A stretch of DNA of 34,773 bases from Candidatus Zixiibacteriota bacterium. GTDB taxonomy: Bacteria > Zixibacteria > MSB-5A5 > GN15 > PGXB01. Of the stretch, positions 1 to 34,773 are shown one piece after another (position 1 is the first letter of the stretch; every line of letters starts with the position of its first letter). The DNA lies in assembly GCA_020058225.1 (NCBI GenBank), contig JAGVEJ010000153.1, positions 1 to 34,773 on the forward strand, in the 5' to 3' direction. The position numbers were made by a program, and so were the translations under genes. The notes beneath the pieces are model-generated. The model saw only the letters and a list, made by a program, of their open reading frames with translations, did not search any database and was not told the DNA's origin.

Positions 1-1174
1 CGCTACCATTGTCATCGACAGGAATTAACAGTGAAGAGCGGATGATGAAGTTATTCCCTTTTTCATCGGTTCCTTCTTGATTTAGAATCAGAGGTTTATT
101 TTTTGGAATGGCATTGAGTAGGGCGGCACGGAAATTTTCGGAGAAATCCGGATTCTGGTCGGTTCCGCCATATATCTGCAAATGGCCATTGGTCATTCCG
201 ATAAGCCAAACTTCATCGATGTTCGGAAATCCAATACATTTTTCGGCAAAGGTATCTACCGTGGTATCGCCACCGGCACATTTAATAATCTTATCAAGAC
301 GACCCAAAAAAGCCTGCAGTTTTTCACGGCTGGCTTCAAGTTCCTTGGAATTTTTGCTCAATTCCCTTCCAATACGGGTAACTTCAATTTTATCGGATAG
401 CCAATCTGTTACCGGCTGAATGGCGGCGATGAATTCCCTGGAATAATGATGCTCTCTTTCGGAAAATAGAAGCATGGCTCCCAACTTGCTTTTTCCTGAG
501 ATCAGAGGCAAAACCAAAATTGAGCGGAATCTGGAAACCGCAATCTGAGCTTTACCGCCAAGGCTTCGGAAATCTGAGGATAACAATGGGGATTCATCCT
601 CTATGGATTGGCTGATAATGTTCCGTCCGTAAGGATAATATTCTAATAATGCAATTTCCTCCTTGGATAGTCCGCCTGCCGTAGCCAACACGAATTGCCT
701 TTGTGTGCGATTCAGCAAAAATATCGCGGCGGCCTCTTCCTCCAATCCGGATAGAATACCGCGTAACATCCGATCGAGTAATTCTGACATGGGAAAAGGA
801 TATTTGCTTTCCTGCTGGAGCGATTCAATCAGTCGTAGTTTCCCAAGATGAGCGGCAATTTCACTTTCACACTTTCCAAAATAATCAATATGAAAGATAA
901 GCCCAATAACCAAGAATATAAATCCGGCGGCAAGAATAGAGAACTTGATAATTTCCAGATAAATATAGACGCCCTGATGAAACCATTGGGGATAGCCGGA
1001 AACATATTGCAATAGATTCATAACAGTGGCTGAAAATATGAGAATCAAACCGGCATATAAAAATCCTTTTACTCCGGTTCGATGGTTTTTTCCAATGTTA
1101 AATCGATAAATTATAAATCCTGATAATAATATCGATAAAACTATATACCCAATACCCAGAATAAAATTTATCAT
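1..1174 (-). CDS. Membrane-anchored GAF-domain sensor protein, C-terminus beyond left edge
   Basis: An open frame of 391 codons starts with ATG at 1174 and runs off the left edge without a stop, so the output domain is not visible. The N-terminus reads MINFILGIGYIVLSILL and has three hydrophobic segments at about residues 2-24, 36-57 and 70-97. A soluble region follows: a GAF-like domain at about 128-260 (including ILVLPLISGKSKLGAMLLF), a short coiled coil at about 262-295, and the start of a second GAF-like domain. GAF domains bind small ligands or mediate dimerisation in sensor kinases, cyclases and phosphatases. A histidine kinase or a GGDEF/SpoIIE-type output is likely by family habit but is not seen here. 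The start lies 3 bases after the miaB stop, so the two genes are almost certainly co-transcribed and translationally coupled. Confidence 0.8.
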   Translation of the reverse strand, partial: MINFILGIGYIVLSILLSGFIIYRFNIGKNHRTGVKGFLYAGLILIFSATVMNLLQYVSGYPQWFHQGVYIYLEIIKFSILAAGFIFLVIGLIFHIDYFGKCESEIAAHLGKLRLIESLQQESKYPFPMSELLDRMLRGILSGLEEEAAAIFLLNRTQRQFVLATAGGLSKEEIALLEYYPYGRNIISQSIEDESPLLSSDFRSLGGKAQIAVSRFRSILVLPLISGKSKLGAMLLFSEREHHYSREFIAAIQPVTDWLSDKIEVTRIGRELSKNSKELEASREKLQAFLGRLDKIIKCAGGDTTVDTFAEKCIGFPNIDEVWLIGMTNGHLQIYGGTDQNPDFSENFRAALLNAIPKNKPLILNQEGTDEKGNNFIIRSSLLIPVDDNGS

Positions 1175-1177
1175 CGG

Positions 1178-2476
1178 TTAATCCACCAATTCTCCATGCA
1201 AAGTCCAGCTATCTGCCGAAGTTACTTTAATATTTTTTATGGCGCCGATCAAGCAAGCATCACCATTAATCAATATTGTCTTATTCCCTTCAGTTTTTCC
1301 CTTCAGAACAGCATTACTGCGCCGAGAAAAACCATCAATGAGAACTGACCATATTTTTCCAATTTCGTTCCGGTTTTTGATAAGAGAGACTTCCTTCTGA
1401 AGATTTATCAGGCCGGTTAGCCTTTCGATTTTTTCAGGGTCGGGGATGTCGTCATTATATTGAGCGGCTTTGGTACCTTCCCTGGGGGAATACCTGAACA
1501 TGAAGGCAGAATCAAATTGTATTTCTTCAACTGCTTTTAATGTCATTTGATATTCCTCTTCCGTCTCCGATGGAAATCCGACAATCAAATCAGTGGTCAC
1601 TGAAATATCCGGCGCTGTCGCCCGTAGTTTTTCCACCAAACTGCGATAATGGCCATAGGTATATTCACGTCCCATTTTATCAAGAATTCGGTCTGAACCG
1701 GATTGCAACGGCAAATGTAAATGCGACATCATTCTGGGTCCATTGGCCATGGTCTCAATAAGACGATCAGACAAGTCCTTGGGATGCGAGGTCATGAAAC
1801 GAATCCGCCGAACGGCAGTTTTTTTAGCTATCTCGCTCAGCAGAGCGGAAAAATCCAAACCATTATCCTGATAGGAATTGACATTTTGGCCAAGAAGGGT
1901 GATTTCTTTTACTCCATCGGCGCATAGCGAGTTTATCTGTTGCAAAATTTTTTCCGCAGGATAAGAGCGCTCTTCGCCACGGACATAAGGAACAATACAA
2001 TAAGTACAATATTGGTTGCATCCCCGTGAAATGGTTACATAGGCGGCGAAGGGGGTATCTCGAACAGGCGTTAAATCGCCTATATTTTCATGGCCAAATT
2101 CGGTATTGATAAAGGCCGAGCCATTGCTTTCCTCGATATATCGGGGCAAATCAAACATTCTATCCGGTCCAAGAACAAAATCAACATAGGGGGCGCGCTG
2201 TAGAAGTCTTTCCCCCAACCTTTGAGCCATACATCCGACCACGGCAAATCGTTTTTGTGTTCCATTTTTTTTAAGAGAACTTAGCTCGCCTAAACGTCCA
2301 TATACTCGCTCTTCAGCTTTCTCTCGAACAGAGCAGGTATTAAAAATAATCAGATCCGCATCATTTTCGGATTCCACCGGCCGATACCCTCTTGAATTTA
2401 ATACAGCGGCCAATGAGCCGGAATCGGCGAGATTCATCTGGCAACCAAAGGTCAATATCTTATATTTTAATTCCAT
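1178..2476 (-). CDS. miaB: tRNA-2-methylthio-N6-dimethylallyladenosine synthase MiaB
   Basis: MiaB is a radical-SAM methylthiotransferase that adds a methylthio group to N6-isopentenyladenosine at position 37 of tRNAs reading UNN codons. The order of domains is visible. The N-terminal UPF0004 domain has its three cluster cysteines at C12 (TFGCQMNLADS), C48 (FNTCSVREKAEERVYGRLG) and C82 (VVGCMAQ). The radical-SAM CxxxCxxC motif is C153, C157 and C160 (GCNQYCTYCIVPYVRGEERS). A TRAM-like RNA-binding tail occupies about 370-432. At 432 residues it is slightly shorter than the E. coli protein. FNTCSVREKAEERV and the intact TRAM region favour MiaB over the paralogues MtaB and RimO. The start is ATG at 2476 with no clear Shine-Dalgarno sequence, but a good promoter lies about 55 bases upstream. 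It is first in a unit with the GAF sensor. Confidence 0.95.
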   Translation of the reverse strand: MELKYKILTFGCQMNLADSGSLAAVLNSRGYRPVESENDADLIIFNTCSVREKAEERVYGRLGELSSLKKNGTQKRFAVVGCMAQRLGERLLQRAPYVDFVLGPDRMFDLPRYIEESNGSAFINTEFGHENIGDLTPVRDTPFAAYVTISRGCNQYCTYCIVPYVRGEERSYPAEKILQQINSLCADGVKEITLLGQNVNSYQDNGLDFSALLSEIAKKTAVRRIRFMTSHPKDLSDRLIETMANGPRMMSHLHLPLQSGSDRILDKMGREYTYGHYRSLVEKLRATAPDISVTTDLIVGFPSETEEEYQMTLKAVEEIQFDSAFMFRYSPREGTKAAQYNDDIPDPEKIERLTGLINLQKEVSLIKNRNEIGKIWSVLIDGFSRRSNAVLKGKTEGNKTILINGDACLIGAIKNIKVTSADSWTLHGELVD

Positions 2477-2528
2477 AATAATTTAATGTCGGTACCCAAT
2501 ACGGCGGCGTGTAATTATCCGACAGATA

Positions 2529-2557
2529 ATAATAAGAATTAAATGGGTGTTTCGCAA
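2529..2557 (-). promoter_or_regulatory. Predicted promoter for miaB
   Basis: Read on the minus strand: -35 TTGCGA (2557-2552), a 17-base spacer, and -10 TATTAT (2534-2529). The -10 box matches the consensus at five of six positions. It lies about 53 bases before the miaB start, in the right orientation. Confidence 0.5.
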
Positions 2558-2648
2558 AATAATAATTTGAATAGTATGCACCCAAAACCACAAGGGAACC
2601 CGGGCTACAATTTTAGATTGTAAGCGCCGGACCGACGGCGCATATTGA

Positions 2649-2666
2649 GGGTTTTTCAACACGCCC
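2649..2666. repeat. Orphan end of a MITE-like element
   Basis: This site reads GGGCGTGTTGAAAAACCC on the minus strand. It matches the terminal sequence (TGTTGAAAAA core) of the elements at 2734-3000 and 13268-13465. No partner end is obvious nearby, so it is probably a relic or the end of a decayed neighbour copy. The rest of the 2477-2733 stretch shows only the miaB promoter and a short GCGCCG/CGGCGC hairpin near 2622-2641. Confidence 0.4.
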
Positions 2667-2733
2667 TTTGGAAAAATGCCACACAGACCTTAAAGTATCT
2701 AAATTTAAAGCAATATCCTCAATGAACCATCGA

Positions 2734-3000
2734 CCTATAGGCTTGTTGAAAAAGTGTATGTTATAGCAATGGTGCATTATTCAAGTTCATCGCAGTACCC
2801 CACCTGTCATCCCGTGCTTTGACACGGGAACCAGAAAGCGGTAACTGTCTTGTCCGTCTTCGCCGGATTCGGCATTGACGAACACTTATGCCGCTACTTT
2901 CTGGATGCTGGATCGAGTCCAGCATGACAATTCCTATGTCCCATGGTCCAAAAATATGCTTTTTCCTATTTAGTGAGATTTTTCAATAGGCCCTTATAGG
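2734..3000. mobile_element. MITE-like non-coding element, copy 1
   Basis: About 267 bases with imperfect terminal inverted repeats. The left end reads CCTATAGGCTTGTTGAAAAA; the right end, reverse-complemented, reads CCTATAAGGGCCTATTGAAA. Inside are two hairpin modules: CCCGTG/CACGGG at about 2812-2829, and one with TGCTGGA/TCCAGCA arms at about 2906-2930. The first ~75 internal bases, including TTCATCGCAGTACCCC, recur in inverted orientation at 13268-13465. There is no coding capacity. It sits 30 bases beyond the 3' end of the M1 peptidase gene. Mobilisation by a transposase encoded elsewhere is inference. Confidence 0.6.
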
Positions 3001-3029
3001 TTCGACGATTTTTTCGAAAATCAATCCTA

Positions 3030-5258
3030 TCAGGCGCATCCAAAAAGTGGCGCCGGACCTCCCTTATAAAGGTAATTTATCAAGTAGGTTATATCTTGAA
3101 TATTAATTGTGCAGGAATTATTGGGATCGGCCAGGCCGGGAATAGGCGGCGGGGGTCCTGATTTATACAGATAATTTATAAGAAAGGTTATATCCTGAAT
3201 ATTTACCAAACCATTATTGTTGGCGTCACCGGGAACACCTGGGGCAGATTCAATCGACAGGTGATAATTCAAAGAGTCCTGATTATTGGTTAAATATTCG
3301 TTAGCTCTAATCATAAAATCAAATTCACCCGAGGCTGTCGGCGACCCTGAAATAATTCCAGTCATAGAATCGAGAACCAATCCCGGCGGAAATGTGCCGG
3401 AGATTACCGCAAATCTATTGGTTCCGGAACCGCCCCGGACAATAATGGAATCAGTATAGGGAGAATATTGTTGACCACTATCAAGCGGGAAAGGAATTAA
3501 ATAATATGTCCAGCTGAGTTTAAGACGGGATTTCAATATCCAATCCATCGGATCGGGAGTAATATCGGAAGGCGGGTTATCATTTTTGAAAATATAGGTC
3601 TGACGCTTAACATCATTAAATATAACAGTAGTGAATGTGTCAGTCGGCGAAAAGGTGAATTTCAAATCAAGCGGCATGGCAAATACGGGTGGGGTGGTGC
3701 TTTGAACCTGCTCAAGGTGCAGGAAAGTCCAATATTTGTTGTCTGAAGGATCGAGCTCGCTTCTGAATGAATAGTAATATTGGGGGTAATATGTTCCATA
3801 AAGCCATTCATCAAAAAAATAGTCCAGCTCTTCCCCTGAAATTGATTCGCAGAGGTTCTTAAATTGTTCGCTGTTTACATCATCATATTTGTATATGCTA
3901 TTATAATAGGTCTGTAGAATGGCAAAGAAGTCAGTATCACCTACAATATGGCGAAGCATGTGCAGAAGCCAAGCGGCCTTATCATACACTATTGAGCCGA
4001 AAATTATATTGACACTGGTGGTGTCATAAATATAAATGGTGCCACCACCGGTAAAAGCCATACCATTCATATATGAATGATAGCTGGCCGTTCCATTTTT
4101 TACTTCATAATAAAGCGCTTCGCTATAAGAAGCAAAACCCTCATTAAGCCAGATTTCGTGCCAGTTGTTGCAGGTGATCATATCCCCCCACCATTGATGC
4201 GATAGTTCATGCACCACAACCGGCTCATAAAAACCAAACCAATTTCCCGCCATGGAGGTCACAGTTTGATGTTCCATGCCTCCCCCCCATTCAAAATTGG
4301 CATGACCATATTTCTCATTCAAAAAGGGATACTCGCCAAAAATATCGGCAAAAACGCCAATGGCATACGGGGTAATATTCCAATGAGAGAGAGAATAGGC
4401 ATACTGGTCGGGATAAACATGATTGACAATCTCCATTGAATCGGTCGGAGTATAATGATACCAGTCTTTCCAAACTCTATAGTTGGACATGGCCACAGAG
4501 AAAAGATAGGTGGTAATTGGATATCTTACCTGATATTGAAAAGTCCAAGTGCCATCGCCATTGCGAACGGTATCAATAAATGTCCCATTGGAGGCACAGA
4601 AGAGGGCGGTATCGCAGGTAACGGCAATATCCAAGGAATCGGCCTTATCATCCGGTCTGTCCTTGCAGGGCCACCATGTTCTGGCCAAATATGGTTCGGA
4701 CAATGATGAAACTACCGGGACGCTGTTACGCCAATCGAAAGAGAATCCTTGAAATCCACCTGACGCGGGTGTTCCATGGTAGCGAATTATAAAAGAAAAT
4801 ATCGAGTCGGTATTGTAGGATTTATCCAATGCTACTGTTACCCTATAACCGGAGTGGGAATAACTGAGCAGAGAACCATTGTCAAGATAAACGGAATCAA
4901 TGGTCATGGTGGCATCGAAATCGACCTCGACCGTATCCAAACCATCAACCAAAGATTTGGCAGACATTTTTACATTGCCATAAAGAGTTGTGCTTGGAAC
5001 ATCAACTCTTAAATCAATATTGTAATAAATCACATCATATTCAATCTGGTTATAACCGATGGCAGGAGCCGTTTTATAGGCCGTAAGAAATTGGTTTAAT
5101 CTCTCGGCTTTGGCATTCCCCATTATGGCATGGATTTGCGATGGAGCTAAATCCTGGGGGGTATCCGGCAGAAGATTATCGCCAAAAATATTAGTGCATG
5201 CAAATAAAGTCAAGATAAAGATGGTTTTGATTAAAATTGAATAATGATGCCGTTTCAT
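3030..5258 (-). CDS. Secreted M1-family metallopeptidase with C-terminal dockerin repeats
   Basis: This is a zinc aminopeptidase of the M1 (gluzincin) family, predicted to be exported. Numbering is from the ATG at 5258. A signal peptide covers about residues 1-26. An N-terminal beta domain is followed by the exopeptidase-type motif GGGMEHQT (325-332), the zinc motif HELSH (350-354) and the third zinc ligand in NEGF (E373). The tyrosine motif YDKAAWLL that follows fits the M1 transition-state Tyr. Then come a putative Ig-like domain of the ISGTFPPGL...GIISGSP type and two dockerin-like calcium loops (GDANNNGLVNIQDITFLINY and a second copy) at the C-terminus. I chose ATG 5258 rather than the upstream in-frame TTG at 5273, because GAAAGAG is correctly spaced before the ATG. 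It has its own promoter upstream. The dockerin suggests docking to a cohesin; the protein encoded next door has a cohesin-like domain. Confidence 0.9.
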   Translation of the reverse strand: MKRHHYSILIKTIFILTLFACTNIFGDNLLPDTPQDLAPSQIHAIMGNAKAERLNQFLTAYKTAPAIGYNQIEYDVIYYNIDLRVDVPSTTLYGNVKMSAKSLVDGLDTVEVDFDATMTIDSVYLDNGSLLSYSHSGYRVTVALDKSYNTDSIFSFIIRYHGTPASGGFQGFSFDWRNSVPVVSSLSEPYLARTWWPCKDRPDDKADSLDIAVTCDTALFCASNGTFIDTVRNGDGTWTFQYQVRYPITTYLFSVAMSNYRVWKDWYHYTPTDSMEIVNHVYPDQYAYSLSHWNITPYAIGVFADIFGEYPFLNEKYGHANFEWGGGMEHQTVTSMAGNWFGFYEPVVVHELSHQWWGDMITCNNWHEIWLNEGFASYSEALYYEVKNGTASYHSYMNGMAFTGGGTIYIYDTTSVNIIFGSIVYDKAAWLLHMLRHIVGDTDFFAILQTYYNSIYKYDDVNSEQFKNLCESISGEELDYFFDEWLYGTYYPQYYYSFRSELDPSDNKYWTFLHLEQVQSTTPPVFAMPLDLKFTFSPTDTFTTVIFNDVKRQTYIFKNDNPPSDITPDPMDWILKSRLKLSWTYYLIPFPLDSGQQYSPYTDSIIVRGGSGTNRFAVISGTFPPGLVLDSMTGIISGSPTASGEFDFMIRANEYLTNNQDSLNYHLSIESAPGVPGDANNNGLVNIQDITFLINYLYKSGPPPPIPGLADPNNSCTINIQDITYLINYLYKGGPAPLFGCA

Positions 5259-5333
5259 AGCGTTCTCTTTCAAAAAATATGGTTTTTCAATCGGGCAAGT
5301 ATTGCCATTTACTTTCCTGTAGTACTATGTATA

Positions 5334-5361
5334 AAGATAATTCTATTTATCGGAATGTCAA
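5334..5361 (-). promoter_or_regulatory. Predicted promoter for the M1 peptidase gene (TTGACA-16-TATCTT)
   Basis: On the minus strand: -35 TTGACA (5361-5356), a 16-base spacer, and -10 TATCTT (5339-5334). It lies about 75 bases upstream of the ATG at 5258. The same -10 sequence recurs with TTGACA in front of three other genes in the window. Confidence 0.6.
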
Positions 5362-5448
5362 GAAGTTACATTAGCGCACCTCATTGTTGGAAGACTTCTG
5401 TCAATTATAGACATTTATTCTTTAAACGGATGAACTGAGGCAATTGAC

Positions 5449-5485
5449 AAAAAAATTACCGTCTTCTTTCAAAGACGGTAATTTT
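5449..5485 (-). terminator. Rho-independent terminator of the cohesin/BACON protein gene
   Basis: Perfect 14-base arms, AAAATTACCGTCTT and AAGACGGTAATTTT, flank a 6-base loop. A T-run follows on the minus strand, about 20 bases after the stop at 5508. It separates this gene from the M1 peptidase transcription unit. Confidence 0.85.
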
Positions 5486-5507
5486 GTGGGGTTCGTTTAT
5501 TGGAGCA

Positions 5508-7793
5508 TCAATAAGGGTTGCCGCAAATAGGGTTGTGGTCGATATATAAGTAACTTATAAGCTCGGTAATATCGGCAACATTAACTCGGAAATTGCAGTC
5601 GCAATCGCCAACTTGCCGTTCCGGTTTTGGAGCGGGTCCGCTCTGATATAGATAACGAATCAAATATGTAATGTCTCTTATATTCAAAATACCGTTATAA
5701 TCGCAGTCCCCATAGAATTTCCATACTTCCAGTTTGAATTTTAACGGGAAGGGAGAATTAGATGCGGTTGGTGAAGTAATGGAGCATTGAGCATTATAGG
5801 CCCCCCAAGTAATACCGCCGGCAAACGGCATAAATTTTACCCTCCAAGGGTAAACATAATTATTTGATGAATCAACGTCATACGAAAGCCAGCTGATATC
5901 TTCATCAACCCCCCAAGACATACATCCGGGGTTGGCATTATTTACTTCAACATAAAATTCTTTCCCGGGTCGATTTTCCTGGGCAGTGAAATAAATGGTA
6001 TCAGTATAGGCAGAAATAAGTGGCGGCGTGGATGTGGGAAGAATGGTCAATTTAACCGGTAATCTGACAGGACTGTTAATGGCATTAATGGCGGTAACCA
6101 CAATCGTGTCGCGATAAGTTCCCGGCGCCAATCCTCTATAATCAAAATCTAACGTTACAATTGATGGCGTTGGTCCGGTTGTTTTATTGGGAATCAGCCA
6201 GCTTGAACTCCAGCTTAAATTAAAGGTCATTGGGTCTGTCCCATAATTAAAGATACTAAACTGCGAAAGGGAAGGTTGCGCGCCCGTGCCCTGAGCGCAT
6301 TCATATCTGCTTGCCGTAATCGAATCCTTATTTAAGGCAATTTCAGCCGGCTCATCAACATAGTGAAATTGGAATATCATAAAATGCGGCGAATTAATAG
6401 CCTCATCTGAATAAATCCAAACAGTATCAAAAATATTATCACCGGCATTTCCGGAAAGAGTCTTGAAACTTGCCGTAACGGATTGTGGGACCGCCCCTGA
6501 ATCAGGCGTCAAACCGGTGATCCTTGGAGAACTGTCGGTAACGCGATAATCCATCGCACCGCCGCCCTCATTAAAAATATAGAATGCCCTATCCGGTGGG
6601 TATGGATTGTTCATATCAACCACAACAAAAACCAGAGGCGAATCAACGGCAATTACGGGCAAACCGGAGGCGACCTGAAGTTTGACTACGGCTATTTGCG
6701 GATCATTGGTTGCATCGGGATCAGAAACTATAATTGTGTCGTAGTATATTCCATAACCCAAGCCGACAATATTGACGGAAAGAGTAATGTTACCGGAATC
6801 AATACCCGATATTGGATTGATTGTCAACCAACTGGATGAATTATCGGCGATCCATTGAAGTTCGCCCTGACCGGTATTGGTGATTATCAAGGTTTGATTG
6901 GGGGGATTAGCTGAATCGGCAATAGCATTGAAATTAAAATTAGTCTGAGATAAATGTATGGTTGGAGGAGGCTCAATGAGGCGCAATTTAACCGGTACTT
7001 TTATCGGATCATTGGTGGCATTGGTATCAGAAACAACAATGGTATCATAGTAATATCCAACCGGAAGTCCGGTGGTATTGGCAAAAATCTGAACATTAGA
7101 TGTTCCGACTCCAAATGACGGGGAGACATTTAGCCAAGTAGATTGTTTGGTTGCGGTCCATCTTAAGATCCCCTCGCCAATGTTGGTAATATTTAGAATT
7201 TGAGTAGAAGGGAATACGCCGCCGGCAACCGCCTCGAAATAAAGCGAATCAGGGTTGACCTCAATTACCGGCGGAAGGGTGGGATTTCCCACAACAATAA
7301 CACCCTTTTTAAATTCAGGAATGAAACCATCGGAGCTAGGCAAAACAAATAATAAATTTGAGGAGGGGGAGAAAAAGGCCGTATCAACAAAAATTTTCTG
7401 ATCCGGAATTCCGGCTGGAATGTTAAAATGGACTTTACAGAATAATCCTGAGCCGGAGGGAATATATGCCTCCACCATGACTATTGCCGCAATAACCGCC
7501 TGTCGATTGGCGTTATCAATGGTGACAATCTTATTGGCCAGATAGCTAATTCTTGAACCGACAAATGAAATTGAATCAATAGAGATGTCATCACTGGAAT
7601 AAATAATGGGGACTTCCACGGCGGCAAGTTCCTCATCATTGTAAAAATTGATATTCAGGACAGCCTTATTGCCCTGATTAACTTGAACAGAATCAATCCT
7701 GACAGTGTCAGGAATTCCCGGATCTTGAGCCTGAATATTCAGGACCCCAATGAATAAAACCAAAGCGATAGTGGTAAAAATCCTTTTACCCAT
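5508..7793 (-). CDS. Secreted cohesin-like / BACON-repeat protein with C-terminal dockerin
   Basis: A 761-residue exported protein without visible catalytic motifs. The signal peptide is residues 1-22 (ends NIQAQ). A cohesin-like beta domain spans about 27-160; it has the family's DTVRIDSVQV start and alternating hydrophobic strands, a pattern seen in type I cohesins. Five tandem Ig-like units follow at about 177-272, 275-374, 378-480, 481-586 and 592-690. The first two are clear BACON-type repeats (SSWLTINPISG, YYDTIIVSD). The C-terminus (692-761) has two dockerin-like loops (GDCDYNGILNIRDITYLI; GDCDCNFRVNVADITELI). The start is ATG 7793, with AGGAG eight bases before it. A strong promoter precedes it and a terminator follows, so it is monocistronic. 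Its role is probably surface adhesion or scaffolding. One chain carrying both a cohesin-like and a dockerin-like module could in principle self-assemble (inference). Confidence 0.85.
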   Translation of the reverse strand: MGKRIFTTIALVLFIGVLNIQAQDPGIPDTVRIDSVQVNQGNKAVLNINFYNDEELAAVEVPIIYSSDDISIDSISFVGSRISYLANKIVTIDNANRQAVIAAIVMVEAYIPSGSGLFCKVHFNIPAGIPDQKIFVDTAFFSPSSNLLFVLPSSDGFIPEFKKGVIVVGNPTLPPVIEVNPDSLYFEAVAGGVFPSTQILNITNIGEGILRWTATKQSTWLNVSPSFGVGTSNVQIFANTTGLPVGYYYDTIVVSDTNATNDPIKVPVKLRLIEPPPTIHLSQTNFNFNAIADSANPPNQTLIITNTGQGELQWIADNSSSWLTINPISGIDSGNITLSVNIVGLGYGIYYDTIIVSDPDATNDPQIAVVKLQVASGLPVIAVDSPLVFVVVDMNNPYPPDRAFYIFNEGGGAMDYRVTDSSPRITGLTPDSGAVPQSVTASFKTLSGNAGDNIFDTVWIYSDEAINSPHFMIFQFHYVDEPAEIALNKDSITASRYECAQGTGAQPSLSQFSIFNYGTDPMTFNLSWSSSWLIPNKTTGPTPSIVTLDFDYRGLAPGTYRDTIVVTAINAINSPVRLPVKLTILPTSTPPLISAYTDTIYFTAQENRPGKEFYVEVNNANPGCMSWGVDEDISWLSYDVDSSNNYVYPWRVKFMPFAGGITWGAYNAQCSITSPTASNSPFPLKFKLEVWKFYGDCDYNGILNIRDITYLIRYLYQSGPAPKPERQVGDCDCNFRVNVADITELISYLYIDHNPICGNPY

Positions 7794-7917
7794 AAAAAAT
7801 ACTCCTATTTAGTTTTTCTACAACTCGAAGAAAAATGCTCGCTAAATATTATTCAATGCGAATTTCCGAATAGGATACGCCTCATCCTCGGTAAGAATGT
7901 CTTAGTTCCTTTTGATA

Positions 7918-7947
7918 AAGATACCAGAATGGGGTGGATTCTGTCAA
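7918..7947 (-). promoter_or_regulatory. Predicted promoter for the cohesin/BACON protein gene (TTGACA-18-TATCTT)
   Basis: On the minus strand: -35 TTGACA (7947-7942), an 18-base spacer, and -10 TATCTT (7923-7918). The untranslated leader to the ATG at 7793 would be about 115 bases, longer than the others in this window. Confidence 0.6.
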
Positions 7948-7979
7948 GATAAATCTTAAGTCTGGCCGATAATAGCGCC

Positions 7980-10439
7980 TTATTTCACTTGAGGCATTTT
8001 TTTGGCAGGAGAGGCAGATTTCTTGTTTCGCGCCTTTTCGATTTCTTGGGCGAAGATTTTTTCAAGTGTGTAGCTTGATGGACTAAAATCGAGAAGTCCT
8101 CGCGCAAAGACCTCATCGACCGTATCAATGAAGATAAATTTTGTTTTTTTTATGATATCGGCAGGCAAATCTTTAAGATCCTTTTTATTCTCTTTGGGAA
8201 CAAATATCTTTGGAATACCGGCTCGGTAGGCGGCAGAAATTTTTTCCTTGATTCCCCCCACAGGCAGAACCTTGCCCCGCAGGGTTACTTCACCGGTCAT
8301 GGCAACATCATGACGAATGGGACGCTCGGCCATGACTGACGCAATCACCAGCGATACGGTGACACCGGCGGACGGTCCATCTTTGGGAATGGCTCCTTGA
8401 GGGAAATGAATATGGATATCAAAATTATCAAAATCATTGTGATCAATTCCAAGGACATCTGCTTTTGCTCGAACATAACTATGAGCGGCTTGAATTGATT
8501 CTTTCATAACCTCCCCGAGCGAGCCGGTGGTAATAACCTCACCATTTCCCTTCATTTTCAGACCTTCGATAATCATCAGGTCTCCCCCCAATCCGGTCCA
8601 GGCAAGTCCGATGGCGACACCGATTTCGGGGGCCGTATCCGGCTTTTCAGGAATATATTGGAGCGTGCCTAAAAAGCCTTCCACCGTTTTTTCGTTTACC
8701 ATCCAAATTTTGCTAACATGGGAAGCTTTTTCTTTGGCAACATGGCGGCAAATTCGTTCAATTTGTCTTCGAAAATTAAGTAATCCGGCTTCAAGAGTGT
8801 AACTTCGAATAATACGACGAAGTCCTTTATCGCTGAAAATGATATCTTTTCTTCTAAGGCCATGCTTTTTCAAGACATTGGGGATAATATGCTTGCGGGC
8901 AATATGTATTTTTTCCTTCTCAATATATCCGGACAATTCAATGACCTCAAAGCGATGGGTCATCATCTCAGGAATGCCATCAACCGATTTGACAGCACAA
9001 ATAAACATGGCCCGGCTAAGGTCTATGGATAAGCCTATATAATTATCAAGAAAGTGAGAATTAAGACGGGGATCAATGGCCTCAAGTAGCGACATAGGCA
9101 AGGCAGTGGTGGCATCTTCGGCAAAATATTCCAAGTCTTCAATGAATATTACCGGGTCGCATGTGCCGGCATCGCGAAGCGATCTGATAATAATTCCCGG
9201 AGTCGCACCGGGGAAATTGCGCGCTGATCCCTTGATATCAGCGATATCAGTCATGCCCCCAACTGATATACGGAAGAATTTCTTATGCATAGCCTTTGCT
9301 ATGGCGCGCGCCAGAGAAGCCTTTCCTGTACCGGGAACTCCGGCAAGACAAAGCACAGGTCCCTCGCTAATTCCGCCGGATAGCTGTCGAACGGCAATTC
9401 TTTCGAGCATTTGCTTTTTAATCTGTGGGGAGCCATAGTATTCGCAGGCAATATCTTCTTCAATTTGGTCGATGTTTAAATCCTCTTTGGTATGAATATT
9501 CCAAGGGATATTGAGGAGCCAATCGAGATATACCTTGGTGGCTCCATATTCGGCAGATGCGGTGGAAAGATGCCCCAAGCGGTCAACTTCTATCAGAGCC
9601 CGATCGCGGACATCGGCCGGAAGCAATTTGTTTTTCTTTATTTCATTTCTCAATTGTTGGGCGATTTTGTCTTCAATGAGTTCTTCGCCGAGCTGACGTC
9701 TGATTTCATATAATTGCTGTCGCAAGTACAGTTTTCGTTGTTCTTCAGCGCTGTTTTCTTCAACGCTTTTCCTTATTTCATAAGATATAGCCACCCGTTC
9801 TTGTTCAATTTTCAGGAACTCCAAGAGCCTTGCCAGTCGGGCATCAATCTGCATGGTTTCCAGAATCTCCTGTTTGGAATCAAGAGGAAGATGAAAGGCG
9901 GCGGCAATTTTATCTGCAAACTGACCGGGGGAACCAAGATTGAATTTCATCACATAGGCCAACTCATCGGAATAGGTAGGGTCAACATGGGTAATTTGTT
10001 CAATGATGCCGACAATAGCGTTGGAAAGGCGGTTGATCTCATTTTGCATACCTGTTTTTTCATCGGGGAACCCGACACGCGCTGATAAATAAGGGTTTTT
10101 GCCCTTAATCGATCTAATTGCAATCCGGCGAATCCCCTCTATAGAAATGATCTTGGAATCGCTTGGGCCATCCTTGGCTGATATGATTTTTGCCGCTGTA
10201 CCCACTTGGCAGAGGTCAAAATCATCAGAACCGGGGTCGCCACTAGGGGAAAAGCAGACCCCCACCAGCATATCCTTGCCAACATTTTCATTAACCAGCG
10301 ATAGATTTCCCGGCCTGCCTACTTGAAGCGAAATAGTCTCACCGGGGAAAAATATTACGGTTTTGGCCGGAATAATCGGCATTATCGACTCGCCATCAGA
10401 GGCCAGATATGGGATATGCGTACGGCTCTTTATAATCAT
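7980..10439 (-). CDS. lon: Lon-family AAA+ protease with degenerate ATPase site
   Basis: 819 residues with full Lon architecture: N-terminal substrate domain (about 18-210), coiled coil (210-270), AAA+ module (330-580) and S16 protease domain (600-790). The proteolytic Ser-Lys dyad is intact: S690 in PKDGPSAG and K731 in VLPVGGIKEK. The ATPase centre is not. Walker A is GVPGTGKAS, so the Ser/Thr after K373 is Ala374. Walker B is VIFIEDLEYF, so the usual Asp-Glu is E434-D435. The sensor-1 Asn is K484 (CAVKSVD), and the sensor-2 Arg is L554 (YTLEAGLLNF). The arginine finger R496 remains. Normal Lon uses ATP to unfold and degrade damaged proteins; this copy may bind nucleotide poorly or act independently of ATP. 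Alignment is by eye to E. coli Lon (K362, D423, E424, N473, R484, R542, S679, K722). The start ATG 10439 has AGGG at good spacing. It lies downstream of the helicase gene. Confidence 0.92.
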   Translation of the reverse strand: MIIKSRTHIPYLASDGESIMPIIPAKTVIFFPGETISLQVGRPGNLSLVNENVGKDMLVGVCFSPSGDPGSDDFDLCQVGTAAKIISAKDGPSDSKIISIEGIRRIAIRSIKGKNPYLSARVGFPDEKTGMQNEINRLSNAIVGIIEQITHVDPTYSDELAYVMKFNLGSPGQFADKIAAAFHLPLDSKQEILETMQIDARLARLLEFLKIEQERVAISYEIRKSVEENSAEEQRKLYLRQQLYEIRRQLGEELIEDKIAQQLRNEIKKNKLLPADVRDRALIEVDRLGHLSTASAEYGATKVYLDWLLNIPWNIHTKEDLNIDQIEEDIACEYYGSPQIKKQMLERIAVRQLSGGISEGPVLCLAGVPGTGKASLARAIAKAMHKKFFRISVGGMTDIADIKGSARNFPGATPGIIIRSLRDAGTCDPVIFIEDLEYFAEDATTALPMSLLEAIDPRLNSHFLDNYIGLSIDLSRAMFICAVKSVDGIPEMMTHRFEVIELSGYIEKEKIHIARKHIIPNVLKKHGLRRKDIIFSDKGLRRIIRSYTLEAGLLNFRRQIERICRHVAKEKASHVSKIWMVNEKTVEGFLGTLQYIPEKPDTAPEIGVAIGLAWTGLGGDLMIIEGLKMKGNGEVITTGSLGEVMKESIQAAHSYVRAKADVLGIDHNDFDNFDIHIHFPQGAIPKDGPSAGVTVSLVIASVMAERPIRHDVAMTGEVTLRGKVLPVGGIKEKISAAYRAGIPKIFVPKENKKDLKDLPADIIKKTKFIFIDTVDEVFARGLLDFSPSSYTLEKIFAQEIEKARNKKSASPAKKMPQVK

Positions 10440-10461
10440 CAGTTGCCCTTTTAATATCCTA

Positions 10462-10510
10462 TCGGTTTAATCATGTATATTATTAAACCGACTTCCTGCG
10501 ATTTGCGCAA
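10462..10510 (-). promoter_or_regulatory. Predicted lon promoter overlapped by a perfect inverted repeat
   Basis: Perfect 10-base arms TCGGTTTAAT (10462-10471) and ATTAAACCGA (10482-10491) are separated by 10 bases, starting 23 bases upstream of the lon ATG. On the minus strand a -10-like TTTAAT (10487-10482) lies inside one arm, 17 bases after a weak -35 TTGCGC (10510-10505). No T-run follows the repeat, so a terminator for the helicase gene is unlikely. A repressor operator is the simpler reading (inference). Confidence 0.45.
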
Positions 10511-10562
10511 GGAATCATTTCCATCTATTAATATGCATACCCATATATTTCGTTCCCATCTA

Positions 10563-13241
10563 TCAGCTTATTAATCGTGGAGCTAAACTTTCAGCCATAT
10601 GGCGCAACTCATAGTCAGAATGTGACTTAAGATTTTCGATGTTCAATTTTATTTTATTCGGCTCGAGGGCCAAGCGATAATACCCAAGCCTATTATTTTC
10701 AAAAATATCCCAGGGACAACCACCATCGTGATTCACCTCTTGTTTTAGACGATAAAGGTATCGAGCCTGATTGAAACCGGCTTCGATATCATCCTTATAA
10801 ATCCAGCCCTCTCCATTGGCCAAACGGGAATACGCCAGCTTGGTGAGATATTTAAATGATTTCCCTGTCAAATGAACGGGGAAGCCATCAATTTTAACAA
10901 GATATCGCTCCCCGACATAATTCCCATCAAGTTCAAGACTTGAAGGGCGATACCCAAGTCCGGCGCCAAGTGTAATCGGGTGATTATACCCGGTATTTAA
11001 TGCGGTTGTTCTGTTCATTTTTTCCTCCTTTTCGGGGGTTTCCAATAATTCATAAAGTTTTTTTAGTTTATTTTCAGATTTAATTAATTCGGCCAGTCTT
11101 CCCGGAGGTAATCCCCTGAAATCCCCAATTGTTTTAATTCCCTCTTTGCGCAAATTTGCAAAATCAAATCGAGACAAAATCTCGCGAGAGAAGGCATGAA
11201 GCTCTTTTATCTCCGATGAAATTCCAAACTGGACATTAAATGCGAAATCTTCAAGGCTCAGCGGCATGACTGATTTGTGGTCATTTGCTCTAATTATTTT
11301 TGCCAACGACATCATCAGCCATGCGGCAATCTCGCCCAAATTGATTATCTGTCCATGATGAAGCTGATATCTTTGTTCCAATTGCTCAACGGGTATTTCC
11401 TGCGCCCATTCGGTAAGGAGAAAAGTCGCCTTAAGGATGGCCACGGAACGGAAATCAAGCGGTTCAGAGCCGATTTTTTTGTTTAATAAGGGGGTAATGG
11501 TGCCAAGACAATTATCAAATTTTTGATAGAGTAGTCTTTCATAATAGTGGCTATGATATTCGGAGGACAATAGCCCGGAACGAGAGATGGTAAAATCATT
11601 CGCCGATAGGGCAAAAAACAACCATCCGGAAATATTATCGGGGAGCTGATTTTCCAGAGATTTTTTGTACCACTGATACCCGGCATAAGATAACCCGCAT
11701 TCGGCAACAGCAAAACCAACCGAAGTGGGGGAATAATCATCGCCAATCAGCCCGATATGCTTCAAATCGGAGAGAATATTCTCGGCTGTTATTCGCTCGA
11801 AAGGTTTTTTTTGATGGGCATAAAATGTTTGAGATAAGACTAACAATAAAGTGTCAAAGTCATCTACCAAGCGTGATGCAACAATATCTAAAATGATATC
11901 ATGAAGAGAAAAGCGGTCAAGGCAGGAAACGATTTTGGCATTATGGTGAGTTTCTATATAATTCGTCCAGAGGACCTCATGCTCAAATGATGATGAAGCC
12001 AGAATAATTGCCTTCCCGGGATTATTCGCGGAACCGAATCCAAACCGCCCGGCCCGACCGGTTATATTTTGAAATTCGGCCGATGTTATTGGAATCAATG
12101 CCGGTTTGCCGCCAAATATGCCGGAGTCATATTTCATGGTTTCGAGAAGTACTGTCTCGGCGGGAAGATTCACCCCCATTGCCAAGGTTGTTGTAGAAAA
12201 TAGAATTCTAATCTCGCCGTTGATATACCCCTGCTCTACGGCCTGACGCTGCGATGGAGTGAGGTCGGCATTATGGAAAGCGATGCCATGCGAGAGAACC
12301 TGACGAAGCGAGCGAATCAGAAAGCTTGGTTCTTCCTCATCGAGTTGTGTTAGAATTGACTTGGCTTCGCCCCAGTCAACCGATGCGGCCAATTTAAAGG
12401 CGGCGTTAATGGTATCGCGTTTGGATTTAAGAAAAATCAGTTTCTGGCTTCGGTCGCTTCTTAGAAAATTGATAAGGCTTTCAGTTATGCTCTCAGGATT
12501 ACTTTCTATATCAAATTTTTCACTCCCTTCAATTCCATTATTAAAACTGCGGTAATGGAAATGTCCATCCGAGGCCACACCCTGAAGAAGATCCACCGGT
12601 CGGGCAGTTTCTTTTATTATCCGACAATTAAGCCATCGAGCTAATTCTTCTTCATCATCAAGCACCGCTGATAAGGCAATAATTTTGGGCTTATAGCCGG
12701 AGGTTATAATTTTTGTTAAGGCCATCTCCAATTCAGGTCCTCGCTCGGCATCGCCAAGCAGTTGCAATTCATCAATTATTATCAGTCCAAGTTGTTGCAG
12801 AATATCGATATTGGCAGTCAGAAGACGATTGAACTTTTCATAAATGGCGACGGCGAAATCAAAATCGCCCATCTCAAAGAGGTAATCATTATCGGGATGA
12901 TCCCGTGTAACAATAATAGTCTTTATTCCAAGAGGCTGATAGCAAGAGTGAAAGAAATTATATTTTTCTTCGGCAATTGATTTGAGAGGAATCAGCATTA
13001 CCGCTTTTTTCCGTTTTAATAAGGCAGATATGGCGGCCATCTCGCCGCAAAATGATTTCCCCGATGAGGTCGGCGCGGAAATAAGCAAATTATTGGCACA
13101 GCCGTTATCAATCTGATAATTAATCAGTCCGGCATGGATTGCTTTTTCCTGCAATGGAAGAAGATAATCTCCCTGCCGATTACTCCAAGCATTGATAATC
13201 AATTCCGGCATTTCATATTTGGCCAAGTCCTTTAATCGCAT
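10563..13241 (-). CDS. Ski2/Hel308-like superfamily 2 helicase with C-terminal winged helix
   Basis: An 892-residue ATP-dependent nucleic-acid helicase. Visible motifs: Q31 (LPLQEKAI), Walker A APTSSGKS (56-63), motif II DELQ (157-160), motif III SAV (191-193), motif V STTTLAMGVNLP (349-360) and motif VI QNITGRAGRFGFG (391-403). Motif VI and the following winged-helix region resemble archaeal Hel308/HelQ and Ski2, enzymes that remodel stalled replication forks or unwind RNA. A helix-hairpin-helix-like stretch follows (GIKTIGDFRGLPPGRLAELI). Past the usual family end, about 785-865 reads like an OmpR-type winged helix (LTGKSFKYLTKLAY, then ARYLYRLKQEV, then LGYYRLAL). The start ATG 13241 has GGAGG six bases before it. 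A MITE-like element ends 27 bases upstream. The motif II sequence DELQ is unusual beside the more common DEVH/DEIH. The precise substrate cannot be read from sequence. Confidence 0.85.
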   Translation of the reverse strand: MRLKDLAKYEMPELIINAWSNRQGDYLLPLQEKAIHAGLINYQIDNGCANNLLISAPTSSGKSFCGEMAAISALLKRKKAVMLIPLKSIAEEKYNFFHSCYQPLGIKTIIVTRDHPDNDYLFEMGDFDFAVAIYEKFNRLLTANIDILQQLGLIIIDELQLLGDAERGPELEMALTKIITSGYKPKIIALSAVLDDEEELARWLNCRIIKETARPVDLLQGVASDGHFHYRSFNNGIEGSEKFDIESNPESITESLINFLRSDRSQKLIFLKSKRDTINAAFKLAASVDWGEAKSILTQLDEEEPSFLIRSLRQVLSHGIAFHNADLTPSQRQAVEQGYINGEIRILFSTTTLAMGVNLPAETVLLETMKYDSGIFGGKPALIPITSAEFQNITGRAGRFGFGSANNPGKAIILASSSFEHEVLWTNYIETHHNAKIVSCLDRFSLHDIILDIVASRLVDDFDTLLLVLSQTFYAHQKKPFERITAENILSDLKHIGLIGDDYSPTSVGFAVAECGLSYAGYQWYKKSLENQLPDNISGWLFFALSANDFTISRSGLLSSEYHSHYYERLLYQKFDNCLGTITPLLNKKIGSEPLDFRSVAILKATFLLTEWAQEIPVEQLEQRYQLHHGQIINLGEIAAWLMMSLAKIIRANDHKSVMPLSLEDFAFNVQFGISSEIKELHAFSREILSRFDFANLRKEGIKTIGDFRGLPPGRLAELIKSENKLKKLYELLETPEKEEKMNRTTALNTGYNHPITLGAGLGYRPSSLELDGNYVGERYLVKIDGFPVHLTGKSFKYLTKLAYSRLANGEGWIYKDDIEAGFNQARYLYRLKQEVNHDGGCPWDIFENNRLGYYRLALEPNKIKLNIENLKSHSDYELRHMAESLAPRLIS

Positions 13242-13267
13242 TTTGTCCTCCCGTTATGGCAACCATT

Positions 13268-13465
13268 GGGGCTTGTTGGAAAAGTTCAAATAAAGCGCAT
13301 GCATTGTCATTCCCGCGGAAGCGGGAACCCAGAAAACGGAATATAAGTGCAAGCCAGTCACCGCTTTCTGGATCCCGTGTCAAAGCACGGGAAGACAGGT
13401 CGGGGTACTGCGATGAACTTAAATGATGCACAATTACCATAACATGCACTTTTTCAACACTCCCC
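13268..13465. mobile_element. MITE-like non-coding element, copy 2 (inverted relative to copy 1)
   Basis: About 198 bases with terminal inverted repeats GGGGCTTGTTGGAAAAGTTC and, reverse-complemented from the other end, GGGGAGTGTTGAAAAAGTGC. About 75 bases next to the right end match copy 1 at 2734-3000 almost base for base in the opposite orientation, including TTCATCGCAGTACCCC and GTGCTTTGACACGGG. It also carries a hairpin with CCCGC/GCGGG arms near 13312-13327. It fills most of the 318-base gap before the helicase gene and may sit within that gene's leader. Confidence 0.6.
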
Positions 13466-13500
13466 TACGGCGCGGGGTTTGGACTTTTTCAACACTCCCA
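13446..13500. repeat. Two tandem copies of the MITE end sequence
   Basis: The element's right end (13446-13465) is repeated about 35 bases further on at 13481-13500. On the minus strand both read GGGAGTGTTGAAAAAGT. The pair is separated by a GC-rich 15-base stretch. This suggests an adjacent decayed copy or a duplicated end. Confidence 0.5.
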
Positions 13501-13559
13501 TCGGGTTTGATAAAAAAACCCTATATTTCCCAATATTTCTTATAAGATGATCAAACATT

Positions 13560-13748
13560 TTACCCGCAACTCCCAAATCCGCAGATCGGACAGGTAAAAC
13601 AGGCTCCAAGACGAATTAATGCCATACCGCAATCGGGACAAAAAATATCCGCCATAAGACCATTATCCCGATGACTGGGAATTGGCTTCGTTTTTTGAAA
13701 AATGGTTTCTATGGGGATATGTTCAATGGTGTTATTTTGCTCGGGCAT
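13560..13748 (-). CDS. Small zinc-ribbon protein resembling the tail of class II ribonucleotide reductase
   Basis: A 62-residue protein. The N-terminal half is polar (MPEQNNTIEHIPIETIFQKT). The C-terminal half is a compact four-cysteine ribbon: CPDCGMALIRLGACFTCPIC, then GFGSCG at the very end. The spacing CxxCG...LxRxGxCxTCPxCG, followed by a terminal SCG, closely resembles the extreme C-terminus of adenosylcobalamin-dependent (class II, NrdJ) ribonucleotide reductases. There the tail carries redox-active or zinc-binding cysteines that re-reduce the active site. Here it is a separate polypeptide. I chose ATG 13748 over an upstream in-frame start at 13799, because AAGGAG lies seven to eight bases before it and the upstream start falls inside the promoter. 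It has a strong private promoter. It could also be an unrelated zinc-ribbon adaptor. No reductase gene is in the window. Confidence 0.75.
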   Translation of the reverse strand: MPEQNNTIEHIPIETIFQKTKPIPSHRDNGLMADIFCPDCGMALIRLGACFTCPICGFGSCG

Positions 13749-13787
13749 CTTTTTTCTCCTTTTTGTAATATCTATCGCCACATAACA

Positions 13788-13816
13788 ATAATACTGCACA
13801 TTTGTGCAGTTGTCAA
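13788..13816 (-). promoter_or_regulatory. Near-consensus promoter with a palindromic operator-like spacer
   Basis: On the minus strand: -35 TTGACA (13816-13811), a 17-base spacer, and -10 TATTAT (13793-13788). The spacer is almost entirely a palindrome, CTGCACAAATGTGCAG on the minus strand (13809-13794; 7-base arms CTGCACA/TGTGCAG around AA). A protein bound there would block polymerase directly, so this looks like a repressor site for the small zinc-ribbon gene. The 5' leader would be only about 30 bases. Confidence 0.7.
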
Positions 13817-13931
13817 GAAAAATATTTGGGAAAATAATATTTGAATAGTCAACGCCAATATTAAATTTTATAAGTATTTAATTATTAATGGATTATGTAA
13901 ATTGGGAACAGAGTAATAAAGTATGGATATT

Positions 13932-15527
13932 CTATTTCAGTATTACCATCTTCTTGGATTCGGTGAATTCTCCAGTTTTCAAATGATAAAGATAGATACC
14001 CGATGACAATTCGTGGCCAGCATCATCCTTGCCATCCCAAAGAACGGAGGTAAAACCAATGTCATTACCGGAGAAAGAGCGAACATTTTGGCCGGTTATA
14101 TTGAAAATTTCCAATTGCCATTCCCATTGATATGGTAATTCAAAGGATATTGCGGTGGATGAATTAAAGGGGTTGGGGTGGTTTTGATGGAGCAAAAATT
14201 CTCTCGCCGGAGTTACATCATCAATTTCGAAAATGACTTTTTCCCCATAGTTTCCAGTGGCTTCGTAATCGATTAATTCCAGTGGAGATTCACTATATAT
14301 TATTTCCAGCAATCCGGTTCCGGAGGTGTCAAGATAAAAGGGAGACATAATCCATGGGGTATGATTATGCCGAAAGAGCCATCCCCCCTTTATATTTTTT
14401 ATGTTTTCTGCTTTGGAGAATAAGTCCCTGAATTTTAAGAAAACAAATCCGACCCGCCCATCGGCCCCATAATTTATTATAACTGATGTATCAGTCCTGA
14501 GAATTTTTATTTTTTCATATAAAGTGATATTTGATGTCGGTCGGCCATACATTTTATTAAGCATCCAACGATAATCCTCAATGGTTAATGGAATGCTATC
14601 GCCATTCAAATCGGTTGCCGCTATCTGGCTATCAACATTGATAAGAAATGCTGATGTGCCCTCGCTAAGGCATCGAAAAAAGAGCATTACATCATCAATT
14701 TCATTGGCATATCCATTTAAATCCACATCTCCAATATCAGAAGTATCAGGACACTCGCCGGTATCAATGGCGCTATTATAGTAATTAATAAAGCGATTTG
14801 GCGTCATTCTTTCAGCCGATTGACATTCATTTGGAGAGCCAGATATCGTCGGGAAAGCGCTGTTCCTATTGGTAATCTCTTTGCCATTATGGTCATATAC
14901 ACAAGAAGAAATCGCCATTTTTATATCCCAACTTTGGCCTCTATAGCTCATCGCAATGCAATTATCACCGCAATCCTTCCAGTAAAATCTGATTGGCATT
15001 GGCTGACATTCAAAGCTAATCCAATTGGTGTGCGCGAAATAGAAATCCATTGTAAATAAGACAATGTAATCATCGCTTGTATATCTCTTTGGATTATGCA
15101 TTCCATTATTTATATCTGCCATGCCGACAAATCGGATTAGAGACGTTGAACCTAAATATAGAGTATCCTTTCCATATCCAAATCGATATGTAAAATATTC
15201 CCATTCATAATTTCCTGGTATGTCATATAATTTCCCAGGATCTGCCCCCATGAAAGTTAAAGCGGTCTTATCATAAGCTATTAGAAAATCGAAACCTCTG
15301 ATTTCTTCAGAGCCTTGAATTTTTGTAACAGGAATATATACATGATGTCCCAATTGGGCATTTTCCACTTTCCCTATTTCAATGCCAAATGGGATTTCCC
15401 ATGAATCAGGGGGGTGGTATAAATTCTCATTGTCTGCGCTAAATAAGAGAGTACCGTTAATGATAGTGACGCAGAAAATTAAAGCCCAAAAGTGAAATTG
15501 GCCACTATATTTATTCAATAATCCCAT
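13932..15527 (-). CDS. Secreted cohesin-like protein with EF-hand pair and C-terminal sorting-type domain
   Basis: A 531-residue exported protein. A hydrophobic signal segment covers about residues 10-30. A cohesin-like beta domain follows at about 45-210 (HHVYIPVTKIQGSEEIRGFD...YDKTALTF). Next come two calcium-loop elements resembling a divergent dockerin: DIGDVDLNGYANEIDD (264-279) and TDLNGDSIPLTIEDYR (305-320). The C-terminal ~90 residues begin NHPNPFNSSTAISFELP (449-465) and end GIYLYHLKTGEFTESKKMVI plus LK. That is the FlgD-like / type IX-style sorting pattern of FCB-group bacteria, which is recognised during outer-membrane export. No catalytic motif is seen. The start ATG 15527 has only a distant SD, but a consensus promoter precedes it. 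A surface-anchored structural or binding role is likely. Confidence 0.8.
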   Translation of the reverse strand: MGLLNKYSGQFHFWALIFCVTIINGTLLFSADNENLYHPPDSWEIPFGIEIGKVENAQLGHHVYIPVTKIQGSEEIRGFDFLIAYDKTALTFMGADPGKLYDIPGNYEWEYFTYRFGYGKDTLYLGSTSLIRFVGMADINNGMHNPKRYTSDDYIVLFTMDFYFAHTNWISFECQPMPIRFYWKDCGDNCIAMSYRGQSWDIKMAISSCVYDHNGKEITNRNSAFPTISGSPNECQSAERMTPNRFINYYNSAIDTGECPDTSDIGDVDLNGYANEIDDVMLFFRCLSEGTSAFLINVDSQIAATDLNGDSIPLTIEDYRWMLNKMYGRPTSNITLYEKIKILRTDTSVIINYGADGRVGFVFLKFRDLFSKAENIKNIKGGWLFRHNHTPWIMSPFYLDTSGTGLLEIIYSESPLELIDYEATGNYGEKVIFEIDDVTPAREFLLHQNHPNPFNSSTAISFELPYQWEWQLEIFNITGQNVRSFSGNDIGFTSVLWDGKDDAGHELSSGIYLYHLKTGEFTESKKMVILK

Positions 15528-15553
15528 GAAAGTATTAATAACCCTTCGATATT

Positions 15554-15581
15554 ATTATAGCGCTAAAACCGGAATTGTCAA
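15554..15581 (-). promoter_or_regulatory. Consensus sigma-70-type promoter for the secreted sorting-tail protein
   Basis: On the minus strand: TTGACA (15581-15576), a 16-base spacer, and TATAAT (15559-15554), both hexamers exact. It lies about 27 bases upstream of the ATG at 15527. Confidence 0.75.
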
Positions 15582-15614
15582 TCCTTAATTTTGATATGTA
15601 TATAATTTTCCGCG

Positions 15615-15638
15615 GCGTCAGGAACCCTTTCCTGACGC
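15615..15638. repeat. Short perfect palindrome
   Basis: Arms GCGTCAGG (15615-15622) and CCTGACGC (15631-15638) surround an 8-base loop and are followed on the plus strand by TTTT. It lies upstream of the promoter at 15554-15581, where no plus-strand gene ends, so a terminator role is doubtful. A REP-type relic is more likely. The stretch 15640-15785 shows nothing further that I can support. Confidence 0.5.
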
Positions 15639-15786
15639 TTTTGCCCGTTGTGTCACTTCATTTCTTCTGAACACACCCCGCGCCCCTCGCAAAATCACTA
15701 CAACCTCGATGGTAAATCCGACCCCAGACATATATATGAAGGGATATGAATTACTTTTACCCAAAAAGGACAAAACAAAAAATTAA

Positions 15787-15855
15787 AAAACGAACCCATT
15801 TTTTATAACATATTGATATACAAATAGATAGCGATTTTCCAAATGGGTTCGTTTT
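15787..15855. repeat. 15-base perfect inverted repeat with 39-base loop
   Basis: Arms AAAACGAACCCATTT (15787-15801) and AAATGGGTTCGTTTT (15841-15855) are perfectly complementary. The element follows the terminator of the outer-membrane barrel gene and precedes the promoter of the next unit. The AT-rich loop has no coding sense. It may be a small structured element or a mobile relic. Confidence 0.6.
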
Positions 15856-15870
15856 CTGCCGGTAACCGCC

Positions 15871-15904
15871 AATAAAAAATGCCCCTCTCCGATAAGAAGG
15901 GCAT
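15871..15904 (-). terminator. Rho-independent terminator of the outer-membrane barrel gene
   Basis: On the minus strand, stem arms ATGCCCTT (15904-15897) and AGGGGCAT (15886-15879), with one mismatched end pair, are followed by TTTTTTATT. It lies about 30 bases after the stop at 15934. Confidence 0.75.
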
Positions 15905-15933
15905 CAAAAAAAAAGATCGTCTGATATAATTTA

Positions 15934-16578
15934 TTATTCTTTCCCAAAAAATACTGTAATCCCGGCCTTAACATCCAGATGGCTTACATCATCTTGGAGT
16001 TTATAATACACATTACCATATTCAACTTCGTTATCTTTCAACTTGGCCATATTATATCCAAGCTCAACAAAGAGTCCGCCAACATCTGATGTATAATACA
16101 TAGCGCCTGCGGCCACACCTAAGGTCAATCCTGCTCCATAGGAAAGTTCGCGCAGTGTGGTTTTATTTGGCCCAACCCAAGTGGCAAATTTGGCAAAGTC
16201 CGCGCCAAGTTTCATTTTTACATAAGGTTCAAAATTGGATTCGTCAGCAAAAGCATATTTGGCGTAAGCGCCAATATCATACAGATTATAATGGAGGGCA
16301 AAATCTTTATTTTCTATTGGAAATTGAATCAATGAAAAATACACACCCAGACAGGTTTTGGCATTTAAATAACGCCCGCCTGATATACCTACATTCATTC
16401 CGGATTTCGCGCCCAAGGAATCATACCAGTCTTTTAGAGCGCCGGAAGGCATTGACATCCCGGCATTTATTGATACCTCATAATCACGCCAATTTTCATC
16501 CTGTTGTTCCTGAGCAAATGAATTGACATAAAACATCATGATGAGAATGGATGCCAGAATCAGTCCTTTTCTTTTCAT
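15934..16578 (-). CDS. Small outer-membrane beta-barrel protein
   Basis: A 214-residue exported protein. The signal peptide is MKRKGLILASILIMMFYVNS plus FAQ. The mature part alternates hydrophobic and polar residues in short strands, with many Gly and aromatic residues (VGISGGRYLNAKTCLGVYFS; GGLFVELGYNMAKL). It ends KAGITVFFGKE, a terminal beta strand with aromatic residues typical of eight-stranded OmpX/OmpW-like barrels. I chose ATG 16578 over ATG 16584 because GAGG is eight bases before the former and only two before the latter. No enzymatic motif is present. The function is probably envelope stability or transport, but it cannot be read from sequence. A terminator follows directly. Confidence 0.75.
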   Translation of the reverse strand: MKRKGLILASILIMMFYVNSFAQEQQDENWRDYEVSINAGMSMPSGALKDWYDSLGAKSGMNVGISGGRYLNAKTCLGVYFSLIQFPIENKDFALHYNLYDIGAYAKYAFADESNFEPYVKMKLGADFAKFATWVGPNKTTLRELSYGAGLTLGVAAGAMYYTSDVGGLFVELGYNMAKLKDNEVEYGNVYYKLQDDVSHLDVKAGITVFFGKE

Positions 16579-16640
16579 TATCATTTCCTCTAATCCTCAA
16601 ATAACTTTAATACATTTTTTCCAACACATAATCTTTCATG

Positions 16641-16668
16641 CCGACGTGGGAAGATATTTCCACGCCGG
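16641..16668. other. Hairpin between the small membrane protein and the barrel gene
   Basis: Plus-strand arms CCGACGTGG (16641-16649) and CCACGCCGG (16660-16668) pair with one wobble. It lies 63-90 bases upstream of the barrel start, in its probable leader. It could be a leader hairpin or a weak terminator for the upstream 38-residue gene; there is no clean T-run. The remaining sequence of 16585-16815 holds a possible TTGACA at 16712-16707 without a good -10 box. Confidence 0.35.
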
Positions 16669-16815
16669 TCAAATTGAAAACCCAAATAACCATCCTATAG
16701 ACGGTTTGTCAATAGATTTATCAAATTTGCCGCACAGGAAAAAACGACCCACTGCCGACAGAAAATTATTCGGCCGGAGTTTGGAAAACTTAGGGGAAAG
16801 GGCAAATGAATTTCT

Positions 16816-16932
16816 CTATCTGTCCTTTCCCTTATTCGAGTAGTAGAGAACCATAAACATCCCCACAATCAAAAAAGTGGTGGACGAAACCATCAGGGCG
16901 GCGATGCAGTATTGAAACACCTGAGTCAACAT
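16816..16932 (-). CDS. 38-residue single-pass membrane protein
   Basis: A short frame starts with ATG at 16932 and ends with TAG at 16816. The protein begins MLTQVFQYCIAALMV, continues with a hydrophobic stretch through about residue 31 (TTFLIVGMFMVLYY), and ends in a positive tail, SNKGKDR. One transmembrane helix at about 9-31 with an inside C-terminus is expected. GGGAG lies five bases before the ATG, and a TTGACA-17-TATCTT promoter lies about 36 bases upstream, so it is likely to be expressed. The family is not recognised. Proteins of this size often act as accessory subunits or modulators of larger membrane complexes, but no partner can be named here. It sits between mtnA and the barrel gene and appears to be transcribed separately from mtnA. 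Confidence 0.65.
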   Translation of the reverse strand: MLTQVFQYCIAALMVSSTTFLIVGMFMVLYYSNKGKDR

Positions 16933-16967
16933 ACTCGCTCCCTTTTTAAATTGTTACCCTAACTTCA

Positions 16968-16996
16968 AAGATATTTAGCATAGAATAATATGTCAA
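16968..16996 (-). promoter_or_regulatory. Predicted promoter for the 38-residue membrane protein (TTGACA-17-TATCTT)
   Basis: On the minus strand: -35 TTGACA (16996-16991), a 17-base spacer, and -10 TATCTT (16973-16968). The leader to the ATG at 16932 would be about 30 bases. It supports the short ORF as a real gene. Between this promoter and the mtnA stop (16997-17116) I see nothing else. Confidence 0.65.
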
Positions 16997-17116
16997 GAGG
17001 AATGAATAATTTTTTTCACTATGGGAAAATCTTGTTCAATATTTGAACTTGAATTGCTGTAACTATTTCAGAATGAAACAATTAGAGCGCATTTCTTAGA
17101 TGTGATGGAAATAAAA

Positions 17117-18130
17117 TTATTTCCGCTTGCCCGGAATTATCCCTTTGTCAGTAATAAAAGCTGTCACCAATTCTACGGGTGTTATATCAAAGGCGGGTGA
17201 ATATACTTTTACTCCATTAGGCGCCGTCGGCGCCCCGCCCCAATTGGTAACTTCCTCTGGAGAACGTTCCTCTATCGGGATATCCTTACCGGAAGAGGTA
17301 TTCTCATCGAAGGTTGATGTCGGTGCGGCGACATAAAAAGGGATGCCGTGTGCTTTGGCCAACACCGCCACGCCATAAGTGCCGATTTTATTGGCAAAAT
17401 CGCCATTTTTTGCAATTCTATCAGCCCCAAGAATAACACAGCTAATTTTCCCTTGTTGCATAAGAAATCCGGCCATGTTATCACATATTAAGGTGACATC
17501 AATTCCCTCTTGCATAAGTTCCCAGCAGGTCAATCTGGCGCCCTGTAGAAGCGGACGAGTTTCATCAGAATACACTTTGAATTTTTTCCCCTGCGCTTTT
17601 GCCATATACATGACAGCAAGAGCAGTGCCTATTCCGCCGGTGGCCAGAGCGCCGGCATTGCAATGAGTGAGAATGGTATCATTATCCTGAATCAATTGGG
17701 CGCCATGCCGACCAATCGCCGCGCACATTTCCTCATCCTCTTTTAATATCGATTTTGCTTCATCCCAAATATGCTGGCTCAACTCTTTTATATCATCGCC
17801 ATCAAACTTCTGCGCCCTATTGAGCGCCCGGTTAACTGCCCACGATAAATTGACCGCGGTAGGACGGGCGGATTTTATCTCATCGGCAATATCGATGAGA
17901 ATCTTCTTAAGGCGCTCAACATCAGTTTTAACTTCAGCCATTGAAGCTATTGCCAGCGCAAATGCCCCGGCAATGCCGATGGCGGGAGCGCCACGTACTT
18001 CGAGAGTTTTAATTGAATCTATAATATCACGATAATCATCATAGTCATGATATATAATCTTAAGAGGCAACTGTCGCTGATCCAAAATTCTTATTTTTTT
18101 CTCCAATGGCTCAATTGCCTTGAAATTCAT
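17117..18130 (-). CDS. mtnA: S-methyl-5-thioribose-1-phosphate isomerase
   Basis: MtnA converts methylthioribose-1-phosphate to methylthioribulose-1-phosphate in methionine salvage; relatives also act on 5-deoxyribose-1-phosphate. Family motifs are clear: RGAPAIGIAGAFALAI (46-61), catalytic Cys157 in THCNAGALATGGIGTALA, DETRPLLQGARLTCWEL (189-205), and catalytic Asp237 in ILGADRIAKNGDFANKIGTY. The length of 337 is normal. The start ATG 18130 has GGAG seven bases upstream and follows the acyl-CoA synthetase stop by 13 bases, so the two share a transcript. The pairing has no obvious metabolic logic. No other methionine-salvage gene is in the window. Confidence 0.95.
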   Translation of the reverse strand: MNFKAIEPLEKKIRILDQRQLPLKIIYHDYDDYRDIIDSIKTLEVRGAPAIGIAGAFALAIASMAEVKTDVERLKKILIDIADEIKSARPTAVNLSWAVNRALNRAQKFDGDDIKELSQHIWDEAKSILKEDEEMCAAIGRHGAQLIQDNDTILTHCNAGALATGGIGTALAVMYMAKAQGKKFKVYSDETRPLLQGARLTCWELMQEGIDVTLICDNMAGFLMQQGKISCVILGADRIAKNGDFANKIGTYGVAVLAKAHGIPFYVAAPTSTFDENTSSGKDIPIEERSPEEVTNWGGAPTAPNGVKVYSPAFDITPVELVTAFITDKGIIPGKRK

Positions 18131-18143
18131 TATTATGCTCCAA

Positions 18144-19826
18144 TTACTTATAAACTGTTCTTCTTATTTTGCGAGTAGAGGTTTTTTCCAATTCTTCAAA
18201 TTTGATTTCAAATCGAATGAGTCTCTTATAATCGGCTAAACGATTATTGACCTGTTGTACTTCCGTTTCGATTACTTCATTAACGATCTTATGGTCGGGA
18301 GATGAACCGATTTCCGGAAATCTCGAACGCATTTCATCGAGGTTGGGGACGATAATGGCATGAACTTCCTCCCCCATTCTATTTTCTTTTTTTCTTCCAA
18401 ATACGATTGATTCCAGAATGAAAGGAGATAAATGCAGAGCGGCTTCAATTTCTTCCGGATATATGTTTTTGCCGGCGGCGCTAACAATCAAATTCTTTTT
18501 TCTTCCCGTAATATATAGTTGCCCCTTCACCATTTTGCCCAAATCGCCCGTATGAAGCCATCCGTCTTTTAGCAATTCCTTTGTAGCCTGAGGGTTATCT
18601 ATATAACCCGGCGAAGTGTTTTCGCCTTTGACTTTGATTTCACCGATACCCTCGGCATTAGGATTAGAAATTTCGATTTCCACTCCCGGTATTGGTGAAC
18701 CAACAGAATCAAATTTGATGCCATTGGGCCTATGGAGAGTAACCACCGGTGCACACTCGCTTAATCCATAACCTACCATAAAATCAAATCCTATCAAATT
18801 AAACCACTCTGCAATTTTGGGCGGGAGAGGCGCCCCTCCGCAAACCATCATTTTGACCGACTCTAATCCGGCCCTTTTACGCATCGACTTAAATAAATGC
18901 TTGCTCGATTTAATTCCCAAAATCCAGAAGAATCCGCTCAATTTATAAAGTAACCGATAGAATATCTTTTTAATTATGGGCAATTCCTCAATTCGTTTGG
19001 TAATCGCATTATGGATTTTTTCATATAAAAGTGGAACGCCAATTATACAAACAACATTATATTTTTTAATATCATTGAGCAGGTCTTTTGACTTAAGCGA
19101 TTGAGCATAAACAATTCTTCGACCCACAATTAATGATGTCAAAAAACCACAGGTCGATTCAAGCGTATGATGGAGCGGCAATATGGAAAGACAGGTATCA
19201 TCAGGAGGCAAATCAAGCGCCCGAATCGTTCCCTCTATATCAGCCAAAATATTGCGATGAGTCAGAATTACTCCTTTTGGTTCCCCTGAAGTGCCAGATG
19301 TATAGATGATTGCGGCCGGGTCGTTTGGCGAAATATCATTCGAAATATATGGTTTAGAATCCAGAAGATCACTCAGGTTCGGAGTAAATGAAGAATCGAT
19401 ACAGACAGATGTAATCTTGAGATTCTTTCGAACCGCAATTCCATTAACAATGGGAAACCATTTATTGGAGCAGAAAATAAATTTGACTTGAGAGACATCA
19501 AGAGTATGAGCTATTTCTTCTTCTTTCCATGAAGAATCAAACGGAACAAATATGCCTCCAGCCGCAAGGGTAGCAAGATATATCATCCCCCATTCGGGGC
19601 AGTTGGGAGATATTATTGCCGCTTTGTCTCCTCGGCAGAAACCAAGATTTTTAAGCCCGCCTGAAATTCGGGTTACAATTTCATGAACTTCACTATACCG
19701 ATAACTTTTCCCGGAGCCATCATTGCTCACAAAGGCGATTCTGTCCGGTATTCGCAGACAGCAATCAAGCACAACCTGATAAATTGTTCCTGAGAGTGGG
19801 AGCGATTTTGGTTGTGGAGGTATCAT
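18144..19826 (-). CDS. AMP-forming acyl-CoA synthetase (long-chain fatty acid-CoA ligase family)
   Basis: An ANL-superfamily enzyme that adenylates a carboxylic acid, most likely a fatty acid, and transfers it to CoA. The P-loop-like A3 motif IIYTSGTSGEPKGVILTHRN is at 173-192. The A5 motif reads GYGLSECAPVVTLH. The A7/A8 hinge reads WLHTGDLGKMVKGQLYITGR, followed by KKNLIVSAAGKNIYPEEIEA, where the A8 region leads into the C-terminal subdomain. The A10-type lysine region is at the end (STRKIRRTVYK). At 560 residues it resembles the FadD/FadD15-like group with membrane-associated long-chain substrates; the exact chain length is unknown. Its start (ATG 19826) lies very close to its predicted promoter. 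A terminator for the preceding gene lies directly upstream, so this begins a new unit that includes mtnA. Confidence 0.9.
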   Translation of the reverse strand: MIPPQPKSLPLSGTIYQVVLDCCLRIPDRIAFVSNDGSGKSYRYSEVHEIVTRISGGLKNLGFCRGDKAAIISPNCPEWGMIYLATLAAGGIFVPFDSSWKEEEIAHTLDVSQVKFIFCSNKWFPIVNGIAVRKNLKITSVCIDSSFTPNLSDLLDSKPYISNDISPNDPAAIIYTSGTSGEPKGVILTHRNILADIEGTIRALDLPPDDTCLSILPLHHTLESTCGFLTSLIVGRRIVYAQSLKSKDLLNDIKKYNVVCIIGVPLLYEKIHNAITKRIEELPIIKKIFYRLLYKLSGFFWILGIKSSKHLFKSMRKRAGLESVKMMVCGGAPLPPKIAEWFNLIGFDFMVGYGLSECAPVVTLHRPNGIKFDSVGSPIPGVEIEISNPNAEGIGEIKVKGENTSPGYIDNPQATKELLKDGWLHTGDLGKMVKGQLYITGRKKNLIVSAAGKNIYPEEIEAALHLSPFILESIVFGRKKENRMGEEVHAIIVPNLDEMRSRFPEIGSSPDHKIVNEVIETEVQQVNNRLADYKRLIRFEIKFEELEKTSTRKIRRTVYK

Positions 19827-19832
19827 CTATCC

Positions 19833-19861
19833 AATTTACGAACTGGATGTAAATTCATCAA
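19833..19861 (-). promoter_or_regulatory. Predicted promoter for the acyl-CoA synthetase-mtnA unit
   Basis: On the minus strand: -35 TTGATG (19861-19856), a 17-base spacer, and -10 TAAATT (19838-19833). Only about 45 bases separate the upstream terminator from the ATG, so the promoter must lie here. The -10 box ends six bases before the ATG, which would give an almost leaderless transcript. Confidence 0.45.
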
Positions 19862-19871
19862 GGTTTTTTAA

Positions 19872-19912
19872 TAAAAATTAAGGGCCATCCCGTGGCTCTC
19901 ATGGGATGACCC
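19872..19912 (-). terminator. Rho-independent terminator of the Ig-repeat lipoprotein gene
   Basis: On the minus strand, arms GGGTCATCCC (19912-19903) and GGGATGGCCC (19891-19882) form a stem with one wobble, followed by TTAATTTTTATT. It lies 25 bases after the stop at 19937. Confidence 0.8.
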
Positions 19913-19936
19913 TCTCGAAACAAAACAGGAGTGAGA

Positions 19937-22036
19937 TTATTTTGATAAAGCTACTGATTTGGTCAAAGTTATATTACCTCTTGCGTCGTTGTCACGAACC
20001 TGCAAAATAATACTCTTGATTGTGGTATCGGTCGGCGCGGTATAAGTGAATCCACTTGCCTCACCATACAGGTTTGTCTTCTGATTGGGATTGGCCACAC
20101 TCCCGCCGCCGGATGCGCTGGCCGTCAAGGAATGATCTCCAAGTGGATTTCCCCAACGATCCTCAATAGTAACCATAATCGGAACCGTCGTCCCATAATT
20201 GACAGTCGCCGAAATATCAAGAGCACAACCACTATAATAGGCCGGTCCGGTAAGCAGCGAACAAGGCATGGCTGAATTGATGAAGCCTTTATAATTGGCG
20301 CTGATATAATCAATAGCGCCAACGCCATTATCCACGGTTCCGGTCATGGAATAATCATAGTCAAGAATAACCGATGTCATAAAGGTGCGCACAATTGATG
20401 CATTGCACCCATCTTGGACAACGCCGGAAGCGACATTAAGATAGAAACTCTCGAGATCAATCTCGGTTTGATCATCAACATAATTTCCGTTCAGGTCGCG
20501 AACCTCGACCCAGAATACTTTGGTGCTCTTGCCATCGGCGTTGATATGTCCTGGAAATCCTACAAACCACAATGTATCCGGTACCCAACTGTTGATGAAA
20601 TATCCGGTATCCATGATAGTTCCGCCGGAGGTCTCGGCATAAATCTCTACAATACCATCGGCATTAGGGTCGTCATATCCGGAAATCCACCATGACGTGG
20701 CAATCCCGTCTTCATTCTGAATTCGGGTCTCATGAGCCATAATTGTTCCCTCATCACAAGTGAAATAGACGACAGTTGAGTCTGCCACCGGATTGTGATA
20801 GATATCTGAAACCAATGCACTGGTCTTAACTCTTTTATTAAGCCATCCCCAATATGGGGCATTACAGACTTCAGCGCCGACCGCAATATGTGCAGGCGGT
20901 CCTGCATGTACCATAATCAGAGTGGCATTCGACAGCACGGTATCGGCATAAGTGCGAACTCTGATCGTCCCCGATTTTGTGCCGGACGCAATCGGGCAGG
21001 CGGCCATTCCCTCGCTGTTGGTGGTGGCAACATAAGGACCATATCCTACGGCGCCAAGATGCTCCCCTCCACCGGGGCCATCAGTAATTATAAATGAAAT
21101 CTGAAGTCCTTCGGGAACTGCGTTACCATTGGCATCAAAACCGGTTGCATATAATTTGGCGGTTTCAATCCCGCCGGTCGTTTTTACTGCAATATGAATA
21201 TTATCGGACATCAAAGCAATGCTGGAGATGGAGGCATCTGGAGTCAACTGAAGGGAAGCTTCCGCATTGCCGTCAATTCCATCATCAATGGTGGCCTTGA
21301 TATATACCGTCACGGCTTCCGTCCCCGAAGTATAACTAACTATGGCCTGACCATTGCCTCCGCTGGTTACCACCGTCGAAGGAATTATTCCTATCGGATC
21401 CCAATGCCCGTTGGGAATGGCATCATAAATTACCGAATCAACACCGCTGGTGTAATATCCATTTTCATCCACATCATCAAATTTCTCACCGGCAACAAGC
21501 TTTATAATGGTTGAATCGGGAGCCGGTTGATTATTGGCATCACGCACCGTTATCGTCACCAAAGAAGTAGAAATTCCATCGGCCAAAAGTAAAGTCGGTG
21601 AAACTGCCAAATCCACATTCCCTGAACCCTGCTGATTGGAAGTAACACTTACCGCAACCGATTTGGCTGTACCGCCGGATACCGAAGCATAAATTGAGGC
21701 GCTACCGGATTGCGTGGCGGTAAAAACGGTGGCCACTATGCCATTGGCATCACTAGTATCAATAGCCGGCGCAAAATACCCTGCGGTCGTTGGCGTAACT
21801 GTAAACGTTACTACTCTATTGGCAAGGGGATTGACGCCATCCGTTACAGTAGCCTCAATAACCGAAGTTGAACCCACCGTAACTGATGAAGGACTGGCAG
21901 TTATAGTCGTCACCTGCAAGGTGGCAGTATCTGCAGGATCACTCGTAGATGAACTACATCCGGAAATTATAACTGCAAAAGTCACAATGGATAATAGTGA
22001 GACCACCAGTCCCAAAAGCTTTTTTTGAGTACTCAT
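19937..22036 (-). CDS. Large lipoprotein with invasin/Big_1-like Ig repeats
   Basis: A 699-residue lipoprotein. The signal sequence ends in the lipobox VIISGC, with the lipidated residue at C27, followed by a Ser-rich linker (SSSTSDPADTA). The body is a series of bacterial Ig-like domains. The first two (about 40-135 and 139-265) show the Big_1/invasin pattern: ITASPSSVTVGSTSVIEATV, VTDGVNPLANRVVTFTVTP and DANGIVATVFTA. Later repeats carry similar motifs (DANGNAVPEGLQISFIIT; DRWGNPLGDHSLTASASGGG). Such domains make stiff rods that display adhesins or anchor surface layers; no enzymatic site is seen. The start ATG 22036 has AGGAG five bases before it. Terminators lie on both sides, so it is a single-gene unit. 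Next to the pilus operon it may be a surface adhesin, but that is inference from location only. Confidence 0.85.
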   Translation of the reverse strand: MSTQKKLLGLVVSLLSIVTFAVIISGCSSSTSDPADTATLQVTTITASPSSVTVGSTSVIEATVTDGVNPLANRVVTFTVTPTTAGYFAPAIDTSDANGIVATVFTATQSGSASIYASVSGGTAKSVAVSVTSNQQGSGNVDLAVSPTLLLADGISTSLVTITVRDANNQPAPDSTIIKLVAGEKFDDVDENGYYTSGVDSVIYDAIPNGHWDPIGIIPSTVVTSGGNGQAIVSYTSGTEAVTVYIKATIDDGIDGNAEASLQLTPDASISSIALMSDNIHIAVKTTGGIETAKLYATGFDANGNAVPEGLQISFIITDGPGGGEHLGAVGYGPYVATTNSEGMAACPIASGTKSGTIRVRTYADTVLSNATLIMVHAGPPAHIAVGAEVCNAPYWGWLNKRVKTSALVSDIYHNPVADSTVVYFTCDEGTIMAHETRIQNEDGIATSWWISGYDDPNADGIVEIYAETSGGTIMDTGYFINSWVPDTLWFVGFPGHINADGKSTKVFWVEVRDLNGNYVDDQTEIDLESFYLNVASGVVQDGCNASIVRTFMTSVILDYDYSMTGTVDNGVGAIDYISANYKGFINSAMPCSLLTGPAYYSGCALDISATVNYGTTVPIMVTIEDRWGNPLGDHSLTASASGGGSVANPNQKTNLYGEASGFTYTAPTDTTIKSIILQVRDNDARGNITLTKSVALSK

Positions 22037-22140
22037 TTTGACTCCTGTTTTATGTTAATATCTTTTCATCAACATCAATAAATGGGATAATTCCTCATTA
22101 GTCGTTATATCGGAATAATTTGAGTGATTCTTTACACAAT

Positions 22141-22170
22141 AAAAAAAACCCGCTTTGGGCGGGTTTTTTT
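22141..22170 (-). terminator. Strong terminator of the pilMNOPQ operon
   Basis: 12-base arms AAAAAAACCCGC (22141-22152) and GCGGGTTTTTTT (22158-22169) flank a short loop, with A/T runs on both sides. It lies 16 bases after the pilQ stop, and on the minus strand the T-run is in the right place. It would also terminate plus-strand transcripts. Confidence 0.9.
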
Positions 22171-22185
22171 TGCATTTACAGTATT

Positions 22186-23481
22186 TTAATGTCCCTCGGC
22201 CAAATCTTCAGAGACAATTGTAGGCGTCACAAATATGACAAGATCACGATTTTCAACGCTTTTTTGAGTATATTTGAAGACCGTGCCGATAATTGGAATA
22301 TCCTTTAAAATCGGTACGCCTGATTCGGTCTCAACTTCATCCTGAGTGGTTAATCCGCCAATAATGGCCGTTTGACCATTATTCACAACCACATTGGTTT
22401 CGGCATTACTGGTATTGATGATAAGACCATTTGCATCCAGTTGAACTGTACTCCGTTCAGGCATGAGATGCATAAGAATCTGATTTTCAGCCGTGATATG
22501 CGGCGTCACACGAAGAATGGTGCCAACCTCCTCAAACTGGATAACCACATTTCCCGACTGGTCAAACTGTTTCACCGGCACGCGCTGACCCATCTGGATG
22601 CGTGCTTCTTTATTATCAACGGTCGTAATTTCTGGATGCGCTATAATTTTCCCCTTACCGGAACTGACAATGGCCGCTACAGTTGCCTTCAGGTCCCATC
22701 CCCGTTGCAGAGCAGTAACATTGTACTCAATAAGGCCATCGGTTACTCGATTACCGCTTTGAGTTAATTCCTCTGAAATAGAACGATCCGCATTCGGAGA
22801 ATACTGGCCGGCGACAGACCAATCAATCCCGAGTTCATTGACATCCTTGGACGAAATCTCAAGAATTTGGGCAGAAATTTTTATCTGACGAGCAGGCCGG
22901 TCAAGTTCCCTTATGAACGTAATCAGCTTGTCAATATTTTCCGGAACTTCCTGCAAAATCAAGGAATTGGTTCTTTCATCAGCATCAACCTTTCCCCTAT
23001 CGGTCATAAGCGATTTAACGGAAGTAACCAACTCACCGGCGGCGGTGTTGGCCAGTCGGATAATTTTGACATCCAATCTGGCCATGGTTTCCTTTTCCAT
23101 ATTATGCTTTTCCATTTCGGTCTGCTCTTTGCGATAGTCAGGCGAAGACAGAACGCGAATATATCCATCCTTCTCGAATACGACCGATAAATCATAGGTT
23201 TGGCCGATAATTTTAAGCGCTTGCTCCCAGGTTACATTTCGCACTGAAATAGTGACACTGCCCTGCACGTTGGGAGCCACAACAACATTGACCTGGCCAT
23301 AATCGGCGAGAAACCTGATGACCGCACGAATATCGGCGGCTTGGAATGTCAAATTCTCAATGGGGGCTGATGGATCTTTGGAACCGGATGAAGTCTGCGC
23401 CATGGAGGGCAGATTCGAACTTGCCATTAGAATTATCAGTAAAGCAAACCAAATTAGTTTTTTGATTTTACAGTTATTCAT
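22186..23481 (-). CDS. pilQ: Type IV pilus secretin PilQ, short form lacking AMIN domains
   Basis: The outer-membrane secretin ring through which the pilus passes. After a signal peptide (about 1-29) come an STN/N0-like domain (about 42-110: LTFQAADIRAVIRFLADYGQ, VTISVRNVTWEQALKIIG), an N1/KH domain (about 135-200) and the secretin domain (about 200-425). The secretin domain has the family signatures VGTILRVTPHIT and VNNGQTAIIGGL, and ends VPILKDIPIIGTVF...NRDLVIFVTPTIV. At 431 residues it is much shorter than typical PilQ (about 700) because the N-terminal AMIN domains are missing; an AMIN domain is instead found on the protein encoded just upstream. It is last in the pilM-N-O-P-Q operon, 21 bases after the preceding gene, and is followed by a strong terminator. 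Confidence 0.93.
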   Translation of the reverse strand: MNNCKIKKLIWFALLIILMASSNLPSMAQTSSGSKDPSAPIENLTFQAADIRAVIRFLADYGQVNVVVAPNVQGSVTISVRNVTWEQALKIIGQTYDLSVVFEKDGYIRVLSSPDYRKEQTEMEKHNMEKETMARLDVKIIRLANTAAGELVTSVKSLMTDRGKVDADERTNSLILQEVPENIDKLITFIRELDRPARQIKISAQILEISSKDVNELGIDWSVAGQYSPNADRSISEELTQSGNRVTDGLIEYNVTALQRGWDLKATVAAIVSSGKGKIIAHPEITTVDNKEARIQMGQRVPVKQFDQSGNVVIQFEEVGTILRVTPHITAENQILMHLMPERSTVQLDANGLIINTSNAETNVVVNNGQTAIIGGLTTQDEVETESGVPILKDIPIIGTVFKYTQKSVENRDLVIFVTPTIVSEDLAEGH

Positions 23482-23502
23482 ATATAATTCCGCCTTTCAT
23501 TA

Positions 23503-25104
23503 TCATTGATGACCAAGATAAAGAGCTATTGTGCGACTCCAGCCATACTCGAACAGCTGGAAAAACGCTTTATCAGCATCTATTTTTTCGACGAATCCTT
23601 TTTTAACTTTATCGCCTGATTTCAATATATATCCATAACCATCAAGGTCTTCCAACAAGGCTCGGTTGTTTCCATTTTCATTTTCCAATATTCCCACAAG
23701 TCTGGAAGTTTCAACATCAGGGATTCTATCCTCACGCGGCCCTTCGGACTGCTTTGTCTCATTAATTAATGTCTCAAATGGGTCACGGAAATTACCCGGC
23801 GCATATTCAATTACCAATCGCTGAGGGAATTCGGCGACAATAGTACCTTTTAGCTTATTTGGAAATGCCGGCTCTCTGCGGAAACGAGATGTCGGCCTTG
23901 CACCCAACGAACCGGCAGATATAGAATCCTGAGGCAATTCTAAAGCAGGCATATCATCCGGCGAAACATAAGCATCTATTACACTACTATCCAAATATAT
24001 ATCATCCGGATTCACACCGGCGCTTTCTGCCTTCTGCGGCGGTTGAACACTCGCAACCGGTGGCTCTTCTTTTTCCTGAACAACTCCCAATTGTGAATCA
24101 TCCGGCGGGCGCGGAGGCATTTGTGACGGTGCAATCGCGGGCGGAGTATCCGCCTTGCTCACTGTGGCAACGGATGCTTCAGCTATCGACGCATCTTGGA
24201 CTACCGTCTGCGCTACTATTGGCGCTGGAGACGCTTCGGACTCTACTGTCACAACAGAAACAGGAGGTTGAGCAACCTGCCGCGCCAAAACGGCTTGCGC
24301 TTTGGCGTCATCGGCCATTTCCTGTTCCAGTAATCTTGAACGCTTGGGCGTATAATAAGGGGGGGGCGTGGCTACAACGGGAGTTTCTATAACTGGAATT
24401 TGGTCATCCAAAGGCGACGAGATAACTGTTGATGGAGATTCCGGCTCCGGTATCGCTTCTTCTTGTATCTGCACTGGAGCAATTTCACTCTGAGGTTTTT
24501 CTTCAGCCTTTTCTTCTTCTGTTATTGATGCCTTTTCTTCAAAAGCAATTTCGGTTTGCATCGGTTCCGAAGTAACAGCTTTTTCCGGTGATTCGACCAA
24601 CGGTGATTCGACAATCGGAGGCGACGTTACCGGCAGAGCTTCTTTTACCGTAGCAAACTCCGGCATCTTCTCCTCTTTACTTGACCACACAGGAAAATCT
24701 GTCACGGTATTATCCGGTATATAGACAAATACGAAATTTCCGCTTTTTTCAATCCTATAAATGGCAGTATTTTTTAGGTCCAGCACCACTCGGACAATTT
24801 TATCCGGTTTTACCGAATATTGGCTGGTTCGAATGGCGCTAATAATTGATGGCGGCAACTCAGAATATATCTTTTGGCCAAGATTATGGACGGATGGGAA
24901 AATATCCACAATAATTCTATAAGGCTTTCCATCCTTGGCTTCTTCAATCTGATGAGAATATTGAAATTGATCGGCGATATCAATTTTTAACACGGTTTCG
25001 CCATTAAGGCTCTTAAGATGCAATGCATCAACACTGGCGCCCGCCATGACCGCCGGAGCAATCAATAATATCATTAATATCATATATGACAATTTGCTTT
25101 TCAT
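23503..25104 (-). CDS. pilP: AMIN-domain / PilP-like fusion protein of the type IV pilus
   Basis: A 533-residue periplasmic protein in the pilP position. A signal peptide covers about 1-23. An AMIN domain follows at about 24-135 (DALHLKSLNGETVLKIDIAD, YRIIVDIFPS, VRVVLDLKNTAIYRIEKSGN); AMIN domains bind peptidoglycan and normally begin PilQ. A long linker rich in Pro, Glu, Val and Ser spans about 145-400. The C-terminal ~110 residues match PilP: RDPFETLINE, SRLVGILENENGNNRALLED and GYILKSGDKVKKGFVEKID. PilP bridges the PilN/PilO inner-membrane complex to the secretin. There is no lipobox, unlike Pseudomonas PilP, which is a lipoprotein. The start ATG 25104 is preceded by GGAGGAG. An eight-base G run (C on the coding strand, 24359-24366) lies in the linker. 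Confidence 0.85.
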   Translation of the reverse strand: MKSKLSYMILMILLIAPAVMAGASVDALHLKSLNGETVLKIDIADQFQYSHQIEEAKDGKPYRIIVDIFPSVHNLGQKIYSELPPSIISAIRTSQYSVKPDKIVRVVLDLKNTAIYRIEKSGNFVFVYIPDNTVTDFPVWSSKEEKMPEFATVKEALPVTSPPIVESPLVESPEKAVTSEPMQTEIAFEEKASITEEEKAEEKPQSEIAPVQIQEEAIPEPESPSTVISSPLDDQIPVIETPVVATPPPYYTPKRSRLLEQEMADDAKAQAVLARQVAQPPVSVVTVESEASPAPIVAQTVVQDASIAEASVATVSKADTPPAIAPSQMPPRPPDDSQLGVVQEKEEPPVASVQPPQKAESAGVNPDDIYLDSSVIDAYVSPDDMPALELPQDSISAGSLGARPTSRFRREPAFPNKLKGTIVAEFPQRLVIEYAPGNFRDPFETLINETKQSEGPREDRIPDVETSRLVGILENENGNNRALLEDLDGYGYILKSGDKVKKGFVEKIDADKAFFQLFEYGWSRTIALYLGHQ

Positions 25105-25120
25105 TTATTATCTCCTCCTC

Positions 25121-25738
25121 TCATATCACCAGTTCCTGCAGTCTCTCCTCAGGCTTGACAAAATATGTAGAGAGAACAAAGCTGGCTGTGATGGTCGGTT
25201 TCTGTTGTTCCATCGCGCCCGGTTGTTCGGACCCGGAAGCGGCCACATTAGCCGGCGAGGAAGAGGTTATTTTCAAACCGGAAACATTGGCAATGAAGGG
25301 GAAATTGGCCACATATCCTATGAATTTGCCGAAATCATGATATGTGCCGGCCATATCTATCTGGAACCCGGCCACATTATAGAATTTCTCAGGGACAATC
25401 GGTTGCGGCTCAATTTTTGCAATTTTTGTCTCGGTCAATGATGAAGCAGTATGAAGCTGTACCAGAAATGACGGTATCTGCTTCACTTCCGGCAGTAATT
25501 GCTCAATTTCATGATAGCGACCGAGGAGATCCTCATACTCAATTTTTAATGCATCCAGAGATTTCGATTTCATTTCCACATTCTTCAAATTGGTAATCAT
25601 AGTTTCATATTCTCTTGTCATATTGGAAAGCTGGGCGTCGTATTTTGAATACAGCCTTGTGTACCAGAAATAAACCACTACAAAGAAGGCCGCTACGCCG
25701 AGCGATATTTTTTGAACTTTAGGGTCTTTGAAATCCAT
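25121..25738 (-). CDS. pilO: Type IV pilus inner-membrane alignment protein PilO
   Basis: 205 residues. A short cytoplasmic start (MDFKDPKVQKIS) is followed by a single transmembrane helix (about 12-28), a coiled coil (about 30-85), and a ferredoxin-like periplasmic domain with the PilO motifs LPEVKQIPSFLVQLHTASS and FQIDMAGTYHDFGKFIGYVA. It heterodimerises with PilN to link PilM to PilP. Position and spacing (11 bases after pilN, 16 bases before the pilP-like start) fit the canonical operon. Confidence 0.9.
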   Translation of the reverse strand: MDFKDPKVQKISLGVAAFFVVVYFWYTRLYSKYDAQLSNMTREYETMITNLKNVEMKSKSLDALKIEYEDLLGRYHEIEQLLPEVKQIPSFLVQLHTASSLTETKIAKIEPQPIVPEKFYNVAGFQIDMAGTYHDFGKFIGYVANFPFIANVSGLKITSSSPANVAASGSEQPGAMEQQKPTITASFVLSTYFVKPEERLQELVI

Positions 25739-25749
25739 AGCGCCTCACT

Positions 25750-26502
25750 TTAGTTGGAAATTTCTTCCATAGGAATATCGTTGACCATGCTATCCAAAGT
25801 TTGCATCGCCAGTTTCTCGACTTCCTCGTCGGATAAGTAATGCACAGTACAACTTAATTTGAAATTATAGGCCTTCTGTCGCCCGAAGGCTATTTCTTTT
25901 GTATAAACAAGGTCGATATCATCAAAATAATTCGACCGCATCATTTTAATCATGAAAGATGCTAAAGCATTTAGGGTAAAGGTAAACCCCTCAATTTCAG
26001 CGGGTTTGACGGTAATTTCGGCATACCCAGAAGAGCCGGCAACAGTCGCATCCTGCTTTGGCTGTGAAGCCGGTTGGGCTTTGCCGGGAGTGACCACTGC
26101 CGTTTTTTGAGCGGCCGCCGGCGTCTGCGGCTTTACTTCACTGAAACTTGAAAGCCAAACGAAGTCTGGAATATTCTTTGACAAATCCTCAAGTATCCGC
26201 ACCCAGGCGCTTCGATAACGGTCAAGTCTCTCTACAGCATCCATACGATCGGTGATTTTAGCCTTGATATCTATCAAAGCATCTACCATCTGAATATCCT
26301 TTTGGAGCTGAAGCGTGCGAGAGCGGGCAATTTCCATCTGGCCGTTCAATTCGCGCATCTGATGTACCTGATACATGGTAACCGCTCCCAGCATTAGGAC
26401 TATGCCGCCTACCGCCGCCATAGTGTATGCGCCATGCTTGCCGAGGTTGAAACCGCCTGAACGCTTTAGATATTGCTTGGGTATTAAATTTATATTTATC
26501 AT
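25750..26502 (-). CDS. pilN: Type IV pilus inner-membrane alignment protein PilN
   Basis: 250 residues. The conserved cytoplasmic start is MININLIPKQYLKRSGG; the INLIP motif is the PilM-binding peptide of PilN. A transmembrane helix (about 27-46) and a coiled coil (about 47-90) follow, then a periplasmic domain interrupted by an Ala/Pro/Gln-rich insertion (about 125-150) that most PilN proteins lack. It starts 2 bases after the pilM stop, implying translational coupling. It is the inner-membrane partner of PilO. Confidence 0.92.
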   Translation of the reverse strand: MININLIPKQYLKRSGGFNLGKHGAYTMAAVGGIVLMLGAVTMYQVHQMRELNGQMEIARSRTLQLQKDIQMVDALIDIKAKITDRMDAVERLDRYRSAWVRILEDLSKNIPDFVWLSSFSEVKPQTPAAAQKTAVVTPGKAQPASQPKQDATVAGSSGYAEITVKPAEIEGFTFTLNALASFMIKMMRSNYFDDIDLVYTKEIAFGRQKAYNFKLSCTVHYLSDEEVEKLAMQTLDSMVNDIPMEEISN

Positions 26503-26504
26503 GG

Positions 26505-27557
26505 CTACCTGACCTTCCTCATCGCTAAACCGACCGGTACGGTTAGAAGAGGCGCTATCTTTTCAGGCGACAGATACTGGAACATATCCGGGTCAAAGTC
26601 AACATTGCGAAGCGGGTTCAATATTTCCAGAGGAATATTCAATTTCGACTGCAAGTATTCCGGCAGATAAGGCACCAAAGCGCCGCCGCCGGACAATACC
26701 AGCCAGTCTATTTTGTCAACCTTGGCCTGTGTTTTAAAATATGAAAACGCCAGTTCCAGGCCGGAAATCAGCTCATCCGTGGCCGATATAATTGTTGCCT
26801 TCAACATATCCTGATCAACAGAATCTTTCATTTCTCCTTTAATGGCCTTTGAAGCCAATTCTGCGTTAAGTCGAAATTCTTTCTGTATGGCGTTATATAT
26901 CTCTCTCGTTCCGGATGAAATGTCACGAGTTGAATGATACAATCCCTCATAAAGATATAGAATATTGGTGACATCATAGCCAAGGTTTACCAGAACTGTG
27001 GTACGGGTGGGATCAATTTCATAGTTGTACTCATACGCATTCAGGGCGGCAAAAGCATCAACATCGACTACCGCCGGCTGGAGTCCGGCATCAAGAATTA
27101 ACTCCACAAAGGAATTGAGAAATTCATTCCTCGCCGCCACCAGAAGGATTTCGGCTTTCTTGGTTTCCTCATCGACCTTAATAACATGATGGTCCAACGT
27201 GACATCCTCAACATCAAAGGGCGAACGTTGTTCGGCCTCAAAAAGAATAGCCTGCTCAGCTTCTGAACCGGACTTTTTATCAATGCTGAATTTGTCCGTA
27301 ATCACACCATATCCGGAAATAGAAACCACCACATCCTTGATTTTTGGATCCACCTGGTCAATCAACGATTGAATTGTGAAAATAACCGCTTCCCGGTCTT
27401 TTACTTCATCGGCCACAATTGCTTCCGGCGGAAGCTCTCTGATGCCCAAGGCTGCAAGAGCAAGTCCCCCTTTACTGCGATCAAGCTTGACCAACTTAAT
27501 GGAGTTGGCTCCCACATCCAGACCGACCGTGCTTTTACTCTTTTTCGAGAATAACAT
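26505..27557 (-). CDS. pilM: Type IV pilus assembly ATPase-like protein PilM
   Basis: 350 residues, an actin/FtsA-like cytoplasmic protein that binds the PilN INLIP peptide and couples the pilus motors to the membrane complex. The phosphate-1 motif is VGLDVGANSIKLVKL (11-25). The central stretch AILFEAEQRSPFDVEDVTLD is characteristic of PilM/ComA, and the adenosine-binding loop LVLSGGGALVPYLPEYL is near residues 285-301. Length and fold match PilM. It is the first gene of the operon. A candidate promoter lies about 57 bases upstream of the ATG at 27557. The pilus motor genes (pilB, pilT, pilC) are not in the window. Confidence 0.93.
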   Translation of the reverse strand: MLFSKKSKSTVGLDVGANSIKLVKLDRSKGGLALAALGIRELPPEAIVADEVKDREAVIFTIQSLIDQVDPKIKDVVVSISGYGVITDKFSIDKKSGSEAEQAILFEAEQRSPFDVEDVTLDHHVIKVDEETKKAEILLVAARNEFLNSFVELILDAGLQPAVVDVDAFAALNAYEYNYEIDPTRTTVLVNLGYDVTNILYLYEGLYHSTRDISSGTREIYNAIQKEFRLNAELASKAIKGEMKDSVDQDMLKATIISATDELISGLELAFSYFKTQAKVDKIDWLVLSGGGALVPYLPEYLQSKLNIPLEILNPLRNVDFDPDMFQYLSPEKIAPLLTVPVGLAMRKVR

Positions 27558-27613
27558 AGGCGTCTCTTCTATTATTAAAGACTTATTTTCATCATCTTAT
27601 TCTGTTATCGTCA

Positions 27614-27642
27614 TCTATATCCCGAAATTAACCCCAAGCCAA
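27614..27642 (-). promoter_or_regulatory. Candidate promoter for the pilMNOPQ operon
   Basis: On the minus strand: -35 TTGGCT (27642-27637), a 17-base spacer, and -10 TATAGA (27619-27614). Each hexamer matches four of six positions. A sigma-54 reading fails because no TTGC follows at the right distance. Confidence 0.4.
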
Positions 27643-27752
27643 TATCTTTATTCCAAACCGAGGGAATCTATTGAACTTCATTAGGGTATCGTTTTCTTCT
27701 GGGAATTATCGGAGGTTTCGTTCAATTTTTTAACATTCCATTGAAAAATAAA

Positions 27753-27788
27753 ATAAAAAAACCCCCCGCCTATATTTGGCAGGAGGTT
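27753..27788 (-). terminator. Terminator of the pseudopilin gene
   Basis: On the minus strand, arms AACCTCCTGCC (27788-27778) and GGCGGGGGGTT (27770-27760) pair with two mismatches or wobbles and run into TTTTTTATTTT. It lies 34 bases after the stop at 27823 and isolates the pilus operon from this gene. Confidence 0.75.
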
Positions 27789-27822
27789 CTACCGGAGGAT
27801 GAGAAAGAGGGAACTTTTTCTA

Positions 27823-28329
27823 TCAATAACCATGAATATACATGACTTTGGAACGCCCGGTTGCCGCTAACACATTGAGATGGCTAAAGTTAACAATAGA
27901 ATTGGCGTCTGACATCATATATATATCACCCGAACCTGAGGCTGTGCCATTGGGCTGGTAAATTATTGCGGCGGTTGGAAATGAAGAATATAAATAAACT
28001 ACCTCATCCGGCAACGAATCAACCCTTACCACAGAATCAGCGCCGGAATCATATGAAAAACTCGAGAGATTGGCCTTGTCTTTAAACATGGTCAACACAA
28101 ATGAACCACTATTGAAATGAACGCCATAGGGCGCCTTCTCGGTAATAGCGTTGGAACGAGCGGTACGCAATACCGAAAGAATATTTTTGGTTTCGCCGCG
28201 GAACTTAATTCTCTGAACAGCTCTATCAAATGTGGGCGTTGCCAAGGATGTAACAATTCCGACGATGAGAACTACTGCCATCAATTCCACCATGGTCACG
28301 CCTGATTTTGATTTAAGTCTAAATAGCAT
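27823..28329 (-). CDS. Type IV pilin-like minor pseudopilin (FimT/GspH type)
   Basis: 168 residues. The prepilin leader MLFRLKSKSG is followed by the mature N-terminus VTMVELMAVVLIVGIVTSLA; cleavage would be after Gly10, with the required Glu at mature position 5 (E15). The rest is a globular C-terminal domain with the GspH/FimT start NILSVLRTARSNAITEKAPY. The mature first residue is Val rather than the usual Phe or Met. This group forms the tip complex of type IV pili or type II secretion pseudopili. It has no obvious SD near the ATG. It is a separate unit just upstream of the pilM operon and presumably supplies a component of the same machine. Confidence 0.88.
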   Translation of the reverse strand: MLFRLKSKSGVTMVELMAVVLIVGIVTSLATPTFDRAVQRIKFRGETKNILSVLRTARSNAITEKAPYGVHFNSGSFVLTMFKDKANLSSFSYDSGADSVVRVDSLPDEVVYLYSSFPTAAIIYQPNGTASGSGDIYMMSDANSIVNFSHLNVLAATGRSKVMYIHGY

Positions 28330-28727
28330 ACTTAATCACTTCCCTTCGGCTTAATACAACCGGTTAAGGGCTTTTGCATAAATGATGCCCTCCGCATAAA
28401 TTATTCTGGATATTCGGAAAACCAATTAGACTAAATTGCGATAAAACGACTTACCGCCCCAATTATCCAAAACTATAGTGCCGGTAATAGATATTAGTAT
28501 GAATCCAATGATATAAAAGTATGGGATATAACCCATATAGATAGTCCAAAGGCAATTGATATATATTGATTCTCCCAAATTATTTCCGGATAAATCAGCT
28601 TGTAGCCGACCTTCTGAAAAATCAGCTGCGATAAAAATGCTCGCCCCGCGGGTTCTCCCGCCAGCGCCAAATTTTGATAGCGAAACCGCCCCTATTGTGG
28701 TGTCCCAAAAATAAATTTCAAGTTTTG

Positions 28728-28848
28728 TCGGGTCCTAATCCCGATTCGCTTTGCGATTCGGGACGAGACCCGGCAACTCTATTTATGGCAAACGAATGCA
28801 TCAGGTCTCATTCTCCCCAACAAATTCGGGGAGAATTAGGACCTAACG
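28728..28848. repeat. Nested-palindrome repeat element
   Basis: About 120 bases are almost entirely self-complementary. The outer arms are GGTCCTAAT (28731-28739) and ATTAGGACC (28835-28843). Inside, hairpin 1 pairs CCCGATTCGC with GCGATTCGGG; a middle pair is GAGACC/GGTCTC (28765-28770 / 28804-28809); hairpin 2 pairs ATTCTCCCC with GGGGAGAAT. GTCGGGTC can also pair with GACCCGGC (28767-28774). It would fold as a multi-arm structure in RNA or extruded DNA. It lies in the 584-base gap 28330-28913, whose left part (28330-28640) shows no gene and only AT-rich sequence and a direct repeat of ATTTATGC upstream of the pseudopilin. Confidence 0.6.
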
Positions 28849-28913
28849 CAACCATTAGATAGATGTAAAGATCCGCTGGAGACACCACCCTATGCAGAAA
28901 TATTAAAAACTAA

Positions 28914-30014
28914 TTAAATAACAAAGGCTCCATTCCTATAAATAATTTTCCCATCAGCTAAAATCTCCCCGCCCGCCTTTAGATCACAAACCATATCCCA
29001 ATGAATTCCCGATTTGTTGACACCGCCGGCTTCAAAAAGAGAATTCCCCAATGCCAAATGACAGGTCCCCCCTATCTTTTCATCAAATAATGTATTTTTA
29101 GTGAATTTTTTTATTTCATAATTGGTGCCTATCGCAAATTCACCGATTCTTTTGGATCCATCATCGGTGCCAATCATGGAAATCAAATAATTCTCATCTT
29201 TATCGGCGGAAGCTTTGACCACCTCCCCGTCTTTAAAGGTCAACCTGACACCGGCAACCTCGCGTCCGGTATAAAATGCCGGGAATGTGAACTTGATTGT
29301 CCCATTGCCGGAATTTTCTATTGGGCATGTAAAAATTTCCCCGTCAGGAAAATTCTTTTTGCCACAGCAATTGATCCATTTCCTTCCCCCAACATTCAGC
29401 TTCAAATCGGTTTCTTCCGCACGAAGATGAATCAATCCCGTCTGATCTAATATATTGATTAAACGATCCTGCTCCAATTCAACTTTTTTCCAAAACTCAA
29501 CCGGATTTTTTTCATTGACATGACCAGCGCTATAAACAAATTCCTCATATTCATCAAGGGACATTTCCGCATCTTGAGCATGCGCCAATGTCGGGAATTG
29601 TGTGCCGCACCAGTTGAGTGCGCCTTCAGCCTCGCGCGTAAAAAATCGCTCCATATATGGCCGATTGGTTTTATTGACTAATTGTTGGCGAGGAGGATCA
29701 ATGCCGCTCAAAAATTTGGTGTTGGTGGTGCCCCAAATATTAAGTAGAGCGTTCAATTGCTCAACTTCAAATTTTCTCATCGGTGAATAGAATGAAAGTT
29801 GCTCATCACTCCCTTTTTTAAGAAACAATTCTGCAAGGTCGATTAGCTTTATATCCGTTGTTACATAAGCGCCGGCCATTAGAGCCTCTTCAAAGACCGC
29901 CTTCACCAACGGTTCCGCTATCGGTTCAGCGACAATTTTGAAAATCTGCCCCGGTTTAATCCCAAGAGAATAATGAACCAATATGCGAGCCAGATTTTTT
30001 AATCTTGTATCCAT
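28914..30014 (-). CDS. M29-family (AmpS/aminopeptidase T) metallopeptidase
   Basis: A 366-residue cytosolic aminopeptidase of family M29. The N-terminal domain starts LKNLARILVHYSLGIKPGQI. The C-terminal metal site carries the family motifs FPDGEIFTCPIE, RIGEFAIGTN, GGTCHLALGNSLFEAGG and SGIHWDMVCDL, whose Glu, His and Asp residues bind two metal ions. The length is slightly below the usual ~400-410. The start ATG 30014 has AAAGGTG about five bases upstream and lies 15 bases after the ogt stop. It is the last gene of the HAD-AlkA-Ogt-M29 operon. Its link to DNA repair is unclear; it may simply recycle peptides. No hairpin terminator is visible at its end. Confidence 0.88.
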   Translation of the reverse strand: MDTRLKNLARILVHYSLGIKPGQIFKIVAEPIAEPLVKAVFEEALMAGAYVTTDIKLIDLAELFLKKGSDEQLSFYSPMRKFEVEQLNALLNIWGTTNTKFLSGIDPPRQQLVNKTNRPYMERFFTREAEGALNWCGTQFPTLAHAQDAEMSLDEYEEFVYSAGHVNEKNPVEFWKKVELEQDRLINILDQTGLIHLRAEETDLKLNVGGRKWINCCGKKNFPDGEIFTCPIENSGNGTIKFTFPAFYTGREVAGVRLTFKDGEVVKASADKDENYLISMIGTDDGSKRIGEFAIGTNYEIKKFTKNTLFDEKIGGTCHLALGNSLFEAGGVNKSGIHWDMVCDLKAGGEILADGKIIYRNGAFVI

Positions 30015-30029
30015 TTATACACCTTTTTA

Positions 30030-30533
30030 TCAGATAGTTATGCCTTCAATTTGTAGTAATTGCTTCTTCAGTTTTAACCCTCCGGCATATCCTCCCAACC
30101 CATTGGAAGCCACCACTCGATGGCAGGGAATAACTATGGGTAGAAGATTATGTGAGTTGGCGGCTCCAACAGCCCGCGCCCCTTTGGGATTGCCGATGCG
30201 TGATGCAATTTCACCATAAGTCGTGACCTTGCCATAAGGAATTTGGGCGACCCGCATTAAGGCTTTCTTTTGAAAAGCTGTGCCCATTAAATCAATCTTA
30301 AGAGAAAATTTCTTTAATTTCCCGGAAAGATATGCTTTTATTTGCTTTTCCGCCTTTTTATTTTCGGTCCCGCCTTTTTGGATTTCATAATCGCCAAAAT
30401 GCTTTTTCAATAATTTTCCAAAGTGAGATGATTTTTTAAGCGGAAAATCAATAATAGCGAGACCTTTCTCGGAAGAAGCTAAATTAAACCACCCTATTTC
30501 AGTCTCGAACTGATGAACATACAACTGTTTCAT
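30030..30533 (-). CDS. ogt: Methylated-DNA-[protein]-cysteine S-methyltransferase
   Basis: A 167-residue suicide repair protein that removes O6-methylguanine (and O4-methylthymine) adducts by transferring the alkyl group to its own cysteine. The acceptor is C137 in IPCHRVVASNGLGGYAGGL. The helix-turn-helix and arginine finger are in PYGKVTTYGEIASRIG and NPKGARAVGAANSHN (R120). N-terminal residues 1-80 form the usual RNase H-like domain. There is no Ada regulatory domain. The start overlaps the preceding glycosylase stop by four bases (ATGA), so translation is coupled. Confidence 0.95.
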   Translation of the reverse strand: MKQLYVHQFETEIGWFNLASSEKGLAIIDFPLKKSSHFGKLLKKHFGDYEIQKGGTENKKAEKQIKAYLSGKLKKFSLKIDLMGTAFQKKALMRVAQIPYGKVTTYGEIASRIGNPKGARAVGAANSHNLLPIVIPCHRVVASNGLGGYAGGLKLKKQLLQIEGITI

Positions 30534-31444
30534 GTTTCATTCTCCTTCTCCATAAGGGAATACCATAAATAAAGTGTAAATAATGATCGATAAGGGATAA
30601 ATTTGCGAGCCAATTTTTCCACTTGCATATTATCCGGTAATTTTCCCAAACCAAAAACACTTTTCGCCGCCTTGTGCAGACCCGAATCGCCCAAAGGCAG
30701 GCAATCAAGATGTCCGCCGCCGCGCATTAAGATATAATTTGCCGACCAAATCCCAATGCCGCGAATCTCAAGCAATTTCGAAATTGCTTCATTATAGTTC
30801 AACTTCGATAATGAGTCAAACGCACTTCCATTTTGCATCTCCAGTTGTGATAATCCGATGATATATTCAGCCTTGCGAGTTGAAAACTGAAGTTGCCTAA
30901 GTTCATCCACCGATGCTTCTGCCAAGGCGGGCGGTTCAGGAAAAAGATGAAACTCATCGCCATCAATCTGATAAATCCGGCCATATTTCTCAACCAGCCG
31001 TTTTTTTAGAATATATGCAAAGTTAAGATTGACTTGTTGACCCATAATTGCCCATGCGGCGGATTCATAAACAGTCGGAGTTAGAAGAGGTTTCAGCCCG
31101 TGAAATTTATTTATCAATTTCGAAAAATGCTTTGATTCTTTGGCGACTTCATAAAAGGGATGCAGACTTAATTGAGCCGATAGAATCTTATGCGCCACCG
31201 CGATAATGGAACCTTCATCAATATCATCACTTTTCAAATACCTCCACCTTACCAATCCCTCAGGATGTTCAATGTCCCCTGAGCAGGAGATTTCCGCAAG
31301 TATTATCGAGTCTCCAATTTTAAGAAGCCTTTTTAATATATTTGAGGATGCCTTATCTACAATTTCAAAGCGGCTTCGTTGAGAAAACCTCAACGATAAC
31401 TCCATGCTGTATGGGGGGCTAATCTTGAATGACAATTCTTGCAT
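30530..31444 (-). CDS. AlkA-type DNA-3-methyladenine glycosylase (HhH-GPD superfamily)
   Basis: A 304-residue base-excision repair enzyme that removes alkylated purines. The core begins TVYESAAWAIMGQQVNLNFA (124-143). The helix-hairpin-helix is LLEIRGIGIWSANYILMRGG (224-243). The catalytic aspartate is D253 in LPLGDSGL, matching E. coli AlkA Asp238. A Trp (W233) occupies the place where OGG1-type enzymes have a catalytic Lys, so it should be a monofunctional glycosylase. No iron-sulfur cysteines are present. I chose ATG 31444, with AGG seven bases upstream, over the upstream TTG 31462, which lacks an SD. It overlaps ogt by four bases and follows the HAD gene by 14, forming an alkylation-repair operon. 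Confidence 0.88.
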   Translation of the reverse strand: MQELSFKISPPYSMELSLRFSQRSRFEIVDKASSNILKRLLKIGDSIILAEISCSGDIEHPEGLVRWRYLKSDDIDEGSIIAVAHKILSAQLSLHPFYEVAKESKHFSKLINKFHGLKPLLTPTVYESAAWAIMGQQVNLNFAYILKKRLVEKYGRIYQIDGDEFHLFPEPPALAEASVDELRQLQFSTRKAEYIIGLSQLEMQNGSAFDSLSKLNYNEAISKLLEIRGIGIWSANYILMRGGGHLDCLPLGDSGLHKAAKSVFGLGKLPDNMQVEKLARKFIPYRSLFTLYLWYSLMEKENET

Positions 31445-31458
31445 ATCGCGACCTAATT

Positions 31459-32118
31459 TCAATCAGGGATAATTCCCAAAACAGATGGTAGCTCTTTTAT
31501 ATTTTGAATAATTACATCAGGGCGACTTTTCTCCAATTCCCTGTTATCTCCAAAAGGAGAATGGACAGCTACTACCGGCAGGCCGGCGGAATGCGCCGCA
31601 ATAACATCATTTATGGTATCCCCTATAACAAGCGAATTGGAAATATCGCCTCCCAATAATTGCATAACTTTGATAAAGACATCAGGGGCCGGTTTGACTT
31701 GGGCTACATCATCAGCGCCAATAAAAGCAGATAATATTGGCGTCCAATTAAGCTTGGTAATAATCTTCTCAAGATGAATTCTCATTTTGGTTGTGCCAAT
31801 TCCAAGTTTATAGCCCCGGCCATAAAGTAAGTGAAGAGTCTCATCGGCTCCACATATTGGAATGGCTGAAGTCGCAATTTCATCGATGCCGACCCGTTGA
31901 AAATTTTCCCAGAAATCTTTATAAGATTTATTGGAAAAAAATTGAAACATCTGCTCCAATGGAAATCCAATAAATCGCTTGATTTCCTCTGGTCGACGCA
32001 TTTTTTCCCCGATTGATTCCAATGCCCTATTTACCGCTATTACTACCCCCTCCGAGGAATCTATCAATGTCCCATCAAGATCAAAAATCAGATGCTTTAT
32101 ATTACTTGAAATTATCAA
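31459..32118 (-). CDS. HAD-superfamily phosphatase (phosphoglycolate phosphatase-like)
   Basis: 219 residues with the four HAD motifs in order: motif I DLDGTLIDSSEG (nucleophile Asp and acid-base Asp), motif II in KLGIGTTKMRIH (T), motif III Lys in VKPAPDVFIK, and motif IV VIGDTINDVIAA. The helical cap after motif I is the C1 type of Gph/PGP enzymes. It probably dephosphorylates a small phosphate ester. Phosphoglycolate arises at damaged 3' DNA ends, which would suit its repair operon, but the substrate cannot be read from sequence. The start is TTG (32118); the only in-frame upstream ATG is followed by a stop before it. A TTGACA/TATCTT promoter precedes it, making it the first gene of the four-gene operon. 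Confidence 0.85.
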   Translation of the reverse strand: MIISSNIKHLIFDLDGTLIDSSEGVVIAVNRALESIGEKMRRPEEIKRFIGFPLEQMFQFFSNKSYKDFWENFQRVGIDEIATSAIPICGADETLHLLYGRGYKLGIGTTKMRIHLEKIITKLNWTPILSAFIGADDVAQVKPAPDVFIKVMQLLGGDISNSLVIGDTINDVIAAHSAGLPVVAVHSPFGDNRELEKSRPDVIIQNIKELPSVLGIIPD

Positions 32119-32158
32119 TTAATGAATTCTCATGCATATAGTGATTACTTTTTGCTGT

Positions 32159-32186
32159 AAGATATTGATGATTTCTATCATGTCAA
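32159..32186 (-). promoter_or_regulatory. Predicted promoter for the HAD-AlkA-Ogt-M29 operon (TTGACA-16-TATCTT)
   Basis: On the minus strand: -35 TTGACA (32186-32181), a 16-base spacer, and -10 TATCTT (32164-32159). It has the same boxes and spacing as the M1 peptidase promoter. It lies about 40 bases upstream of the TTG start. Confidence 0.65.
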
Positions 32187-32469
32187 TCACCATATACCCA
32201 TTATAATGATATATTTCTGTTCATTGCATAGACATTTATTATGCACTTTTCTGCATGAGATTCGTTATTTATTGAGGTACAATGCAATGCATAGAATTGA
32301 AGAATTCCAAAAATCAACAGACCGCCAATGTTTTGAGAACATAACTGAACTTATTGAACAGCAATTGATTACAATAATATTTCTCGCCTCTTGAATATTA
32401 ATGAAACCGGTTTTCGTATTAACTGTTAAAATATCAAGCAGATAGAGTCCAATTCGGTTCTTATCTTGC
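32187..32469. other. AT-rich spacer between divergent promoters
   Basis: The region between the HAD-operon and protease promoters holds no convincing gene. A possible 35-codon plus-strand frame from ATG 32287 has GAGG nine bases before it, but the peptide composition is uninformative. Three near-copies of TGCATA/TATGCA occur at about 32224-32254. I see no terminator or RNA gene. Confidence 0.4.
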
Positions 32470-32497
32470 TTGACATTTAGTTGCAAACAGGTAAATT
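32470..32497 (+). promoter_or_regulatory. Predicted promoter for the S41 protease gene
   Basis: -35 TTGACA (32470-32475), a 16-base spacer, and -10 TAAATT (32492-32497), about 31 bases upstream of the ATG at 32529. The -35 is exact and the -10 matches four of six. Confidence 0.5.
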
Positions 32498-32528
32498 ATT
32501 GACAGAGCAATATATTGGAGGTCGGTCA

Positions 32529-34361
32529 ATGAAAAGATTTACTCTTCTGATAGTATCGGTGACAGCATTTTTATTGGGTCTTATTTGGGCCGTTGGCACC
32601 GGTGAAGCAATAGCGCCGCCAGCCACTCGAACCATTTTGCTGGCCGACACGGTCCATATAAATGTTGGAGAAACGCCGACCGATTCAACCGAAATTCCGG
32701 CCACTGACTCTCGCGAGACATTATTCCGCGAAATCAAGAAATTCAATCAGACCGTATATGATATTAAGAATCGATATATGGAAGATATCGATACCAAGGA
32801 TTTGATCAATGCCGGTATCAAGGGCATGCTTGAGGATTTAGACAGATATTCTGTGTTGATGGAGAAGAAATCCTACGAGCAATTGATGGAAAGTACTCAC
32901 GGGAAATATGAAGGATTGGGAATGGAAATTGATGCGCGTCAGGATCATATTTTGATTGTTACGCCAATGGAAGGTTCCCCATCATATAAAAAAGGTTTGA
33001 AATCGGGCGACTTGATTTTTGAAATCGATGGCAAATCGACCTATAAATTAACCACTGCTGATGCAGCCAAATTGATGCGTGGTCCCAGTGGGACAAAAGT
33101 AACTCTTAAAATTAAGCGAGAAGGTATTTCTGAATTACTCGATTTTGACCTCGAACGCGCTGTCATTGAGCTGAAATCAGTCAGTTATTATGGTGTTATT
33201 GAAGGCACCAATACGGGGTATGTCCGTCTTTCCCGCTTCGCTGAGGAAACCAGCAATGAATTAACTCAGGCCGTCAATGAGCTTAATAACAAGGGAATCC
33301 AAGGGTTAGTCTTCGATCTCCGTTCAAATGGCGGGGGACTTCTCCAGCAAGCCGTGGAAACAGCTGAACTATTTATTCCCGAAGGCAAGTTAGTTGTCTA
33401 TACTCGAGGGAAATATGCTGATTCTGAAAGAAGATACTATTCCCGGCGACTTCCACTCTTCCCTGACAAACCGCTGGTTGTTCTTGTTGATGAAGGCACA
33501 GCATCGGCATCCGAGATTGTAGCCGGGGCCCTTCAGGACTGGGATAGGGGTATAATTATGGGACATCCAACCTATGGTAAAGGCTTAGTCCAGCAAATAT
33601 TCCCGGTTGGCAATGATGATGAAGTGGCTCTCAAACTGACGACCGCCAAGTATTATGTACCATCAGGGAGATGCATTCAAAAGGCTGAAAATGAAATGAA
33701 GCATCCTTCTTCTGAGCAAATAGCCTTAATGGATTCCGTAGATGAAGAATCAACCGATTCTCTTGGCGCTGATTCACTTAAAATATCCGACAAAGAAATA
33801 TATTACACTAATAAGGGACGCATTGTATATGGCGGCGGCGGGATACTCCCTGATGTAGAAATCACGCAGGACCCTTATCTTACTCCTCTGGAAATCAATT
33901 TGGAAAGAAAATCAATGTTCTTTGATTTTGCGGTAAAATACACTGTTGCGAATCCGAATATTTCCAGAGATTTTACCGCCGACGATAATATCGTGGAGCA
34001 ATTTAGGTCATTCGTTACCGGTAAGGATTTCAGTTACAAGACTTCATTGGAAATTTCGCTTGATAAAATAAAAGAGATGGTCAAAAAGGAGGGCAAAGAC
34101 ACCCTCTTTAATGTTGCTATACAGGATTTCGAAGAACAGATCAAAAAGGAAAAGGATGCGGATTTTGTGAATTCGCTTCCATATATAAAGAAAGCTATCA
34201 AGCGCGAAATCGTAGCCAAGCTTAATGGAGAACGCGGAGTTTATGAAGAAGTTATTCTGAAGACGGATCCGGGTATTCGGCAGGCGATTCAGCTTCTAAA
34301 TAATCCGGATGAATACTCAAAGATATTGCAATCCGGCCAGACACGCGGTCAAAACGATTAA
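32529..34361 (+). CDS. ctpA: C-terminal processing peptidase, S41 family, with PDZ domain
   Basis: A 610-residue exported serine protease and the only plus-strand gene here. A signal/anchor segment covers about 4-24. An N-terminal helical region follows (about 60-118), then a PDZ domain (about 128-205: YEGLGMEIDARQDHILIVTP, GLKSGDLIFEIDGKS) and the S41 catalytic core (about 215-420). The catalytic dyad is S326 in DEGTASASEIVAGALQDW and K351 in HPTYGKGLVQQIFPV; their 25-residue spacing matches E. coli Prc. A long C-terminal helical tail (about 450-610) is typical of the larger bacterial Ctp group. These proteases trim or degrade periplasmic and lipoprotein substrates. I chose ATG 32529, preceded by GGAGG at seven bases, over an upstream in-frame TTG at 32481 that lies in the promoter. 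A shared terminator follows. Confidence 0.93.
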   Translation: MKRFTLLIVSVTAFLLGLIWAVGTGEAIAPPATRTILLADTVHINVGETPTDSTEIPATDSRETLFREIKKFNQTVYDIKNRYMEDIDTKDLINAGIKGMLEDLDRYSVLMEKKSYEQLMESTHGKYEGLGMEIDARQDHILIVTPMEGSPSYKKGLKSGDLIFEIDGKSTYKLTTADAAKLMRGPSGTKVTLKIKREGISELLDFDLERAVIELKSVSYYGVIEGTNTGYVRLSRFAEETSNELTQAVNELNNKGIQGLVFDLRSNGGGLLQQAVETAELFIPEGKLVVYTRGKYADSERRYYSRRLPLFPDKPLVVLVDEGTASASEIVAGALQDWDRGIIMGHPTYGKGLVQQIFPVGNDDEVALKLTTAKYYVPSGRCIQKAENEMKHPSSEQIALMDSVDEESTDSLGADSLKISDKEIYYTNKGRIVYGGGGILPDVEITQDPYLTPLEINLERKSMFFDFAVKYTVANPNISRDFTADDNIVEQFRSFVTGKDFSYKTSLEISLDKIKEMVKKEGKDTLFNVAIQDFEEQIKKEKDADFVNSLPYIKKAIKREIVAKLNGERGVYEEVILKTDPGIRQAIQLLNNPDEYSKILQSGQTRGQND

Positions 34362-34382
34362 TTTTGCAAAATTACTCAGGCG

Positions 34383-34411
34383 AAAGCCCCGCTCCGGTGC
34401 GGGGCTTTTTT
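34383..34411. terminator. Bidirectional terminator between convergent genes
   Basis: 10-base perfect arms AAAGCCCCGC (34383-34392) and GCGGGGCTTT (34399-34408) with a 6-base loop are followed by a T-run on the plus strand and preceded by a short A-run. It serves the S41 protease gene. Its right edge touches the stop codon of the opposing lipoprotein gene. Confidence 0.9.
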
Positions 34412-34773
34412 ATTTCAGGTCAAAAACCTTTATCAACCAGCGATCGGCAACTTTGACCATAGTTACTTCGGCTGGCCTGCCGGGACTTGAATTCCCTAAA
34501 AGAATAGTAACACTCACCACCGCTCTATCATCGGTGTAGAAGAATTCCCGCTTCCCGAAGGAAAAGTTGATAGTATCGTTTGAGTTGAGAAATACCTTCT
34601 CAAGAATGGTCTGTGAACTATAACCATTATTATAGGCCTCGGCAATGATCAATGAATCAATGGCATAGGCATTTTTATCCTTAATGGCACTTTCCAGTTT
34701 TGCCATCACATCTTTTATCCGGGGGATTTCATCACGAGGCGGATTTTTCTTCGAACATGAAAGAATGATTAAA
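34410..34773 (-). CDS. Small lipoprotein, 5' end beyond right edge
   Basis: The frame is open to the right edge, so the first residues are missing. The visible start reads LIILSCSKKNPPRDEIPRIK. ILSC fits a lipobox, with the lipidated Cys encoded at about 34755-34757, so only the front of the signal peptide is cut off. The mature domain (about 110 residues: KDVMAKLESAIKDKNAYAID, VLEKVFLNSNDTINFSF-like text, AVVSVTILLGN, DRWLIKVFDLK at the end) resembles small alpha-beta folds of the NTF2/DUF4878 type, with the closing Trp-rich strand. That family call is tentative. A GTG/ATG at 34709-34704 would be an internal codon and not the true start. It is convergent with the S41 protease gene. Confidence 0.7.
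   Translation of the reverse strand, partial: LIILSCSKKNPPRDEIPRIKDVMAKLESAIKDKNAYAIDSLIIAEAYNNGYSSQTILEKVFLNSNDTINFSFGKREFFYTDDRAVVSVTILLGNSSPGRPAEVTMVKVADRWLIKVFDLK

Follow-up and report, generated by a model that had tools for sequence, protein, structure and literature searches.

The genome of a Candidatus Zixiibacteriota bacterium (93.8% complete) encodes a LonA-type protease, P0001, which belongs to a clade whose AAA+ ring has almost certainly lost ATP hydrolysis. We regard P0001 as probably a LonA-derived peptidase for unfolded chains, independent of ATP hydrolysis, with its Ser-Lys site kept. The gene (positions 7980-10439, minus strand, 819 aa) lies in a window of 34,773 nucleotides, the whole stretch of DNA that was analyzed, and all coordinates within the gene given below refer to the minus strand. 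The P0001 lineage is most likely an ancient LonA paralogue, passed down vertically within the Zixiibacteriota.

Domain Architecture and Lon Class

The reading frame of P0001 is clean over its 819 codons and the N-terminal region is present, as the earlier note had stated. The chain comprises a LON substrate-binding domain (residues 20-210, positions 9810-10382; PF02190, 109 bits), an AAA+ alpha/beta core (residues 321-500, positions 8940-9479), which is intact in fold, degenerate in its active site and relaxed in constraint approximately 3-fold, an AAA+ lid (residues 501-590, positions 8670-8939; PF22667) and a Lon_C (S16) protease domain (residues 600-782, positions 8094-8642; PF05362, 270 bits). 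The Pfam matches span residues 20-210 (LON_substr_bdg), 363-502 (AAA, PF00004), 524-574 (Lon_lid) and 581-782 (Lon_C), and the match to the NCBIfam model TIGR00763 'lon' reaches 680.6 bits (cut-off 608). The AlphaFold2 model of the protein (mean pLDDT 84) displays a normal AAA+ fold and corresponds to E. coli LonA (6u5z) with a target-normalized TM-score of 0.91 over 530 columns.

The proteolytic dyad had been described earlier as intact and composed of Ser690 and Lys731. The serine (positions 8370-8372) is invariant in 94/94 members of the clade, but the catalytic lysine is Lys733 (positions 8241-8243), the second Lys of a KEK motif of which K731 is the first. Lys733 aligns with K722 of E. 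coli LonA and does not vary within the clade (93/93 members). In P0001 the PKDGPSAG loop also retains its Asp (D687). LonA proteases are recognized by a Pro preceding the catalytic Ser and by a Ser-Lys spacing of 42 residues (PMC9569914), and both features are found in all 93 of the 93 clade members. P0001 also carries the LON domain, the AAA+ module and the S16 protease in one chain. Residues 730-782 align without gaps with residues 719-771 of Y. pestis/E. coli-type LonA, and in the alignment to LonA the insertion that follows the catalytic Lys in LonC is absent. Based on the N-domain, the Pro-Ser signature, the Ser-Lys spacing, the TIGR00763 match and the lack of that insertion, we infer from the sequence that P0001 is a LonA and not a LonC.

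Compared with LonA proteins in general (TIGR00763; E. coli, Y. pestis, Meiothermus LonA and human LONP1), P0001 has the same order of N-domain, coil, AAA+, lid and S16 domains, the same overall fold, Pro-Ser signature and spacing, and 34-40% sequence identity. It differs from them in having a degenerate ATPase site (Walker A Thr, Walker B Asp-Glu, sensor-1 and sensor-2) and an extra C-terminal helix with a basic tail. The clade lacks the canonical LonA set of Walker A and B motifs, sensors and arginine finger, the finger being kept in most members, and P0001 should therefore be called a degenerate-ATPase LonA paralogue and not an ordinary LonA.

The ATPase Site and its Loss Across Families

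Residues of the ATPase site were assigned by alignment with a LonA of solved structure and with 87 canonical Lons. In the Walker A-like motif GVPGTGKAS (residues 367-375, positions 9315-9341) Lys373 is kept and the Thr is replaced by Ala374, while in the Walker B-like motif VIFIED (residues 430-435, positions 9135-9152) Asp-Glu has become Glu434-Asp435. The sensor-1 Asn is replaced by Lys484 (positions 8988-8990) and the sensor-2 Arg by Leu554 (positions 8778-8780); the arginine finger Arg496 (positions 8952-8954) is kept. The claim that every key ATPase residue is changed thus holds for A374, E434-D435, K484 and L554, but not for Lys373 and Arg496. In the structural model the P-loop sits between strand 362-366 and helix 373-383, and the Walker B strand (430-434) and the sensor-1 strand (478-483) are the expected elements. 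As the altered residues lie at these elements, no canonical motif is hidden nearby. The earlier note had allowed that a structure-based alignment might reveal canonical residues close by, and none was found in the AlphaFold2 model or in its match to 6u5z. The Asp-to-Glu and Glu-to-Asp swaps are conservative, and a trace of ATP hydrolysis might persist.

Seven ATPase residues (P-loop Lys, Thr/Ser, Asp, Glu, sensor-1 Asn, Arg finger and sensor-2 Arg) were scored across the Lon proteins. All seven are present in 87/87 canonical Lons and in 0/95 clade members; the Walker B Asp-Glu is likewise kept in 0/95. Clade proteins in which all seven sites were scored have lost 3-6 of the 7. The Walker A/B states vary by family (e.g., GKA/ED, GKT/EQ, GKT/DD, GKS/DD, GKT/EG). 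GKA occurs with Glu-Asp in families f1-f5, GKT or GKS with Asp-Asp in f9-f10, GKT with Glu-Gln, -Pro, -Asp or -Gly in f13, GKT with Glu-Gly, -Glu or -Asp in f18-f19, and GKT or GKS with Glu-Gly, -Arg or -Glu in f12. At the catalytic Glu site Gly, Gln, Pro or Asn are found in families other than that of the window, sensor-1 is Ser in f2 and Thr, Glu, Asp or Leu in other families, and the arginine finger is lost in f7, f8, f12 and f13. As judged from the sequences, this is a pattern of repeated erosion after an initial loss and not of one mutation inherited unchanged.

In general, the pore-loop aromatic, the arginine finger and the P-loop Gly-x-Gly-Lys are mostly kept in the degenerate clade. 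The P-loop Lys (K373) is present in 91/93 members, which argues for retained binding of nucleotide or phosphate. One sequence, L105 (G078), is also devoid of the P-loop Lys (GTGIA); it comes from a single-contig assembly of lower completeness, and a read error is possible. The N-domain is missing from L212, L213, L218, L220 and L239 (f12) and from L128 and L129 (f13). These copies are open frames of approximately 570-620 aa starting at about residue 208-270, and G102 carries two of them.

Host Copies, Distribution and Phylogeny

P0001 had been suggested to be a second, specialized Lon beside a normal copy, and the presence of a canonical lon in the same genome had been named as a check. Two more full-length LonA proteins with intact ATPase motifs are indeed encoded there, on contigs C78 (37% identity to P0001) and C216 (34%). 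A specialized protein beside normal ones is thus what was found, but it is the third Lon, and two are canonical. Of 132 genomes from the phylum, at least 102 have the paralogue as the best match at E <= 1e-176, and so do 61 of 78 near-complete ones. Further copies beyond the 102 were found in a follow-up, in family f12 and in genome G126, while all examined Lons of families f6 and f14-f17 are canonical.

In trees of 60-96 Lons, rooted at the midpoint only, the degenerate Lons are split off from the other Lons by a single branch (SH-aLRT 100). The tree placement proposed for P0001 in the earlier note puts it inside this clade with support of 100. A tree of the protease domain only, with all altered AAA+ columns left out, recovered the same split with support of 99, ruling out convergent clustering through those columns. 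Inside the clade the families cluster together, matching the expectation for vertical descent. Among 20 of the closest Lons from outside the phylum none has a degenerate ATPase, the ATPase residues being intact in 20/20. Several ATP-competent LonA proteins are placed near the base of the clade, both from the phylum (L137 on C33 of G067 and L138 on C88 of G064) and from outside it (L244 of G317 and L246 of G217), and these may resemble the parent enzyme of the degenerate clade.

Divergence and Selection

When degenerate and canonical Lons were compared over matched pairs of genomes, the AAA+ core of the degenerate protein had diverged 3.3 times as much as that of the type-1 reference and 2.6 times as much as that of the type-2 reference, and the corresponding ratios for the protease domain were 0.89 and 0.72. 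Among positions fixed in canonical Lons, the clade majority has abandoned 25/60 in the AAA+ core vs. 0/38 of those in the protease domain (Fisher p = 5e-7), which bears out the earlier view that chance does not explain the loss. Among near relatives the overall dN/dS of the degenerate Lon is 0.02-0.09, indicating that the gene is functional. For the genome pair G105/G106, dN/dS in the AAA+ core is 0.079 for the degenerate Lon vs. 0.017 for the canonical one, and in the protease domain 0.030 vs. 0.051; dS is high in many pairs and all these ratios are approximate. The two intact LonA genes, the phylum-wide paralogous clade and the strong purifying selection together support a specialized degenerate Lon.

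C-terminal Tail and Genomic Neighborhood

The C-terminal extension of P0001 (residues 783-819, positions 7983-8093) consists of a helix (residues 792-808) and a Lys/Arg-rich tail. Beyond residue 782, the clade has a median length of 44.5 residues and a median net charge of +11, compared with 21 and +3 in canonical Lons; the charge of +4 in P0001 is at the weak end of the clade range. The clade tail is a candidate tether that could bind nucleic acid or polyphosphate.

Upstream of P0001 there is a gene for a Hel308-like SF2 helicase (positions 10563-13241, minus strand), a neighbor in families f1-f5, f9 and f10. This bacterial protein scores well below the NCBIfam Hel308 cut-offs and has DELQ in place of DExH. 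Downstream lies a gene for a dockerin protein with an apparent signal peptide and BACON-like repeats (positions 5508-7793, minus strand). The helicase upstream and the BACON/dockerin, M1 peptidase and MiaB genes downstream are on the same strand and recur across families. However, the canonical lon loci of the same genomes are similarly conserved, with a GTPase-like gene upstream and an NAD(P)HX epimerase-like gene downstream. Since canonical loci also keep their neighbors, synteny is no evidence of coupling, and an operon-based function was rejected and no functional link is claimed. Three proteins encoded in the window, a dockerin-bearing M1 peptidase (3030-5273), the dockerin/BACON protein (5508-7793) and a cohesin-like protein bearing a type IX sorting tail (13932-15527), form a possible cohesin-dockerin surface system.

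Proposed Mechanism and Alternative Readings

Judging by its fold, P0001 would form a Lon-type hexamer, in which nucleotide at the P-loop probably still serves as a structural cofactor, as it does in LonC. Without ATP hydrolysis the ring would neither pull nor unfold substrates. Unfolded proteins and peptides, chosen by the N-domain in those proteins that have one, would instead diffuse through the pore and be cleaved at constitutively assembled Ser690-Lys733 sites, and native proteins would be unfolded by the cell's two canonical LonA enzymes. The peptidase activity is predicted because the protease domain is more strictly conserved than in canonical Lons and because LonC offers a precedent. 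The LonC hexamer of Meiothermus takes up six ATPgammaS but shows no ATPase activity, and without ATP it degrades unfolded proteins while sparing folded ones (PMC3391209). In canonical bacterial Lon, substrate engagement by the ATPase ring switches the protease ring on (PMC8163871). With such engagement-triggered sites and with D687 kept, a LonA ring without ATP hydrolysis might be inactive unless another trigger exists, and the sites of the dead ring might be kept active by assembling constitutively, by a ligand switch or by mixed rings.

The last two options lead to a reading confined to the order of the window, in which the ATP site has been rebuilt as a Mg2+-independent ligand switch that gates the peptidase, or in which the protein is a regulatory subunit of a mixed ring. 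We consider it rather doubtful, though it draws on the nearly invariant GKA, Glu-Asp and Arg finger and on the Lys or Arg at sensor-1 in this order (A374 in 59/59, E434 and D435 each in 58/59, R496 in 60/61, sensor-1 Lys/Arg in 53/61). Altered residues so close to fixation indicate that the pocket is under some selection there and suggest that it has been repurposed and not merely discarded. If either version is true, this Lon would be controlled by binding of a ligand or partner and not driven by hydrolysis. As an account of the clade, the switch is unlikely. It assumes a Mg2+-free pocket for a nucleotide or phosphate ligand, where the sensor-1 Lys/Arg and the P-loop Lys replace the metal, and it is favored by the retention of K373 and, in the window's order, by the near-invariant residues named above and R407, but the sensor-1 residues of f2 and other families show that no single remodeled pocket exists across the clade. 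We also find it improbable that the degenerate subunit joins canonical LonA in mixed hexamers, contributing its arginine finger and protease sites and tuning the motor. Arg496, which acts on the ATP of the neighboring subunit, is nearly always kept in the window's order, and the genomes that were inspected for Lon copies do contain canonical LonA. However, P0001 is only 34-37% identical to the co-resident LonA proteins, four families have lost the finger, and the protease is conserved beyond the need of a purely regulatory part.

A Lon that is still ATP-dependent, hydrolyzing slowly and tolerating the swapped Walker B acids and the other changes, is very unlikely. The AAA+ fold is kept, most members retain Gly-x-Gly-Lys, the arginine finger and the pore-loop aromatic, and the core is under purifying selection, but the Walker A Thr, both Walker B acids, sensor-1 and sensor-2 are lost together, at least three of the seven residues are gone from each fully scored protein, and other families have non-acidic residues at the catalytic Glu. 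A decaying pseudogene or an assembly artefact can be dismissed, as, a few relatives with broken or shortened frames aside (e.g., G051 and G009), the gene is phylum-wide, intact in tens of genomes and constrained at the dN/dS given above.

Relation to Known Systems and Significance

P0001, in our view a probable ATP-independent peptidase, shares with LonC (MtaLonC, TTC1975; MEROPS S16.007) a degenerate AAA+ ring combined with an intact Ser-Lys protease and the presence of two normal LonA genes alongside, and the degenerate Lons of f12 and some of f13 have further converged on LonC in being devoid of the N-domain. LonC, however, is LonB-related and has no LonA-like N-domain, whereas P0001 is a LonA with one. 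In addition, the protease domain of LonC contains two insertions, in the alpha3-beta9 loop and in helix alpha5 (PMC3391209), and P0001 has none after the catalytic Lys. Being a LonA with an N-domain and without the LonC insertion, P0001 points to a loss of ATPase function independent of that in LonC. The comparison with LonC drawn in the earlier note is therefore apt as a functional analogy, but membership in LonC is contradicted by the N-domain, the Pro-Ser signature, the spacing and the TIGR00763 match.

AAA+ proteins with inactive ATP sites, such as Pex1/Pex6 D1, ORC and dynein AAA2, use these sites for structure or for nucleotide binding without hydrolysis, and usually one non-hydrolyzing site is complexed with active ones. 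P0001 resembles them in retaining an AAA+ module without hydrolysis. In the searchable literature, coverage of which is incomplete, we found no account of a LonA clade with a degenerate ATPase or of a Zixibacteria Lon.

The clade would represent a second origin of a Lon with a dead motor, this time within LonA, where the N-domain for substrate recognition has been retained. Many families show the loss, in different combinations, and intact LonA proteins of the same genomes serve as controls. This natural experiment may reveal which parts of an AAA+ protease are needed for cutting and which for pulling, and whether the protease ring of a LonA needs ATP to be active. Among the Zixiibacteriota themselves, most sampled genomes of this little-studied phylum have such an extra Lon, predicted to be a protein shredder that runs without fuel.
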